DNA of 64,000 nucleotides from positions 1-64,000 of the forward strand of contig NZ_JAHCST010000020.1 of NCBI RefSeq assembly GCF_018476525.1. The letters run 5' to 3'. A program made the translations under genes and the position numbers. Shown here in pieces: positions 1 to 64,000 of the stretch (positions are counted from its first letter, which is position 1; each line of letters begins with the position of its first letter). Origin of the DNA: Acrocarpospora catenulata. Its GTDB lineage: Bacteria > Actinomycetota > Actinomycetes > Streptosporangiales > Streptosporangiaceae. The notes under the pieces are model-generated. The model was not told the DNA's origin. It did no database searches and saw only the letters and a program-made list of their open reading frames with translations.

Positions 1-212
1 GATATCCCCGCCCATCGACACCCGTCCACCTCCGCAGAACGGCTACAGAACGGCGCGGTGAAATCACCCTCAGACAACCATGGACTCAACAAGAACGCCA
101 GACACTACAAAGATCACCAACAGCATCCGAAATTTGAGCCAGAGCCTGGAACTCACGAACAAAATCACCGCCGGTTCTGGCGCTCCCACGGAACGTGATC
201 AGGAGGTGTCCA

Positions 213-563
213 ATGACGTTTCCCCGGAAGGGTACTCGCCTCATCACCGTAAGTGATGTGGCTTACCGCTGGCGCATCCGTCACAAGCCCACCTACGACC
301 AGGCCATCGGCGTGGGCCCGCTCACTTTCGCGGTCCAACTGGCCGACAAACCGGGCCAGGTTCTCCTGGCATCGCTGCCCTGCCAGCGCCCAGACAGCTG
401 GCTCGGCGAGAAGACGACAACGGTACGCCCGGCCCTCGTCGCCGCCACCATCAGAAAGGCCCTGGACCTCGGCTGGTCCCCCAACCGAAACGGGAGTGCC
501 ATGATCATGGACCTTTCAGACAATGATCTGGCGGGTCTCGCCGAAACCCGTCTCCTGCTTTAG
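213..563 (+). CDS. Hypothetical small protein (116 aa)
   Basis: I do not recognise a characterised family. The protein begins MTFPRKGTRLITVSDVAYRW and is soluble-looking, with no signal peptide or membrane segment. The style (basic N-terminus, a 'YRWRIRHKPTY' stretch, then alternating beta-like segments) resembles short conserved actinobacterial proteins of unknown function, but that is an impression only. ATG 213 was chosen because a perfect AGGAGG (201-206) lies 6 nt upstream; an in-frame GTG at 195 would place that ribosome site inside the gene. The 212 bases before it are less GC-rich than the rest and hold no visible gene. It converges with the gdhA side. Confidence 0.65.
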   Translation: MTFPRKGTRLITVSDVAYRWRIRHKPTYDQAIGVGPLTFAVQLADKPGQVLLASLPCQRPDSWLGEKTTTVRPALVAATIRKALDLGWSPNRNGSAMIMDLSDNDLAGLAETRLLL

Positions 564-570
564 GTCAGGG

Positions 571-833
571 TCATGCCTGCGATGTTGGTCGCGATCTCCT
601 CCACAGCAGGGTGATCGCCAGAAGTCCTGCCAGGCACGGCAGCACCCCGGCCCAACCGAGCAATGGCGGCAGGCCCGTGTCTCCAGAGGTGTCCGTCACG
701 AGCAGGTTGAACAGGGCGAGGGTCCTGGGGCGTCACGGCCAGGAGGCTTACGAGCGACCCGACATCAAGCCACGGCGCGATCAGGGGCAGGCGATCAGAG
801 GCTCAGGCGCCTGCCCCGCGCAACCTCGGTCGG
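571..833 (-). pseudogene. Possible frameshifted remnant of a membrane protein
   Basis: Directly downstream of gdhA the minus strand carries two consecutive hydrophobic stretches in different frames. The first, near 795-725, reads ...LIAPWLDVGSLVSLLAV. The second, near 720-573, reads FNLLVTDTSGDTGLPPLLGW, continues through a hydrophobic ...LLAITLLW segment into basic residues, and stops at TGA 571-573. Read together across one shift near 720-725 they look like the C-terminal end of a polytopic membrane protein. There is no start codon or upstream portion before the gdhA stop. This is an inference from hydrophobicity; the stretch may simply be non-coding. Confidence 0.28.
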
Positions 834-2534
<1,701 letters not shown>

Positions 2535-3587
2535 CTAGTCGGGAATCGGGCCAAGCCCGAGAACGGCGCGCAGAGCGTTCTCCAGGTCAGTGGCGCGGTC
2601 GAAATCGCCGGCATGGCCAGTGAGGAAGGCGAAAGTGTAGCCGGCGGCGCCGGCATAGTTACCGCCCAGGCCGCCCATACCGTAGTCGTCACCATGGATG
2701 CCGAAGCCCAGCCCCCAGGTCGCCTGTGCCCCGAAAACCGCGTCCATCCCCGAGCATTGGGCGGTGGTGGCCTCGGCGAGCAGGCCGGCTGACAGCAGCC
2801 GCGGCAACGCGGAGTAGAACCCTGCGGCTGCCCGGGCGGTGCCGTGGGCGTTGATAGCGGGGATCTCGGCGGCCCGCCAGGCGGCGGAGTTGACCACAGC
2901 CGGGTCCTGGGCACCGGGCGGATTGCCGATAGCCCGGTGGTAGAGGTCGGGCTTGCCGTCCAGCGCGGCAGCCCGGTAGGCCGAGGTCAAGCCGGTCAGC
3001 TCGATCGCCCGCGCCTGTTCAGCGGGGCCGAGGCCGATGTGAAAGTCCAGCTCGTGCGGGCCGCAGACCTCCTCAGCGAGAAAGCGGCCGAGCGTCCGCC
3101 CGTCGGCGCGCCGGACCAGTTCGCCGACCAAGTGCCCGTAGAACAACGCCGACTCGCCGTGCGCGGTGCCCGGCTCCCACGACGGCTCCTGCGCGGCAAG
3201 AAGCGCGCACATCCGATCCCAGTCGTAGAAAGTCTCGGTGGGTACCAGCTGGTCCAGTGCCACCACGCCCGCCTGGTGCGACAGGACATGTCGTACGGTC
3301 GCCGGCGCAGTGAACTCGGGCCAGTAGCGCCGCATCGGGGCGTCCAACTCCAGCACGCCCCGATCCACGAGGAGCAACACACAGACCGCCGCGAACGGTT
3401 TGGTTACGGAGTACGGCATGACGATGCTGTCGCGTGACCAGCCCGGCCCGCCCCACAGGTCGATGATCCATCGGCCGTCCAACTGGGCGGCAACCGCGGC
3501 CCCCGCTCCCCCAGCCTGCCGCTTCAGCACATCGGCGAAAACGTCCCGTACCTGCTCGAAACCCGGTTCCACCGTTCCGTTGACCAT
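2535..3587 (-). CDS. Beta-lactamase-fold serine hydrolase (EstB/class C-like)
   Basis: A 350-aa protein of the beta-lactamase-related/EstB esterase family. The catalytic S-x-x-K tetrad (SVTK) sits near residue 62 after MPY. A segment following ESALFYGHLVGEL occupies the position of the usual YxN motif (YGH here), and a glycine-rich GMGGLGG region lies near the C-terminus. There is no signal peptide, so it is probably a cytoplasmic esterase/amidase rather than an antibiotic resistance enzyme; the substrate is unknown. ATG 3587 was chosen because GGAGGG lies just upstream. The frame stays open for 31 more codons, but those would cross the terminator hairpin of the next gene. Confidence 0.82.
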   Translation of the reverse strand: MVNGTVEPGFEQVRDVFADVLKRQAGGAGAAVAAQLDGRWIIDLWGGPGWSRDSIVMPYSVTKPFAAVCVLLLVDRGVLELDAPMRRYWPEFTAPATVRHVLSHQAGVVALDQLVPTETFYDWDRMCALLAAQEPSWEPGTAHGESALFYGHLVGELVRRADGRTLGRFLAEEVCGPHELDFHIGLGPAEQARAIELTGLTSAYRAAALDGKPDLYHRAIGNPPGAQDPAVVNSAAWRAAEIPAINAHGTARAAAGFYSALPRLLSAGLLAEATTAQCSGMDAVFGAQATWGLGFGIHGDDYGMGGLGGNYAGAAGYTFAFLTGHAGDFDRATDLENALRAVLGLGPIPD

Positions 3588-3633
3588 GGCCCTCCACCCT
3601 AGGAGCGGACAGGCAATTTGTCGTACCCGAACA

Positions 3634-3671
3634 AGAAACCCCGCCTGCCAATCAAGGGAGACGGGGTTTCT
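3634..3671 (-). terminator. Rho-independent terminator of the acyl-CoA dehydrogenase gene
   Basis: A perfect 10-bp inverted repeat (AGAAACCCCG at 3634-3643 with CGGGGTTTCT at 3662-3671) begins 12 nt after the stop of the acyl-CoA dehydrogenase gene. On the minus strand the descending arm runs into TTTCTTGTT, the expected U-rich tail. It also insulates the hydrolase gene that follows. Confidence 0.8.
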
Positions 3672-3683
3672 GCACGTCAAGAG

Positions 3684-4847
3684 CTACTTCAGCAGCTGGC
3701 GGGCCATCACCATGCGCTGGATCTGGTTGGTGCCCTCGTAGATTTGGGTGATTTTGGCGTCGCGCATCATGCGTTCGACTGGGAAGTCGCGGGTGTAGCC
3801 GTAGCCGCCGAGGAGTTGGACGGCGTCGGTGGTTATTTCCATGGCGGCGTCGCTGGCGGCGCATTTGGCGGCGCTGGAGAAGAAGGTGAGGTCGGCGGCG
3901 GGGGTGCCGTGCATGGCGCGGTCGGATTTGGCGGCGGCGGTGTAGGTGAGTTGGCGGGCGGCTTCGAGTTTCATGGCCATGTCGGCGATCATGAATTGGA
4001 GGCCCTGGAAGTCGGCGATGGGGCGGCCGAACTGTTTGCGTTCCTTGACGTAGGAGATGGCGTAGTCGAGGGCGCCTTGGGCGATGCCGAGAGCCTGCGC
4101 GGCGATGGTGATGCGGGTGTGGTCCAGGGTGGCGAGGGCGGTTTTGAAGCCGGTGCCGGGGGCGCCGATCATCCGGGTGGCGGGGATGCGGACGTTGTCG
4201 AAGAGGACCTGGCGGGTGGGGGACGCCTTGATGCCGAGTTTCTTCTCCTTGGGGCCGAAGGAGACGCCCTCGTCGGATTTCTCCACGACGAAGGCGGAGA
4301 TGCCGCGCGGGCCCGCGCCGGGCTCGGTCACGGCCATGACCGTGTAGAACTCGGAGACGCCGGCGTTGGTGATCCACATTTTGGCGCCGTTGAGGATGTA
4401 GTGGTCGCCGTCGGCCACCGCGCGGGTCTTCATCGCGGCGGCGTCGGAACCGGCCTCGGCTTCGGAGAGGGCGTAGGAGAACATGCCCTCGCCGCGGGCG
4501 ACGGGCGCCAGGTACTGAGCCTTGAGTTCCTCGGACCCGGACAGAAGTAGTGGAACCGTGCCTAGTTTATTGACCGCGGGTATGAGGGAAGAGGAAGCGC
4601 AGGCGCGGGCCACCTCTTCGATCACGATGACGGTGGCCAGCGCGTCAGCGCCAACGCCGCCGTACTCCTCGGGCACGTGTGTGGCGTGGAAGTCGGCGGC
4701 GACAAGATCTTTGTAGACCTCCCAGGGGAACTCCTCGCTCTCGTCCGCGGCTGCGGCGCGCGGAGCGATCCGTTCGTCGGCGAGGGCGCGTACGGCCTCG
4801 CGCAGCATTTCGTGCTCCTCGCTGAGCGAGTAGAGAGGGAAGCTCAT
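3684..4847 (-). CDS. Acyl-CoA dehydrogenase
   Basis: A 387-aa flavoprotein that catalyses alpha,beta-desaturation of acyl-CoA with FAD, passing electrons to ETF. All three domains are present: helical N-terminal domain, beta domain with the signature ALSEAEAGSDAAAMKT and WITNAG, and a C-terminal helical domain with ERKQFGRPIADFQ, QLLGGYGY and IYEGTNQIQR. The Glu of YEGT matches the catalytic base of short/medium-chain enzymes. The start is MSFPLYSLSEEHEMLREA at 4847; sequence further upstream is antisense to the divergent gene. The acyl chain cannot be predicted. A strong terminator follows the stop. Confidence 0.95.
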   Translation of the reverse strand: MSFPLYSLSEEHEMLREAVRALADERIAPRAAAADESEEFPWEVYKDLVAADFHATHVPEEYGGVGADALATVIVIEEVARACASSSLIPAVNKLGTVPLLLSGSEELKAQYLAPVARGEGMFSYALSEAEAGSDAAAMKTRAVADGDHYILNGAKMWITNAGVSEFYTVMAVTEPGAGPRGISAFVVEKSDEGVSFGPKEKKLGIKASPTRQVLFDNVRIPATRMIGAPGTGFKTALATLDHTRITIAAQALGIAQGALDYAISYVKERKQFGRPIADFQGLQFMIADMAMKLEAARQLTYTAAAKSDRAMHGTPAADLTFFSSAAKCAASDAAMEITTDAVQLLGGYGYTRDFPVERMMRDAKITQIYEGTNQIQRMVMARQLLK

Positions 4848-4962
4848 AGCCCGATTGTAGGACGTCCAACTATTGGCCGACCACCAGGGCAGGGTCCACG
4901 AAGAAAGGGTCCATAGCCTGGGATAACATGCCGGGACGCAAAGTGTCGGTAATGAGGGGAGT

Positions 4963-6276
4963 GTGGCCGTGCCGTACCGTCTCACGGTGCTGGGGACCGG
5001 GTACCTGGGGGCCACGCACGCTGCGTGCATGGCCGAGCTGGGATTCGAGGTGCTCGGCCTGGACGTGGACCCCGAGAAGATCGCCACTTTGCAGCGCGGG
5101 GAGTTGCCGATCCACGAGCCGGGGCTGGAGGAACTCCTGCGGCGGCACCTGGCCACCGGGCGGTTGCGGTTCACCACCTCGTACGAGGAGGCGGCCGCGT
5201 TCGGGGATGTACATTTCGTCTGCGTCGGCACCCCGCAGAAGAAGGGCGAGTACGCCGCCGACGTCTCCTATCTGGACGCGGTGATCGAGTCCCTGGCGCC
5301 ACATCTCGACCGTGACTGCCTGGTGGTCGGCAAGTCCACCGTCCCGGTCGGTACGGCACAGCGCCTGGCCGACAAACTCGCCGCCCTTGCCGGGCCGCAG
5401 GTCGAACTCGCCTGGAACCCGGAGTTCCTCCGGGAGGGCTTCGCCGTCCAGGACACCCTGAAGCCGGACCGGCTCGTGTTCGGCGTGGCCTCCGAGCGGG
5501 CCGAGAAGATCCTCAGAGACGTGTACGGCCCGCTGGGCGACGTCCCGATCGTGGTCACCGACTTCCCGACGGCGGAACTGGTCAAGTCGGCCGCCAACGC
5601 CTTCCTGGCCACCAAGATCTCGTTCATCAACGCCATGGCGGAGGTCTGCGAGGCCGCGCACGCGGATGTGCGGCAACTCTCCCTGGCGCTCTCCTTCGAC
5701 GAGCGCATCGGCGGCCGTTTCCTCAACCCGGGGCTGGGGTTCGGCGGCGGCTGCCTGCCCAAGGACATCCGGGCGTTCATGGCCAGGGCCGGGGAACTCG
5801 GCGCCGACCAGGCGCTCACCTTCCTCCGCGAGGTGGACGCGATCAACATGCGCCGCCGGGCCCGCATGGTGGACCTGGCCAGGGACCTGGTGGGCGGCTC
5901 CTTCCACACCAAGACCGTGGGCGTCCTGGGGGCGGCGTTCAAGCCCAACTCCGACGACATCCGCGACTCCCCCGCGCTGGACGTGGCGCTCACCATCGGC
6001 CAGCAGGGCGGCGCGGTGACGGTGTACGACCCGGTCGCGCTCACCAACGCCCGCAAGGCCCACCCCACCCTGGACTACGCCGACTCCGCCCTGGACGCCA
6101 CCCGCCACGCCGACGTGGTGCTCCTGCTCACCGAATGGCAGGAGTTCGTCGAACTGGACCCGGAGCGGGTCGGCTCCGTGGTGAGCGCCCGCAACATCGT
6201 GGACGGCCGCAACGCGCTGGACGCGGAAACCTGGCGAGCGGCGGGCTGGAACTACCGCGCCCTCGGCCGGCCCTAG
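4963..6276 (+). CDS. UDP-glucose 6-dehydrogenase
   Basis: This enzyme oxidises UDP-glucose to UDP-glucuronate with two NAD+, feeding capsule or glycopolymer synthesis. It is 437 aa. The N-terminal Rossmann motif GTGYLG is at residues 11-16, and the VGTPQKKGEY and STVPVGT segments are typical. The catalytic cysteine lies in GFGGGCLPKD near residue 265, and the C-terminal domain carries GAAFKPNSDDIRDSPA. The GTG start at 4963 is preceded by GAGGGGA (4954-4959). No polysaccharide cluster surrounds it, so the end product is open. It is divergent from the acyl-CoA dehydrogenase gene and converges on purE after 9 nt. Confidence 0.95.
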   Translation: MAVPYRLTVLGTGYLGATHAACMAELGFEVLGLDVDPEKIATLQRGELPIHEPGLEELLRRHLATGRLRFTTSYEEAAAFGDVHFVCVGTPQKKGEYAADVSYLDAVIESLAPHLDRDCLVVGKSTVPVGTAQRLADKLAALAGPQVELAWNPEFLREGFAVQDTLKPDRLVFGVASERAEKILRDVYGPLGDVPIVVTDFPTAELVKSAANAFLATKISFINAMAEVCEAAHADVRQLSLALSFDERIGGRFLNPGLGFGGGCLPKDIRAFMARAGELGADQALTFLREVDAINMRRRARMVDLARDLVGGSFHTKTVGVLGAAFKPNSDDIRDSPALDVALTIGQQGGAVTVYDPVALTNARKAHPTLDYADSALDATRHADVVLLLTEWQEFVELDPERVGSVVSARNIVDGRNALDAETWRAAGWNYRALGRP

Positions 6277-6285
6277 AGCCCGGTC

Positions 6286-6795
6286 CTACAGCTCCAGCGC
6301 CTCGGCGCGGAGTTTCTCCCCCTTGGCGTGCGCCTGGTCGCGGAGGGCAACCTGAAATGTCGCCATACGTCCACGCAGCGCGGGATCGGCGACCGCCAGG
6401 ATGCGAACCGCGAGCAACCCGGCATTGCGCGCGCCGCCGACCGCCACCGTGGCCACCGGAACCCCGGCCGGCATCTGGACGATGGACAGCAGCGAGTCCA
6501 GGCCGTCCAGGTACTTGAGCGGAACCGGCACACCGATCACCGGGAGCGGAGTGACCGAGGCGAGCATGCCGGGGAGGTGGGCCGCCCCGCCCGCTCCGGC
6601 GATGATCACCTTCACGCCGCGGGAGTCGGCGTGGCGGCCGTAGTTGAGCATCTCCTCCGGCATGCGGTGGGCGGAGACGACATCGGCCTCGAAGGGCACG
6701 CCGAACTCGCTGAGCGCCTCGGCGGCGGCCCTCATGACCGGCCAGTCCGAGTCGCTGCCCATCACGATCCCGACCTGGGCGGCGGGTGTGCTCAT
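6286..6795 (-). CDS. purE: N5-carboxyaminoimidazole ribonucleotide mutase
   Basis: This enzyme converts N5-CAIR to CAIR in purine biosynthesis, acting on the product of PurK. The 169-aa protein has the PurE signatures GSDSDW, the catalytic SAHRMPE and the GGAAHLPGM loop. Its ATG start overlaps the purK stop by 4 bases, so the two genes are translationally coupled. Confidence 0.97.
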
Positions 6796-7940
6796 CCGAG
6801 TGGTCCTCTCAGGCAGGTGACGGCGTGGCGGGCGCGGGCACGTACCTCGTCGAGGTCGGTGCCGAGGGCGGTGACGTGGCCGATCTTGCGGCCGGGGCGG
6901 ACTTCCTTGCCGTAGAAGTGGATCTTGATGCCCGGGTCGTGGGCGAGCACGTGCTCGTACCGGCGGAAGACGTCCGGGTCGGGGCCGCCGAGCAGGTTGG
7001 CCATGACGACCACGGGCGCGGTGAGGGCGGGTGAGCCGAGCGGCAGATCCAGTACGGCCCGCAGATGCTGTTCGAACTGGGAGGTCCTGGAGCCCTCGAT
7101 GGTCCAGTGGCCGCTGTTGTGCGGGCGCATGGCCAGCTCGTTGACGATCAGGCCGGTCTTGGTCTGGAACATCTCGACCGCCAGCAGCCCGGTCACGCCG
7201 AGTTCGGCGGCGATGGACAGCGCCACCCGCTGCGCTTCGGCGGCGTGCTCGCCGTCGAGTTCGGGGGCGGGGGCGATCACCTCCACGCAGATGCCGTCCT
7301 CCTGGACCGTCTCCACCACGGGGTAGCTGACGCCCTGGCCGTGCGGGGAGCGGGCGACCAGTACGGCGAGTTCCCGCTCGAACGGGACGAACGCCTCCAC
7401 GAGCAGTTCCATGCCGTGGCCGAGCACTTCGGCGGCCTCCGCGGCGGACCTGACGACCCAGACCCCTCGTCCGTCGTACCCGCCGCGCACCGCCTTGAGC
7501 ACCACCGGCCAGCTGTGCTCGGCGGCGAACTCCGCCACGTCCTGGAGGCCGGTGACCCGGGCCCAGGCCGGGCAGGGTGCGCCGATCGCGGTGAGCCGGT
7601 CGCGCATGACCGCCTTGTCCTGGGCGTGGACGAGCGCCTCCGCCCCCGGATGTACGGCGATGCCCGCCGAAGCCAGCGCGCGGATGTGGTCGGTCGGCAC
7701 GTGTTCGTGGTCGAAGGTGACCGCGGAGCAGCCTTCGGCGAAGGCCCGCAGATCGTCCAGGGAACGGTAGTCACCCACCGTGGTCGCCGGGATCACCCGG
7801 GCCGCGCTCTCGTCCGGAGATCCGGCGAGCACCCGGAGTTCGATACCGAGGGCGATGGCGGCCTGCTGGGTCATTCTGGCCAGCTGCCCGGCGCCGACCA
7901 TCCCGACAACGGGGGCGTTGGGGCTGTTCACAAGGGGCAA
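6792..7940 (-). CDS. purK: N5-carboxyaminoimidazole ribonucleotide synthase
   Basis: An ATP-grasp enzyme that carboxylates AIR with bicarbonate and ATP to give N5-CAIR. The 382-aa protein has the N-terminal GAGQLARM motif, the DHEHVP segment, the ATP-grasp loop [10 protein letters not shown] and the catalytic [14 protein letters not shown]. The start is uncertain: TTG 7940 gives [10 protein letters not shown] and GTG 7931 gives MNSPNAP, and neither has a strong ribosome site, so the transcript may be leaderless. It is coupled to purE and lies 36 nt after the upstream lipoprotein gene. Confidence 0.96.
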
Positions 7941-7976
7941 GCTTAACCGAGGCGGTTCAGTGCGCCGGGGCCGCGG

Positions 7977-8945
7977 TCAGCCGGCGGTGATCTCGGCCAG
8001 CTCCCGGCGGAGTCCGATCGTGGTCATCTTGCCGGCCTCGGTGACCTTGGTGGCCAGGAAGAGGATCTCGCTGCCCGTGAGGGTGTCCAACCGGGACTTG
8101 CCGGTGAAGGCGCGCAGATCGTCCTTGCCGTACAGGGGGTGTTTGAGGGTCTTGCGCCCGCGGGCGGGTTTCTGGGTGCGGACCAGGCGCAGGGCGTGCA
8201 GGACCAGGGCGCCGCCGTCGGCCAGCATGAGCACCCGAGGCGACTCGGTGACCAGCCGGACGTCGGTGGTGACACGGTCGGGGCGGGCTTTGGTGGGGCG
8301 GCGGAGCAGCTCCGCCAGCAGGGCCCGCATGGGGTCCCCGGCGGGGAAGGTGATGCCGCTCACTCCGGCGGGGTCGGTCAGGTAGGTCAGGTACTGCTGG
8401 GGCACCAGCTTGGCTTTGACGGTGAGCGCCGGGTCGGCCGGCATCTCGTCCCCGGCCGGTTCGGCCACCTTGCCCAGCGCCGGTACGGGCCCGAGCGCCA
8501 GCCGCCAGAGTTCCTGCTCCAGCATGATGACGAAGTACGCGGGTTCGGGGTCCCGCGCTATGGCCAGGAACCACGTGCCGTCCTCGGGGGCGGGCGCCGC
8601 GGGCAGGTAGACGTCGGCGTCGGAGTACTCCGGACGGGCCGGGGCGCGGTGGCCCTTCGGGATCGCCGCGCAGACGGTTTCCGCCGACTGCCCTTCCGCC
8701 CAGGTGCTCAGGTAGGCCACCTTGGCGCAGTCCAGCCGCCGCCAGGCCCCCCAGAGTTCGGGCAGGGTGTCGAAGGCGTCCTCGGCCACGTCCACGGTGA
8801 GGGCCGGGGGCGGACTCGGCCGGGGCACGATCTCCTCGACGACCGGCGGGGCGCCCCCGCAGGCGACCGCGCCCGCCAGCAGCACCAGGCCCCAACCGGT
8901 ACGGGGGAGGGTGGCACGGCGACCAGGGAGACCGAGTAGTCCCAT
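7977..8945 (-). CDS. Putative lipoprotein of unknown function
   Basis: The N-terminus (basic residues, then GWGLVLLAGAVAC) is a signal sequence ending in a lipobox-like AVAC, so the 322-aa protein is probably lipid-anchored outside the membrane with Cys29 as first mature residue. The mature part has no family I recognise. It opens with a proline-rich linker and is an alpha/beta domain without obvious catalytic motifs. The ATG at 8945 has GAGGTGA upstream. It lies upstream of purK in the same orientation and is divergent from the GtrA gene. Confidence 0.75.
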   Translation of the reverse strand: MGLLGLPGRRATLPRTGWGLVLLAGAVACGGAPPVVEEIVPRPSPPPALTVDVAEDAFDTLPELWGAWRRLDCAKVAYLSTWAEGQSAETVCAAIPKGHRAPARPEYSDADVYLPAAPAPEDGTWFLAIARDPEPAYFVIMLEQELWRLALGPVPALGKVAEPAGDEMPADPALTVKAKLVPQQYLTYLTDPAGVSGITFPAGDPMRALLAELLRRPTKARPDRVTTDVRLVTESPRVLMLADGGALVLHALRLVRTQKPARGRKTLKHPLYGKDDLRAFTGKSRLDTLTGSEILFLATKVTEAGKMTTIGLRRELAEITAG

Positions 8946-9169
8946 GATCAGGAGTCACCTCTCCACCCGGCACGACACGCCTGATATCGGGCGCGAGCGT
9001 AGTGCCTCCAAGCCCCCAATCGCCCTCATAGTCGGATATTTGTTGAAATGTTCTTCGGCCAGCTGGGCAGAACCTTAAAGAAGAACGGACGGGACGCCCG
9101 TTTCCAGGCAGTACCGGTAGCCTGGGACGAATCCGAAGGCCGGGCCAGGAGGCCCGAACAGGAAGGATT

Positions 9170-9688
9170 GTGCGGCTCGTGCAGCTTATTCGTCGCGCAT
9201 ACGAGCGGTTCGCCGCGCTCGTCCACGAAGTGCTCAAGTTCGGAACCGTGGGCGCCATGGCCTTCGTGATCAACTTCGGCGTGGTCAACGCGCTGTGGGC
9301 CTGGTGGGGGTCGCAGGGCACGCTCACCGCGAAGGTGATCGCCACCGTGGTGGCCGCCACCTTCGCCTACTTCGGCAACCGCTACTGGACCTTCCGCCAC
9401 CGCGAGCAGAGCGGCCTGGCCCGCGAGTACGTGCTGTTCTTCGTGCTGAACGGGGTCGGCCTGCTGATCGAGCTGCTCTGCCTCAGCTTCAGCCGGTACA
9501 CACTGGGCCTGGACAACCTGCTCGCCAACAACATCGCCACCCTGATCGGCACCGGTCTCGGCACGCTGTTCCGGTTCTGGTCGTACAAGAAGTGGGTGTT
9601 CCTGGCCGCGCAGCCGGTGGAGAGCACGGTGGAGGGCACCGTGGAGGGCACGGTGGAAGCTCAGGCGGGCCCGCTGACCACTCGGTGA
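9170..9688 (+). CDS. GtrA-like membrane protein
   Basis: A small polytopic protein of the GtrA family, whose members are thought to flip polyprenyl-linked sugars for cell-wall or surface glycosylation. Four hydrophobic segments are visible across residues ~20-150, with the family-typical GxxxFxxNF start and RFWSYKKWVF at the end of TM4. A short tail repeats VEGT. The start could be GTG 9170 (2 nt after GGAAGGA) or GTG 9179 (11 nt after it). The 3' end overlaps the convergent histidine kinase gene by 28 bases. Confidence 0.87.
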   Translation: MRLVQLIRRAYERFAALVHEVLKFGTVGAMAFVINFGVVNALWAWWGSQGTLTAKVIATVVAATFAYFGNRYWTFRHREQSGLAREYVLFFVLNGVGLLIELLCLSFSRYTLGLDNLLANNIATLIGTGLGTLFRFWSYKKWVFLAAQPVESTVEGTVEGTVEAQAGPLTTR

Positions 9689-10932
9689 CGCCGCCCGTTC
9701 TCGCCCACCTGGCGGAGGAAGATGGCGAACGTGGCCGGACGGGGTTTGACCAGCTCCAGCCGCCCGCCGTCGGCCGCCACCAGGGAGCGGGCCAGGGTGA
9801 GCCCGAGGCCGGTGCCGTGCCCGCCGGTGACGTTCCGCTCGAAGACCCGGTTACGGATCTTGTCCGGCACCCCGGGCCCCTGGTCGGACACCTCGATGAC
9901 GATGGACTTCTCCGAACTCGTGGTGGTGATCCGGACCGGCCCCCCGCCGTGTTGCAGCGAGTTGTCCAGCAGCGTGGCGACCACCTGGCTCAGCCCGCCG
10001 GTGGTGGCCAGCGCCAGCAGCCCCCGGGTGCCGGTCAGCTCGATCTGCCGATGGGAGCGGCGGAACGCGGGCTCCCATTCGGTGATCTGCTGGATCAGCA
10101 CGTCGTCTATGTCGATCGGCTCGGCCTGCGAGGTGCGCTGGCGGCGCGCCGCGGCCAGTAGCTCGTCGATGACCGCGGTGAGGCGTTCGGCCTGCACGAT
10201 GGCGGCCTCGCCCTCCTCCTGCACGACGGCGGGCTCGTCGGCCGCCGCGACGATCTCCTCCAGCCGCATGGTCAGCCCGGTCAGCGGGGTGCGCAGCTGG
10301 TGGGAGGCGTCGGTGGCGAACTCCCGCTCCCGGCCGAGCAGCTCGGAGATGCGGATGGCGCTGCGGTCCAGCACCTCGGCCACCCGGTCCAGCTCGGGGA
10401 TCCCGTACCGGTGTTTGCTTGGGCGGGCGTCGCCGGAGCCCAGTTTCTCAGCGATCTTGGCCAGGTCTATCAACGGCAGCGTGAGGCGCCGCGAGGTCAC
10501 CACGGCCAGGCCGATGGCCACGCCGAGCGCGGCGACCGCCAGCGAGATGGTGAGCAGCAGGCGGGCCCGGATCTCCTGGTCGATCTCGGCGGTGTCCCGG
10601 GTGACCCGGACGACCCCGTTCTCGGACCTGGCGTCCTCGGTCAGCGAGCGGTTCGCCGGGGGCTGGATGCCCACCGCGATCGGCGAGATCCCGCGGAACG
10701 CCACCTGCACGTACCGGTTGGGGTAGTTGCTCGCCAGCTGTTTGGGGTCGACCGGCTGCTCCTGGCTGATCGCATACTCCACGCTGATCAGCACGCGGGT
10801 GGCCTCGGCGCTGAGCTCCTGGGCGGCCTCGTCGTTGATGAGCCGTACGACGACCACGCCCAGGGGCACGCCGAGCAGCAGGACCGCGATGACCGCCACG
10901 AGCAGCATCGAGGAGAGCAGGCGCCGCCGCAT
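9661..10932 (-). CDS. Two-component sensor histidine kinase
   Basis: A 423-aa membrane kinase. TM1 is at residues ~7-30, a short extracytoplasmic sensor of about 95 residues follows, TM2 is near 125-145, then a HAMP linker. The dimerisation domain carries the phospho-acceptor H in DASHQLRTPLTG. The catalytic domain has the N box (LLDNSLQHG), G1 (DQGPGVP) and G2 (GGHGTGLGL). It starts 5 nt after the stop of the response-regulator gene, forming an operon. The ligand is unknown. Its gene end overlaps the convergent GtrA gene. Confidence 0.94.
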   Translation of the reverse strand: MRRRLLSSMLLVAVIAVLLLGVPLGVVVVRLINDEAAQELSAEATRVLISVEYAISQEQPVDPKQLASNYPNRYVQVAFRGISPIAVGIQPPANRSLTEDARSENGVVRVTRDTAEIDQEIRARLLLTISLAVAALGVAIGLAVVTSRRLTLPLIDLAKIAEKLGSGDARPSKHRYGIPELDRVAEVLDRSAIRISELLGREREFATDASHQLRTPLTGLTMRLEEIVAAADEPAVVQEEGEAAIVQAERLTAVIDELLAAARRQRTSQAEPIDIDDVLIQQITEWEPAFRRSHRQIELTGTRGLLALATTGGLSQVVATLLDNSLQHGGGPVRITTTSSEKSIVIEVSDQGPGVPDKIRNRVFERNVTGGHGTGLGLTLARSLVAADGGRLELVKPRPATFAIFLRQVGENGRRHRVVSGPA

Positions 10933-10937
10933 CCGCC

Positions 10938-11606
10938 TTACTCGCGTTCGAAGCGGAAGCCGACCCCTCGCACTGTGGTGATGTACCGGGGCTTGGCGGC
11001 GTCATCGCCCAGTTTGCGACGGAGCCAGGAGATGTGCATGTCCAGGGTCTTGGTGGAACCCCACCAGTTGGTGTCCCAGACCTCACGCATAATCTGCTCA
11101 CGAGTCACCACCTTTCCGGCGTCCCTGACCAGGACGCGGAGCAGGTCGAACTCCTTGGTGGTGAGGTGCAGCTCCTTGTCGCCCATCCAGGCGCGGCGGG
11201 AGTCTGCGTCGATCCGCACCCCCTGCACCACGGGAGTCTCCGACGTGCCGCGCCGCAGTAGCGCCCGGACCCGGGCGAGCAGTTCGGCCAGTCTGAACGG
11301 TTTGGTTACGTAGTCGTCGGCCCCGGCGTCGAGACCGACCACGGTGTCGACTTCGTCGACGCGAGCGGTGAGGATGAGCACGGGCGTCCCATGGCCTTCG
11401 GCCCTGATCCGGCGGGCGACCTCGAGCCCGTCCATCTCCGGCAGGCCAAGGTCCAGAACTATGAGGTCAACGCCTCCAGAAAGAGCCCTTTCCAGGGCCT
11501 GCGGGCCGTCCGGGCTCACCTCCACCTGGTAGCCCTCCCGGCGCAGCGCGCGCGCCAGTGGCTCTGAGATCGAGGTGTCATCCTCGGCGAGAAGTACGCA
11601 GGTCAT
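10938..11606 (-). CDS. OmpR/PhoB-family response regulator
   Basis: A 222-aa regulator with a receiver domain (acidic pair EDD near residue 9, phospho-acceptor Asp in VLDLGLPEMDG, Thr and Lys in LTARV and TKPF) and a winged-helix DNA-binding domain ending YITTVRGVGFRFERE. It is the cognate partner of the kinase gene immediately downstream. Target genes are unknown; the adjacent GtrA or purK-lipoprotein genes are candidates only by position. Confidence 0.95.
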   Translation of the reverse strand: MTCVLLAEDDTSISEPLARALRREGYQVEVSPDGPQALERALSGGVDLIVLDLGLPEMDGLEVARRIRAEGHGTPVLILTARVDEVDTVVGLDAGADDYVTKPFRLAELLARVRALLRRGTSETPVVQGVRIDADSRRAWMGDKELHLTTKEFDLLRVLVRDAGKVVTREQIMREVWDTNWWGSTKTLDMHISWLRRKLGDDAAKPRYITTVRGVGFRFERE

Positions 11607-11775
11607 GGAGCGATCGTAGGACCTTAAGCGATCGTTTCCCGGCAGCAGCGCGCGGTTTGACTCGTCGTTGACCTATCAATTGACCTGGGCAAACACACTT
11701 AAAGGTCGGTATATGGCAGTAGTTCCACCGCCCGATCGCGGTAGCGGGAGAGGAAAGAAGCCAGGGAAAGGAGAA

Positions 11776-11801
11776 GCCCGCCGAGGCGGAATACGGCGGG
11801 C
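11776..11801 (-). terminator. Probable terminator of bfr
   Basis: An 8-bp inverted repeat (GCCCGCCG at 11776-11783, CGGCGGGC at 11794-11801) lies about 40 nt after the bfr stop. On the minus strand it is followed by a pyrimidine-rich TTCTCCTTTCCC. The rest of the 11607-11839 gap shows only a short direct repeat of ACATTCAGGAGG near 11822-11845 and presumably the response-regulator promoter. Confidence 0.5.
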
Positions 11802-11839
11802 GTGCCCCATGCGGCTCGACTACATTCAGGAGGCCACAT

Positions 11840-12322
11840 TCAGGAGGAGGAGGGTGGCTCCGCGTAGCGCTGGAGATAGAGCTGCTCGCCCAGGCTCTCC
11901 ATCAGCCCGAGCTCGGTCTCCAGATAGTCGATGTGGTGCTCCTCGTCCTTCAGGATCTCCTCGAAGAGCAGGGCGGAGACGATGTCACCACGCTCCCGCA
12001 TCAGCGCGATCCCCGGCTTGAGCCGCTTCACCACACCCAGCTCCAGGTCGAGGTCGGCCTGGATCTGCTCCTTCACCGTCTGCCCGATGTGCAGGGTGTT
12101 CAGCTTCTGGTAGTTGGGCAGCGCCTCCAGGAACAGGATGCGGTCGGTCAGCTTCTCCGCGTGGCGCATCTCGTCGAAGGATTCGGCCCGGGTGTAACTC
12201 GCCAGCTTGGTGTAGCCCCAGTTCTCCTGCATCTTGGCGTGCAGGAAGTACTGGTTGATCGCGGTGAGCTCGGACGTCAGCTGCTCGTTGAGCAGTGCGA
12301 TGATCTCTTTGTCGCCCTGCAT
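11840..12322 (-). CDS. bfr: Bacterioferritin
   Basis: A 160-aa ferritin-like haem-binding subunit that assembles into a 24-mer, oxidises Fe2+ and stores ferric mineral. Ferroxidase ligands are visible: E in TSELTAINQY, E and H in DEMRHAEK, E in DLELGVV, and EEILKDEEHHIDYLE. The haem-ligand Met is in HAKMQENWG. ATG 12322 was chosen because AAGGGG lies 7 nt upstream; an in-frame TTG two codons earlier is less likely. It follows bfd by 18 nt, and the pair lies behind two iron-box sequences. Confidence 0.96.
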   Translation of the reverse strand: MQGDKEIIALLNEQLTSELTAINQYFLHAKMQENWGYTKLASYTRAESFDEMRHAEKLTDRILFLEALPNYQKLNTLHIGQTVKEQIQADLDLELGVVKRLKPGIALMRERGDIVSALLFEEILKDEEHHIDYLETELGLMESLGEQLYLQRYAEPPSSS

Positions 12323-12340
12323 TGACAAGCCCCTTGGTCT

Positions 12341-12520
12341 CTATGCGGTGGTGATCAGGTCTTCTGACCTTTTTAGGATCGCACAGATCTTCCGGACACA
12401 TGCCGCGCAGTCGCCTCCGGCGCCCGTGGTGTCGCGCACCTGCCGGGCGGTCCGGGCGCCGGCCTTGATGCACTCGTGCACTTCGGTGTCGGTCACCGCG
12501 CGGCAGATGCAGACGTACAT
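12341..12520 (-). CDS. bfd: Bacterioferritin-associated ferredoxin
   Basis: A 59-aa [2Fe-2S] protein beginning MYVCICRAVTDTEV, with cysteines C-x-C near the start and CAACVRK near residue 42, the four-cysteine pattern of the Bfd family. Bfd reduces the ferric core of bacterioferritin to release iron. ATG 12520 gives the family's normal N-terminus; no good Shine-Dalgarno precedes it. It is the first gene of the bfd-bfr operon, so uptake, storage and release are probably co-regulated by iron. Confidence 0.9.
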   Translation of the reverse strand: MYVCICRAVTDTEVHECIKAGARTARQVRDTTGAGGDCAACVRKICAILKRSEDLITTA

Positions 12521-12541
12521 GGCAGGGGAGGGCCTCTCAAA

Positions 12542-12560
12542 GTAGGTTAGGCACACCTAA
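12542..12560 (-). promoter_or_regulatory. DtxR/IdeR/DmdR-type iron box (proximal)
   Basis: The sequence matches 17 of 19 positions of the Streptomyces DmdR consensus TTAGGTTAGGCTCACCTAA and 16 of 19 of the symmetric IdeR version (consensus quoted from memory). It lies 22-40 nt before the bfd start. Confidence 0.75.
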
Positions 12561-12570
12561 GATAACCCAC

Positions 12571-12589
12571 TTTGGTAAGGCTTGCCTAC
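12571..12589 (-). promoter_or_regulatory. Second, weaker iron box (distal)
   Basis: An imperfect palindrome centred on AGGCTTGCCT matches 14 of 19 positions of the same consensus and starts 10 nt beyond the proximal box. Tandem iron boxes are known upstream of mycobacterial bfrB, where IdeR activates. Whether the regulator activates or represses here cannot be told from sequence. Confidence 0.5.
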
Positions 12590-12608
12590 GTGAGGCAGAA
12601 CACACTCG

Positions 12609-13247
12609 TCAATAGCCCCTGGCCAGCCACTCCGCCAGGTGCGGCGCCTCCGCGCCGATGGTGGTCGACGAGCCGTGACCGGTGTGCACCACCGTCTCCG
12701 CCGGGAGCGTCAGCAGCCGGTCCTCGATCGACTCGATGATCGTCTCGAACGAGGAGTACGACCGCCCGGTGGCCCCTGGCCCGCCCTGGAACAGGGTGTC
12801 GCCGGTGAACACCACGCCCAGTTCGGGGGCGTGCAGGCAGACCGCGCCCGGCGAGTGCCCGGGCGTGTGCAGCACGGTCAACGCTACCTCTCCGGCATCG
12901 ATGACCTGCCCGTCCTTCAACGGCCGGTACGGCACCGCCCCCGCGCCGTAGTGCATCTCCCAGAGCATCTGGTCGGCCGGATGGAGCAGAATGGGCGCCC
13001 CCGTCCGGTCCGCCACCTCGGCGGCGGCGTCGATGTGGTCGTTGTGCCCATGCGTGCACACGATGGCGGTCACCGCCCGGCCGGCCACCGCCGCCAGGAT
13101 GGCCTCGGCGTCGTGGGCGGCGTCGATGACGACGACCTCCTCCTCCGACCCCACCAGCCAGACGTTGTTGTCGACCTCCCAGGTCCCGCCGTCCAGCGAG
13201 AACGTGCCGGAGGTGATCAGATGCCCGACCTTGTCCTGGGCGCTCAC
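12609..13247 (-). CDS. Metallo-beta-lactamase-fold hydrolase, probable S-formylmycothiol hydrolase
   Basis: A 212-aa glyoxalase-II-like metallohydrolase with the di-zinc motif THGHNDHID near residue 75, further ligands in HTPGHSPG and FTGDTLF, and a late His in HTGHGSST. The GTG start at 13247 overlaps the mscR stop (GTGA), so translation is coupled. Pairing with mycothiol-dependent formaldehyde dehydrogenase is conserved in actinobacteria and suggests hydrolysis of S-formylmycothiol to formate and mycothiol. Family assignment is firm; the substrate is inferred from context. The frame continues upstream only as a shadow of mscR. Confidence 0.88.
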
Positions 13248-14338
13248 AGCACCACCGCCGAACGCAGCACCTCGCCGCGGTGCATTTTGGCGAACGCCTC
13301 CTCCACGTCGCCGAGCCCGATGGTCTCGGTGACGAAGCCGCCCAGGTTGAGGCGGCCCTGCAGGTACAGGTCGATCAGCATGGGGAAGTCGCGGCTGGGC
13401 AGGCAGTCGCCGTACCAGGAGGACTTGAGCGCGCCGCCGCGCCCGAAGACGTCGAGCAGCGGCAGGTCCAGGCGCATGTCGGGGGTGGGCACGCCGACCA
13501 GCACCACGGTCCCGGCCAGGTCGCGGGCGTAGAAGGCCTGCTGGTAGGTCTCCGGGCGGCCGACCGCCTCGATCACCACGTCGGCCCCGTGGCCGCCGGT
13601 GAGGTCGCGGATGGCCTCCACCGGGTCGCTCTCCCGCGAGTTGACCGTGTGGGTGGCGCCGAACTCGCGGGCCCAGTCCAGCTTGCGGGTGTCCACGTCG
13701 ACGCCGATGATCGTCCTGGCCCCGGCCAGCCGGGCGCCGAGGATGGCTGCGTTGCCGACGCCGCCACAGCCGATCACGGCCACCGAGTCGCCCCTGGTCA
13801 CCCCGCCGGTGTTGATCGCGGCGCCCAGACCGGCCATCACGCCGCAGCCGAGCAGCCCCGCCACCGCGGGTTCGGCGCGGGGGTCGACCTTGGTGCACTG
13901 CCCGGCGGCGACCAGGGTCTTCTCGATGAAGGCGCCGATGCCCAGGGCCGGGCTGAGGACCGTCCCGTCGGTGAGCGTCATCTTCTGCTTGGCGTTGTGG
14001 GTGGCGAAGCAGTACCAGGGACGCCCGCGCAGGCAGGCCCGGCAGTTGCCGCAGACCGCCCGCCAGTTGAGGATCACGTAGTCGCCGGGGGCCACCTCGG
14101 TGACGCCTTCGCCGACCGCCTCCACCACGCCCGCGGCCTCATGACCGAGCAGGAACGGGAAGTCGTCGTTGATCCCGCCCTCCCGGTAGTGCAGGTCGGT
14201 GTGGCAGACCCCGCACGCCTGGATCGTGACAACCGCCTCGCCGGGTCCGGGGTCGGGCACGATCACCGTCTCCAAGGTGACCGGCTCGCCCTTGCCCCTG
14301 GCGACGACGCCCTGCACTTCATAAGCCACAACAACCAC
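13244..14338 (-). CDS. mscR: S-(hydroxymethyl)mycothiol dehydrogenase (class III-type alcohol dehydrogenase)
   Basis: A 364-aa zinc alcohol dehydrogenase of the mycothiol-dependent formaldehyde dehydrogenase family, whose members can also reduce S-nitrosomycothiol. Catalytic zinc ligands are seen in [15 protein letters not shown] and GHEAAGVVE. Structural zinc cysteines are in [15 protein letters not shown] and the NAD fold has [12 protein letters not shown] 14338 is taken as start with GAGGA close upstream. It is first in a two-gene operon with the metallo-hydrolase. It detoxifies formaldehyde with mycothiol as the thiol cofactor. Confidence 0.93.
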
Positions 14339-14386
14339 CTCGTCCTCATTGACCGGAGATCAGGATTTCCAGGACAAGCCATCTCG

Positions 14387-15355
14387 TCAAGGTCGGCGCA
14401 GCACATAAGGCTGGACCACGCCCAGGCCGCGCGCAGGGCGACGGCGGATTTTGACCACGTCGATTCCGGGCCGGCCGATGACGGCCTCGGCGAGCGCGCT
14501 GTCGGCGATCACGCTGCCCGGGCGGGCGATGGCGGTGAGCCGGGCCGCCAGGTTGACGGTGGTGCCGAAGACATCCCCCATCACGGGCAACACCGGCCCG
14601 TACGCCAACCCGATCCGTACCCCGGGATCGCCCCGGCCAAGCGCGTCCACCAGGTCGAGCGTCATCCGGGCGGCGACCTCGGGATCGGCGGCGGTGAAGA
14701 GCACCTCGTCGCCGAGGGTCTTGACCAGCCGCCCGCCGTGCTGAGCCACCACGTCGGAGGCCCGCTCCTCGAAGCCCTCCACCAGTTCGGCCAGCGCGAG
14801 CTCGTCCAGCTCGCGGGAGACCCGGGTGAAGGAGACCAGGTCGGCGAAGCCCACCGCCAGGGTCAGCCGGTGCGGCGGGGCGTCGTCGGCGAGGGCCAGC
14901 AGGCGGCCCGCCGAAGCGGCCAGCTGGGCCCGCCAGACGTGCACGAGCATGCGTTCGAAGTCGGGCAGCAGCAGGCGCGCCGCCTCCACCAGCCGGGCCA
15001 GGTCGGCGTCACCGGGCCGCTCGTTCGGGTCGAGCAGCGCCCCCACCATGATCTCCGTCTGCCACTGCGCCAGCCGCGCGGTGGTCCGGCCCAGCGCCCT
15101 GGCCATCCGGAGCACGGTGGTCTCGTCCAGCAGCCCGGCCTCCAGCATCGCCCCGACCCGCCGCAGCGCGTCCAGGTCGGCATCGGTGAAGGCCACCGCG
15201 TCGTCGGCCAGGGTGGCGAAGCCGAGCGCCCGCCAGAGCCGTTCGGCCAGCTCGGGCCGTACCCCCGCGGCTGCCGCCAGCGCGCGGCGGTTGTGGCGCG
15301 GCGGCTCGCCGAGGAAGACCCGCTGCACCTCCGCTGGGCCGGGGCGGTCGCTCAC
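14387..15355 (-). CDS. Class III adenylate/guanylate cyclase
   Basis: A 322-aa protein whose C-terminal half is a class III cyclase domain. Metal-binding Asp residues are in FADLVSFT and GDEVLF, a Lys in VKTLGDE lies at the purine-specifying position, and the transition-state N/R pair is in VNLAARL. The N-terminal ~150 residues are helical and resemble the autoregulatory domain of soluble mycobacterial Rv1264/Rv2212-type cyclases. No membrane segment is present. Its start overlaps the stop of the PH-domain gene by 4 bases. In Streptomyces a cya gene likewise lies next to birA and pccB. It probably makes cAMP. Confidence 0.9.
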   Translation of the reverse strand: MSDRPGPAEVQRVFLGEPPRHNRRALAAAAGVRPELAERLWRALGFATLADDAVAFTDADLDALRRVGAMLEAGLLDETTVLRMARALGRTTARLAQWQTEIMVGALLDPNERPGDADLARLVEAARLLLPDFERMLVHVWRAQLAASAGRLLALADDAPPHRLTLAVGFADLVSFTRVSRELDELALAELVEGFEERASDVVAQHGGRLVKTLGDEVLFTAADPEVAARMTLDLVDALGRGDPGVRIGLAYGPVLPVMGDVFGTTVNLAARLTAIARPGSVIADSALAEAVIGRPGIDVVKIRRRPARGLGVVQPYVLRRP

Positions 15356-15870
15356 TTGCCGTCGATGGTCCCGTCGGCGGCGTCCTCCACCAGCCGGAAC
15401 AGCTCGGTACGGACCGTCTGGATCTTGGGAATGTCCCGGTAGTTGATCTCACCCCGCTCGGAGGCCGACTCGACCTTCAGGGTGCCGCAGCCGAGCAGCC
15501 GCTCCAGCAGGGTCTGGTCGGAACTGACCGAGTTGACCTTGGCCAGCGGGATGTCGTCCTCGGACTTGCTGAGCACGCCGGTGCTGATGTTGAACCGGTG
15601 CGTGGTCAGCGTGTACGAGGTGGTCTTCCACCGCAGGTACGGAATGAACGACAGGAGCGTGAGCGCGACGACGGAGACCACGGCCACCGTGATCCGGGCG
15701 AGCCAGTCGTACTCGAACTCCGGCATGAAGTAGATCGCCGCGCTGGAGACGGCGATCACCAGAACCAAGGCGAGGAAGGGCACGACGAGCCGCTTCCAGT
15801 GCGGGTGGAACGAGTGGACGACGCGTTCCCCGGTGGTGAGGTGGTGATCGGGCAGACCCATAGTGGGCAT
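15352..15870 (-). CDS. PH-domain (bPH2/YdbS-like) membrane protein
   Basis: A 172-aa protein. Two adjacent transmembrane helices at ~28-48 and ~62-82 are followed by a bacterial pleckstrin-homology domain with the typical pattern TTSYTLTTHRFNISTGVLSK, then DDIPLAKVNSV, and a C-terminal IPKIQTVRTELFRLVE helix. Function is unknown; such proteins often act in envelope processes. A second ATG three codons in (MGLPDHH) is an alternative start. The stop overlaps the cyclase start, so the two are co-translated. Confidence 0.85.
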   Translation of the reverse strand: MPTMGLPDHHLTTGERVVHSFHPHWKRLVVPFLALVLVIAVSSAAIYFMPEFEYDWLARITVAVVSVVALTLLSFIPYLRWKTTSYTLTTHRFNISTGVLSKSEDDIPLAKVNSVSSDQTLLERLLGCGTLKVESASERGEINYRDIPKIQTVRTELFRLVEDAADGTIDGK

Positions 15871-15910
15871 CGTGGCACGACCGGGCGCTCTCTGTCGTGT
15901 CGGACTCTGA

Positions 15911-16732
15911 TTACGAAACGGCGCGGACGTGGACCACGTCCCCCACGCTCAACGGATGATCCTCCCCGTCGGCCCGCACGATCAGGCGCCCCGCGCGGTC
16001 CACCGAGGTGGCCTGCCCGACCAGCACCCGCTCCCCGGGCAGCTCCACCCGCACTTCCTGCCCGACCGTGGCGCTGCTTGCCAGGTAGGCCGCCCGCAGC
16101 CCGCACGCCTCCGCGTCCCCGTCGGCGGCCACCCACTCCCGGTACCGTACGGCCAGCTCGCGCAGCACCGCGACGAGCAGTTCCCCCCGGTCGGTGCAGG
16201 TGGCCCCGGCCAGGGCCAGCGAGATGGCCCGTTCCACGGGCAGTTCCTCCCGGCGCAGGGTGACGTTGAGCCCCATGCCGACCACCACCGAGCGGTCGAC
16301 CCGCTCGGCCAGCACCCCGGCCAGCTTCCGCTCCCCGGCCAGCAGGTCGTTGGGCCACTTCAGCCGGACGTCGACCCCGCTCACCCGGCTTACGGCAGTG
16401 GCGGCGGCCAGTCCGAACAGCAACGGCAGCCAGCCCTGCCGGCCCACCGGCACATCGGGCCGCAGCAGCACCGAGAAGGTCAGCCCCGACCGTGGTGGCG
16501 CGCTCCACAGCCGGCCCAGCCGCCCCCGCCCGGCGAACTGCGACTCGGCCACCAGCACCGCCCCTTCCCGAGTCCCCTCCCGGGCGCCGGCCCCCAGGTC
16601 GGCGTTGGTCGACCCCGTACGGTCCACGACGGTCACCGACGACCAGAGCGAGCCCGGTCTTACCAGGGCCTCCCGCAGCGCGGCCTGCGACAACGACGGA
16701 CGTTCGAGATCAGGGAATGGTGACTGTGGCAC
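15911..16732 (-). CDS. birA: Biotin--[acyl-CoA-carboxylase] ligase
   Basis: A 273-aa ligase that activates biotin as biotinyl-AMP and attaches it to the BCCP lysine of carboxylases. The biotin/ATP loop GRGRLGR follows ESQFA, KWPNDLL is intact, and the C-terminal SH3-like domain (VGQEVRVELPGERVLVGQA...) is present. The N-terminal winged-helix domain of E. coli BirA is missing, so this is a monofunctional class I ligase that does not repress transcription. Its likely substrate, the BCCP domain of the carboxylase alpha subunit, is encoded 35 kb away in the same window. Confidence 0.95.
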   Translation of the reverse strand: MPQSPFPDLERPSLSQAALREALVRPGSLWSSVTVVDRTGSTNADLGAGAREGTREGAVLVAESQFAGRGRLGRLWSAPPRSGLTFSVLLRPDVPVGRQGWLPLLFGLAAATAVSRVSGVDVRLKWPNDLLAGERKLAGVLAERVDRSVVVGMGLNVTLRREELPVERAISLALAGATCTDRGELLVAVLRELAVRYREWVAADGDAEACGLRAAYLASSATVGQEVRVELPGERVLVGQATSVDRAGRLIVRADGEDHPLSVGDVVHVRAVS

Positions 16733-16796
16733 CCCGTAATCTTCTCGTCCCGAGCGGCGTTCTGTAACCGGATTCCGTCATGGCCTGGTCATAAGG

Positions 16797-16810
16797 TGTT
16801 CTACAGAACA
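16797..16810 (+). promoter_or_regulatory. Palindrome upstream of fdhF
   Basis: A perfect palindrome, TGTTCT-AC-AGAACA, ends 3 nt before the fdhF ribosome site (GAGGAG at 16814-16819). A related half (GTTCTGT) lies at 16759-16765. It could be an operator. It is not a LexA box, which has the opposite half-site order. The regulator is unknown. Confidence 0.4.
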
Positions 16811-16824
16811 GCTGAGGAGTGCAA

Positions 16825-19011
16825 ATGGACCGCAGGAACTGGGCGGGATGGAAGCCCTTCGGGATCGGCGAGCGCAAGCCGAACAACTACCTGGAGCTCT
16901 GGAAGGCGTTCCGTTCGGTGAAGGGCAACCGGCGCTACGCCTGGCGCATCCTCACCCAGGGCACCTGCGACGGCTGCGCGCTGGGCACCAAGGGCATGCG
17001 GGACTGGACGATGGACGAGATCCATCTGTGCAACATCCGGCTCCGGCTGCTTGAGCTGAACACGATGCCCGCGCTGGATCCGGCGCTGCTGGCCGACGTA
17101 GCCAAATTGCCGTCCCGGAGCGGGGACCTGCGGGCGCTGGGGCGGCTGCCGTACCCGATGCTCCGCCGGCAGGGGGAGCCCGGGTTCCGGCGGATCTCCT
17201 GGGAGGAGGCGCTGGAGACGGCGGCCGGGCGGCTGGACGGGCGGGTCGGGGTCTACCTGACCAGCAGGGGCGTGCCCAACGAGAACTACTTCGCGGCCCA
17301 GAAGGCGGTCCGGGCGCTGGGCGTGAACTCCATCGACAACGCGGCCAGGATCTGCCACTCCCCGTCCACCGTGGCGCTCAAGCAGACCATCGGCGCCGCC
17401 GCGACCACCTGCTCCTACCAGGACTGGATCGGCTCCGACCTGATCGTCTTCATCGGCTCCAACCCGTCCAACAACCAGCCGGTGGCGATGAAGTACCTCT
17501 ACCACGCCAAGAAGGCGGGCACCCGCATCGCGATGGTGAACACCTACCGCGAACCGGGCATGGACCGGTACTGGGTGCCCTCCAACATGGAGTCCGCGGT
17601 CTTCGGCACGAAGATCACCGATCACTTCTTCGGCGTGAACATCGGGGGCGACATCGGCTTCCTGAACGGCGTGCTGAAGCACCTGATCGAGAACGACTGG
17701 CTGGACAAGGAGTTCATCGACCGGCACACCGCCGACTTCGACACGGTGCGCGAACAGGTCGCCGGCCAGTCCTGGGAGTCCCTGGAGGCGCTTTCCGGGG
17801 CCACCAGGCAGGACATGTTCGAGCTGGCCAAACTGCTGGGCGAGGCCCGCTCGGCCGTGCTGGTCTGGTCGATGGGCATCACCCAGCACGCCTACGGCGA
17901 GGAGAACGTGCGGGCCATCGTCAATCTGGGCCTGGCGCGTGGCTTCGTCGGCCGGGACAACTGCGGCCTGATGCCGATCCGGGGCCACAGCGGCGTGCAG
18001 GGCGGCGCCGAGATGGGCGCGTACGCCACCGGCCTGCCCGGCGGCCTGCCGGTCACCCCCGAGAACGCGGCCAAATTCACCGAACTGTGGGGGTTCGAGG
18101 TCCCCGCCGAGCCCGGCCTGACCGCCACCGACATGATCGACGCGGCGCACGCGGGCGAACTGGACGTGCTGATCTCCTCCGGCGGCAACTTCCTGGAGGT
18201 GCTCCCCGACCCGGACTACTGCCGCGAGGCCCTGTCCCGCCCGTCCCTGCGGGTGCACATCGACATCGTGCTCTCCTCGCAGATGCTGGTCCCCGGCGCG
18301 GGCGACGTGCTCCTGCTCCCCGCGCAAACCAGGTACGAAATGTCGGGCGGGGTCACCGAGACCTCCACCGAGCGGCGGATCATCTACTCCCCCGAGGTCC
18401 CCGGCCCCCGGATCGGCGAGGCCTGGCCGGAGTGGAAGATCTTCACCGAGCTGGTCGCCCGGGCCCGTCCCGACCTGGCCGACCGGGTCCGCTACGAGGG
18501 CACCGCCGCCATCCGCGCCGACATCGAACGGGCCGTGCCGTTCTACCAGGGCATCGCCGCCCTGTCCGGATTCGGCGACCAGGTCCAGTACGGTGGGCGC
18601 CACCTCTGCCCGGACGGCGAGTTCCCCACCCCGGACGGGCGGGGCCGGTTCACGCCGGTGGCGCTGCCCGAACTGACCCGCCCCGACGGGGCCTTCCTGG
18701 TCGCGACCCGGCGCGGCAAGCAGTTCAACAGCATGGTCCACGAGCGCAGGGACGGGTTCAACGGGGCCACCCGGCAGGCCGTGCTGATCAGCGCGTACGA
18801 CGCGGACCGGCTGGGCCTGGCCGACGGCGCCGAGGTGACGCTGACCAGCGAGTCGGGGAGCTTCACCGGGCAGGTGCTGCGGGCGCCGCTGATGCCGGGG
18901 AACGTGCAGATCCACTGGCCGGAGGGGAACGTGCTGCTGGACAAGGCCCGGCGCTCGCCCGACGCCCGGATTCCCGACTACAACGCCTACGCGACCCTCA
19001 CCCCGCGATGA
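16825..19011 (+). CDS. fdhF: FdhF/YdeP-family molybdopterin oxidoreductase (putative formate dehydrogenase)
   Basis: A 728-aa bis-MGD oxidoreductase. An N-terminal CDGC pair near residues 49-52 sits in QGTCDGCALGTKG, as in the FdhF/YdeP subgroup. Cys177 in ARICHSPST aligns with the Sec-His metal-ligand position of formate dehydrogenase H, so Cys rather than Sec would bind molybdenum. Late motifs (FNSMVHERR, DGAEVTLTSESG) belong to the MGD-binding C-terminal domain. ATG 16825 lies 5 nt after GAGGAG. The overlapping fdhD argues for formate dehydrogenase activity; the substrate of YdeP-type enzymes is otherwise uncertain. No electron-transfer subunit gene is adjacent. Confidence 0.88.
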   Translation: MDRRNWAGWKPFGIGERKPNNYLELWKAFRSVKGNRRYAWRILTQGTCDGCALGTKGMRDWTMDEIHLCNIRLRLLELNTMPALDPALLADVAKLPSRSGDLRALGRLPYPMLRRQGEPGFRRISWEEALETAAGRLDGRVGVYLTSRGVPNENYFAAQKAVRALGVNSIDNAARICHSPSTVALKQTIGAAATTCSYQDWIGSDLIVFIGSNPSNNQPVAMKYLYHAKKAGTRIAMVNTYREPGMDRYWVPSNMESAVFGTKITDHFFGVNIGGDIGFLNGVLKHLIENDWLDKEFIDRHTADFDTVREQVAGQSWESLEALSGATRQDMFELAKLLGEARSAVLVWSMGITQHAYGEENVRAIVNLGLARGFVGRDNCGLMPIRGHSGVQGGAEMGAYATGLPGGLPVTPENAAKFTELWGFEVPAEPGLTATDMIDAAHAGELDVLISSGGNFLEVLPDPDYCREALSRPSLRVHIDIVLSSQMLVPGAGDVLLLPAQTRYEMSGGVTETSTERRIIYSPEVPGPRIGEAWPEWKIFTELVARARPDLADRVRYEGTAAIRADIERAVPFYQGIAALSGFGDQVQYGGRHLCPDGEFPTPDGRGRFTPVALPELTRPDGAFLVATRRGKQFNSMVHERRDGFNGATRQAVLISAYDADRLGLADGAEVTLTSESGSFTGQVLRAPLMPGNVQIHWPEGNVLLDKARRSPDARIPDYNAYATLTPR

Positions 19012-19877
19012 GCCGTCCCGGGCCCATTTCCCGGTACCGGGTGCGCCAGGTCTCCCGGGGGCACGAGCGGGAGCGGCGCGACGACCTGGCCACCGAGGAG
19101 CCCCTGGAGATCCGGGTGCTGGCGGCCGGCGAGAGCCGTACCGTGGCGATCACCATGCGCACCCCGGGCGCGGACTTCGAGCTCGCGGCCGGTTTCCTGC
19201 ACGGCGAAGGCGTGATCGCCCCGGGCGACGTGACGGCCATCGGCTACTGCACCGACGAGGACGTCCTCCCGGAGGCCCGCTACAACACCGTCTCCGTCCG
19301 CCTCAACCGCCCAATCCCCGAAATTTCCCATCTAGAGCGACATTTCGTGACTTCGAGCGCGTGTGGGGTGTGCGGGAGCGGCAGCCTGGACGCCCTCCGG
19401 AACCGCTGCGCCCCGCTCACCGGCCCCACCACGCTCACCGTCACCCCCGAGATCCTGTACGGCCTGCCCGCCACCCTCCGCCAGGCCCAGGGCGTCTTCG
19501 GCCGGACCGGCGGCCTGCACGCGGCGGGCCTGTTCACCCCGGACGGCACCCTGATCCAGGCCCGCGAGGACGTCGGCCGCCACAACGCGGTGGACAAACT
19601 GGTCGGCTGGGCCCTGCTCCAGGGCAGGCTCCCGCTCACCGGCCACCTGCTCCTGGTCAGCGGCCGGGCCAGCTACGAGATCCTGCAGAAGGCGCTGGCC
19701 GCCGGAATCGAGCTGGTCTGCGCGGTCTCCGCCCCCTCCTCCCTGGCCGTGGACCTGGCCAGGGAGTTCGGCCAGACCCTCGTCGGCTTCCTGCGCGAGG
19801 AGCGCTTCAACGTCTACGCCGGGGCCGAGCGGGTCACCCCGTGTTCTGCAGCCCCGCCGCCACCCCGTTCACGCTGA
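19008..19877 (+). CDS. fdhD: Formate dehydrogenase accessory sulfurtransferase
   Basis: A 289-aa FdhD protein, which transfers sulfur from cysteine desulfurase to the molybdenum cofactor for insertion into formate dehydrogenase. The conserved Cys loop is SSACGVCGSGS (C119 and C122). Other family segments (GADFELAAGFLHGEG, EDVGRHNAVDKL, VSGRASYEI) are intact. Its ATG overlaps the fdhF stop (ATGA), giving strict coupling to its client. The 3' end overlaps the convergent ppc gene by 44 bases. Confidence 0.95.
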   Translation: MSRPGPISRYRVRQVSRGHERERRDDLATEEPLEIRVLAAGESRTVAITMRTPGADFELAAGFLHGEGVIAPGDVTAIGYCTDEDVLPEARYNTVSVRLNRPIPEISHLERHFVTSSACGVCGSGSLDALRNRCAPLTGPTTLTVTPEILYGLPATLRQAQGVFGRTGGLHAAGLFTPDGTLIQAREDVGRHNAVDKLVGWALLQGRLPLTGHLLLVSGRASYEILQKALAAGIELVCAVSAPSSLAVDLAREFGQTLVGFLREERFNVYAGAERVTPCSAAPPPPRSR

Positions 19878-22482
19878 GCAGCAGCAGCGTGGACAGCCGC
19901 TCCCGCTCCTCCTCCGGCAGCCCGTCCGCGCTCCGCAGCGCCGACAGCGCCCGCAGCTGGAGGTGGGACAGGGCGTCCACGTACGGGTCGCGGAGCTGGA
20001 CCGCGCGGGAGAGCACCCGGCGGCTCTCCAGCAGGCGGCTGTGGCCGGTGATCTCCAGGACCAGCTTCCTGGTCAGGTCGTACTCCACCAGCACCTGCTT
20101 GGTGAAGTCGTCCCGGCCGCCCAGCGCCAGGTAGCGGGTGGCGATCGACCGGTCGGTCTTGGCCAGCGACATCTCCACGTTGTCCAGCAGCGAGGCGAAC
20201 AGCGGCCACTCCTGGTAGGCCGACTGGAGCTCGGCCCGGCCCCCGGACTCCAGCACCGCCGACAGGCCGCTGCCCAGGCCGTACCAGCCGGGCAGGTTGA
20301 CGCGGGTCTGCGCCCAGGCGAACACCCACGGGATGGCGCGCAGGTCGTCCAGCGACTTGGGGGCGCCCAGGCCGCGCCGGGCCGGGCGGGAGCCCAGGCG
20401 CAGCGAGCCGATCTCCTCCAGCGGGCTGACCAGCGCGAACCACTCGGGGAAGCCGGGGGCCTCGGTCAGCGCGCGGTAGGCGTGCTCGGAGGCCGTGGCG
20501 ACCTGCCCGGCCAGGTGGCGGAACTTGGCGGCGGCCTCGGCGGTCCGGCTCTCCACCGTGCTGGTGGAGGCCAGCAGCACGGCGTTGGTGACCTGCTCGA
20601 TGTGGCGGCGGGCGATGGCCTGGTGACCGTACCTGGCGAAGATCACCTCGCCCTGCTCGGTCACCTTGAACCGCCCGGCCACCGAGCCGGGGGCCTGGGC
20701 CAGCACCGCCCGGTTGGCGGGGCCGCCGCCCCGGCCGAGCGCGCCGCCCCGGCCGTGGAAGAGGGTGAGCCGGATGTCGTTGTCGGCCGCCCAGGCGGCC
20801 AGCGCGGCCTGCGCGTCGTAGAGGCGGAGGGTGGCGGCGGCCGGGCCGAGCTCCTTGGCCGAGTCGGAGTAGCCGAGCATGACCTCCAGCCGGCGCCCGT
20901 TGGCGGCCAGCCGCCGCTGGACCGGCTCGGCGGCCACCATGCCGGCCAGCACGGCAACCGAGTTGTCCAGGTCCTCCCCGGACTCGAAGAGCGGCACCAC
21001 GTCCAGCACCGGGGCCCGGTCGCCGAGCGCGTGCCTGGCCAGCTCGTAGACGGCCACCACGTCCTGCGCCGAGCGGGTGAACGAGACCACGTACCGGGAG
21101 CAGGCCTTGACCCCGAAGCGCTCCTGGATCCAGGCGATGGTCCGGATGGTGGCCAGCACCTCCTCGGTACGCTCCGAGCGCCCCTTCCCTGCCTTCAGCT
21201 CGGCCAGCGCCTCGGCGTGCACCTGGGAGTGCTGGCGCACCTCCAGCTCAGCCAGGTGGAAGCCGAAGGTCTCCACCTGCCAGATGAGGTTCTGCAGCTC
21301 GCCGAAGGCCTGCCGTACCGCGCCGGCCTCGCGGAGCGAGTCCTGGGCCAGGCGCAGGTCGGCCAGCAGATCGGCCGGGGACAGGTAGGCCAGGTCCAGG
21401 TCGCGGCGGCGGGTGGCGGCGATCCTGGCCGCCACGAAGAGCAGCCACTGGCGGTGCGGCTCCTGCGGGGAGCGGGTGGCCATCTCCGAGACCAGGTCGG
21501 GGAAGTCCCCCTCGGCCTGGGCCAGCGCGGCCCGCAGCTGCTCGGACGGCGAGGTGTAGGCGCTGGCCAGGGTGAGGGTGCGGGCGATCCGGGTGGCGGC
21601 GGTCTCCAGCGCGACCAGCACGTGCTCGGCGTGGATGAGCACGGCCTCCCTGGTGACCTTGGCGGTGACGTTCGGGTTGCCGTCCCGGTCCCCGCCGATC
21701 CAGCTGCCGTACCGGATGTAGGCGCGGGAGCGGGGCACCCGGGTGCCGGTGCCGGGCTCCAGGGCGGCGTCCAGCGAGCGGTAGATGAACGGGACGACCC
21801 GGAAGAGCGTCTCGTCGAAGGCGGCCATCGCGGTGCGCACCTCGTCCAGCGGGTCCAGCTTGGTGTGCCGCAGCTGGTGGGTGCGCCAGAGCAGGTCGAT
21901 CTCCTCCAGCAGCCGCCGGCGGGCCTCGTCGCGCTCGGCGGCGCCCCGGCCGGGGGTGTTGTAGAGGTCCAGCTGGGCGCTGACCCGCTGGATGGCGGTG
22001 ACCACGGCACGCCGCCGGGCCTCGGTGGGGTGCGCGGTCAGCACCGGACGGAACTCCAGACCGGCCACCAGCCGGTTCAGCTCCTCCTCACCGAGATCGT
22101 CCTTCAGATCCCGGACGGCCTGGGCCAGCGACTCGGGCACCGGCACGTTGTCACTGTCCCTGGCCCGCAGGATGCGGATGCGGTAGTGCTCCTCGGCCAG
22201 GTTGACCAGGTGGAAGTAGCAGGTGAAGGCGCGGGCGATCTGCACCGCCCGGTCCACCGGCCAGGAGCTCGCCAGGGCGGCCACCTCGTCCCCGCTGACC
22301 TCCCGGCGGCGGGCGGCGATCACCGCCTTGCGCAGCCGTTCCACGTCCGCGAGCAGTTCGGGGCCGCCGTGTTCGGCGATCACCTGGCCGAGCAACTCAC
22401 CCAGAAGGCGGACGTCGGCGCGCAGGTCGTCGGGCATCTCCGTGACGGCGCTGTGGCGTTCTGCGGGAGAGATCGAGGCCAT
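19834..22482 (-). CDS. ppc: Phosphoenolpyruvate carboxylase
   Basis: This enzyme carboxylates PEP with bicarbonate to oxaloacetate, refilling the TCA cycle. The 882-aa sequence has the catalytic HPTEARRRAV near residue 150, the PEP/Mg segment GGDRDGNP, LGYSDSAKE, the glycine loop FHGRGGALGRGGG, and the canonical C-terminal QNTG that carries the allosteric site. MASISPAERHSAV at 22482 is preferred over an upstream start 17 codons earlier, though neither has a strong ribosome site. It is monocistronic and convergent with fdhD. Confidence 0.97.
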   Translation of the reverse strand: MASISPAERHSAVTEMPDDLRADVRLLGELLGQVIAEHGGPELLADVERLRKAVIAARRREVSGDEVAALASSWPVDRAVQIARAFTCYFHLVNLAEEHYRIRILRARDSDNVPVPESLAQAVRDLKDDLGEEELNRLVAGLEFRPVLTAHPTEARRRAVVTAIQRVSAQLDLYNTPGRGAAERDEARRRLLEEIDLLWRTHQLRHTKLDPLDEVRTAMAAFDETLFRVVPFIYRSLDAALEPGTGTRVPRSRAYIRYGSWIGGDRDGNPNVTAKVTREAVLIHAEHVLVALETAATRIARTLTLASAYTSPSEQLRAALAQAEGDFPDLVSEMATRSPQEPHRQWLLFVAARIAATRRRDLDLAYLSPADLLADLRLAQDSLREAGAVRQAFGELQNLIWQVETFGFHLAELEVRQHSQVHAEALAELKAGKGRSERTEEVLATIRTIAWIQERFGVKACSRYVVSFTRSAQDVVAVYELARHALGDRAPVLDVVPLFESGEDLDNSVAVLAGMVAAEPVQRRLAANGRRLEVMLGYSDSAKELGPAAATLRLYDAQAALAAWAADNDIRLTLFHGRGGALGRGGGPANRAVLAQAPGSVAGRFKVTEQGEVIFARYGHQAIARRHIEQVTNAVLLASTSTVESRTAEAAAKFRHLAGQVATASEHAYRALTEAPGFPEWFALVSPLEEIGSLRLGSRPARRGLGAPKSLDDLRAIPWVFAWAQTRVNLPGWYGLGSGLSAVLESGGRAELQSAYQEWPLFASLLDNVEMSLAKTDRSIATRYLALGGRDDFTKQVLVEYDLTRKLVLEITGHSRLLESRRVLSRAVQLRDPYVDALSHLQLRALSALRSADGLPEEERERLSTLLLLSVNGVAAGLQNTG

Positions 22483-22557
22483 GCCTGGAAGCCTAGCGAG
22501 TGCCCGTGATCCGCCCGAGACCGGTCTCACCAATTGGACTAGACCAGTGTGCCCGCG

Positions 22558-24111
22558 CTAGGCGGGCCGGGAGACCGCCGCGATCAGCTCGGGAAGCCGC
22601 CGGAAGCCCACCTGACTCGCCACCCGCCGCCCGCCCCAGGCCACCGCCAGCCCGTACGGCACGGCGAGCGCGCTCACCCACAGCATGCCGAAGAGCACCG
22701 GCAGCAGCAGGGGCAGCACGAGCAACCCCGTGCCGAGCAGCGCGCCGAACGAGCCCACGAACGCCTGCCCGCCCTGCCCTGGCGCGGCCGAGCTGAACGC
22801 GTTCATCCGCTCCGGATAGGTGTAGGGCATGCTCACGCTGAGCAGCGCCCCCACCCCGAGGGAGACCCCCAGCACTCCCCAGGCCACCAGCGCGGCGGGA
22901 ATCGCCCAGACCACGTTCCCGGCCAGCGCGCCCGCCGCCACGGCCACCACGGTCAGCAGCGGCACCCCGATCACCGTGGTGGCCAGCTGCCGACCGGCCA
23001 GGTCGGTGCGGAGATCCCGGGGCCGCCCGAAGGCGACCGCGTTCATCCACAGGGAGCGACCGTCGATGCCGAACACGTTGGCGGCCTGGATGCCGATCAT
23101 GCCGGCCGCGATGGCGACCGGGCCGACGGCCAGCGGCAGGCCCTGCCAGCCTTGCGGGCTGCGGAGCGTGAACAGCAGGATCCCGCTGACCGCGATGGCG
23201 GTGAACCAGATCACCCGGCCGCGCGGCTCCCGCCGGGCGTACCTGAGCTCCTTGGCCAGCACGGCGCCGAGCGGGCCCTCCGGCAGCAGGCGGCCCAGGC
23301 GGGAGCGGCGGACCGCGGCGGCCTGGCCGGTCGTGTCGGGCCGGACCAGCGCGGCCCGCAGGGCGAGGATCCAGAGCCAGCCGAGCAGCAGCACGGTCGC
23401 CGCCACCGTGGCCAGCTCCAGCAGGCCGGTCAGGCCGCCGTCGGCGATGGCGTGCGCGGCCATGCCGGGCGGGGCCCAGCGCAGCACGGCGGCGGGCGCG
23501 GCCACCGCCTCCAGCGGGTCGGCGGGCAGGCCGTCCCTGAGCAGCAGGTTGGGCAGCTGGGTGAGCACCACCACCAGCACCGCCGCGACGCCAAGCAGGT
23601 CCCGCCCGCGGCGGCTGCGCAGCGCGCCGGACAGGGCGGTGGTGACCAGCCGGGAGGTGACCAGGCAGAGCGCGAACTGCAGCGGCACCGCGACCAGGCC
23701 GAGCAGCACACCGCCTGGCCCGGTGGCCAGCCCGGCCACCGCGCCGAACAGCGCGACCAGCGAGGCCAGCGGCCAGACGCCGGTGGCCGAGGCGGCGAAC
23801 AGGCCGGTGGCCAACTGACGGGTGGTCAGCGGGAAGAGCGAGAGACGGCCCGGGTCGAGGGTCTCGTCCAGGCCGAAGGCGAGCAGCGGGACCACGATCC
23901 AGGCGATCGTGAACGCGGTGAACTGCATGACGACCAGGTCGACGGCCAGGTCGTGGGGCACCAGCCGGACCAGGGAGAAGCTGAGGAAGCCGAAGGACGC
24001 GCAGATCACGGCGGCCAGCAGCGAGAAGCCGAAGCCGAGCTGGCGGACCAGGTCGCCGCGGAGGTTCCCGACGATCAGGCGGAGTTTGAGCCGGACGAAC
24101 AGGCCGATCAT
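22558..24111 (-). CDS. ABC transporter permease (ABC-2-like)
   Basis: A 517-aa polytopic protein with about a dozen hydrophobic segments in two halves, separated by a cytoplasmic loop around residues 255-300 rich in basic residues (RRSRLGRLLPEGPLG, ELRYARREPRGR). No known substrate signature. It overlaps by 4 bases the ATP-binding gene upstream and forms a two-gene exporter. The substrate cannot be deduced. Confidence 0.85.
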   Translation of the reverse strand: MIGLFVRLKLRLIVGNLRGDLVRQLGFGFSLLAAVICASFGFLSFSLVRLVPHDLAVDLVVMQFTAFTIAWIVVPLLAFGLDETLDPGRLSLFPLTTRQLATGLFAASATGVWPLASLVALFGAVAGLATGPGGVLLGLVAVPLQFALCLVTSRLVTTALSGALRSRRGRDLLGVAAVLVVVLTQLPNLLLRDGLPADPLEAVAAPAAVLRWAPPGMAAHAIADGGLTGLLELATVAATVLLLGWLWILALRAALVRPDTTGQAAAVRRSRLGRLLPEGPLGAVLAKELRYARREPRGRVIWFTAIAVSGILLFTLRSPQGWQGLPLAVGPVAIAAGMIGIQAANVFGIDGRSLWMNAVAFGRPRDLRTDLAGRQLATTVIGVPLLTVVAVAAGALAGNVVWAIPAALVAWGVLGVSLGVGALLSVSMPYTYPERMNAFSSAAPGQGGQAFVGSFGALLGTGLLVLPLLLPVLFGMLWVSALAVPYGLAVAWGGRRVASQVGFRRLPELIAAVSRPA

Positions 24112-24869
24112 CGCGACCCCAGCCAGGAGAGCCCCTCGCCGTCCCCGTGCCCGCGGGCCCCGACCAGCTCAAGGAACGCCTCGTTCAGGCTGCGGCCCTG
24201 GCGGACCTCCTCCACCGGGCCCTGGGCCACGATCTGGCCCCGGCTCATCACCGAGACCCAGTCGCAGAGCCGTTCCACCAGGTCCATCACATGGCTGGAG
24301 AAGATCACCGTGGAGCCGGAGGCGGTGTACCTGCGGAGCACCTCCACCAGGGTGTTGGCGCTCACCGGATCCACCCCCTCGAACGGCTCGTCCAGGAAGA
24401 GCACGCCCGGGTTGTGCAGCAGCGCGGCGGCCAGGCCGATCTTCTTCCGCATGCCGGTGGAGTAGTCCACCACCAGCTTGTCCTGCGCCTCGGTGAGATC
24501 CATCACACCGAGCAGTTCCCCGGCCCGCCGTTCCACCTCGGCCCTGGGGATGCCGCGCAGCTGGCCGTTGTAGAGCAGGAGCTCCCGCCCAGAGAGGCGT
24601 TCGAAGAGGCGCAGGCCCTCGGGGAGCACGCCGATCCTGGACTTGACGTTGACGGGGTCGGCCCAGACGTCGAAGCCCGCCACGGTGATGGTCCCGGCGT
24701 CCGGCCTGAGCAGGCCGGTGGCCATGGAGAGGGTGGTGGTCTTGCCGGCTCCGTTGGGGCCGACCAGACCCGCGAAGCTGCCCTTCGGCACCACCAGATC
24801 CACCCCGGCCACCGCCAGTTGCGATCCGAAACTCTTGACCAGCCCCCGGGTGCGCACCGCCTCGTCCAT
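24108..24869 (-). CDS. ABC transporter ATP-binding protein
   Basis: A 253-aa ATPase with Walker A GPNGAGKTT at ~37-45, signature YSTGMRKK, Walker B VLFLDEPFEG and the switch His in SSHVMDLVE. It is of the CcmA/DRR-like class that drives ABC-2 exporters. It is coupled by an ATGA overlap to the permease gene. Transport direction is probably export; the substrate is unknown. Confidence 0.93.
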   Translation of the reverse strand: MDEAVRTRGLVKSFGSQLAVAGVDLVVPKGSFAGLVGPNGAGKTTTLSMATGLLRPDAGTITVAGFDVWADPVNVKSRIGVLPEGLRLFERLSGRELLLYNGQLRGIPRAEVERRAGELLGVMDLTEAQDKLVVDYSTGMRKKIGLAAALLHNPGVLFLDEPFEGVDPVSANTLVEVLRRYTASGSTVIFSSHVMDLVERLCDWVSVMSRGQIVAQGPVEEVRQGRSLNEAFLELVGARGHGDGEGLSWLGSR

Positions 24870-24873
24870 GCCC

Positions 24874-26238
24874 TCAGAACGAACGAACCTCCGGTGAAGT
24901 TGCGGTACTACGGGATACCAGCCGGTTGATCACCCAGAGCAACGTGCCCGCTCCGAGCAGCGCCAGGGCCCGCAGGTAGACCGCGCCGTCCCGGCCGGTG
25001 ACGGGGAGCGCCAGCACCAGGCAGGCCACCGCGCCCAGCACCGGCGCCCAGGTCGGCGCCCGGAAGTGCGGGTGCGGCACGGCGTCCCGCCTGAGCACCA
25101 GGACCGACACGTTGACCAGCGTGAACACGCAGAGCAGCAGGAGCACCGTGGTGTCGGCCAGGCCGCCCACGTCGCCGGTGGCCACCAGGACCGCGGCGAC
25201 TCCCACGGTGCACAGGATGGCCACCCAGGGGGTCGCGCGGGTGGGGTGCACGGCGCCGAAGAGCGGTGGAATGATCTTCTCGCGGGCCATGCCGTACACC
25301 AGCCGGGAGGCCATCAGCATGTTGATCAGGGCCGAGTTGCCCACCGCGAGCAGGGCGATCAGCGCGAACAGCTTGGGCGGGAAGGCCAGCCCGGCCACCT
25401 TGACCACTTCAAGGAGCGGGCCGGTGGAGGTGGCCAGGGTGGCGGTGTCCACCAGCATGGTGGCCGTGAAGGCGACCGCCAGGTAGATCAGCCCGGCCAC
25501 GGCCAGGCCGCCGAAGAGCGCCCAGGGGAAGTCGCGGTGCGGGTCGGTGGCCTCCTCGGCCAGGTTCACCGAGTCCTCGAAGCCGAGCAGCGCGTAGAAG
25601 GCCAGCGCGGTGCCGCCGAGCACGCCCAGGAAGGCGCCGTTGGCCGGGTGGAACTCCAGCGCCCGGGCTGGCTCGCCGTCGCCGGTCAGCAGCGCGAACA
25701 CCCCGATGGCGATGATGACCAGCAGGCCGAACGCCTCGACCAGGGTGAGCACCACGTTGACCCGGACGGACTCGGAGATGCCGGCGAAGTTCACCAGGCT
25801 GATCAGGGCCAGGAAGATCAGCGCGCCGAGCACGGTGGGCAGCGAGACGAACTCGGCCAGGTACTGCCCGCCGAACGCGCGGGCGGCGGCGCCGGCCGAG
25901 GTGATGCCGCTCATCATCACCGCGAAGGCCACGATGAAGGTGACGAACGGGATGGCGAACGCCTTGTTGGCGTAGAGCGCGGCCCCGGCCGCCTGCGGAT
26001 ACTTGCCGACCAGCTCCGCGTACGCCGTGGCGGTGAGGGCGGCCAGCACGAAGGCGGCCAGGAACGGGACCCACAGGGCGCCGCCGACGTGCCCGGCCAC
26101 CTTCCCTGCCAGCGCGTAGATGCCCGCCCCGAGGATGTCGCCGATCACGAAGAGCAACAGCACGCGGCGGCCGATGACCTTACGCAGACCGTGCGTTTGG
26201 CCGTGCGCTTGCCCCTGCTTGAGACCCGGTTCACCCAT
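24874..26238 (-). CDS. APC-family amino-acid permease
   Basis: A 454-aa transporter with about 12 transmembrane helices. TM1 carries the family glycine motif GDILGAGIYALAGKVAG, and FYALLGFEDSVNLAEE is the TM6 region. The C-terminus after TM12 is short and Ser/Thr-rich. It belongs to the amino acid-polyamine-organocation superfamily; the substrate is unresolved. The start MGEPGLKQG at 26238 is chosen for a compact N-terminus, though the frame is open 14 codons further. It lies 4 nt from the ABC ATPase gene and may be co-transcribed with it. Confidence 0.88.
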   Translation of the reverse strand: MGEPGLKQGQAHGQTHGLRKVIGRRVLLLFVIGDILGAGIYALAGKVAGHVGGALWVPFLAAFVLAALTATAYAELVGKYPQAAGAALYANKAFAIPFVTFIVAFAVMMSGITSAGAAARAFGGQYLAEFVSLPTVLGALIFLALISLVNFAGISESVRVNVVLTLVEAFGLLVIIAIGVFALLTGDGEPARALEFHPANGAFLGVLGGTALAFYALLGFEDSVNLAEEATDPHRDFPWALFGGLAVAGLIYLAVAFTATMLVDTATLATSTGPLLEVVKVAGLAFPPKLFALIALLAVGNSALINMLMASRLVYGMAREKIIPPLFGAVHPTRATPWVAILCTVGVAAVLVATGDVGGLADTTVLLLLCVFTLVNVSVLVLRRDAVPHPHFRAPTWAPVLGAVACLVLALPVTGRDGAVYLRALALLGAGTLLWVINRLVSRSTATSPEVRSF

Positions 26239-26323
26239 GCGCGCACCCGTACCCCGGGCCGCGCCCGCCACTCCGGGCACCCTGGCCTGGGGTCACTGGT
26301 TTGTCCCTGGTTATCTTGGCTGA

Positions 26324-27904
26324 ATGACGGCTGAGAGTCTCCCTGAGATCGACATCCACACCACCGCAGGAAAGATCGCTGACCTGGAGCGACGCCTGTA
26401 TGAGGCGGTCCACGCGGGATCCGCGCGAGCGGTGGAGAAGCAGCACGCCAAGGGCAAGATGACCGCCCGAGAACGGCTTGTCGCCTTCCTCGACGAGGGC
26501 TCCTTCGTGGAGTTCGACGGGCTGGCCCGGCACCGTTCCACCAACTTCGGCCTGGAGCGCGAGCGCCCGTACGGCGACGGCGTGGTCACCGGGCACGGGA
26601 CCGTGGACGGGCGGCCGGTGGCCGTCTTCGCGCAGGACTTCACGGTGTTCGGCGGCTCGCTGGGCGAGGTCTTCGGGGAGAAGATCGTCAAGGTGATGGA
26701 CCACGCGCTGAAGACCGGCTGCCCGGTCGTGGGCATCAACGACTCCGGCGGCGCCCGGATTCAGGAGGGCGTGGTCAGCCTCGGCCTGTACGCGGAGATC
26801 TTCAAGCGGAACGTGCACGCCTCGGGCGTGATCCCGCAGATCTCGTTGATCATGGGCCCGTGCGCGGGTGGCGCGGTCTACTCCCCCGCCCTGACCGACT
26901 TCGTCCTGATGGTTCAGGAAAAATCGCACATGTTCATCACCGGCCCGGACGTGATCAAGACGGTCACCGGGGAAGAGGTGACCTTCGAGGAGCTCGGCGG
27001 GGCGCACACCCACAACTCCCGGTCAGGGGTGGCCCACTACGAGGCCGCCGACGAGGAGGACTGCCTGGCCTTCGCCCGGGCGCTGCTGTCCTACCTGCCG
27101 TCCAACAACCTGGACGAGCCGCCCGTCTACCCGGTCGACCCCGCGCTCGACCCGGTGCCGGAGCTGGACACGGTGATCCCCGACTCGGCCAACCAGCCCT
27201 ACGACATGCACGCGGTGCTGGGGCACGTGCTCGACGACGGGGAGTTCCTGGAGGTGCACGCGGCGTTCGCGCCCAACATCCTGGTGGGGTTCGGGCGGGT
27301 GGAGGGCCGCTCGGTGGGCGTGGTGGCCAACCAGCCGCTGAGTTTCGCCGGCACCCTCGACATCGCCGCCTCCGAAAAGGCCGCACGATTCGTCCGGACT
27401 TGCGATGCTTTCAATATCCCTGTACTCACATTTGTAGATGTACCGGGATTCCTTCCTGGAACGGATCAGGAATGGAACGGCATCATCCGGCGGGGGGCGA
27501 AACTCCTCTACGCCTACGCGGAGGCCACGGTCCCCCTGGTCACCGTGATCACCCGGAAGGCGTACGGCGGGGCGTACGACGTCATGGGCTCCAAGCACCT
27601 GGGCGCGGACGTCAACCTGGCCTGGCCGACCGCGCAGATCGCGGTGATGGGCGCGCAGGGCGCGGTGAACATCCTCTACCGGCGGGAGCTCACCACCGCC
27701 ACCGACCCGGACGCGGCCCGCGCCGGATTCGTCGCCGAGTACGAGGACACGCTGGCCAACCCGTACCTGGCGGCCGAGCGCGGCTACGTGGACGCGGTGA
27801 TCCGGCCCTCCGACACGCGGGCCCAGGTGGTCCTGGCGCTGCGCGCACTGCGCAACAAGAGGGCTTCGCTGCCGCCCAAGAAGCATGGGAACATCCCCCT
27901 GTGA
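26324..27904 (+). CDS. pccB: Acyl-CoA carboxylase beta subunit (propionyl/acetyl-CoA type)
   Basis: The carboxyltransferase subunit, moving CO2 from biotin to acetyl- or propionyl-CoA and so supplying malonyl- and methylmalonyl-CoA. The 526-aa sequence has both crotonase-fold halves, with the oxyanion glycines in [11 protein letters not shown] and in [18 protein letters not shown]. The Asp in GGAYDVM is at the position known from S. coelicolor PccB to govern acyl-CoA choice and favours propionyl-CoA. It overlaps the epsilon subunit gene. The alpha subunit with BCCP lies at 51 kb. Confidence 0.96.
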
Positions 27905-28122
27905 CCCAGCTTCGGATCGTTCGCGGGGACGCCTCCCCCGAAGAGATCGCCGCCCTGGTGGTCGCCCTCGCCGCGGCCACCGCACCGGGCAGCACGGCGG
28001 AGACCGCGGTGGAGACCGGCGCCTGGCTGCGTTCGGCGCGACGGCCGCGCGGCTCCGCGGTCTCGGGCCGGGCCTGGCAGACGGGCCCCGGAGCCTGGCG
28101 GACGAGCGCGTTGCCGGATTAG
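27901..28122 (+). CDS. accE: Acyl-CoA carboxylase epsilon subunit
   Basis: A 73-aa protein beginning [20 protein letters not shown] and ending [10 protein letters not shown], the hallmark layout of the actinobacterial AccE/PccE family. It stabilises and stimulates the alpha-beta carboxylase complex. The GTG start overlaps the pccB stop (GTGA). Such small subunits are specific to actinobacterial carboxylases. Confidence 0.92.
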
Positions 28123-28237
28123 CGTCGGATTAGATCCGCCGAACCGGGTGTCAAGTGGCCCAAGAGTTGGGAGTATCTACAAAAGGGCAGTATCACCCTC
28201 AGCGAAAACAACATGGAGACGAGGCCTGGAGGACAAG

Positions 28238-29182
28238 ATGGCCATCCCGGACCTCGCAGTGCACAGCATGGGAGCCAACAAATACGCGGTACTTGTCGAC
28301 GTCGGATACCTCTACGCGGCGGCCGGGGAGGTCCTCCTGTCCGCCAAAGAGCGTAAGGAGTACCGGGTCGCGGCCGACGAGCTGATCCAGTCGCTGCAGA
28401 AGCACGCGCTGGAGCGTATTCCGGGCGAACTGCTGCGGGTCTACTGGTACGACGCCGCACGCGACCGGGTGCCCACCGTGGACCAGCGCGTGATCGCCCA
28501 GCTCCCCTGGGTGAAGGTGCGGCTTGGCAACCTGAACGCGCGCGGCCAGCAGAAGGGCGTGGACGCGCAGATCCGCAGCGACCTGGAAGCACTGGCCCGC
28601 CATCACGCGGTCAGCGACACCGTGCTGATCGCGGGCGACGAGGACATGGTGCCCGCCGTGGAGGCGGCACAGGCATATGGTGTCCGCGTACACCTGTGGG
28701 GCGTGGAACCGCCGTTCGGAACGAACCAAGCCGAGCGACTGGTGTGGGAATCCGACACAGTGGAGATCCTCACCGCGGATTTCCTGCGTCCCTACTTCAA
28801 CCGGGCGCCGATCCCGGTGACCGTGCCCCCGCCGCCGTCACCCGCCCAGGTGTTCGCCGCCCGGGCGGCGAAACCGGTGCCGCCCAAGCCGACGCACGGT
28901 GCGGCCAGCCCCAAACTGGGGCCCAGCCGGCCCCGGGTCGAGGAGGTGGGCGAGCACGTCGCCCAGAAATGGATCCTCACCCGCGGCCGCGACAACATCC
29001 GGGACCTGCTGCCCGGGCCCATCCTGCCCACCGTCATCGACACCGAGCTGCTGATCGAGGCGGAGAAGGAGCTGGGACACTCGCTGCGGCCCTATCCCGA
29101 GGCACGGGTCTGGCTGCGGGACGGGTTCTGGGCGCGGGTGTACCGGGAGTTCGACCTGGGGGTGGGCGTCTCCAGCAAGTGA
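28238..29182 (+). CDS. NYN-domain protein (putative PIN-like ribonuclease)
   Basis: A 314-aa protein. Residues ~15-175 form a NYN/DUF88-type fold: hydrophobic strand KYAVLVDVGYLYAA, then GVDAQIRSDLEALARHH and VLIAGDEDMVPAVEAAQAYG. The acidic residues D (VDVG), D (GVDAQ) and the DED cluster fit a metal-dependent nuclease site. A proline-rich linker (~190-225) leads to a C-terminal helical domain that may be an OST-HTH/LOTUS-like nucleic-acid binding module (inference). ATG 28238 has GGAGG 5 nt upstream; an earlier GTG at 28148 lacks one. Confidence 0.82.
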   Translation: MAIPDLAVHSMGANKYAVLVDVGYLYAAAGEVLLSAKERKEYRVAADELIQSLQKHALERIPGELLRVYWYDAARDRVPTVDQRVIAQLPWVKVRLGNLNARGQQKGVDAQIRSDLEALARHHAVSDTVLIAGDEDMVPAVEAAQAYGVRVHLWGVEPPFGTNQAERLVWESDTVEILTADFLRPYFNRAPIPVTVPPPPSPAQVFAARAAKPVPPKPTHGAASPKLGPSRPRVEEVGEHVAQKWILTRGRDNIRDLLPGPILPTVIDTELLIEAEKELGHSLRPYPEARVWLRDGFWARVYREFDLGVGVSSK

Positions 29183-29267
29183 CCTTGGGGTACGGGGGTT
29201 CCTAGAGGTCACGGTCAGGTCCGATTTCCGCCAGCACGGGGGATTGAGCAGGGCATAGCGTGTTCCC

Positions 29268-30668
29268 ATGAGCACGCGGGAGGAGCTCGACTTCGAGCGC
29301 TGTTACCTGGCCCTGACGGCCCGGGACGCGCGGTTCGACGGGCGGTTCTACACAGCCGTGACCTCGACCGGGATCTACTGCCGGCCGATCTGCCCGGCCC
29401 GCACCCCGGCCCGGCGGAACGTGCGCTTCTACGCCCACGCGGCCGCCGCCGAGGCGGCCGGGTTCCGGCCGTGCCGCAGGTGCCGCCCCGAGCTGAGCCC
29501 GGGGTCGCCGGGCTGGGACGTACGGGCCGACCTGGTCGGACGGGCGCTCCGGCTGATCGACGACGGGGTCGCCGACGACCTCGGGGTGGCCGGTCTCGCC
29601 CGGCGGCTGCACGTGACCGAGCGGCACCTGCGCCGCCTGTTCACCACCGAGGTCGGCACCGGGCCGCTCGCGGTGGCCCGGACCCGGCGGCTGCTGCTGG
29701 CCAAACAGTTGCTCACCGAGACGCCGCTGCCGGTCACCGAGGTGGCCTTCGCGGCGGGGTTCGGCAGCGTGCGGCAGTTCAACGCGGCCATGAAGGAGTC
29801 GTACGGGTTCGCGCCCGGCGACCTCCGCAAGGCCGTGGGGCCGCTCCGCTCGGCCGCCGGGCCTTCGGAGCCGCAGGGGCTGACCCTGCGGCTGGGGTAC
29901 CGGGAGCCGTACGACGCGGAGTCGTTGCTGCGGTTCCTGGCGTCCCGGGCGATTCCGGGCGTGGAGAGCGTCGCCCAGGACGGGGACGCGGTGCTGAGCT
30001 ACAGCCGGGTGATTCCCGGCGGGACGCTCACGCTGGCGCCCGCGGCCGGGCATGTGCGGCTGACCGTCCAGGTCGACGACATGCGGAGACTGGCCAGGAT
30101 CGTGGCACGGTGCCGGCGGCTGCTCGACCTGGACGCCGACCCGGACGCGATCGAGTCGGTGCTGGGGCCGACCGCGCTGGGACCGCTGGTGGCCAAGCGG
30201 CCGGGGCTGCGGGTGCCGGGGGCGTTCGACGCCTTCGAACTGGTGGTCCGGGCCGTCGTGGGACAGCAGGTCTCGGTGGCCGGCGCGCGTACCCTGCTCG
30301 GGCGGATCTGCGCCGGGGGCGCCTTCCCCACGGCCGGTGAGCTCGCCGAGCGGGACCTGTCCGGGATCGGGCTGACCAACCGGCGCATCACCACGCTGCG
30401 CGCGGTCGCCACCGCCGTGGCCGGTGGGGACATCGACCTGGACGGCGGCGACCCCGCAGAGACGGCCGCAGCGCTGCTGGAGATCCCCGGCATCGGGCCC
30501 TGGACGGTCGGCTACATCGCGCTGCGCGCCCTGCGCGACCCGGACGCCTGGCCCGGCGGCGACCTGGTGCTCCGTAAGACGATGGCCCGGCTGGCCATCC
30601 CCGAGACCGAGATCGAGCGGTGGCGGCCGTGGCGCGCCTACGCCGCCCTGCACCTGTGGAACGCGTGA
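29268..30668 (+). CDS. alkA: Ada (methyl-acceptor/AraC regulator) - AlkA (3-methyladenine glycosylase) fusion
   Basis: A 466-aa fusion for alkylation repair. The N-terminal Ada domain has zinc cysteines at exactly the E. coli positions C38, C42, C69 and C72, so it can accept a methyl group from phosphotriesters. An AraC-type HTH domain follows (~85-180). The C-terminal half is AlkA: a TBP-like N-domain and a HhH-GPD glycosylase with LLEIPGIGPWTVGYIALRAL and a catalytic Asp in GGDLVLRK. Methylated Ada would activate this operon. The Ada C-terminal methyltransferase is supplied by the separate ogt gene 10 nt downstream, as in mycobacteria. Confidence 0.94.
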   Translation: MSTREELDFERCYLALTARDARFDGRFYTAVTSTGIYCRPICPARTPARRNVRFYAHAAAAEAAGFRPCRRCRPELSPGSPGWDVRADLVGRALRLIDDGVADDLGVAGLARRLHVTERHLRRLFTTEVGTGPLAVARTRRLLLAKQLLTETPLPVTEVAFAAGFGSVRQFNAAMKESYGFAPGDLRKAVGPLRSAAGPSEPQGLTLRLGYREPYDAESLLRFLASRAIPGVESVAQDGDAVLSYSRVIPGGTLTLAPAAGHVRLTVQVDDMRRLARIVARCRRLLDLDADPDAIESVLGPTALGPLVAKRPGLRVPGAFDAFELVVRAVVGQQVSVAGARTLLGRICAGGAFPTAGELAERDLSGIGLTNRRITTLRAVATAVAGGDIDLDGGDPAETAAALLEIPGIGPWTVGYIALRALRDPDAWPGGDLVLRKTMARLAIPETEIERWRPWRAYAALHLWNA

Positions 30669-30678
30669 GGAGATTCTT

Positions 30679-31176
30679 ATGATCATCGCCCAGACCGTGC
30701 CCACCCCGGCGGGGCCGCTCGCCCTGCTGGCCCGCGACGGCGTCCTGGTCGCGGCCGGATTCACCGCCGACCCCCAGGTCATGTTCGACCGCCTGGCGCC
30801 CGGGCTGCGGGCACTCGGCTGGCGGGCGGGCGAGGTGCCGCAGGCCGCACTCGCCGTCGAGGACTACCTGAACGGCAAACTGGACGCGCTGGACGCGGTG
30901 CCGGTCGAGCAGCCGGGCAGCCCCACCCGGCAGCGGCTCTACGTGGCCCTGCGCGAGGTGCCCGCCGGGACCACCGTGCGTTACGCCCAGCTGGCCGAGC
31001 GGGCCGGACTGCCCCGCACGGCCGCCCGGGCGGCGGGGTCGGCCTGCGCGCAGAACCTGATCGCGCCGTTCGTGCCCTGCCATCGGGTGCTTCCCTCGAC
31101 GGGCGGGTACGGCGGCTACTACTACGGGACGCCCGTGAAGGAGTGGCTGCTCCGCCACGAGTCGCTCACCGTCTGA
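30679..31176 (+). CDS. ogt: Methylated-DNA--protein-cysteine methyltransferase
   Basis: A 165-aa suicide enzyme that removes O6-methyl groups from guanine onto its own cysteine. The active site is FVPCHRVLPSTGGYGGYYYG, preceded by the helix-turn-helix region LPRTAARAAGSAC. The ATG has TGAGGAG about 7 nt upstream and lies 10 nt after the ada-alkA stop, so the two form an adaptive-response operon. It converges on the secreted-protein gene after 4 nt. Confidence 0.96.
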   Translation: MIIAQTVPTPAGPLALLARDGVLVAAGFTADPQVMFDRLAPGLRALGWRAGEVPQAALAVEDYLNGKLDALDAVPVEQPGSPTRQRLYVALREVPAGTTVRYAQLAERAGLPRTAARAAGSACAQNLIAPFVPCHRVLPSTGGYGGYYYGTPVKEWLLRHESLTV

Positions 31177-31180
31177 CCGC

Positions 31181-32131
31181 TCACTGTTTGACCGTGCTCT
31201 GCACCTCGCCCACCGGAACGTCGCGGCTCACCGTGGCCTGCACCGGGTCGAACACGAAAGGCACCACGGACTGGTCGCTGGTCACCGGCCAGACCGTGGT
31301 CACGGTGAGCGTGTAGACCTTGCGCGGCTGGTCCGCCGAGGCGCGCAGATACCGCACCCCGCAGCCGAACGTCCCGCCCTTGGTGTACGGCTGCCCGGCC
31401 GTGCCGCAGTTCTCCTTGACCTCGGCGCGGTCGGCGGTGGTGCCGGCGTCGATCTGGATGTCGTCCAGGGTCGCGGTCACCGTGGCCGACATCACGCCGG
31501 GCAGGGTGGCGGTGACCGAACGGGTGGTCTGGCCCTGGCCCTCCAGCCAGACCCAGGTGGGCAGGTTGACGTAGCTCTTGGCATCCGGGTTGAGCTGGAT
31601 CTGCGGCTCCGGCACGGTGAGCGCGGCGCGGGCGAGGTCCAGCAGTTCGGTCATGGTGATCCCGGCCGGTGGGGTGTCGCCCTGGTCCACCCAGAGCGCG
31701 CCCTGCAGCGCGGTCCAGCAGGCCATGCCGTTCGGGTCGGCCGCGTTGTAGGCGGGGGACCACCAGCGGCCGGGTACGCCGATCTTCTCCTTGAACTGCT
31801 CAAGGAACTTCTGGAAATCCGCCTCGCTGCGGCCTTGGCCGGTGGCGAACCAGTACGCGCGGATGCTCTCCTGGGTCTTCAGCATGTCCTCGGCGTCGCG
31901 GCCGGGTTCGTACCAGCAGGGGCGTTTGACCCGGTAACCGTCGGCCTTCTTGCCCAGACCGGTGCCGGTGATCACGATGCTGGAGTTCTCCAGCTGCACG
32001 CCGACCGTACGGCCGGCCTGGAAACCCTTGCCGTACGGGCCGCCGGGGTTCGGGACCGCCCCGGCCGCCGGGGTCACCGGGGCCAGGGCGCACACGGTAA
32101 ACGTGAGCGCCAGGGCGAGCAGCACTCTCAT
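31181..32131 (-). CDS. Secreted protein of the Tad locus, unknown function
   Basis: A 316-aa protein with a clear Sec signal peptide (MRVLLALALTFTVCALAPVT, cleavage probably after PAAGA). The mature part has no family I know. It contains several cysteines, Trp-rich stretches (RWWSPAYN, TWVWLEGQG) and beta-rich segments resembling domains of actinobacterial cell-envelope proteins. Its ATG overlaps the stop of the lipoprotein gene (ATGA), and it is the last gene of the long Tad-pilus transcription unit. That placement suggests a role in assembling or anchoring the pilus (inference). Confidence 0.8.
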   Translation of the reverse strand: MRVLLALALTFTVCALAPVTPAAGAVPNPGGPYGKGFQAGRTVGVQLENSSIVITGTGLGKKADGYRVKRPCWYEPGRDAEDMLKTQESIRAYWFATGQGRSEADFQKFLEQFKEKIGVPGRWWSPAYNAADPNGMACWTALQGALWVDQGDTPPAGITMTELLDLARAALTVPEPQIQLNPDAKSYVNLPTWVWLEGQGQTTRSVTATLPGVMSATVTATLDDIQIDAGTTADRAEVKENCGTAGQPYTKGGTFGCGVRYLRASADQPRKVYTLTVTTVWPVTSDQSVVPFVFDPVQATVSRDVPVGEVQSTVKQ

Positions 32132-32832
32132 CGCACGCACTCCTTCGCGCGTTCGTCCGGATAGCTGGCGTGCCGGAACAGTTTGACCCGCCAGGTGCCG
32201 TCGTCCCCTCTCCGCACGGCGGCGACCTGCAGGTACGTGGAGCGTGGCGGGGTCGTCCAGTCCGGCTGGTCGGCCACCGGCGCACCGGTGGAATCCGTCA
32301 CCCGGACGCCTGAGACGTCCACACACGCGTTTACTTCGGCCCCTCGGCCGTTCACCGCGGCCACCCGCAGCGAGTACAGCTTGGCGATGCCCTGGGCCGA
32401 CAGGCGGTCCTTCAGAAAGCTGTCGACCCAGTCGTAGGAGTCCCGGGTGGCCGGTTCCTCGACGGAGGCCAGGTAGGACTTGTCCGTGCCCTTGGTGAGA
32501 ACCGCGCGCCACTGGTCGACGAAGTTGTCGGTGAAGGCGCGGATCTTCTGGTCCTGCTTACCGCCCCACTCGATGTCCACCCGCAGGCCGGGACCCGCGG
32601 AGACCGTCTCCACCCCGGGGACGGCTCCCTGCGCCGCCGCCGTGGATTCCGCCACGGTCGTGGTCTCGGCGGTGGTTTCCGCCGGCTGGGTCGCGCCGCC
32701 GCCGGGGACGAAGTCCCGCTGCCCCTGTGTGCCACACGCGCCCAGCGCCGGGATCGCCAGGGCCAGCGCGATCGCGAGCCAGGCCCGGCGGGCGGGCGGC
32801 GTCGTGGTGTGCCGGGGCGGCGCGTGGCGCAT
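32128..32832 (-). CDS. Lipoprotein of the Tad locus, unknown function
   Basis: A 234-aa lipoprotein: basic N-region, hydrophobic AWLAIALALAIPALGAC ending in a lipobox LGAC, then a Thr/Ala/Glu-rich linker of about 30 residues. The folded domain (~80-234) carries repeated aromatic and acidic residues and resembles NTF2/SnoaL-like or Mce-associated folds only in general shape. ATG 32832 lies behind GGGAGGA. It overlaps the secreted-protein gene downstream and follows the giant LysM-BTAD gene, so it probably belongs to the pilus system. Confidence 0.8.
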   Translation of the reverse strand: MRHAPPRHTTTPPARRAWLAIALALAIPALGACGTQGQRDFVPGGGATQPAETTAETTTVAESTAAAQGAVPGVETVSAGPGLRVDIEWGGKQDQKIRAFTDNFVDQWRAVLTKGTDKSYLASVEEPATRDSYDWVDSFLKDRLSAQGIAKLYSLRVAAVNGRGAEVNACVDVSGVRVTDSTGAPVADQPDWTTPPRSTYLQVAAVRRGDDGTWRVKLFRHASYPDERAKECVR

Positions 32833-32949
32833 GCGTCCTCCCGGGCGTGTGGTGACCTCTCGCGTCGCAGACGGTAACCAAGCGGGTGAGGCGGGTTCCA
32901 CAGTTATGCGGGTTTTGGCATGACATATCGGGTTCATCGCGTGGGCTCC

Positions 32950-35900
32950 TCAGGCCAGTCGGGGAGCTCGGAGATCGGGGGCCCGGCGCCAGGTCGGGAG
33001 CAGCTCGTCGATGAGCGCCTCCGTCTCCGGCGCCATGCCGCCCCCGTACGGGTGGGAGGCCGCGCGGCGGTGCAGGGCGTCCACGACGGAGCGGAGCCGT
33101 ACGTGGTCGCCGGTGGCGTGGGCGGCGCGGAGCAGGTCGCGCCAGAGGACCTCGTCGTCGGGGGCGAGCAGCAGGCCCGCCCTGGCCGCGGCCATCGCCC
33201 CGTCCGGTTCGCGGCGGCCCAGCCGGGCCTCGCAGAGCCGGTGCGCGGCGTCGGCCACCCCCGCGGTGATGTCGTACTCCAGCGAGTCGGCGGCCAGCCA
33301 CGCGTACCGGTGGGTCGGCCTCGCGCTCAGCAGCGGCCCCCTGACCAGGCTGAGCGCGCGTTCCAGCGAGGCCAGATCGCCCCGGCGGGCCAGCTCCTGG
33401 AACAGGTCCCAGTCGGTACGGACCTGCGGGCTGAGCTGCAACCGCCCCGAGTCGTCCACGGAGAGGTAGGGCCTGCCCTGGGCGTCCTCCCCGAGCCACC
33501 GGGCGACCCTGGCGATCGTGGCGTCCCGGACCATGGGCTGGACCCCGCGCGGCCAGAGCACGCCGCCGAGCACCACCGGGTGCACACCGCCCGGATGGGT
33601 GGCCAGGTAGACGACCATCTCCTGGGCCAGCTCGGCCCGGCCCTCCTCCAGCGGGCGCACCGGGCCGATCTCGATCGAGCCCAGGATGCGCACCTCGATC
33701 GCCGGGGGTTCGCCGGTGCCGGGGCGGGCCGGCGGAGGCGTGTCGGTCAGCGGTTCGCCCTCGAAGCGGCCCGCCGTGCGGAACAGGTCGATGACCGCGT
33801 TGTAGTGGCGCCGGGGAAGGAGCTGGGCGTCCACGTCGAAACCGAGCGTCTCGACCACCGCGCGGCCGTCCTCGGTGAGGTCCCAGGTCCAGGTGGCGTG
33901 CGGGACCGGGCCCGCGATCACGTATCCGGTGGCGGTCCGGGTGCCCTTGCCCAGCAGGGCCAGCCTGCGGGCCTCGTCGGGGGTGGGCTGGAGTGCCGAG
34001 AGCAGGTAGTGCGGGGGGCAGGCCGGGTCCTGGGCCCGGCTGTGGACGCGGCCGGTGAGCACGTCTGACGGCTGTTGCCTGGCGCGTTCCTCCAGCTCGG
34101 GCAGGACCTCGGTGAGGCTGCCCGCGATCCGGACGCGGTCGGGGGCGATCATGCGGAGTTCCGCGCCGAAGCCGACCAGCGTGATGCGCATCTGGTCCGA
34201 CCACCGGTTGGTGGCCAGCTCGACCGCCAGTGCCGAGAGGGCCGGCACCACGTTGCCGCCGGTCATGCTGATCACACCGTGCGCGGCCTCCAGGTCGATG
34301 AGCACCCGTCCGCCGCCGCCCGTGCCCAGGGAGACCAGGCCCGGGTAGGGGGCGGGGAGGTCGCTCACCGTGTGGTCCTCGATGCGGCGTGCCTCGTGCG
34401 CGGGGAGCCGCCAGACCTGGCCCTCGTCGGCCGCCTCCCACGGTTCCGGCGCGTTGTCGTCCTGTGGGTGGATCCACAGGTCCACTCCGCGGTCGGACAG
34501 GTGCACCCCATAGATCGCCGGTGGTCGGCGGCCCGCTTCGGCGAGCGACCGTCCCAGTAACCGGAGCGCGGTGTCCAGCATGCGGGTGCCCGGCGCGTCC
34601 GCGCCCAGCCGAATCGCCACCTCGGCGCTGGCCGCGTCCCCGCGCGGTCGTACCACCCGGTACCCGAACGCCCTGCGCCACAACTGCTCCCGGCGCCGCC
34701 GCCCCAGCACGGCCAGCAGCCCCGCCCCCATCAAGGTGGCTCCCGCCAGATAGTCCAGCATGTCCAGCCCGGCCGCCGCCTCCTCCGGCTCCGCCACAAC
34801 CTGCCCAACTCCCTGCTGCCCGGTCCCTTGCTGCCCGGTCCCTTGTTGCCCGGTCCCTTGCTGGCCGGATCCTTGTTGCCCGGTCCCTTGCTGGCCGGAT
34901 CCTTGTTGCCCGGTCCCTTGCTGGCCGGTCCCTTGCTGGCCGGTCCCTTGCTGGCCGGTCCCTTGTTGCCCGGCTCCCTGCTGGCCGGACCCTTGTTGCC
35001 CGGTGTCGGGCTGCTGGGTCGGCACTGCCGAAGGCGTCGGTATCACCGTCCGGCCGGGCCAGGACTGGCCGGGTAGGGTCACCCGAGGCTTGGTGGGCGA
35101 ATCATCGACATCCCCACCCCCATCGTTTCCGGTGACATCGCTCCGGACGTCACCGTTCCCGGTCCCGCTCCGGACGTTTCCGTTTCCGTTTTCGGTTCCG
35201 GCACCGGAACGGGCGCCTGCCACCTCGCCGGTGTCCGGGCGGGTGATGTCCTGCTCCAAGCCGCCTGTCCGCGGGAGATCGGTTCTCCCCGTGTCCGGCC
35301 GGGAAGCGTCCGGTTTGGCCGTGCCCTGGTCGGCGGCAGCGCCGGGGAGGCCGTAGCCGGTCCGGCCGTCGAGTTCGGCGGGGCGGTCGGGGTGGTCCTT
35401 CAGGATTTCGCGGCGACTGTCATCGATGGGGACGACGTGGACGTTCCTCGCGTCGTCCGGCATGTCGAGAACCCAGCCGGGGCGGATCAGGTCCGCCATG
35501 TGCAGGCGGGTTCCGTCCGGCTGCTGCTTGTGCTGGTTGAGCTCGAAAATCTCGGGGTACCTACGGCCGTCTCCGAGGCACTTCTCGGCGATCTCCCAGA
35601 GGCTCTCGTGGTGACGGCCGTGCGGAGGCTGAACGACGTACACCTTCTTGACCTCGCGCGCCTGGAGGGCGGGCCGGTCCTCGGCGGGCGCCTGCACCGG
35701 CGAGGTCACCGCGGTGAGCTGCGACTGGATCGGCGGTGGCGGCGCCGCGACCCGCGCGAACGGGACCGCCACCGCGGTAGCCGTGAACAGCAGCAGCACC
35801 GCGCCGACCAGCCGGTTGGCCAGCGCCTGCGTCCCGCCCGCGAGCGGCACCCGGGCCGGGATCCCGATCCGGCGCACCCCCGCGTACACCTCGACGATGA

Positions 35901-37791
35901 CGCACAACACCAGCTGCAACCAGGCCAGCCAGACCAGCAGCACCAGCACCGCGATGATCGTCTCGGGCCCGACCTCACTGGTGAACACATCCAGGTTGAG
36001 AAGCCCTGCCGGCACCGGCGGCCCCGCCAGCCGAAGCAACGCGTACGGCACTCCCCCGATGAGCCCGACCAGCGCCACCAGAGCCGCCAGTCCGGCGAAG
36101 ACATCCCCGGCAGTGCGCCGCCGAGCGATCCTCTCCCCAGTTCCCCGGCCAACCCCACCCGCGACCCGACCCGACTCCCGCACAGACCGCCGCCCCGTCT
36201 CCGTCTGCCCAGCCCCCCACCGTTCCTCTTGCCCGAGCCCCCGCCGCCGGGAATCCCCTTGCCCGGACCCACGCCACCCGGAATCCTCTTGGCCGGACCC
36301 ACGCCACCCGGAATCCTCCTGGCCGGACCCACGCCACCCGGAATCCTCCTGGGCGAACCCACGCCGCCCCGAATCCCCCTGAGCCGACCCACGCCGCCCC
36401 GAATCCTCCAGCCCTTGGCCCGACCGCCTCGAATCCTCCTGGGCGAGAGCCCGCCCTGACTCCGCTTGCGCGGTACGCCGAGCCGCAGGGCCGTGCTCAG
36501 GAAACCGCCGCCCTGACGGGCCATGCTCAGGGAAGCGTCGGCCCTTGTTTCCATGACGCGCAGGCCGCCGCTCGTCCTCCTCCTCAGCCCGACGATCCGC
36601 AACTTGCCGATCCGCAACCTGCCGATCCGCAACCCGACGATCCGCAACTTGCTGATCCTCAGCCCGACGATCCTCAGCCCGACGATCCGCAACTTGCCGA
36701 TCCTCAGCCCGTCGATTTTCAGCCCGACGATCCCCAACCTGCCGATCCGCAACCTGTCGATCTACAACTCGTGGATCTTCAGCGCGGCGATCCTCAGCGC
36801 GCCGGAGCCCCTGCTCTCCTTCGCCCCCTCGAAGAGCGTTTGCGGCCTCAGCTGCTCCCCCGCCCCATGACGCGGTGCCTCCGCCGAAGCGACCACTTCT
36901 GCCCCGGCCACCGCTTTCCGCTGGAGCACGGGAGGGCCATTGCGGCGGTGCGTCGCGTGGCACTCGTGTGTCGTCCGGAAGGCTTTCGATACGCCAGGCG
37001 GGCGGCGAGCCGTCCACATTCGGTTCCATCGGTGCGATGGGCAGCCGACGGTTCTGCTGAGAGTCGGGGGTGTCCCATTCATCAGGAATGACCGCAGACC
37101 AGTTCCTCCCACTGATGACCTTCGAAGCACCCGGCCCATGCGGCCCCGCCGGACCATCGGATACCGGAGGCTTCGGAGCTCCGGCGGCAGGTGCGTCCAT
37201 CGGGACGGACGAACCTCTCGAATCTGGCGGTGGCGATAAAGGCGGTGGAACTAGCGAGAGGGGCTGCGTTCCTGGATCCGCCACCGGTGGCAGCGGAGTG
37301 GAACGCTCTCTGTGAGAGGGCGGAACCTGCGTGCCGCGAGGAAGCGGAACCTGGGTATCGCGGGGAACCGGGGCCTGGGCGTCGCGAACCGGGACCTGGG
37401 CGTCGCGGGGAACCGGGGCCTGGGTGTCGCGGGGAACCGGGACTTGGGTATCGCGAACCGGGATCTGGGCGTCGCGGGGAACCGGGACCTGGGTATCGCG
37501 AACCGGGACCTGGGTATCGCGGGGAACCGGGACCTGGGTATCGCAGGGAACCGGGACCTGGGTGTCGCGGGGAACCGGGACCTGGGTGTCGTCGGGAGAC
37601 TTGGCCCGCGCGGCGTTGTCGGTCAGCGAGGCGTCGGCGGGGAGGCCGGCCACCGGGCGGTCGCCGGGTTCGCCACGGCGACGTGGGCGGGGGCGTACGG
37701 CGAGGTCCGGCTGGCGTTGCGTGGGGACCACGTTGGGCTGATAGGAGGAATCCGGGTCCGTGAGAGGACTGGATGCGGGATCTTTGGCCAT
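32950..37791 (-). CDS. Giant repeat-rich membrane protein with LysM-like and BTAD domains
   Basis: A 1613-aa protein. The N-terminal ~550 residues are disordered and built of tandem repeats: DTQVPV units (~64-154), ADRQV/ADRRAE units (~334-401) and EDSGWRGSGQ units (~448-518). Three transmembrane helices follow between ~560 and 690, then a LysM-like segment (~711-765: SLWEIAEKCLGDGRRYPEIF). A long linker contains about 13 GQQGT units (~928-998), a fourth transmembrane helix lies at ~1008-1030, and a BTAD/SARP-type domain occupies ~1358-1613. BTAD domains normally pair with a DNA-binding wing; none is obvious, so a transcription role is uncertain. ATG 37791 has GGGAGG 10 nt upstream. Similar LysM-BTAD genes accompany Tad loci in actinomycetes, to my knowledge. 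Confidence 0.85.
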   Translation of the reverse strand: MAKDPASSPLTDPDSSYQPNVVPTQRQPDLAVRPRPRRRGEPGDRPVAGLPADASLTDNAARAKSPDDTQVPVPRDTQVPVPCDTQVPVPRDTQVPVRDTQVPVPRDAQIPVRDTQVPVPRDTQAPVPRDAQVPVRDAQAPVPRDTQVPLPRGTQVPPSHRERSTPLPPVADPGTQPLSLVPPPLSPPPDSRGSSVPMDAPAAGAPKPPVSDGPAGPHGPGASKVISGRNWSAVIPDEWDTPDSQQNRRLPIAPMEPNVDGSPPAWRIESLPDDTRVPRDAPPQWPSRAPAESGGRGRSGRFGGGTASWGGGAAEAANALRGGEGEQGLRRAEDRRAEDPRVVDRQVADRQVGDRRAENRRAEDRQVADRRAEDRRAEDQQVADRRVADRQVADRQVADRRAEEEDERRPARHGNKGRRFPEHGPSGRRFPEHGPAARRTAQAESGRALAQEDSRRSGQGLEDSGRRGSAQGDSGRRGFAQEDSGWRGSGQEDSGWRGSGQEDSGWRGSGQGDSRRRGLGQEERWGAGQTETGRRSVRESGRVAGGVGRGTGERIARRRTAGDVFAGLAALVALVGLIGGVPYALLRLAGPPVPAGLLNLDVFTSEVGPETIIAVLVLLVWLAWLQLVLCVIVEVYAGVRRIGIPARVPLAGGTQALANRLVGAVLLLFTATAVAVPFARVAAPPPPIQSQLTAVTSPVQAPAEDRPALQAREVKKVYVVQPPHGRHHESLWEIAEKCLGDGRRYPEIFELNQHKQQPDGTRLHMADLIRPGWVLDMPDDARNVHVVPIDDSRREILKDHPDRPAELDGRTGYGLPGAAADQGTAKPDASRPDTGRTDLPRTGGLEQDITRPDTGEVAGARSGAGTENGNGNVRSGTGNGDVRSDVTGNDGGGDVDDSPTKPRVTLPGQSWPGRTVIPTPSAVPTQQPDTGQQGSGQQGAGQQGTGQQGTGQQGTGQQGTGQQGSGQQGTGQQGSGQQGTGQQGTGQQGTGQQGVGQVVAEPEEAAAGLDMLDYLAGATLMGAGLLAVLGRRRREQLWRRAFGYRVVRPRGDAASAEVAIRLGADAPGTRMLDTALRLLGRSLAEAGRRPPAIYGVHLSDRGVDLWIHPQDDNAPEPWEAADEGQVWRLPAHEARRIEDHTVSDLPAPYPGLVSLGTGGGGRVLIDLEAAHGVISMTGGNVVPALSALAVELATNRWSDQMRITLVGFGAELRMIAPDRVRIAGSLTEVLPELEERARQQPSDVLTGRVHSRAQDPACPPHYLLSALQPTPDEARRLALLGKGTRTATGYVIAGPVPHATWTWDLTEDGRAVVETLGFDVDAQLLPRRHYNAVIDLFRTAGRFEGEPLTDTPPPARPGTGEPPAIEVRILGSIEIGPVRPLEEGRAELAQEMVVYLATHPGGVHPVVLGGVLWPRGVQPMVRDATIARVARWLGEDAQGRPYLSVDDSGRLQLSPQVRTDWDLFQELARRGDLASLERALSLVRGPLLSARPTHRYAWLAADSLEYDITAGVADAAHRLCEARLGRREPDGAMAAARAGLLLAPDDEVLWRDLLRAAHATGDHVRLRSVVDALHRRAASHPYGGGMAPETEALIDELLPTWRRAPDLRAPRLA
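34801..35010 (-). repeat. 15-bp coding tandem repeat (GQQGT units)
   Basis: About 13 head-to-tail copies of a 15-bp unit (plus-strand forms such as CTTGCTGCCCGGTCC and CTTGCTGGCCGGTCC) encode GQQG followed by S, A, T or V. The unit is a multiple of three, so copy-number change keeps the frame of the LysM-BTAD gene. Confidence 0.95.
36240..36440 (-). repeat. 30-bp coding tandem repeat (EDSGWRGSGQ units)
   Basis: Roughly six to seven copies of a ~30-bp unit encoding EDSGWRGSGQ or variants (DSGRRGFAQ, DSRRRGLGQ). Three central copies are nearly identical. It lies just before the first transmembrane segment of the LysM-BTAD protein. Confidence 0.9.
36590..36790 (-). repeat. 15-bp coding tandem repeat (ADRQV/AEDRR units)
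   Basis: A run of about a dozen 15-bp units encoding alternating ADRQV, ADRRV, EDRRA and related pentads. It makes a strongly charged, probably helical or disordered stretch in the cytoplasmic N-terminal part of the LysM-BTAD protein. Confidence 0.9.
37330..37600 (-). repeat. 21/24-bp coding tandem repeat (DTQVPVPR units)
   Basis: About twelve units of 21 or 24 bp encode DTQVPVPR or DTQVPVR with small variations (DAQIPVR, DTQAPVPR). The two unit lengths differ by one proline codon. All keep the frame of the LysM-BTAD gene. Confidence 0.93.
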
Positions 37792-37890
37792 GGCGTCAGA
37801 CCTCCCCGGGAACATGCGCGGCGGTTGACCCACTCAGATTTGCTGGCCGTGGAGGTGACGACCAGCGAGACGACAGGATCGGCATAACGT

Positions 37891-38643
37891 TCACGCGTCC
37901 CCCTCATCCGGTACGGCGGTCGCGGTGGCCGTCATGTCAGCGCCCGGGAACCCGATGACCGAGAGAAAGAATGCGTCCCAGTGCACGCTCACCCCCACGG
38001 TCACCTCGGTCTGACCACCACCAACCGTGCATTCCGTCAGCTGCACCCCGGCAGCGTCATGGGCGTCGACGATTTCCTGGGCCCGCCCACACACCTCGGC
38101 GTCCCCACGCAACCGCACCTGCCCGTTCCCCCGAAGCGTCTCCTCATCGATCTCGTCGGCGGCCCCCCGAGCCCCCTGCTCGGCGATATCCGCCGCCTTC
38201 AACCGTGAATTGATCGCAGCCCCACCGTCCACGAGCAACCCGGCCAGCAGGAACACCGCCACCGAAAAGATCACCACAAACACCGACATGGACCCGCGCT
38301 CCCCACGCCGAGCCGCCTCATACCGAGCCGCCCCACGCCGAGCCGCGTCCCTAGCCGTCCCATGCCGAGCGGCCCCACGCCAAGCTGCGTCCCTAGCCGT
38401 CCCATGCCGAGCGGCCCCACGCCAAGCTGCGTCCCTAGCCGTCCCATGCCGAGCGGCCCCACGCCGAGCCGCCTCATGCCGAGCCGCCTCATGCCGAGCC
38501 GCCTCATGCCGAGCCGCGTCCCGAGCCAGGTCCCGAGCCAGGTCCCGAGCCAGGTCCCGAGCCGCCTCACGCCGGATATTCGCACGCCTGCCGCCGAGAA
38601 CCGTTCCGGCGATTTCACGAAAAGCCCTATGGCGAAGGTTCAT
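37891..38643 (-). CDS. TadG/TadE-like pseudopilin with Arg-rich repeat leader
   Basis: A 250-aa protein. The C-terminal part is a standard Tad minor component: ERGSMSVFVVIFSVAVFLLA transmembrane helix, then VDGGAAINSRLKAADIAEQGARGAADEID and an extracellular domain with two cysteines. In front lies an unusual ~115-residue Arg/Ala-rich stretch built from DNA tandem repeats. The residue five after the GS junction is Phe, not the Glu required for prepilin-peptidase processing, so it is probably TadG-like and uncleaved. ATG 38643 overlaps the upstream TadE stop (ATGA). It lies 99 nt before the LysM-BTAD gene. The leader may be an expansion rather than a conserved part. Confidence 0.83.
   Translation of the reverse strand: MNLRHRAFREIAGTVLGGRRANIRREAARDLARDLARDLARDAARHEAARHEAARHEAARRGAARHGTARDAAWRGAARHGTARDAAWRGAARHGTARDAARRGAARYEAARRGERGSMSVFVVIFSVAVFLLAGLLVDGGAAINSRLKAADIAEQGARGAADEIDEETLRGNGQVRLRGDAEVCGRAQEIVDAHDAAGVQLTECTVGGGQTEVTVGVSVHWDAFFLSVIGFPGADMTATATAVPDEGDA
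38345..38558 (-). repeat. Three consecutive in-frame tandem repeats (42, 15 and 12 bp)
   Basis: Three copies of a 42-bp unit (38345-38386, 38387-38428, 38429-38470; 14 codons, GAARHGTARDAAWR) merge into three or four copies of a 15-bp unit (38463-38522; RHEAA) and three perfect copies of a 12-bp unit (38523-38558; ARDL). All lengths are multiples of three. The first two 42-bp copies are identical. Confidence 0.97.
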
Positions 38644-39404
38644 TCGACCCTCCGGAACTGCTCCAGCGGTACGACCGAATTTCCGGTCATCTGCTTCGTC
38701 GCCCCGAAGCCCAGGAAGTCCAGGTCGAGTTCGCAGGTGACGGTCACCACGACCACGCCGCCCTCGACCCATTCGGTCCCCGTCATGCTCACCTGAGGCG
38801 GGCACTCCGCCCCGAGCACCGACTGCGCCGTCTGATCGGCGGCGGTCCGGGCGGCGTCCTCACTCCGCTGTACCGAAGCCGCCCGAGCCGCGTCCCGAGC
38901 CGCCCCGTTCACCTCTCCCTGCGCCTCGACAACCCGTCCTGCTCCCACCAGGAACATCAGGAACAGCAACAGCACCGGCGCCAACATGACCGCCTCGGCA
39001 GTCATCGACCCCCGCTCCGACCCCCAACGCCGCCCTCGGCCAAGTCTCCTGACCCCATCCCTGACACCGACCCGAACGTCACCCCGGCCAACGGCACCAG
39101 GGGCAGCGGTGATACCACGGATTCCGATACCGCCAAACGCGCGGACCAGAATTTCAGACGCATTCCCGATCGCAATCAAAGGAAAAGTCCGTATTGAGCC
39201 CGAACAACGCCTCAATAGCGCCTGAATCGAGCCCCCAATAAAGGCACGCACAAAAATGGGAGTCGCAGGCTCTCTCAGCACGCGCCGAAATACCGACCGA
39301 CCATCGCCAACGGCGAACTGAATGCCGCCATCGCTGCCAGCACGGCGAGTAATGCGCCCCGGCGGCTCCGGGCGGGAGGTGAGGGTTTCGTGTTCGGGGA
39401 TCAT
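38640..39404 (-). CDS. TadE-like pseudopilin with long N-terminal extension
   Basis: A 254-aa protein. From residue ~131 it is a TadE domain: ERG|SMTAEAVMLAPVLLLFLMF fits prepilin-peptidase cleavage with Glu at +5, then GRVVEAQGEVNGAARDAARAA and an extracellular domain with two cysteines. The first ~130 residues have no family resemblance and come from DNA visibly less GC-rich than the surroundings (about 39130-39300). ATG 39404 overlaps the stop of the preceding gene (ATGA), which argues that the extension is translated. A downstream GTG near the basic RRLGRGRRW stretch would give a normal-sized protein. Confidence 0.78.
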   Translation of the reverse strand: MIPEHETLTSRPEPPGRITRRAGSDGGIQFAVGDGRSVFRRVLREPATPIFVRAFIGGSIQALLRRCSGSIRTFPLIAIGNASEILVRAFGGIGIRGITAAPGAVGRGDVRVGVRDGVRRLGRGRRWGSERGSMTAEAVMLAPVLLLFLMFLVGAGRVVEAQGEVNGAARDAARAASVQRSEDAARTAADQTAQSVLGAECPPQVSMTGTEWVEGGVVVVTVTCELDLDFLGFGATKQMTGNSVVPLEQFRRVE

Positions 39405-40186
39405 TCACAATCCTCGCTTCCGTCGTCGGGGCGGAAACACTCGATGGGGCCGACGGAGCGAGCCGTGATGGTGAAGGTCAGTTCCGGAAGCAGGGGCACC
39501 ACCTGGACCGCGGTGCCGGTGACCTCGACGCCTCGCTGGTCACCTTCTTCGAAAGCGGTGGCTGTGGCGGACTGGAGAAGCTGGGGACCCACGGCTTGGA
39601 TGATCTGTTGAGCCTTGGCCTCGGCTTCCTGTTGCCAGGTCTCAGAAACGCCGGCGGCCCGCGCCAGACGAGCCCCCTCCCGAGCAGCGGCATCGGCCAC
39701 CTGCCGCCCGTGGAACCACAGCGCCATCTGCACCACCAGCAGGACGACAGCCAGGACCACGGGCATCAGAATGGCCAGCTCAATCACCGCCGCCCCCCGT
39801 TCCCCCTTCGGCACCGGCGGTCTCCGCCCCTCACCTCCCGGCACGGCCGACCCCGCCCCCTCGCTCGTGGGCGCGACTGGCCACTGCCCCTCGCCCTTCG
39901 GCGCGGCTGGCCCCTGCCCCTCGCCCTTAGGCGCGGCAGGCCACTGCCGCTCATCCCTCGGCGCGGCTGGCCCCTGCCCTCTCGCTGCCCCGGTTCCACG
40001 ACCAAGGCGGACCTGCTCACGCCCGGAAAGCGCCACGGCACACGGCCGAACCCGCGCCGACCGTTCATCGGACGGGGTAGCAGAAGACGCCGGGCGTGGC
40101 GGCGCGGAGTCCGCCGGGCGCGGCGGGGCGGAGCCCGCCGGGGTGGGTGGTGGGCTCGTGGTTCGGGGGGCAGGGGGTGGGGTCAT
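39401..40186 (-). CDS. TadE-like pseudopilin with Pro/Gly-rich leader
   Basis: A 261-aa protein. The TadE part begins at GERG|AAVIELAILMPVVLAVVL, with Glu at +5 after a prepilin-type junction, then FHGRQVADAAAREGARLARAAG and a beta-rich extracellular domain ending with two cysteines. The ~135-residue N-terminus is disordered, rich in Pro, Ala and Gly, with repeats of the type APKGEGQ. ATG 40186 overlaps the flp stop (ATGA), so the leader is very probably translated. This is the first of three consecutive TadE/TadG genes. Confidence 0.82.
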   Translation of the reverse strand: MTPPPAPRTTSPPPTPAGSAPPRPADSAPPRPASSATPSDERSARVRPCAVALSGREQVRLGRGTGAARGQGPAAPRDERQWPAAPKGEGQGPAAPKGEGQWPVAPTSEGAGSAVPGGEGRRPPVPKGERGAAVIELAILMPVVLAVVLLVVQMALWFHGRQVADAAAREGARLARAAGVSETWQQEAEAKAQQIIQAVGPQLLQSATATAFEEGDQRGVEVTGTAVQVVPLLPELTFTITARSVGPIECFRPDDGSEDCE

Positions 40187-40410
40187 TGGCCGATGCCGCC
40201 GCCGTTGCTGCCGCCTCCGCCGCCGAAGGTGCTGCCGATTTCGGCGGATTTGCCTTCGACGAGGCCTTTGATGAGGGTGGCCAGGCCGAGGGCGACACCG
40301 GCGATGATCGCGGTGATGATGACCCACTCGACCGCGGACGCCCCCCGGGTGGGGGCCGTGCGGGCTTGGTGGATGCGGACCTGGAGCAGGGCGATCAGGT
40401 AGGTGAACAT
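40183..40410 (-). CDS. flp: Flp-family major pilin precursor
   Basis: A 75-aa prepilin. An N-terminal leader ends TRG, and the mature protein begins ASAVEWVIITAIIAGVALGL with the invariant Glu at +5, followed by ATLIKGLVEGKSAEIGSTF and a Gly-rich tail. The cleavage and hydrophobic helix match Flp/Fap class IVb pilins that polymerise into the pilus. The start directly abuts the tadC stop (TAG-ATG) and the stop overlaps the next gene. The prepilin peptidase must be encoded outside the window. Confidence 0.93.
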   Translation of the reverse strand: MFTYLIALLQVRIHQARTAPTRGASAVEWVIITAIIAGVALGLATLIKGLVEGKSAEIGSTFGGGGGSNGGGIGQ

Positions 40411-41364
40411 CTAGGATCCCAACATCTTCATGGCTGCCGGATAACTGAGAAAGATCACGAAGCCGGCGCAGAGCAGCAGCTGGGCGACGAGCATGGACTG
40501 CGAACGTTCGCCCGCCTTGCCCTCGATCTCGGCCAGCTCGCGACGGCGGAGAGTCGCCGACCGCGCGGTCAGCGAGGAGCGCACCTTGGCGCCGTCGTCG
40601 GCGACCAGGCCGAGCGCGGCGGACAGGTCACGCAGTTCGTCCACGTTGATCTCGTCCCCGAGCTGGCCAAGCGCCTGCCATGGGGTGATGCCGACGATCC
40701 GGGCGTTGGCCAGCGCCTCCCTGATGCGTTCCATCGCCCAGTTGGACCCGGCCGAGTCGGCGGCGGAACCGTTCGGCGAGGCCGGACTGCCCACGGACAC
40801 CGCCATCAGCAGGGACTCGGGAACGCCCCGGCCCCCGGCCAGGTTCATGGCCACCAGATCCAGGAAGGCCCCGACCGCGTGCCGGAAGTCCCGGCGCCGC
40901 ACGGCGGCGTCCCGCCGGATCTGGGCGTCGGGCAGCAGGAAGAACACGACCGAGACCAGCAGCGCCGACCAGAACGGCACGTGCAGCGAGACACCCCAGC
41001 CCATCAGCGCCAGCCAGCCGACCAGGAACGGGAACGCCAGCAGCCCGGACACGCCAAGCAGCACCTTGGTGGCCAGGAACCCTTCGAAGGACTTGCCGAG
41101 CAGCGTGAGGTCGGCCCGGATCGACCGGACCTCCCAGCCCCGGGCCGCGTAGAAGCGCGCCAACCGCACCCCCAGGGCCTGCCGGAACTGGCTGACCTCC
41201 TCGTCCACCGCCACCAGCGGCGCCCGGACCGCCTCTTCCCCGGCCCGCGCCCGTTCCAGCGCCGCCAGCTGCTTCACCAGCCCCGGCCGGGGCGGGAACA
41301 AGGCCCGGATCAGCAGGAACAGCCCGAGCCCGAGCACTCCGCCCGCGAACACCGTCGCGTTCAC
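40411..41364 (-). CDS. tadC: Tad pilus inner-membrane platform protein TadC
   Basis: A 317-aa type II secretion F-family protein. An N-terminal helix is followed by paired helices around ~95-150 and a cytoplasmic helical domain (AVGAFLDLVAMNLAGGRGVPESL and DLSAALGLVADDGAKVRSSL), with a final C-terminal membrane helix. It partners TadB to form the platform driven by TadA. GTG 41364 starts it 46 nt after tadB. Confidence 0.93.
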   Translation of the reverse strand: MNATVFAGGVLGLGLFLLIRALFPPRPGLVKQLAALERARAGEEAVRAPLVAVDEEVSQFRQALGVRLARFYAARGWEVRSIRADLTLLGKSFEGFLATKVLLGVSGLLAFPFLVGWLALMGWGVSLHVPFWSALLVSVVFFLLPDAQIRRDAAVRRRDFRHAVGAFLDLVAMNLAGGRGVPESLLMAVSVGSPASPNGSAADSAGSNWAMERIREALANARIVGITPWQALGQLGDEINVDELRDLSAALGLVADDGAKVRSSLTARSATLRRRELAEIEGKAGERSQSMLVAQLLLCAGFVIFLSYPAAMKMLGS

Positions 41365-41410
41365 GCCGCCACCCCCAAGTCCCTGACAGACAGCGACAGA
41401 TCGATCGTGA

Positions 41411-42313
41411 TCATGAGGCCACCCCTGCTTCCTCCGGACGAGGGGACGGCTCGGGGCGGTGGTAGGGGGCCAGGATCCGGGCCGGTTTGTCGAACCTGGC
41501 CAGGCGCCGCATCCAGGCGAAACCCGCGCCGAACAGTCCCGCCACCACGACCAGCACGGCCTGGCCGAGGAGCGTGTTGTACTCCGCCACGTACGAGCGG
41601 TTGAAGATGACCAGGAAGGCCGCGAAGGCCAGGGCGGTGCCGACGACGATCTGCACGCTGCGGCGGGTGGCGCGGCGTTCCGCCTCGACGCGGCGGCGCA
41701 TGTCGAGTTCCTCGCGGGCCGAGAGGGCGAGCGCGGAGAGCACGTCGCGCAGGCCGGGCCCGCGCAGTTTGGAGTTGAGCACCAGGGCGGCCACCACCAG
41801 GTCGGCGGACGGGTCGTCGAGTTCGTCGGCGAACATGCGGAGCGCGTCGCCGAGCGCCATCCGGGTGTGCATGCGGTCCACCAGCGCGCGCAGGTGCGGC
41901 CGGAGGGAGGGCGCGGCGGCCCGGATCGACACCGGGATGGCCTGCTCCAGTCCGGCCGCCCCGGCGATGGTGTCGCGCAGGGACTCGGTCCAGGCGGCCA
42001 GCCCTTCCAACCGCCGCATCGAGGCCCGCTCCTCGGCCGCGCCTCCGGTCAGCCCCCGCCAGGCGATCACCAGCAGCACCGACCCGGCCGCGACCACCGG
42101 CCACCCGGTCAGCACCAGCACCACCACCCCGGTGATCACCGCTACCGCCGTCCGGGTGGACAGGGTGCGCACCAGTTCCTTTCGCCGCGCCTTCCCGTCC
42201 GGCCCGGCAGGCCGGGGCCGGAGGCCGTAGATCGACAGGAAGAGCAGGTAGAGGCCGCCGCCGATGGCGGCGCCCGCGAACAGCACCAGCGGATCGAACA
42301 GACCGGCGGGCAT
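41411..42313 (-). CDS. tadB: Tad pilus inner-membrane platform protein TadB
   Basis: A type II secretion F-family protein of 300 aa with an N-terminal membrane helix, two helices at ~45-80, the cytoplasmic F domain (LRDTIAGAAGLEQAIPVS, DDPSADLVVAALVLNSKL, LREVL-like GLRDVLSALALSAREEL) and two C-terminal helices. ATG 42313 shares its A with the tadA TGA (TGATG). A GTG three codons earlier is also possible but sits only 2 nt from the GAGGGAG ribosome site. Confidence 0.93.
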   Translation of the reverse strand: MPAGLFDPLVLFAGAAIGGGLYLLFLSIYGLRPRPAGPDGKARRKELVRTLSTRTAVAVITGVVVLVLTGWPVVAAGSVLLVIAWRGLTGGAAEERASMRRLEGLAAWTESLRDTIAGAAGLEQAIPVSIRAAAPSLRPHLRALVDRMHTRMALGDALRMFADELDDPSADLVVAALVLNSKLRGPGLRDVLSALALSAREELDMRRRVEAERRATRRSVQIVVGTALAFAAFLVIFNRSYVAEYNTLLGQAVLVVVAGLFGAGFAWMRRLARFDKPARILAPYHRPEPSPRPEEAGVAS

Positions 42314-43611
42314 CAGGACCACGCTCCCTCGTAGCCGTGCGCGGCCAGGTCGTCGATGCAGGCGATGGGGGCGAGCGGGACGGCGACGCCGTTGCCGTTG
42401 TTGGTGAAGATCTCCGAGGAGAGCACCCGGCCGTCGCAGCCGGCCACCTCGCGGACGGAGGAGACGAAGCGCCGCAGGGTGCCGCCGCGGTGGTAGTCGT
42501 TGCGTTTCTCGATGAAGACGACGAAGTCGATGGCGCCGGCGATGAGCATGTGGGTGGCCTCGATGGGCAGCCGTTCCTCGGCCTGCAGGGCGTAGGTGGC
42601 GATGCGGTTGAAGACCTCCATCGAGGAGTTGGCGTGGATGGTGGAGAGCGAGCCGTCGTTGCCCTGGGTCATCGCGTTGAGCATGGTGACGATCTCGTCG
42701 CCGAGGACCTCGCCGACGATGACCCGGGACGGGTTCATCCGGAGGGAGCGGCGGACCAGCTCGGCCATCGAGATCTCGCCCTGGCCCTCGGAGTTGGGCA
42801 GGCGCTGCTCGAAGGCGACCACGTTGGGGTGGAGCTCGGGGAACTGGTCCAGGCCGAGTTCCAGCGCCCGCTCCACCGTGATCAGCCGCTCGACCGGGGG
42901 GATCTCGTTGGCGATGGCGCGGAGCAGGGTGGTCTTCCCGGCGTTGGTGGAACCCGCGATCATGATGTTCTTCCTGGCCGCCACCGCCGCCGACAGGAAC
43001 CGGGCCACGTCGGGGGTGAGCGTGTTGTTGCCCACCAGGTCGCTGAGGAAGACCTTGCCCAGGCGGGCACGCCGGATGGAGATGGCGGGGCGCACCGTCA
43101 CGTCCATCACCGCCGAGAGCCGGGAGCCGTCCGGAAGGCGCAGGTCCAGCTGGGGGTTGGCGGTGTCGAACGGCCGGGAGGAGAGGCCGGAGTAGGCGGC
43201 CAGGATCTGGATGAGCTCGATCAGCTCCTCGTCGGATTCGGCCACCGGCTCGTGGGTGAGCTCCTGGCCGTCCGCGTAACCGACGAAGACCCTGTCACAG
43301 CCGTTGATGTCGATGTTCTCGACCTCGGGGTCGTCCAGCAGCGGCTGGAGCCGCCCGACGCCGAAGAGCGCGGCGTGGATGCCGGCGGCGAGCCCCTCCT
43401 CTTCCTCCACGCTGGGCGGGGTGCGGCCGACGCCGATCTCGCCGCGGGCGAATTCCTCCAGCACCTGGGCGATCAGCGCCCGGGCGAACTGCCGCTCGTC
43501 CTCCCCGCTCATCGGCCGCAGGCCGCTGGCCTGGTCCAGCCGCCGCTGCCGGGCCAGCCGGTCCCCGACCTCCTGCCGGAAACGTTTCACCAGGGCGTGG
43601 TCGACGGTCAC
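42313..43611 (-). CDS. tadA: Tad pilus assembly ATPase TadA/CpaF
   Basis: A 432-aa secretion ATPase. The N-terminal domain (~1-120) leads to the arginine-containing region RPAISIRRAR, Walker A GSTNAGKTTLL near residue 218, Asp box, Walker B SRVIVGEVLGDE and the His box STIHANS. It powers pilin extraction and assembly. The GTG start overlaps the stop of the TadZ-like gene (GTGA), and the gene is coupled to tadB. Confidence 0.96.
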   Translation of the reverse strand: MTVDHALVKRFRQEVGDRLARQRRLDQASGLRPMSGEDERQFARALIAQVLEEFARGEIGVGRTPPSVEEEEGLAAGIHAALFGVGRLQPLLDDPEVENIDINGCDRVFVGYADGQELTHEPVAESDEELIELIQILAAYSGLSSRPFDTANPQLDLRLPDGSRLSAVMDVTVRPAISIRRARLGKVFLSDLVGNNTLTPDVARFLSAAVAARKNIMIAGSTNAGKTTLLRAIANEIPPVERLITVERALELGLDQFPELHPNVVAFEQRLPNSEGQGEISMAELVRRSLRMNPSRVIVGEVLGDEIVTMLNAMTQGNDGSLSTIHANSSMEVFNRIATYALQAEERLPIEATHMLIAGAIDFVVFIEKRNDYHRGGTLRRFVSSVREVAGCDGRVLSSEIFTNNGNGVAVPLAPIACIDDLAAHGYEGAWS

Positions 43612-44516
43612 GGCGTCTCCTCACGCTGCCCGGGGACGATGGGCGTGCCGGGACGGGGATAGCCGTCGGGCGGGTAGCCGTTGACCGGGTACCCGTTGGC
43701 GGAGTAGCCGGGGGGATACCCGTTGGCCGAGCGGTGGCGGGCCGAGCGGGACCCGGGAACCGGACCTTGATCTGGGCCGGGCTCGGGCTCGGGGGCGACT
43801 CGGCCGGCCAGCCGGTTGGCCAGTTCGCGGGCGGTCCGGATGAGCAGGCTGCGGTCCAGCCGCCCGCCCCACTGCCCGCGCAGCAGCTCGGCCCCCTTCG
43901 GGTCGTACGCCAGCCCGCCGACGAAGGACACCTCCCAGCCGGAGACGATCCGGCGCACCTCGTCCAGCGAGGCCCGGTACGACCGGGGGTCGGCGATCAC
44001 CACCACGCCCACCGGCCGCTTCAGCAGCGCCAGACGTTCCCGCAGGTGGGCGACGTGATCCAGGCTGGGCCTGGTGAACAGCACGACCTGGTCGGCCGCC
44101 GCGAGCAGCTCGTTGACCTCCGGATGGGCGCCCAGCCGCCCGCAGTCCGCCAGCACGTCGGTGTGCGGCAGCGCGGCCAGCGAGCGCCCGAGCGGCCCCC
44201 AGAGCCAGGTCAGCCCGGCCGCCTGCTCCCCGTTGGCCAGCCCGGCCAGCACGTCGAGACCGCCGACCAGCTTCTGGGTGTGCTCCAGGATCTGTTCGGC
44301 GTGCAGCCCTCGCCGGGCCACCGCGCCCAGGCTGAGCAGGCCGCGCGCGGGGTTGAGCACGCCGCCGTCGGCGCCGGGGAGCCGGTAGGCCAGGTCGCCG
44401 CCGGCCGGGTCGCACTCGGCGAGCAGCACCGGCCGGGGCCAGACGGCGCCGAGCGCCGTCGCGGCCGTGGTCACTCCCGGCGCCCCCTTGTCGGCGGCCA
44501 GGACGATCAGCGCCAC
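43608..44516 (-). CDS. TadZ/CpaE-like ParA-type ATPase
   Basis: A 302-aa protein of the SIMIBI/ParA class. The P-loop is degenerate (AADKGAPGVTTAATAL), followed by VLLAECDPAGGDLAYRLPG, DVLADCGRLG and VLFTRPSLDH. A Pro/Gly/Tyr-rich tail repeats NGYP. In Tad systems such proteins localise the pilus machine at a pole. The GTG start overlaps the cpaB stop by one base (TAGTG). Confidence 0.85.
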   Translation of the reverse strand: MALIVLAADKGAPGVTTAATALGAVWPRPVLLAECDPAGGDLAYRLPGADGGVLNPARGLLSLGAVARRGLHAEQILEHTQKLVGGLDVLAGLANGEQAAGLTWLWGPLGRSLAALPHTDVLADCGRLGAHPEVNELLAAADQVVLFTRPSLDHVAHLRERLALLKRPVGVVVIADPRSYRASLDEVRRIVSGWEVSFVGGLAYDPKGAELLRGQWGGRLDRSLLIRTARELANRLAGRVAPEPEPGPDQGPVPGSRSARHRSANGYPPGYSANGYPVNGYPPDGYPRPGTPIVPGQREETP

Positions 44517-45211
44517 TAGCGTGCCCCCGGCAGGACGGCCAGCGCGATCTCTCCACTGGAGGCGTACTGCGCGATGGTGGGCGAGGCGGCCGCGTCGACG
44601 ATCACGGTGACCAGGCCGGTGGCGGTGCGGCCGGGGGCGCCGACGCTGTGCACCAGGGCGTTGGCGGCCAGGACGCGCTGCGGGCTGGCGTTGGCGCTGC
44701 CCCGGCCGACGCTGGGCACGTAGATCACCTGTACGACGTCTCCCGCGGTCAGGCCCACCGGATACTGCCCCGACTTGAGGGCCAGCCCGACCTGGGCCTT
44801 GCCGGGGCCGAGCTGCTCGCTCTCGGTGGTGACCATCCGCTCGGTGAGCAGCGTGCCGGGCAGCAGGGTGACCGCCGCGTAGGTCTTCAGCACCCGGTCG
44901 CGGAACTGCCAGGCCACGTAGTCGATGCCGGTCTCGGCGATCTGCACCTCCTGCATGGCCGAGGCCGGGATCTGCTGCCCGGCCCCCACCTGCTGGACGA
45001 TCCGGACCGCGGACACCCGGTCGCCGCTCCGCATCACCAGCAGGGTGGTGGCCAGCGCCCCACCCACGATGAGGAGCACGGCCAGGGCGGCCAGGGCCGG
45101 TTTGCGCTCGCGGGGCGGCACAGGCAGTTTCCGGGACGCCGGACCTGACAAACCAGGCCGTTCCGCCGGGCCCGTACGGCTGTCGCGGGCCGGGTTCTCG
45201 GTGATCCTCAT
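44516..45211 (-). CDS. cpaB: CpaB/RcpC-like SAF-domain pilus protein
   Basis: A 231-aa protein with a basic N-terminus, a single transmembrane helix (ALAALAVLLIVGGALATTLL, ~39-60) and an extracytoplasmic SAF domain (VRIVQQVGAGQQIPASAMQE..., LLPGTLLTERMV). A C-terminal beta domain follows (VGLTAGDVVQVIYVPSVG). It is the first gene of the Tad operon, transcribed away from the long intergenic region. In Gram-negative systems the counterpart works with the secretin; in this presumably monoderm bacterium it may anchor the pilus in the wall. Confidence 0.85.
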   Translation of the reverse strand: MRITENPARDSRTGPAERPGLSGPASRKLPVPPRERKPALAALAVLLIVGGALATTLLVMRSGDRVSAVRIVQQVGAGQQIPASAMQEVQIAETGIDYVAWQFRDRVLKTYAAVTLLPGTLLTERMVTTESEQLGPGKAQVGLALKSGQYPVGLTAGDVVQVIYVPSVGRGSANASPQRVLAANALVHSVGAPGRTATGLVTVIVDAAASPTIAQYASSGEIALAVLPGAR

Positions 45212-45496
45212 GGGCGGGGGGCTCCCAGAATCCAGTCAACGCGCATGCGGCCGAGGCCACATGACGAGGAACGGGGTTGATCAAAGCATTTCGGATTCGC
45301 GCGAAATATCACGCCATTATGGACATCCCTGACGGGCCGGACCCCGGAAAACGAGGACCCATGCTTATCGGTTATAGCTCGGCCCGTCAACGAAAAAGGT
45401 ATTTCCGCAGCTAAGACGCAAGATCGTTCACACGGGTAACACAGGTAACATGACTCACAGAGCTTCCTGGGATACTGCCTTAACACGATATAACAA

Positions 45497-45563
45497 CAAC
45501 AAGTCAAGAGACCGGAAATGTCAACGGAAATCCCCCTTACAGAGGAGTTGACAAGACTTGTTG
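45497..45563. repeat. Nested inverted repeats
   Basis: An outer pair, CAACAAGTC (45497-45505) with GACTTGTTG (45555-45563), encloses an inner pair, TGTCAAC (45519-45525) with GTTGACA (45547-45553). The arms are perfect; the left gap is 13 nt and the right gap 1 nt, so a folded structure would have an asymmetric bulge. The inner right arm overlaps a TTGACA hexamer (45548-45553) with no matching -10. Confidence 0.7.
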
Positions 45564-45685
45564 GGCACCCCGAACGGCACACAATGGAGCGATAGCCCAT
45601 ATCAACCCAAAGCGCGCGGAACCCTACTCTCCGTGTCGCGCCAGGCCTACCCAAGGTACCCCACCCACCCCCCGCTCGAAGGAAG

Positions 45686-45993
45686 TTATCCACAGGAACG
45701 TTCAGTGAACATGAATTAGATTCGCGTTCATCAAACCGGTAACGGCCACCTCAGCCGCAGGTAGACGCTCGGATTCCTCCGGGTTTGTCCACAACCGCCA
45801 GAGTTATCCACAGCGTTATCCACCGGTTTCCCCCGTCTTCCACAGCCCGATCGACACCTCTGTCCACAGACCTCAGCGCCCCCAGGAGCCCCACCAACCA
45901 CAGGCTCCGAAGCCCCAGATCCACAGACGCCTCCACCGGGTGCACGTCCAGACCGGGACCCCCGTTCTGGACGCTGTCCAACCTCTGTCCACA
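45686..45993 (+). promoter_or_regulatory. Cluster of DnaA-box-like sequences
   Basis: Perfect boxes: TTATCCACA at 45686-45694 and 45804-45812, and TTGTCCACA at 45785-45793. One-mismatch boxes: TTATCCACC at 45816-45824, and CTGTCCACA at 45860-45868 and 45985-45993. Two-mismatch copies lie at 45836 and 45917. All share the TCCAC core and the same orientation. TTGTCCACA is the preferred Streptomyces DnaA box and TTATCCACA the E. coli one. No dnaA or dnaN gene is nearby, so this is not the canonical oriC. DnaA titration or a DnaA-controlled regulatory region is the likely meaning. Confidence 0.7.
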
Positions 45994-46154
45994 GGTACGC
46001 ACCAAATCCAGATCTGGCCCAGATTGACCACGAACTTGAGGCCCGAACGGATTCCCCGACGTAGTCCCGGTTGAAGACCGATTCCGCATACCAGGCGAGC
46101 CGCCCGGCCCCGCTCTGTACCGTGACCCCGCCCTCACCCCTTTGGAGACCGCCC

Positions 46155-49100
46155 ATGCGGATCACGCTCACCGTGGTCGGACCCCCCGGGAACGCCCGCG
46201 ACCTCCTCGTGGAGGGCGACGAGACCACCACCGTCGCCGCCCTGGCCACCGCGCTGGAGAGCCCGGCCGCCCGCCCCTCCAACGTGGTACGCCTCCCGCG
46301 CGCCCGGGCCCCGTACGGCCTGGACACCGGCCTGGACCGCCACCCCCAGGACCACCCCGACCCGGAGATCTGGCTGGACGGCCGCCGCCTCGACCCCGAG
46401 GCCAGGGCCTTCGGCCTGCTCCGCGACGGCGACCGCATCGCCCTGGACCGGCGGGCCGCCCCGCACACGGTGATCGAGGAACCCGGCGGCATGGTGGAGC
46501 TGCGGGTGATCGGCGGCCCCGGCGCGGGCACGGTCCACCGGCTGGCCCTGGGCACCCATGTGATCGGCTCAGACCCGGCCTGCGCGATCGCCGTACCGGA
46601 CGACCAGGAGCTGCCGCCGGAGGCCGCCGTGGTGCGGCTGGTCCCCTCGGGGATCACGGTGAGCGCGGCCGAAGGCGTACCGACCCTGGACGGCGAGCCC
46701 CTGGGGGAGGCCGTCGCGTGGCCGGAGCGCGCGGTGCTGGCCTGCGGGAACTCGGCCTTCCAGATCGGGTTGATCGAGCCCCCGGACGCCCACCTGGACG
46801 CCCTCCCGGACGGCGGCCTCGCCTACAACCGGCCACCCCGGCTGCGCCCGGCCGACCGGACCGTCCGGCTGGCCGTGCCGCAGGAGCCCAAGAAGGCCGA
46901 GGGCATGCGGCTCCAACTGCTGGCCGCGTTCCTGCCGGCCGTGTTCGGCCTCGTCATGGCGGTGGTCTTCCAGACCTGGTACTTCCTGCTGATCGCCTTC
47001 ATGACCCCGATGATCATGATCGGGCAGTGGGCGAGCGACCGGCGGCACGGCCGCAAGCAGCACCGCCAGGCACTCAAGGAGTACCGCCTGGAGCTGGAGG
47101 AGTTCGAGCGGAAGGTCGCCGACGCCTGCCGCGCCGACGAGCGGGCCCGCAGGGCCGCCGCGCCCGACCCCGCCGAACTACTGCTCACCGCAACCGGCCC
47201 GCGCCGCCGCCTCTGGGAGCGCCGCACCCACGACCCGGACACGCTGCGCCTGCGGGTCGGCCTCGCCGACCTCCCCGCCGAGATCGAATTCGACCAGGAG
47301 CGGAAAGAGCCCACGATCTCGACGAATGTCCCGGTCGCCCTGGCGATGCAGCGCCTGGGCGTCGCCGGAGTGACCGGCCCCCGGCGCGCCGCCCTGGGCA
47401 CCGCGCGCTGGCTGATCGGCCAGGCCGCCACCCTGCACAGCCCTCGCGACCTGGCCATCGTCGTGCTCTCCACCCACCCGGACGCCGCCGACCAGTGGAA
47501 CTGGACCCGCTGGCTGCCGCACTGCACCACGCACACCGTCGACAGCGTCGCCCTGGTCGGCACCGACCCCGAGGCCGCCGCCCGCCGGGTGGCCGAACTG
47601 GCCGCCCTGGTCGCCGAACGCCAGGACGAGGAGAACGCCCCCCTGCTCCGCCCCGGCCGCCTCACCGGGGGCCCGTCCGGCTGGACCGAACTGGGCAGGG
47701 GCGCCCCGAAAGCCGCGGAACCCACCTTCGCCACCTACGACGAGCGCCCGTACGACATCCTGGTCGTGCTGGACGGCGCCCAGGTGCTCCGCGGCCTGCC
47801 CGGCATGCCGCAGGTGCTCCGCCAGGGGCCCCCGGCCGGGGTCTACACCCTGGCCATCGACGACGACCAGGCGCTGCTGCCCGAGGAGTGCGCCACCGTG
47901 GTCTCCTGCGCCGCCGACGGCACGCTCAGGCTCCGGGGCGGCGGCCTGGACGCGCTCGGCCGGATCCGCGCCGACCAGGTCTCCCCCGGATGGGCGGACC
48001 GGGTGGCCCGGGCGCTCGCCCCGCTCCGCGACGTGAGCCGCGACGACCCGGCCACCGCGCTGCCCGGCCAGGCCCGCCTGCTCGACCTGATCGACCTTGG
48101 CCGCACCCCCGGCCGGGACACCCGGGCGATCATCGGGGTCGGCCCCGACGGCCCGTACACGGTGGACCTGCGCCGGGACGGCCCGCACGCGCTGATCGCC
48201 GGAACCACCGGCGCGGGCAAGTCGGAGCTGCTGCAGACCCTGATCAGCTCGCTGGCGGCGGTCAACCGGCCGGACGAGATGACCTTCGTGCTGATCGACT
48301 ACAAGGGCGGCGCCGCCTTCAAGGAGTGCGTACGCCTCCCGCACACCGTGGGCATGGTCAGCGACCTGGACGGCCACCTCACCCAGCGGGCGCTCACCTC
48401 GCTGGCGGCCGAGCTCCGGCGCCGGGAACGGCTGCTGCTGGAGGCGGGCGCCAAGGACATCGACGACTACCTGGAGGCGCGGGACGCGGCCGAGCGCGGC
48501 ACCAGCTGGGTGCTCGGCGCGGCGGGGGTACGGCAGAGCAACGTCACCGGCCTGTTCGGCAGCCCCGTCAGGACCACCGCCCGAGCCGGCCAGGAGCCGC
48601 CTCCCCCGCTGCCCCGGCTGGTGCTGGTCATCGACGAGTTCGCCGCGCTGGTGGCCGAGCTGCCGGACTTCGTGGACGGGCTGGTGGACATCGCCCGGCG
48701 CGGACGCTCGCTCGGCATCCACCTGATCCTGGCCACCCAGCGGCCCGCCGGCGTGGTCACCGCCGACATCCAGGCCAACACCTCGCTGCGGATCGCCCTG
48801 CGGGTGACCGACGCGCAGGAGTCGTCCGACGTGATCGACGGGCCGGAGGCGGCGCAGATCCCGAAATCTCTGCCCGGACGGTGTTATGTCCGATCCGGCG
48901 CGGGGCCTGCGGTGGCCGTACAGACGGCCAGAATCGGCGGGCGGGCGCCGGGCGGGGACGCCCCGAGCGGCGAGGTGCGGGTCACCGACCTGCCGTGGAC
49001 GGCGCTCGGGCGGGCGCACACCCCCGGCCGCGCGGGCGTGGACTCCTCCGGCACCACGGACCTGGCCCGGCTGGTGGACCAGGTACGCACGGCCACCCGC

Positions 49101-50690
49101 TCCATCCCCCGCCAGCCCAGCCCCTGGCTGCCCCCGCTGCCCGAACAGGTCCTGGTGCCGGAGGGCGGACCCGAGGAGATCCCGTTCGGCCTCTCCGACC
49201 TGCCCTGGGCGCAGCGCACCCGGCCGCTGATGCTGGGCCCCGGCCACCTGCTGATCGCCGGAACCGCCCGGAGCGGCCGGTCCACCGCGCTGCGCACCAT
49301 CGCCGGCTCGATCGCCGCCACCACCTCCCCCGACGACGTACACCTGCACGTGATCGACTGCGGCTCCGGGGCGCTGCTGCCACTGGTCGCGCTCCCGCAC
49401 TGCGGCGCCGTGGTCACCCGTGACCAGCTGGAACGGGTGGAGCGCCTGCTCGCCCGGCTGCGTGCCGAGGTGGCCCGCCGCCAGCACCTGCTGGCCGAGA
49501 AGGGCTTCGCCTCGCTGGCCGAGGCCCGCCAGGCCGGGGTACGCGAACCCTGGCTGATCCTCATGCTGGACCGCTGGGAGGGATACACGGCCGCGTTCGA
49601 GAACTACGACTACGGACGCCTGCTGGACGCGCTGCTCCAACTGCTCAGGGAAGGCCCCGCGGTCGGCCTGCGCGCGGTGGTCACCGCCGACCGCTCCGGC
49701 CTGCTCGGCCAGGTCTCCACGGTCTTCGACGACCGGCTGGTGCTCCGCCTGGCCGACCCCGCCGACTACGGCCTGGCCGGGCTGCCGGCCAAGAACCTGC
49801 CCGCCTCGATGCCGCCGGGACGCGCGCTGTCGATGACCGAGCAGGGCCTGGTGGAGAGCCAGATCGCGCTGCTCGCCGACGACCCGTCAGGACCCGCCCA
49901 GGTGGCCGCCCTCCAGGCCCTGGCCCGTACGGCCGACTCCCCCAAACGCCCGCCCCTGCGGGTGGACGCGCTGCCCAACCGGATCACCGTGGACCAGGCG
50001 CTCGCCCTCGTCCCCGGCTTCGAACCGCCCTCCCCGCTCTGGGCGCTGATGGGCGCGGGCGGGGACGCGCTGGCCCCGGCCGGGCTGGATCTGCTGGCGC
50101 ACGGCCCCGCCGCCGTGGTGGCCGGTCCGTCCAGGTCGGGGCGCTCCTCGACGCTGCTCGCGGCCGCCCAGTCCTTCCTGGACCGGGGGGTTCCGGTGCT
50201 GGTCATCGCGCCCAGAAGGTCACCGTTGCGGGAGTTGCGTGGAGTGCTCGCCGTACTGGACGGCAATGCCAGGAGCCTGCGCGCGGAGGCCGGCGGAGAG
50301 GCCGGATTCGGGGGCCTGCCGGGGGCGCTGGACCCGCTCAAACTGGTCGAGGGCCAGCAGCGGTACGTCGTGATCGTGGACGACGCCGAGCTGATCTCGC
50401 CGGACTCGGCGCTCGGCTCGGCTTTGGACGAGATCCTGCGGACCGGGCGGGACGGAGAGCACGGACTGCTCGTCGCGGGCACCACCGGCGACCTGGCCAC
50501 CGCGTACCGGGGCTTCGTGGCCGAGGCCCGCAAGGCGCGCACGGGCCTGCTGCTGTCGGTGCAGAGCCCGGCGGACGGCGATCTGTTCAATGTGCGGCTC
50601 CCCCGGGGCGCGACCGGGGGGCCTCCAGGGCGCGGCCTGCTGGTGGTGTCGGGGAGCACCACCCCCATCCAGGCCGCCGTTCCGGACTAG
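46155..50690 (+). CDS. EssC/EccC-like type VII secretion ATPase with FHA domain
   Basis: A 1511-aa FtsK/SpoIIIE-family protein. An N-terminal ubiquitin- or FHA-like region (~1-95) is followed by an FHA-like domain (~113-205; GTHVIGSDPACAI), and two transmembrane helices at ~252-290. Three ATPase domains follow. D1 has an intact Walker A (AGTTGAGKSE, ~682) and Walker B (LVLVIDEFAAL). D2 (GTARSGRST, ~1035) and D3 (GPSRSGRSS, ~1324) have degenerate P-loops. The architecture matches EssC of type VIIb systems more than mycobacterial EccC. ATG 46155 follows GGAG. The only other ESX-type gene seen is the convergent WXG100 gene, whose end overlaps by 4 bases. Confidence 0.93.
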   Translation: MRITLTVVGPPGNARDLLVEGDETTTVAALATALESPAARPSNVVRLPRARAPYGLDTGLDRHPQDHPDPEIWLDGRRLDPEARAFGLLRDGDRIALDRRAAPHTVIEEPGGMVELRVIGGPGAGTVHRLALGTHVIGSDPACAIAVPDDQELPPEAAVVRLVPSGITVSAAEGVPTLDGEPLGEAVAWPERAVLACGNSAFQIGLIEPPDAHLDALPDGGLAYNRPPRLRPADRTVRLAVPQEPKKAEGMRLQLLAAFLPAVFGLVMAVVFQTWYFLLIAFMTPMIMIGQWASDRRHGRKQHRQALKEYRLELEEFERKVADACRADERARRAAAPDPAELLLTATGPRRRLWERRTHDPDTLRLRVGLADLPAEIEFDQERKEPTISTNVPVALAMQRLGVAGVTGPRRAALGTARWLIGQAATLHSPRDLAIVVLSTHPDAADQWNWTRWLPHCTTHTVDSVALVGTDPEAAARRVAELAALVAERQDEENAPLLRPGRLTGGPSGWTELGRGAPKAAEPTFATYDERPYDILVVLDGAQVLRGLPGMPQVLRQGPPAGVYTLAIDDDQALLPEECATVVSCAADGTLRLRGGGLDALGRIRADQVSPGWADRVARALAPLRDVSRDDPATALPGQARLLDLIDLGRTPGRDTRAIIGVGPDGPYTVDLRRDGPHALIAGTTGAGKSELLQTLISSLAAVNRPDEMTFVLIDYKGGAAFKECVRLPHTVGMVSDLDGHLTQRALTSLAAELRRRERLLLEAGAKDIDDYLEARDAAERGTSWVLGAAGVRQSNVTGLFGSPVRTTARAGQEPPPPLPRLVLVIDEFAALVAELPDFVDGLVDIARRGRSLGIHLILATQRPAGVVTADIQANTSLRIALRVTDAQESSDVIDGPEAAQIPKSLPGRCYVRSGAGPAVAVQTARIGGRAPGGDAPSGEVRVTDLPWTALGRAHTPGRAGVDSSGTTDLARLVDQVRTATRSIPRQPSPWLPPLPEQVLVPEGGPEEIPFGLSDLPWAQRTRPLMLGPGHLLIAGTARSGRSTALRTIAGSIAATTSPDDVHLHVIDCGSGALLPLVALPHCGAVVTRDQLERVERLLARLRAEVARRQHLLAEKGFASLAEARQAGVREPWLILMLDRWEGYTAAFENYDYGRLLDALLQLLREGPAVGLRAVVTADRSGLLGQVSTVFDDRLVLRLADPADYGLAGLPAKNLPASMPPGRALSMTEQGLVESQIALLADDPSGPAQVAALQALARTADSPKRPPLRVDALPNRITVDQALALVPGFEPPSPLWALMGAGGDALAPAGLDLLAHGPAAVVAGPSRSGRSSTLLAAAQSFLDRGVPVLVIAPRRSPLRELRGVLAVLDGNARSLRAEAGGEAGFGGLPGALDPLKLVEGQQRYVVIVDDAELISPDSALGSALDEILRTGRDGEHGLLVAGTTGDLATAYRGFVAEARKARTGLLLSVQSPADGDLFNVRLPRGATGGPPGRGLLVVSGSTTPIQAAVPD

Positions 50691-50959
50691 CGCGTCGCGG
50701 ACTCGATGTTGCCCCGGTAGGTGTTGATCACCCGGGACGCCTCGTTGAGCTCTTCCGACATCCGCTGGAAGGCGGCGCGGTAGTTCTGCCAGGAATCCCG
50801 GAACCGCTGGGCCCCGGGGCCGGTCCAGACCGTGCCGACCTTGGCCGCTTCGCGGTCCAGGGCCGCCATTGTGGCGCGGACCTGGTCGGCCTGCTGGGTG
50901 AACTGCGCGGCCATGCTCTGCATTTCCGCGGGGTCGCCCCCGAGCAAGCTGTGACTCAT
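50687..50959 (-). CDS. WXG100-family protein (type VII substrate)
   Basis: A 90-aa helical-hairpin protein with the central W-T-G turn (VGTVWTGPGAQRFRDSW, ~44) and two amphipathic helices. Such proteins form dimers and are exported by ESX/type VII ATPases, and the EssC-like gene lies tail to tail with this one. No YxxxD/E export motif is apparent at the C-terminus (NTYRGNIESATR). ATG 50959 has an AGGGA site about 6 nt upstream. Only one WXG100 gene is present, so a homodimer is likely. Confidence 0.92.
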   Translation of the reverse strand: MSHSLLGGDPAEMQSMAAQFTQQADQVRATMAALDREAAKVGTVWTGPGAQRFRDSWQNYRAAFQRMSEELNEASRVINTYRGNIESATR

Positions 50960-51148
50960 CTCGTTTCCCTTCGACGAGGTATGGGCGCCCTCACCGTAAG
51001 CAACCGGGTGGCCGATCGTCCCGGTTATACCTACTCGTTATGAAAGCGTCAGGGGCGTCCCAGGACCAACTCAGCAAGGGGCGACATCAGAGAGCTGTCG
51101 GGGTCTGCTTACACTCCCCTTTGTCAGGCTGTAGTGAGGGAGGTCCCG

Positions 51149-52891
51149 GTGGAAAAGGTCCTGATCGCCAATCGCGGCGAGATCGCGGTTCGCGTGGCCC
51201 GCGCCTGCGCCGATGCGGGCCTGGGCAGCGTTGCCGTCTACGCCGACCAGGACCTGGACGCGTTGCACGTCAAGGTCGCCGACGAGGCCAGGGCCCTGGG
51301 CGGCCAGAGTCCGGCGGAGACCTACCTGAACATCGAGAAGCTGCTCGCGGTGGCCCGGGAGACCGGGGCGGACGCGGTTCACCCCGGCTACGGCTTCCTC
51401 GCGGAGAACGCCGACTTCGCGCAGGCCGTCCTGGACGCCGGGCTGACCTGGATCGGGCCGCCGCCCGCGGCGATCACCGCGCTCGGCGACAAGGTGCAGG
51501 CCAGGCACATCGCCCAGCGGGTGGGTGCGCCGCTGGTGGCCGGGACCCCCGACCCCGTCTCCGGGGTGGACGAGGTGGTCGCCTTCGCCGCGGAGCACGG
51601 GCTGCCCATCGCGATCAAGGCCGCGTACGGCGGTGGCGGGCGCGGGCTCAAGGTGGCGCGCACACTGGAGGAGATCCCCGACCTATACGAGTCGGCGGTG
51701 CGGGAGGCCGTCACCGCCTTCGGGCGGGGCGAATGCTTCGTGGAGCGGTACCTGGACCGGCCCCGGCACGTGGAGACCCAGTGCCTGGCCGACAGCCACG
51801 GCAACGTGGTGGTGGTCAGCACCCGGGACTGCTCGCTGCAGCGCCGCCACCAGAAGCTGGTCGAGGAGGCGCCCGCGCCGTTCCTCAACGACGCTCAGCT
51901 CACGCTGTTGTACGACAGCTCCAAGGCCATCCTCCGGGAGGCCGGGTACGTCGGGGCCGGGACCTGCGAGTTCCTGGTCGGGCAGGACGGCACGATCTCC
52001 TTCCTCGAGGTCAACACCCGGCTCCAGGTGGAGCACCCGGTGACCGAGGAGGTGGCCGGGGTGGACCTGGTCCGGGAGATGTTCCGGATCGCCGCCGGGG
52101 AGCCTCTCGGGTACGGGGACCCCGCCCTGCGCGGTCACTCCATCGAGTTCCGCATCAACGCCGAGGACGCCGGACGCGGCTTCCTGCCCGCCCCCGGCAC
52201 CATCACCGCAATGCACGTCCCGTCCGGCCCCGGCGTACGGCTGGACGCCGGGTACGAGTCCGGAATGACGGTCCCGCAGTCCTTCGACTCCCTTGTGGCC
52301 AAACTCATAGTGACGGGCGCCACCCGGCGGGAGGCCCTGGAACGGGCTCGCCGGGCCCTGGCCGAGTTCACCATCGAGGGCATGCCGACCGTGCTGCCCT
52401 TCCACCGCGCGATCGTCACCGACCCCGCGTTCGTCTCGGAGCCCTTCTCGGTGCACACCCGGTGGATCGAGACCGAGTTCGTGAACACCATTCCCCCGTA
52501 CGAGGGCCCAACCGAGATCGCCGAGGCCGGGGAACGGGAGCGCATCACCGTCGAAGTCGGCGGAAAGCGCCTGGAAGTGGTCCTCCCCGCCGGTTTCGCC
52601 AACACCCGCTCCGAAACGAAGAAGGCCGCCCCCCGCCGGACGACCGGCGCGGCCCGCAAGACAGCCACCAGCGGCGACGCCCTAGTCAGCCCCATGCAGG
52701 GCACCATCGTCAAGGTGGTCGCCGCAGACGGCGACACAGTCGCCACCGGCGACATCATCGTCGTCCTCGAAGCAATGAAAATGGAACAACCCCTGACCGC
52801 CCACAAGCCCGGCACCATCACCGGCCTATCCGCAGCCGTCGGCCAAACAGTCACCGCAGGCTCCACCATCTGCGAAATCAAGGACGCCTAG
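51149..52891 (+). CDS. accA: Acyl-CoA carboxylase alpha subunit (biotin carboxylase + BCCP)
   Basis: A 580-aa subunit that carboxylates biotin and carries it. The biotin carboxylase part starts [20 protein letters not shown], has the ATP-grasp loop [12 protein letters not shown] and the [14 protein letters not shown] signature. After an Ala/Thr/Lys linker (~480-505) comes the biotinyl domain with EAMKMEQ. It should work with PccB and AccE (26-28 kb) and be biotinylated by BirA (15.9 kb), as AccA2 does in Streptomyces. GTG 51149 is chosen because GAGGGAGG lies 5 nt upstream; an earlier GTG at 51134 precedes it. Confidence 0.96.
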
Positions 52892-52910
52892 CCCGCTCCA
52901 CGTTCGCCCT

Positions 52911-52942
52911 CAACCCTCCCGACATGCCCGCCGGGAGGGTTG
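52911..52942 (+). terminator. Hairpin terminator after accA
   Basis: A perfect 11-bp stem, CAACCCTCCCG (52911-52921) with CGGGAGGGTTG (52932-52942) around a 10-nt loop, begins 19 nt after the accA stop. A U-tract is lacking, as often seen in actinomycetes. The right arm leads directly into the first interspersed repeat copy. Confidence 0.7.
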
Positions 52943-53110
52943 GTTGCTGTGGAACTCCCACCCACCCTCCTGACCCGGCTCCGCCGGGAGGGACAACTGC
53001 CGTTCGGCGCGCGAAAGATTGGTTGCCGAGGAACCCGTCCCACGTGTTCCGTCATTGACTGTCGGTCGGATCCGGCTCCGCCGCGACATGCGCCAAGACG
53101 GCAACCACCC
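52939..53110. repeat. Interspersed non-coding repeat, short copy
   Basis: Two degenerate units start with GGTTGC-TGTGGAACTCCCAC and GGTTGCCGAGGAACCCGTCC, each ending near GGCTCCGCCG. They match the much larger block at 57.9-58.5 kb. The remainder of the 52892-53292 gap is non-coding, with the promoter and AAGGAGG ribosome site of the next gene at its end. Confidence 0.7.
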
Positions 53111-53292
53111 TGCGCAGCCGGGACCCCGGTTGAAGGTCAGAAGATGACGGGGAGATTTCGCGTAGAGCGGATATTTGTTTGGGAGCGGTGGTCTGGGGCG
53201 CGTGGGGTGGGGCTCGGGCGGATACGGTGGAGCCGTTGAGGAACCATATTGCGATGCCGTTCGTCCACAAGGGCGAAGGAGGCCTAAAAGCC

Positions 53293-54687
53293 GTGACCAA
53301 GACCCATCCGCTGGGCCGCGTGGGGGCCGCCGTTGCGGCGCTGTTCGTTGGCCTGGCCACGCTGCTGCTGCTCACCCCCACCGCACGTGCGGCGTCGTTC
53401 ATCGCCGCCCCACCCGACGTGACAACGGTGATCAACTCATGGAAGAGCGGTGACCCGCTCTTCGTCCAGCCAGGCTCACCGCTGACCTCGGCCCAGCAGA
53501 GCGACATCCGCACCGCTCTCAAGGAGTCCAAGGCCAAGATCTACGTGGTCTCCCTGCCGGACGCCACGGTGACCGAGGCCCAGGCCGGTCAGCTGATCAC
53601 CCAGCTCGGCACCGCACTCGACCAGAACGGGCGCTCCGCCGCCACCGTGGCCGTGCTGGACGGTATGAGCCTGTTCGCCGGCTCGACCGATCTGCCCAAG
53701 GGCGCGGCGGGCCAGCTGGCCAAGAAGGCCACCAGCGCCAACTCCGACGTGAGCACCGGCATGCAGGATTTCGTGAACCGGGTCAACATGATGGCCTCCG
53801 GCGACCGCTCCGGGGCGATGAGCAACAGCTCGGCCAGCGGTGGTGGCGGAGGCGGCGTCTGGATCGGCCTGCTCGGCGTCGCGGTGGTCGGCGGTGGCGG
53901 CATCTGGCTGATCTCCCGGCGTATGAAGCGGCAGCGCGAGGCCAAGGAGGCCGCCGAGCTCGCCGCCGTGCGGCAGACCGTGGAAGAGGACGTCACCAAG
54001 TTCGGCGAGGAGATCACCTCGCTCGACCTGGACGCCCGCATGCTCCCCGCAGCCGGAACCGACACCGACTGGCAGCACGCGCTGGACTCCTACGAGAAGG
54101 CCAAGACCGAGCTGGCCGCGGTCAAGCGCGCCGAGGACCTGGGCACCGTGACCTCCACCCTGGAGGACGGGCGCTACGCGCTCGCCGTGGTGAAGGCGAA
54201 GATCAACAACCTGCCCCTGCCGGAGCGGCTCCCGCCCTGCTTCTTCAACCCGCAGCACGGCCCGTCCGTGCGGAACGTGCGCTGGGCCCCGCCCGGCGGC
54301 GCCCTCCGCGACGTGCCCGCCTGCGCGATGGACGCCCAGGCCATCGAGCGCGGCTTCGACCCGCAGATGCGTGAGGTCGTGATGGCCAACGGCCAGCGCG
54401 CCCCCTACTGGAACGCCGGCCCGGCCTACCAGCCCTACGCCCACGGCTACTACGGCGGCTTCGACGGCGGCGGCCTGCTCACCGGCATGCTGGTCGGCAC
54501 CATGCTCGGCAGCGCCTTCGGCGGCTGGGGCATGGGCGGCTACGCCGCCGGTTACGCCGACGGCGCGGCCGCAGACAGCGTCGGCGGTGGCGACTGGGGC
54601 GGCGGCGGCGGAGACTGGGGTGGCGGCGGCAGCGACTGGGGCGGCGGCGACTTCGGTGGCGGTGACTTCGGCGGGGGCGACTGGTAG
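53293..54687 (+). CDS. Membrane protein with TPM-like ectodomain and EEDVTxFGEEI cytoplasmic domain
   Basis: A 464-aa protein. Signal sequence or TM1 (GAAVAALFVGLATLLLLTPTARA), an extracytoplasmic domain of ~140 residues with a TPM-like pattern (LTSAQQSDIRTALKESKAKI, YVVSLPDATV), then Gly-rich TM2. The cytoplasmic part opens with a charged helix and VEEDVTKFGEEITSLD, continues in helical segments, and ends in a long Gly/Tyr/Trp-rich tail of GGGDW units. Residues from VEEDVT on are homologous to the end of the pentapeptide protein downstream. Function is unknown. GTG 53293 is preferred over ATG 53254 because GAAGGAGG lies about 10 nt upstream. Confidence 0.83.
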   Translation: MTKTHPLGRVGAAVAALFVGLATLLLLTPTARAASFIAAPPDVTTVINSWKSGDPLFVQPGSPLTSAQQSDIRTALKESKAKIYVVSLPDATVTEAQAGQLITQLGTALDQNGRSAATVAVLDGMSLFAGSTDLPKGAAGQLAKKATSANSDVSTGMQDFVNRVNMMASGDRSGAMSNSSASGGGGGGVWIGLLGVAVVGGGGIWLISRRMKRQREAKEAAELAAVRQTVEEDVTKFGEEITSLDLDARMLPAAGTDTDWQHALDSYEKAKTELAAVKRAEDLGTVTSTLEDGRYALAVVKAKINNLPLPERLPPCFFNPQHGPSVRNVRWAPPGGALRDVPACAMDAQAIERGFDPQMREVVMANGQRAPYWNAGPAYQPYAHGYYGGFDGGGLLTGMLVGTMLGSAFGGWGMGGYAAGYADGAAADSVGGGDWGGGGGDWGGGGSDWGGGDFGGGDFGGGDW

Positions 54688-54716
54688 CCCGCGCATAAGG
54701 GTCTGTAAGGCTCATA

Positions 54717-54755
54717 CGGCCTCGCACGTAAGTGCGAGGCCGTTTCCTTTTGTTC
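54717..54755 (+). terminator. Rho-independent terminator
   Basis: A perfect 11-bp stem, CGGCCTCGCAC with GTGCGAGGCCG, closes a GTAA loop and is followed by TTTCCTTTTGTTCC. It lies 30 nt after the stop of the preceding membrane-protein gene and is one of the clearest terminators in the window. Confidence 0.93.
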
Positions 54756-55013
54756 CTTTACGGCTCTCGCCTCCCCCGGCCGACCGCCGTTGTGGCTCAG
54801 GTCTGGTTCCGGCGCTCCTCGCCTGAGTTTGGTCTGAGCGCCGTCACGCGTATTTCTGGGGGATTTGGGGGGTTGTGGGGGGGCTGGGGGGTTCGGTGTG
54901 GATCGTTGGGTGAGGGGGTGTAAACGAGGCACAAACGTGATCGGTGCGCAAGGTGTTTGCAAGTGGTTTGTAAGCCTCCATGGGAAGATTTAGCCGTTCC
55001 CCTGGAGGCTGTT
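54756..55013 (+). other. Upstream region of the pentapeptide gene with a G-quadruplex motif
   Basis: The gap contains four plus-strand G-tracts: 54858-54862 (G5), 54867-54872 (G6), 54877-54883 (G7) and 54886-54891 (G6), with loops of 4, 4 and 2 nt. That is a strong intramolecular G4 motif. About 55 nt further a less GC-rich stretch (54945-54995) probably holds the promoter. TGGAGG lies just before the GTG start. Confidence 0.75.
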
Positions 55014-56264
55014 GTGCGCGTTACTCCCATGTTCATGGCCTTGTTCGCCGTGTTCGTCACCATCGTGGTGGGCATTGCGCTGGCCATCGTGTTGCCCGCG
55101 TCCGCCGCGCATTCCGCCACGGCGCCCTGTAAGCCGGGTAGTGGGCCGAATCTCCGGGGGAAGGACTTCACCCGGGGGGCTCAGTTACCTCTCAGCCTGC
55201 GCTGCGCCAATCTGACCAATGCCAAGCTGGATGAGGTTGATCTCACGCAGAAGGACCTCACGGGGGCGGTGCTGCGGGGGGCCTCGCTCAGGGAGGCCGA
55301 TCTGACGCAGGCTCACCTGGAGTACGCCGATCTGCGGGGGGCCGACCTGACCTCGGCTGACCTGGGGCAGCTCCGGGCCAAGCAGGCGGACCTGCGTGGG
55401 GCGGTGCTGATCGACGCCGAGGCCGGGCAGGCGGAGTTTCCGCACGCTGATCTGACCGAGGCGGTCATGACCCGTGCGGTGCTCACCCAGGCCACGCTGA
55501 CCAACGCCAAGCTGACCGGCGCCGACCTCAACCAGGCCGAACTCGGCCAGGTCAAGGGCCGCACCGCCGACTTCAGCGGGGCCAAGCTCCGCGAGGTCAA
55601 GTTCGGCCAGGCCCAGCTGCAGCACGCGGTCTTCAAGGATGCCGACCTGACCGAGGCCCAGTTCATCCAGGCCGAGCTGAAGGGCGCCGACTTCACCGGC
55701 GCGGTGGTCGACCAGGCCTCCTTCATCCAGGCCGGCGATGTGAACCTGGCCGGGGCCAAGGGGGCGGCCACCGACCTGCCGGACGACGCGATCGTGGCGA
55801 CCGAGCCGGCCCAGGACCCGCAAGGGGGCACCACCGAGGACACCACTCAGGGCACCCGGGAGACCGGCCCGGCCGATCGGTCATCCTCGGGCGGGCTCTC
55901 CCCCGCGCTGCTGGTGGTGATCGCCAGTGCCTTCGGGCTGAGCATGACGCTGCTGGTCTGGGGGGTCACTCATCGCCGCCGGGAGCGCTCGAACGCCGTG
56001 TTCGCGATGGCCCGGCACTCGGCCGAGGAGGACGTCACCCGGTTCGGCGAGGAGATCGACACCCTCGACTTCGAGATGAAGGTGAACGCGCTGAGCGGCC
56101 CCAGCCACGACTGGCGTGCCGCGCTGGACGCCTACGAGGCGGCCAAGCGGGCGCTGGCCCTGGCCCGTACCCCGAACGAGCTGCACGCGGCCGCCTCGGC
56201 GGTGCATCACGGGCGGCAGGCGCTGCATCGGGTGCGGTCCGGTATGGGCCGGGCCTACAGCTAG
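55014..56264 (+). CDS. Pentapeptide-repeat membrane protein with EEDVTxFGEEI cytoplasmic domain
   Basis: A 416-aa protein. An N-terminal signal or TM1 (~5-28) is followed by about 35 pentapeptide repeats of the A(D/N)LxX type (~40-245; for example ADLRGADLTSADL), which would fold as an extracytoplasmic right-handed beta-helix. A Thr/Gln/Pro linker leads to TM2 (LSPALLVVIASAFGLSMTLLVWG). The ~95-residue cytoplasmic end begins SAEEDVTRFGEEIDTLDFEM and matches the neighbouring membrane protein. GTG 55014 has TGGAGG about 5 nt upstream. Function is unknown; quinolone-protection proteins are cytoplasmic, so that role is unlikely. Confidence 0.86.
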   Translation: MRVTPMFMALFAVFVTIVVGIALAIVLPASAAHSATAPCKPGSGPNLRGKDFTRGAQLPLSLRCANLTNAKLDEVDLTQKDLTGAVLRGASLREADLTQAHLEYADLRGADLTSADLGQLRAKQADLRGAVLIDAEAGQAEFPHADLTEAVMTRAVLTQATLTNAKLTGADLNQAELGQVKGRTADFSGAKLREVKFGQAQLQHAVFKDADLTEAQFIQAELKGADFTGAVVDQASFIQAGDVNLAGAKGAATDLPDDAIVATEPAQDPQGGTTEDTTQGTRETGPADRSSSGGLSPALLVVIASAFGLSMTLLVWGVTHRRRERSNAVFAMARHSAEEDVTRFGEEIDTLDFEMKVNALSGPSHDWRAALDAYEAAKRALALARTPNELHAAASAVHHGRQALHRVRSGMGRAYS

Positions 56265-56438
56265 CGCCTGCGGGTAGCGCCAGCAGAAGGCGCCATCCAG
56301 AAAGCGCTGTCGCCATCAAAGACCGCCACCCAGAAAGCGCCGTCGCCGTCCAAGAGCGCCATCCAGGAAGCGCCTGCGGCTGCCTTCAGAAGCGCCGTCC
56401 AGAAAGCGCCTGCGGCTGCCTTCAGATAGCGCCTGGGG
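56265..56438. repeat. Imperfect tandem repeats between convergent genes
   Basis: About four to five units of 31-36 bp share the core CCAGAAAGCGC and the flank GCGCC. The last two, with GCGGCTGCCTTCAGA, are nearly identical. The array fills the whole space between the pentapeptide gene and lpdA and reaches the lpdA stop. No reading frame is preserved between units. Confidence 0.8.
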
Positions 56439-57839
56439 CTAGAGTCCGGCGGTCAGTGGGGACATCAAGCGGCGGGCCGCCTCGGTGACCGAGCCGGACA
56501 GCGAGGGGTAGACCGCGAAGGTGTGCGCCAGTTGGTCCACGGTCAGGCGGTGCTGGACGGCCACCGAGAGGGCCAGGATCAGTTCGGAGGCGCGCGGCGC
56601 CACCACCACCCCGCCCAGCACGATGCCGGTGTTGGGGCGGCAGAAGAGCTTCACGAAGCCGTCGTTGAAGCCCTGCATCTTGGCCCGGGCGTTGGTGGCC
56701 AGCGGCAGTTTGACGACCTTGGCCTCGATCTCGCCGGACTCCACCTGCTGCTGGGAGATGCCTACGGCGGCGATCTCTGGGTCGGTGAAGATGGTGGAGG
56801 CGACGGTAGCCAGGCGGATCGGCTGCACCGCCTCGCCGAGCGCGTGCCAGACCGCGATCCGGCCCTGCATGGCGGCCACCGAGGCGAGCATGAGGACCCC
56901 GGTGCAGTCCCCGGCCGCGTAGACGCCGGGCGCGGAGGTCCTTGAGACCTTGTCGACCTCGATGAAGCCGTTGCGGTCCAGTCGTACGCCGTTGTCCTCC
57001 AGGCCGATGCCGGAGGTGTTGGGGATCATCCCGACGGTCATCAGGCAGTGGGTACCCTCGGCGGTCCGGCCGTCCTCCAGCGTGACGACCACGCCGTCGG
57101 CCGTGCGCTTGACGGAGGCGGCCCGGGAGCGGCCCATCACGTTCATGCCGCGCCGCCGGTAGACGGCCTCCAGCACCTCGGCGGCGTCCGCGTCCTCGTT
57201 GGGCATCATGCGGTCGCGGCTGGAGACCAGGGTGACCTCGGAGCCCAGCGACTGGTACGCGCCGGCGAACTCGGCGCCGGTGACGCCGGAGCCGACCACG
57301 ATCAGGTGTTCGGGGAGCTCCTGGAGGTCGTACATCTGGCGCCAGGTGAGAATGCGTTCGCCGTCGGGTTCCGCGCCGTCCAGTACGCGGGGGGTGGCGC
57401 CGGTGGCCACGATGACCACGTCGGCTCGGATGGTTCGGTCGCCGGCGCGGACCACCTGGGGGTCGACCAGGCGGGCCGAGGCGCGAATCACCTCGATGTT
57501 CTCGGCTGCCAGGCGGGCCGCCACGTCGGCCGACTGGGCTCTGGCCAGGTCCTTCACGCGGGCGTTGACCAGCGGCATGTCGGCTACCGCGCCGCCTACC
57601 TCGCCGTCGGAGCCGCCAGTGAAGTAGACGCCGAGGGATTCGGCGTCGAGGAGTGCCTGCTTTCGCACGGATGTGGCGATCAGGGTTTTGGAAGGGACGC
57701 AGTCGGTCAGCACACAGGCACCGCCTGGCCCGTCCCGCTCGACCACGGTCACCTGCGCGCCGAGTTGCGCGGCGACAAGGGCCGCCTCGTAGCCGCCGGG
57801 TCCACCGCCGATGATCACGATCCTGGTCACGTAGTCCAT
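56439..57839 (-). CDS. lpdA: LpdA-type NAD(P)H:quinone dehydrogenase (flavoprotein disulfide reductase family)
   Basis: A 466-aa FAD enzyme: FAD motif IGGGPGGYEAAL, redox-type cysteines in GACVLTDCVPSK (C-x4-C), NAD motif VGSGVTGAEFAG, and YAAGDCTG. The C-terminal His-Glu pair of lipoamide dehydrogenase (normally HAHPTLSE) is replaced by AVYPSLSGSVTEA, so it should not turn over lipoamide. This matches mycobacterial LpdA (Rv3303c), which reduces quinones with NAD(P)H. In Streptomyces a homologue also lies near accA2, to my recollection. It is monocistronic. Confidence 0.88.
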   Translation of the reverse strand: MDYVTRIVIIGGGPGGYEAALVAAQLGAQVTVVERDGPGGACVLTDCVPSKTLIATSVRKQALLDAESLGVYFTGGSDGEVGGAVADMPLVNARVKDLARAQSADVAARLAAENIEVIRASARLVDPQVVRAGDRTIRADVVIVATGATPRVLDGAEPDGERILTWRQMYDLQELPEHLIVVGSGVTGAEFAGAYQSLGSEVTLVSSRDRMMPNEDADAAEVLEAVYRRRGMNVMGRSRAASVKRTADGVVVTLEDGRTAEGTHCLMTVGMIPNTSGIGLEDNGVRLDRNGFIEVDKVSRTSAPGVYAAGDCTGVLMLASVAAMQGRIAVWHALGEAVQPIRLATVASTIFTDPEIAAVGISQQQVESGEIEAKVVKLPLATNARAKMQGFNDGFVKLFCRPNTGIVLGGVVVAPRASELILALSVAVQHRLTVDQLAHTFAVYPSLSGSVTEAARRLMSPLTAGL

Positions 57840-58543
57840 TGTCCCGCATCACAAGTAGTGCTCTCGGTCCAGGGACACGCATTGCCCCTGCCCCTCCCGC
57901 CCCCCAGGCCCCTCCTGTCGGCTTCGCCGTCGTCTGGCGTGGATCTCCCACCCACCCTTCCGGTCTCCCGGGTCCGGGCTCGGCTCCGCCGGAATGGGTT
58001 ACCGGGGAACTCCCACCCACCCTTGCGACCCTCCGGGTCCGGGCCCGGCTTCCGCCGGGACGGATGGTTGCCGTGGATCTCCCACCGTCCTGTCCTCCGG
58101 CCGAACCCGGCTGCCGGGCAGGTGCTCCCGCGCTCGTACGTCGGAATCGAGCTTGCCGTGGACGCCCAGCCCAGTTTGACCTCCGGTCGGACCCGGTCCG
58201 CCGGGAGGGCCGGCTGCCGCCCGGTACGCAAAAGAGTTGGTTGCCGGGAGACTTCCACCCACCTTGTTCGATCTTCGGTCGCAGACCCGGCTCCCATCTG
58301 GGGCCGTCGGCGCTCCGCCGGGACCGTCGGCTTCCGCCCCGGCGCGCCAAAGCTCGACACGCGGCTCCGCCTGCCCGGCGGGGGCGGGTCCGACCGAAGG
58401 TCGAAAGGGTGGGTAGGTGGGAGTCCCACGGCAACCGTCCGTCCCGGCGGAGCCGGGCCCGGACCCGGGAGTGTCACAAGGGTGGGTGGGTGGGAGAAGA
58501 ACGGCAAGCAGGGTGGGTGGGTGGGAGTGCCAGGGTCAGGGAT
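57840..58543. repeat. Block of direct and inverted non-coding repeats
   Basis: The 704-base gap is almost filled by variants of one unit with the core CTCCCACCCACCCT, preceded by GGTTGCCGTGGA and followed by GGCCCGGCTCCGCCGGGACGG. Direct copies start near 57938, 57997, 58065 and 58236; inverted copies lie at about 58395-58467 and 58468-58531. Opposed copies could fold into very long hairpins. Open frames through the block lack ribosome sites and only reflect the repeat. A shorter copy follows accA at 52.9 kb. Confidence 0.82.
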
Positions 58544-60874
58544 CTAGAAGGTCACTAGGGTTTCCAGTGGGCCTCCGGAAAGGTGGTAGTCGCCGAGGAT
58601 CAGTTGCCAGCCTTCTGGGGTCCAGATTTCGGCGGTGCGGTGGGGGATTTCGATGGTTACCGTGGTTTCCGCGCCGGGGGCGGCCTCGGCGGTTGTGAAA
58701 CCGGCCAGCCAGCGGGTGGGGCGCTCTGGGTCGGGGGTCGCGGGTGAAAGGTATGCCTGGACGACCTCTCTTCCCGGGCGGGAGCCGGTGTTGCGGAGGC
58801 GTACGGTGAGGGTGCCTTCCGTGTAGGTGAGTTCCTGGTACTCCCAGGTGGTGTAGCCGAGGCCGTGGCCGAACGGGTAGGCGGGTGGGGTAGAAGCGCG
58901 GTCCCAGGCGCGATAGCCGATGAAGACGCCCTCGTCGTAGGCGATCTCCCCGTCGACCGGGGTGACGTCGATGACCGGACAGTCGGCCATGGTCGCGGGC
59001 CAGGTGGTCGGCAGCCGCCCACCCGGCTCGACCTCACCGGTCAGTACGTCGGCCAGCGCGTGCCCACCTTCCTGCCCGGGGAACCAGGTAAGCAGAATCG
59101 CCGCAACCTGATCCCGCCAAGGCATCTCAACGGGAGACCCAGCGTTGACCACGACCACCGTACGCGGATTGGCAGCGGCCACCCGGGACACCAGTTCATC
59201 CTGCCGCCCCGGCATACGCAGCGAGGTCCGATCAAACCCCTCGCTCTCCACCTCCTTGGAGGTCCCCACCACAACCACCACCACATCGGCCTCCCGAGCG
59301 ACGGCCTCGGCCTGCGCGAGCAGTTCGTCCGGCCCCGGCGTCGGCTCCCGATACAAGAGGCCGAAGCCCACGTACAGGATGGGCATCTCCCCAAGCACAC
59401 CCTTGACCACCGTGTGAGTGAGACTGACCGGAACGTCCTCCCCCGCCGCCAGCTCAACCGTGAAAACCTCCGACCCGGACTCCACCCGCCCGTCGAACAG
59501 AACCTCCTCGCCCACCACCAGCCGGAAGAGCCCCGTCCCCTCGATCCCGAACCGATGAGCACCCCCGACCTCCGGCCGGAACGTCCCCCCGATCTCCACG
59601 GAACGCAGTTCCTCGTGGGGCACCGGCATCGACCCGATCCACGTCAGACTGCCGTCGCTCTGCGGGATCACCCCCAGCACCCGCCCTTCGGCGTCCCGAG
59701 CGGTGGAGGCGATCGTGAACCCTTTCCCCGCCGGACTGAGCTGCTCGCTCGGATCGGCCCCCCGGGCATAAACGACATCCAGCCCAGCGGCCCGCAGCCC
59801 TTCCAGCGGCGACACCACACGCTCGGGAAAGACGAGCGCACTCCCCCCACCCATCACCCGAGCCTCCTTGGCCAGCCCCCCGATCAACGCGATCCGAACC
59901 TCCCGAGCCAGCGGCAGCACCCCATCCTGGTTCCGCACCAGCGTGAACGAGCGCGCGGCCAGTTCCCGCGCGAGCCCCACCCCGTCGATCTCCTCGTAGA
60001 CCGCCGGAGGCGAGCCGTTCTTGAGAGCCCCCGTCCGGACCGCCAGCGTGAGCACCCGGCGTACCTGCTCGTCGAGCACCGACTCGGGCACCTCCCCCGC
60101 CCGTACGGCCTCCGCCAGCGCAGGCCCGTACACGGTCACCGGCCCAGGCATGGCCACGTCGAGCCCGCCGAGCGCGGCCCGCACGGTGTCCCGGGCGGCC
60201 GTCCAGTCCGACACGATGCACCCGTCGAAGCCCCACTCACCCCGGAGCACCCCGTTCTGCAACGGCCCGTGCTCGGTCATGGTCGGCCCGTTGACCCTGT
60301 TGTAAGCCGCCATCACCCCGTACGGCCCGGCCTTCGCCTGCACGATCTCGAACGGCCGCAGATACAGTTCCCGCAGCGCCCGTTCCCCCACCAGCACGTT
60401 GGCGGTCAGCCGCTCGGTCTCGAAGTCGTTGGCCACGAAGTGCTTGACGGTGACCCCTACCCCGCCCGACTGCACCCCGTTCACGTACTCAGCGGCGATC
60501 TCCCCCGTCAGCAGCGGATCCTCCGAGTAGCACTCGAAGTGCCGCCCGCCCAGCGGCGACCGGTGCAGGTTGACCGTCGGCGCCAGCAGCACGTGCACGC
60601 CCTTGCGGCGGCACTCCTGCGCCAGCAGCGCCCCCACCCGCCGGGCCAGTCCGACGTCCCAGGTCGCCGCCAGCGCGGTCGGGCTGGGCAGCGCGATCGA
60701 GGGGTCCTGCGCGGTCCACTGCACCCCCCGCACCCCGATCGGCCCGTCGGACATCACCAGCGAGTCGAGCCCGATCTCCGGCACCGCCGGCAACGTCCAC
60801 ATGTCCTGCCCGGCGACCAACGCCGCCTTGGTGTCCAGATCCAGCGCCGTGATCGCGTGTTCGACCTCGTCCAT
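58544..60874 (-). CDS. GH3-family beta-glucosidase with PA14 insert
   Basis: A 776-aa glycoside hydrolase. The N-terminal barrel has VTVKHFVAND and the nucleophile Asp near residue 223 in GCIVSDW. The second alpha/beta domain carries the SEGFDRTSL loop. It is interrupted at ~395-500 by a PA14-like carbohydrate-binding insert (GGTFRPEVGGAHRFGIEG, then LFRLVVG), as in KamA-type beta-glucosidases. A fibronectin-III-like domain ends the protein. There is no signal peptide, so it acts in the cytoplasm on imported glycosides. ATG 60874 has AAAGGTGA upstream. It is divergent from the membrane-protein gene. Confidence 0.94.
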   Translation of the reverse strand: MDEVEHAITALDLDTKAALVAGQDMWTLPAVPEIGLDSLVMSDGPIGVRGVQWTAQDPSIALPSPTALAATWDVGLARRVGALLAQECRRKGVHVLLAPTVNLHRSPLGGRHFECYSEDPLLTGEIAAEYVNGVQSGGVGVTVKHFVANDFETERLTANVLVGERALRELYLRPFEIVQAKAGPYGVMAAYNRVNGPTMTEHGPLQNGVLRGEWGFDGCIVSDWTAARDTVRAALGGLDVAMPGPVTVYGPALAEAVRAGEVPESVLDEQVRRVLTLAVRTGALKNGSPPAVYEEIDGVGLARELAARSFTLVRNQDGVLPLAREVRIALIGGLAKEARVMGGGSALVFPERVVSPLEGLRAAGLDVVYARGADPSEQLSPAGKGFTIASTARDAEGRVLGVIPQSDGSLTWIGSMPVPHEELRSVEIGGTFRPEVGGAHRFGIEGTGLFRLVVGEEVLFDGRVESGSEVFTVELAAGEDVPVSLTHTVVKGVLGEMPILYVGFGLLYREPTPGPDELLAQAEAVAREADVVVVVVGTSKEVESEGFDRTSLRMPGRQDELVSRVAAANPRTVVVVNAGSPVEMPWRDQVAAILLTWFPGQEGGHALADVLTGEVEPGGRLPTTWPATMADCPVIDVTPVDGEIAYDEGVFIGYRAWDRASTPPAYPFGHGLGYTTWEYQELTYTEGTLTVRLRNTGSRPGREVVQAYLSPATPDPERPTRWLAGFTTAEAAPGAETTVTIEIPHRTAEIWTPEGWQLILGDYHLSGGPLETLVTF

Positions 60875-60989
60875 CGTTCACCTTTCCCGTCGTCCGACCT
60901 GTTCCGTTTGCTTTCCTCCCTATCTGTGGCGAGAGATTCAGGGAAGTCCCTCATTGCGCGTCAGGTACGGGAACGGCATCATTTCGCGC

Positions 60990-62138
60990 GTGAACTCTGG
61001 AAAGTCGCTCAAGCAGGCCCCTGCTCAGCTCATCGAGTGGGCCCTTCCATACTGGACGCGCGGCGAAGCGGGCCGGGAGACCCCCGCCGACCTGTTCCGT
61101 GTGCTCTACCTCGGCTGGCTGGCGGCTTTCATCCTCAAGGTGCTGGGCTCGTCCTGGGACGTCTCCTGGCACTTCCGCTGGCTCCGCGACGACCTCGCCC
61201 CGCCGCACCTGCTCAACACGGTGGGCACGGTGATCGCGGTCGCCCTCACGATCATCCACTGGTACACCGGCTACGGCGTCGACCGCCCCGCCTCCCGGCT
61301 GATCACCTGGGGCACCGGCACCTTCCTCATCGCCATCCCGCTGGACCTGATCAACCACCGCATCAACGGCCTGGACATCACCGCCTGGAGCCCGTCCCAC
61401 GCCCTGCTCTTCATCGGCACCGCCCTGATGATCGCCGGCGTCATCCGCGGCTGGTTCGTCGGCGCGGCCCCCGGCCGCCGCCGTACCGTCTACCTCGCCG
61501 TCTTCTACGGGTTCTTCCTGGAAAATGCGATCTTCCCCAGCCAGCACCAGGAGTACGGCGTGCTCGGCCTGGCGGCCTGGTTGCGCGGCCAGCCCGACGC
61601 CGAGCCCGAGCTCATGAACTTCGCCGCCGCCAGCCTCGGCCGTCCCGTCGACCTGGTGGCCATCCAGAACTTCACCCTCCCGGTGCCGGACGCCGTCTAC
61701 TCCGTCTACGCGGGCGTCGTCGCCATGACCATCCTGGTGATGGCCCGCATCATGGTCGGCCGCACCTTCACCGCCACCCCCATCGCCCTCGGCTACATCG
61801 CCTACCGCCTCCTCATCCTCCCCCTCCTCCTGGCCGGCGGCTTCCCCGCCTCCGCCATCCCCTTCTTCCTCATCCCCGCCGCCCTCTGCGTCGACCTGGC
61901 CTTCCGCCTCCCCCTCCCCACCTACGTCCGCCCCCTGGTCGGCACCGCCCTGGTGACCACCGCCGTCTACGGCGGCCTCTACCTCCAGTCCCACTACCTC
62001 GAAGCCCCGCCCTACGCCCCCACCTCCTGGCCCCTCACCGCCGCCCTCCTGGCCCTAACCTGGCTAACCACCGAATTCCTCACCCACCGCTACCACCTCC
62101 GCGCCGAAGACGCCCCCGCGGTACGTGAGGCCCACTGA
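60990..62138 (+). CDS. Polytopic membrane protein of unknown function
   Basis: A 382-aa protein with about ten hydrophobic helices and no family I recognise. Notable features are a His/Trp-rich early segment (WDVSWHFRWLRDDL), NHRINGLDITAWSPSHALLF and a conserved-looking FFLENAIFPSQHQEYGV. The several His residues near membrane faces could bind metal or haem; that is speculation. It starts at GTG 60990 with only a weak GGGAACGG upstream and may be leaderless. It is divergent from the GH3 gene (115-nt gap) and convergent with the Nudix gene. Confidence 0.75.
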   Translation: MNSGKSLKQAPAQLIEWALPYWTRGEAGRETPADLFRVLYLGWLAAFILKVLGSSWDVSWHFRWLRDDLAPPHLLNTVGTVIAVALTIIHWYTGYGVDRPASRLITWGTGTFLIAIPLDLINHRINGLDITAWSPSHALLFIGTALMIAGVIRGWFVGAAPGRRRTVYLAVFYGFFLENAIFPSQHQEYGVLGLAAWLRGQPDAEPELMNFAAASLGRPVDLVAIQNFTLPVPDAVYSVYAGVVAMTILVMARIMVGRTFTATPIALGYIAYRLLILPLLLAGGFPASAIPFFLIPAALCVDLAFRLPLPTYVRPLVGTALVTTAVYGGLYLQSHYLEAPPYAPTSWPLTAALLALTWLTTEFLTHRYHLRAEDAPAVREAH

Positions 62139-62161
62139 AGCAGTCCCCTCACCCGGGCTTC

Positions 62162-62683
62162 TCAAGCCGAGCGGTCAGGGCGTCTCCGCGCTGCGTCGGG
62201 GTTCGCGATCTCCGACGCCACAACCAGGCGAGACTCACTGATCATGCCGTCACGGAGGTCATCAAGCTGGAACAGCCTGTCCCCATGCTCGGTGAGAAAC
62301 CGCGCGATCGGCTCGGGTTTGAGAGCGATCTGAGCCAGCCGCGACCGGACCAACGGGATTTCCTCCACGATGTACTGACCGCGCGAAGCATCGGAGAACT
62401 CCGGGCCGCTGCGCCGAGCCGGATCCCAGGTCTCCACGCGGGCCAGGAAGAAGTGCTGCCGTTCCCCGTCGATCTCCAGCGAGTGGACGAGGGCGACGAC
62501 GGAGGCCTTGCCCGCGAGTTCCTCCGCGAGCTCGCGCAGCAGAGCCGCCTCCAGGCTCCCATCGCCGGGTTCGACGTGCCCTCCGGGCAGCACCCAGTAC
62601 GGGTCCATGTGCGATCGCACGCGTTTGATCGTCAGCAGGTTCCCTGCGGGCGTGATGCAGATGCCCCGTACCCGTTCCGTCAC
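62162..62683 (-). CDS. Nudix hydrolase
   Basis: A 173-aa pyrophosphohydrolase. The Nudix box is GGHVEPGDGSLEAALLRELA followed by EEL, with one extra residue after PGD and the REL-EE core intact. The N-terminal strand MTERVRGICITPAGNLLTIK is typical. The substrate (a nucleoside diphosphate derivative) is not predictable. The C-terminal ~40 residues extend beyond the usual domain. Monocistronic. Confidence 0.9.
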   Translation of the reverse strand: MTERVRGICITPAGNLLTIKRVRSHMDPYWVLPGGHVEPGDGSLEAALLRELAEELAGKASVVALVHSLEIDGERQHFFLARVETWDPARRSGPEFSDASRGQYIVEEIPLVRSRLAQIALKPEPIARFLTEHGDRLFQLDDLRDGMISESRLVVASEIANPDAARRRPDRSA

Positions 62684-63008
62684 GGATTCTCCTTTGTGGC
62701 CAGAACTTGGACCGTTTCAGTGTGGGCGTGGTAGGACGCCAGCGTGGCGAAGTGTCGTTGGCCGGATCCGCTGGTCTCCGGCATCCGGGTATGCGCCGGT
62801 TGCTCGGGCGCGCCGGATCGGGTGGCGTCGGGCAAATTGGGGGTAGAGGCTTCGAGTTCTGGATCCGGCTGCGTGTGGTGTGTTGTTCACCGATAGGGTC
62901 CCGGCAACCGCTCGCGTCGGTGGGGAGATGTTAAGGAGTCCATCCGGAATCGATCGGGCGGGTCGTAGGTTTGTTGAGGTAACGACCTGAAGGAAAGGCT
63001 GGGACACC
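62684..63008. other. Intergenic region between Nudix and PAC2 genes
   Basis: A 325-base gap between divergent genes. Short open frames on both strands have no ribosome site or family resemblance. It must contain both promoters; a GAAGGAAAGG ribosome site lies before the PAC2 start. No repeat or hairpin stands out. Confidence 0.6.
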
Positions 63009-63914
63009 GTGTTCGACCCGACGGATCTCTACCGGCTCGACGGTGATATCCCCGAGCTGACCGATCCGGTGCTGCTCTACCACTTCGAGGGTTTCGTGGA
63101 CGCGGGGGGCGCCGGGCGGCTGGCCCTGGGGCATCTGCTCGCCGAGCTGGATCACCGGGTTGTCGCCACCTTCGATGTGGACCGGCTGCTCGACTACCGG
63201 TCGCGGCGGCCGGTGATGGTGTTCGACAGTGACCGCTGGGTCGATGTCGACATGCCGGAGCTGGCGGTCTACCTGCTGCGCGATGTGACCGGCACGCCGT
63301 TCCTGATCATGACGGGGCCGGAGCCGGACCGGGAGTGGGAGCTGTTCACCGAGGCGGTGGGCATGCTGGCCACCCAGTTGAAGATCGGCAAGCTGGTGAC
63401 CGCGCACGGCATCCCGATGGGCGTGCCGCACACCCGGCCGCTCGGCCTGACCGCGCACGGCAGCCGCCCCGAGTTGCTGCCCGGGCAGACCAGCCCGTTC
63501 GGCCGGGTGCAGGTGCCGGGCAGCGTCGCCGCGCTGCTGGAGTTCCGGCTGGGCGGCAAGGGTCATGTGGCGCTGGGTTACGCGGTGCACGTGCCGCACT
63601 ACCTCGCCCAGGCGGAGTACCCGCAGGCCGCCGTGGCCGCGCTGGAGGCGATCACCCGGAGCACCGGTCTGGTCTTCCCGATGGACGCGCTCCGCGAGGC
63701 GGCCGGCAAGACCACGGCCGAGATCGAGGAGCAGATCCAGGCCTCGGCCGAGCTGTCCGGCGCGATCGAGGGGCTGGAGCAGCAGTACGACGCCTTCCAG
63801 TCGGGCGCCGACAAGGAGAACCTGCTGGCCGAGTCCACCCCCATGCCGACCGGGGATGAACTGGCCGCCCAGTTCGAGGCGTTCCTGGCCGAGCGGGACG
63901 ACCGGGAGATCTAG
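63009..63914 (+). CDS. PAC2-family protein
   Basis: A 301-aa protein of the PAC2 family, named for a eukaryotic proteasome-assembly chaperone and represented in mycobacteria by Rv2125. The core runs from LLYHFEGFVDAGGAG through a Rossmann-like fold with FLIMTGPEPDREWE and VTAHGIPMGVPHTRP to ALGYAVHVPHYLAQAEYPQA. A helical C-terminus is rich in Glu and Gln and may form a coiled coil. The precise role in actinobacteria is unknown. It begins at GTG 63009. Confidence 0.88.
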   Translation: MFDPTDLYRLDGDIPELTDPVLLYHFEGFVDAGGAGRLALGHLLAELDHRVVATFDVDRLLDYRSRRPVMVFDSDRWVDVDMPELAVYLLRDVTGTPFLIMTGPEPDREWELFTEAVGMLATQLKIGKLVTAHGIPMGVPHTRPLGLTAHGSRPELLPGQTSPFGRVQVPGSVAALLEFRLGGKGHVALGYAVHVPHYLAQAEYPQAAVAALEAITRSTGLVFPMDALREAAGKTTAEIEEQIQASAELSGAIEGLEQQYDAFQSGADKENLLAESTPMPTGDELAAQFEAFLAERDDREI

Positions 63915-63941
63915 CACCCCACTCGCTCTAGGGTTGACCCC

Positions 63942-64000
63942 ATGAGCGACGAGATCAGGGTCGGTTTGGTCGGCTTCGGGGCCGCCGGTCGTTTCTTCCA
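63942..64000 (+). CDS. Gfo/Idh/MocA-type oxidoreductase, N-terminal fragment
   Basis: The window ends 59 bases into this gene. The visible start MSDEIRVGLVGFGAAGRFF has the beta-strand and G-x-G-x-x-G nucleotide loop of NAD(P)-dependent Gfo/Idh/MocA oxidoreductases. It follows the PAC2 gene by 27 nt. Confidence 0.65.
   Translation, partial: MSDEIRVGLVGFGAAGRFF

Follow-up and report, generated by a model that had tools for sequence, protein, structure and literature searches.

DnaA-type boxes between divergent Tad and EssC-like genes of Acrocarpospora catenulata: a conserved array and its possible tie to a predicted competence regulon

What reads a cluster of DnaA boxes that lies away from the origin of replication? 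The question is raised by the DNA between a Tad operon and an EssC-like gene in Acrocarpospora catenulata, contained in the 64,000 nucleotides of contig NZ_JAHCST010000020.1 that we analysed as a whole (hereafter the window). A sequence-only reading had pointed out three perfect, three one-mismatch and two two-mismatch boxes within 308 bp, and had offered a DnaA-titrating site, a remnant of a second replicon or a DnaA-regulated promoter of the Tad or EssC-like genes as possible explanations. A recount returned the same eight boxes (table 1), and the AT-rich DNA reported beside them is present as described. The eight listed boxes all lie on the forward strand, as had been claimed, but at two mismatches the region has three on the reverse strand too.

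Table 1. Box array of the window and its flanking genes, with the basis of each assignment.
Feature	Position	Strand	Basis or remark
Tad (TadE/G-like) protein	37891..38805	-	.
TadE-like protein	39401..40327	-	.
TadA/CpaF-type ATPase	42313..43611	-	T2SSE above cut-off; TadA-family model below its cut-off
Presumed CpaB/RcpC-like protein, first gene of divergent Tad operon	44516..45211	-	Homologues adjoin essC in relatives
AT-rich flank, 46-55% G+C	45301..45600	.	Compared with 70.5% G+C for the window
DnaA box 1, TTATCCACA, perfect	45686..45694	+	Pattern match; 98-102 bp ahead of box 2 in 26/26 array genomes
DnaA box 2, TTGTCCACA, perfect	45785..45793	+	Pattern match; exactly 19 bp ahead of box 3 in 26/26
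DnaA box 3, TTATCCACA, perfect	45804..45812	+	Pattern match, conserved geometry
One-mismatch box, TTATCCACC	45816..45824	+	ATATCCACC at the same place in three congeners
Two-mismatch box, TCTTCCACA	45836..45844	+	TCATCCACA at the same place in three congeners
One-mismatch box, CTGTCCACA	45860..45868	+	GTGTCCACA at the same place in three congeners
Two-mismatch box, AGATCCACA	45917..45925	+	Pattern match
One-mismatch box, CTGTCCACA	45985..45993	+	Three aligned congeners show a gap here
TACCGT, predicted -10-like hexamer of essC	46118..46123	+	Position ahead of essC
EssC/EccC-like FtsK/SpoIIIE ATPase, 1511 aa	46155..50690	+	FtsK_SpoIIIE above cut-off

The clustering is unusual. Compared with 1000 dinucleotide shuffles of positions 45217-46155, with both strands counted, three perfect boxes were observed (shuffle mean 0.006, largest 1), six boxes with at most one mismatch (mean 0.285, largest 3) and 14 with at most two (11 on the forward and 3 on the reverse strand; mean 3.4, largest 13). 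Over the whole window the number of boxes is ordinary: its 12 boxes with at most one mismatch were equalled or exceeded in 13 of 100 shuffles.

Across the genome (10.29 Mb in 181 contigs) we counted 69 perfect TTRTCCACA sites, against 29 for the reversed control, and 1275 sites with at most one mismatch. With cluster density judged around perfect-box sites only, three or more perfect boxes within about 310 bp are found at the window array, in the stretch C105:96053-96135 and twice in the neighbourhood of dnaA on contig C108; besides the window array, the group on C105 is the one ectopic triplet of perfect boxes that this search returned. The view that the window does not hold the standard origin also stands: the one PF00308 match of the genome lies on C108 and the window array on C95, and the oriC region is denser than the array, with 14 boxes of at most one mismatch in 389 bp (C108:85113-85501). 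The dnaA/oriC loci of nine genomes use the same 9-mers, including those with T at position 3. A smaller group of two perfect and two one-mismatch boxes occupies the start region of dnaB (L084:4594-4667, equal to C97:88593-88666); the DnaB protein encoded behind it contains an intein.

The array is conserved in a precise form within a restricted part of the family. Our search pattern, three TTNTCCACA boxes on one strand separated by 85-105 and 9-11 bp (start-to-start distances of 94-114 and 18-20), occurs once each in 26 of 341 Streptosporangiaceae genomes, belonging to 6 of 68 genera, with no occurrence of the reversed pattern; measured from start to start, the boxes lie 98-102 and 19 bp apart in all 26. 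The bearers include Streptosporangium sandarakinum, S. minutum and S. amethystogenes, Planobispora takensis, two Planomonospora strains, Sphaerisporangium melleum, S. rufum and S. perillae, and one Sphaerisporangium metagenome-assembled genome (MAG). An EssC-like gene follows the array in each of the 26 genomes, and cpaB lies inside the 1.5 kb flanks in 25, starting 1.67 kb from box 1 in the remaining one (G004). Of the boxes, these three alone are conserved across genera, and one array (L110) has an additional box 12 bp ahead. The comparison of related intergenic regions, put forward earlier as a check, came out in favour of a maintained site: the boxes are kept in the three testable congeners (G001, G003 and G004), a fourth (G002) falling outside the test as its contig ends 53 bp upstream of essC. 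Relatives provided 26 loci with 1.1 kb of sequence upstream of essC, two of them from one genome; nine of these have a perfect box and 17 have none. In the seven genomes compared, each with both on one contig, the array lies 1.04-1.40 Mb from dnaA, on its downstream side. A wider contig scan returned at least 119 loci, at least 10 of them near an essC N-terminus and the remainder spread over many phyla.

Among the 26 array loci the inter-box sequence shows no conservation, and on this ground we rejected an RNA or coding feature as the basis of the pattern; the ORFs listed for 45200-46160 have, judged by eye, no gene-type codon bias, and an Rfam search of 45000-46400 up to E 1 gave no match.

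The EssC-like protein matches the NCBIfam EssC and EccC models and Pfam PF16697 below their curated cut-offs, with a weak FHA-type match near its N-terminus. The product of the first gene of the divergent Tad operon gave no Pfam or NCBIfam match; we take it to be CpaB/RcpC-like from its position and from recall. All 26 array loci have exactly one TANNNT within the 75 nt upstream of essC, at a distance of 35-53 nt from its start codon. In 13 of these it stands exactly 66 nt after the TCCACA core of box 3, every other offset being represented at most three times; the remaining 13 loci do not keep this distance. The window has 351 bp between box 3 and the start of essC, a stretch occupied by additional imperfect boxes. 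In genus g31 (Sphaerisporangium, judging by its named members) an ORF lies between array and essC in four of six arrays, with 935-969 bp from box 3 to the essC start, indicating that the array outlives promoter contact there; this persistence argues for a role besides that at the promoter of essC.

The ectopic three-box group on C105 led to a second Tad locus (Tad2), as its neighbours on the two sides are a T2SSF/TadC gene and a DUF4244 (Flp pilin-like) gene. In 28 genomes, chosen by hand (mostly array bearers and their relatives, our own genome among them), the 25,525 bp behind tadC (920 bp per genome) contain 55 TTNTCCACA boxes and none of the reversed control, and the 61,612 bp of tadC and its upstream DNA contain one box. 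At least one box is present in 22 of the 28, at least two in 16 and none in 6; further Streptosporangiaceae Tad2 loci have a box within 1.8 kb in 10 of 10 cases. By family, a perfect TTNTCCACA was found behind the tadC homologue in these 10/10 loci of the own family, 4/5 of f21 and 1/3 of f19, and in none of those of f20 (0/10; by our guess Streptomyces-like), f6 (0/4; by our guess mycobacteria-like), f28 (0/4), f38 (0/2), f10 (0/1) and f39 (0/1). In the f21 loci (L327-L330) a TTNTCCACA box is accompanied, at 29-33 bp, by a box with one mismatch.

The same box recurs upstream of yraN-comM, with 32 copies in 34,675 bp (reversed control 0), present in 24 of 30 genomes that were likewise chosen by hand from mostly array bearers and their relatives, the comM flanks being shortened by contig or locus ends in some loci. 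Alignment of these boxes gave a composite element, TCCACAGAR-N5-YTCGG, in which the box core is joined to an inverted repeat GAAY-N3-RTTC. This composite is present at 16/30 comM loci, 14/43 Tad2 loci (own family and f21) and 5/8 comEC-upstream loci, and absent from 25 Tad2 loci of other families and from nine dnaA/oriC loci. A genome-wide search of 17 genomes found 97 sites in 14 of them, all Streptosporangiaceae, compared with one site for the reversed control; one genome each of f21, f20 and f6 had none.

Each composite was assigned to the first plausible ORF behind it, and the products were clustered by BLAST, with Pfam and NCBIfam searches on representatives only. By hand tally, the genes behind the 97 sites are yraN-comM (11), ComEA (11), SSB paralogues (11, of which 4 belong to a weaker SSB-like cluster and 7 do not), the Tad2 pilin (10, two of which, L300 and L302, rest on the Tad2 locus and not on the ORF picked), M23 peptidases (8), DUF4192 proteins (8), an NlpC/P60 cluster (7), a family without assignment (6), Ssd (5), a further uncharacterised family (4), the prephenate dehydratase PheA (2) and single genes (14, of which 11 come from one genome, G029, and are perhaps noise). 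The shares were taken from these sites because a larger table of 107 includes loci chosen for comM, Tad2 or comEC. Our own genome has seven composites, ahead of genes for an M23 peptidase, yraN-comM, the Tad2 pilin, DUF4192, SSB, the NlpC/P60 cluster and one uncharacterised product, and a further one with a single mismatch before comEA. By the expected operon order, dprA would stand behind comM. Judged by its gene content (comEA, yraN-comM, ssb paralogues, Flp pilin, ssd and others), we predict that the set is a competence regulon.

Several members of the set deserve separate mention. The M23 peptidase gene marked by a composite faces the comM operon at a distance of 4-7 kb in several genera and in our own genome (L440, L445, L456, L472 and L085), and its product is possibly a wall hydrolase of competence. 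DUF4192 proteins recur in the set (L435, L441, L424, L434, L431, L459, L464 and L468), their Pfam entry stating an unknown function. One genome (G029) has 18 composites, 11 of which precede genes of no common family (L451-L454, L482 and L485-L490); these are perhaps an extension of the regulon or noise.

The composites also show a fixed promoter geometry. Of the 107 sites, 88 have a NANNNT hexamer beginning at +45 relative to the motif start and 13 have one at +44, with 0-5 occurrences at each of the other 22 offsets between 36 and 59. The picked start codons fall at +56 to +58 in 30 of the 107, which suggests leaderless messages. The box half starts with [TC][TC] in 98/107 sites and has A or G at position 3 in 95/107; it begins with TT in 51/107, and CT, TC and a few other starts are tolerated. 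Extra perfect boxes precede the composite by 18 bp (6 cases) or 29-32 bp (20 cases), a total of 26 in 90 sites over the 40 bp upstream that were examined.

It should be noted that the composite is absent from the window array itself: none was found in 26 array loci or 28 essC-upstream loci, nor at up to two mismatches near 45-46 kb. The tie to the competence set therefore rests on the shared box, the 18-19 bp spacing of the pair and the Tad genes, and membership of the array, which consists of boxes only, in the regulon is something we infer. Its matches to the DnaA 9-mer exceed chance and lie in a promoter region, as in a DnaA-type operator; it is also a conserved box cluster away from oriC, as in a titration site. 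We see the array as one representative of a family of regulatory sites that carry DnaA boxes.

Our preferred explanation, which we regard as evenly poised between right and wrong, is that the cluster is a conserved operator array of the divergent Tad (cpaB and following) and essC genes, recognised by DnaA or by another protein that prefers the same sites. Among the three options of the sequence-only reading, a DnaA-type regulated promoter of the Tad and EssC-like genes is the best supported, given the fixed hexamer distance in half of the array loci and the presence of the box at Tad2 and competence-type promoters. In such a mechanism a protein, probably DnaA, would bind the boxes head-to-tail upstream of RNA polymerase, and the bound array would change the transcription of essC and perhaps also of the Tad operon, making a pilus of the DNA-uptake type and its partner ATPase answer to DnaA or the replication state. 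At the composite promoters, given leaderless messages, the box would span roughly -61 to -53, with the adjoining GAAY-N3-RTTCGG read by a predicted second regulator. As the window has boxes and no composite, its array would either work independently of this second factor or serve as an enhancer-like element further upstream or as a site of titration.

The chances that DnaA itself is the binder appear roughly even. The boxes are identical to those at the dnaA/oriC loci of the same genomes and also occur at the dnaB start region, and most of the 107 composites have the [TC][TC][AG]TCCACA form, which argues for DnaA; against it, A and T prevail at position 3 of the array boxes, unlike the TT(G/C)TCCACA given as the perfect actinomycete box in passages of PMC4285127, and the composite accepts starts other than TT. 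A broader proposal, which we offer tentatively and rate clearly short of even, is that DnaA is the shared regulator of a Streptosporangiaceae competence regulon through which the replication state gates DNA uptake. DnaA boxes together with the second activator site would then drive comEA-comEC, yraN-comM, the SSB paralogues and the Flp pilus, and the window array would put the other Tad/EssC locus under the same DnaA control.

Doubtful, though a serious contender, is the reading in which a dedicated competence activator other than DnaA recognises TNTCCACAG and the likeness to a DnaA box is coincidental; because the operator reading leaves the binder open, the two overlap and their probabilities do not add up. 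Passages of PMC8467076 report that single mutations in a small HTH_17 protein affect com expression and transformation in Micrococcus luteus, which would fit such an activator. So would the composite, where the box abuts the inverted repeat without a gap and its first two bases are relaxed, and the lack of composites at the dnaA/oriC loci. The degenerate Streptomyces DnaA box, however, is close to the relaxed [TC][TC][AG]TCCACA, and a dedicated activator accounts poorly for the stand-alone perfect boxes upstream of the composites, for the window array with its boxes lacking the inverted repeat, and for the boxes at the dnaB start region. No HTH_17 regulator beside cpaB, as in M. luteus, was recognised by eye among the intergenic ORFs of the window and of L065-L067.

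We consider it unlikely that the site serves to titrate or inactivate DnaA in the manner of E. coli datA or the S. coelicolor cluster, holding DnaA and delaying initiation, with the neighbouring genes incidental. Passages of PMC5742627 present box clusters of B. subtilis and S. coelicolor as analogues of datA, and both the consistent location downstream of dnaA in the seven genomes compared and the intact arrays separated from essC by an ORF would suit such a role. That location may, however, merely follow gene order, and several observations speak against titration: the -10-like hexamer at one fixed distance in 13/26 loci, the recurrence of the box in competence-type promoters whose geometry is fixed, and the absence of the strict array geometry from 62 of the 68 genera. 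Chance is very improbable: although the whole-window count of boxes with at most one mismatch is ordinary, the shuffles of the region, and above all the fixed spacing in 26 genomes with none in the reversed controls, refute a chance cluster. A second origin, or an active part or remnant of a second replicon, is scarcely credible. The AT-rich DNA beside same-strand boxes had made a remnant conceivable, but this suggestion fails on the syntenic position of the site beside essC in six genera, 1.04-1.40 Mb from dnaA in seven genomes; moreover, three boxes only are conserved across genera, and the genome's one PF00308 match lies at the denser box region on C108.

Clusters of DnaA boxes outside oriC were reportedly described for S. 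coelicolor by Smulczyk-Krawczyszyn in 2006 and for B. subtilis by Okumura in 2012. As in the window array, several DnaA boxes stand on the main chromosome at a place other than oriC; unlike these clusters, the array has a fixed geometry, a Tad/essC locus and a unit that recurs at competence-type promoters. E. coli datA is similar in having few DnaA boxes beside genes and away from oriC, but the pattern matches in the datA region of NC_000913, which may not be the named datA boxes, differ in orientation and are spaced 162 and 12 bp, compared with about 100 and 19 bp here. An IHF-type site, a feature of datA, was not identified at the window array, where the place between boxes 1 and 2 shows a weak AT-rich patch and no conserved motif. 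DnaA boxes in promoter regions, as found here, are also known from DnaA acting as a transcription factor, and passages of the review PMC8203912 describe dnaA as autoregulated in Streptomyces lividans and in slow-growing mycobacteria; neither "pilus" nor "pili" appears in the text of that review.

The closest parallel for the genes is Micrococcus luteus, whose competence uses Flp pili, comEA/EC and a CpaB-CpaE operon, the Tad genes being common to the window locus. According to passages of PMC12849477 and PMC4322843, two tad loci are essential for its transformation, and in passages of PMC8467076 deletion of a CpaB-type gene lowers transformation 10^4-fold, and mutations in the 5' regions of the CpaB-like gene and the HTH_17 gene divergent from it also affect com expression. 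The Tad genes here thus fit a role in DNA uptake, although transformation is established in M. luteus whereas competence in Streptosporangiaceae is a prediction from sequence. "DnaA" does not occur in these three papers. The competence regulon of M. luteus is called currently unknown in a passage of PMC12849477 (2026), and within the titles and abstract openings of the open-licence literature searched we found neither a link of DnaA to competence or Tad genes nor an earlier description of a composite promoter before competence-type genes. The composite signature addresses this open question of how competence is regulated in actinomycetes, and its fixed promoter geometry before comEA, comM, ssb and the Flp pilin makes both regulon and regulator directly testable. 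If DnaA does read the boxes, replication control and gene uptake would be wired together, and ectopic DnaA-box clusters would gain a function besides titration.

Similar box arrangements were also seen in other contexts. Three Saccharothrix records (L178, L181 and L183) have boxes spaced by 108 and 19 bp, with no essC or cpaB match nearby. Actinokineospora diospyrosa contains copies of a dispersed repeat with two TTRTCCACA boxes at 19 bp, a third about 100-113 bp before them and a similar middle part (L130, L144, L145, L146, L165, L177, L190 and L198), and further records under this species name probably belong to the same group (L220, L222, L225, L233, L235 and L239). In our own genome, a pair of boxes spaced by 18 bp lies at C105:856-882 (L401:856-882), ahead of a gene for a ParA/CpaE-like ATPase.
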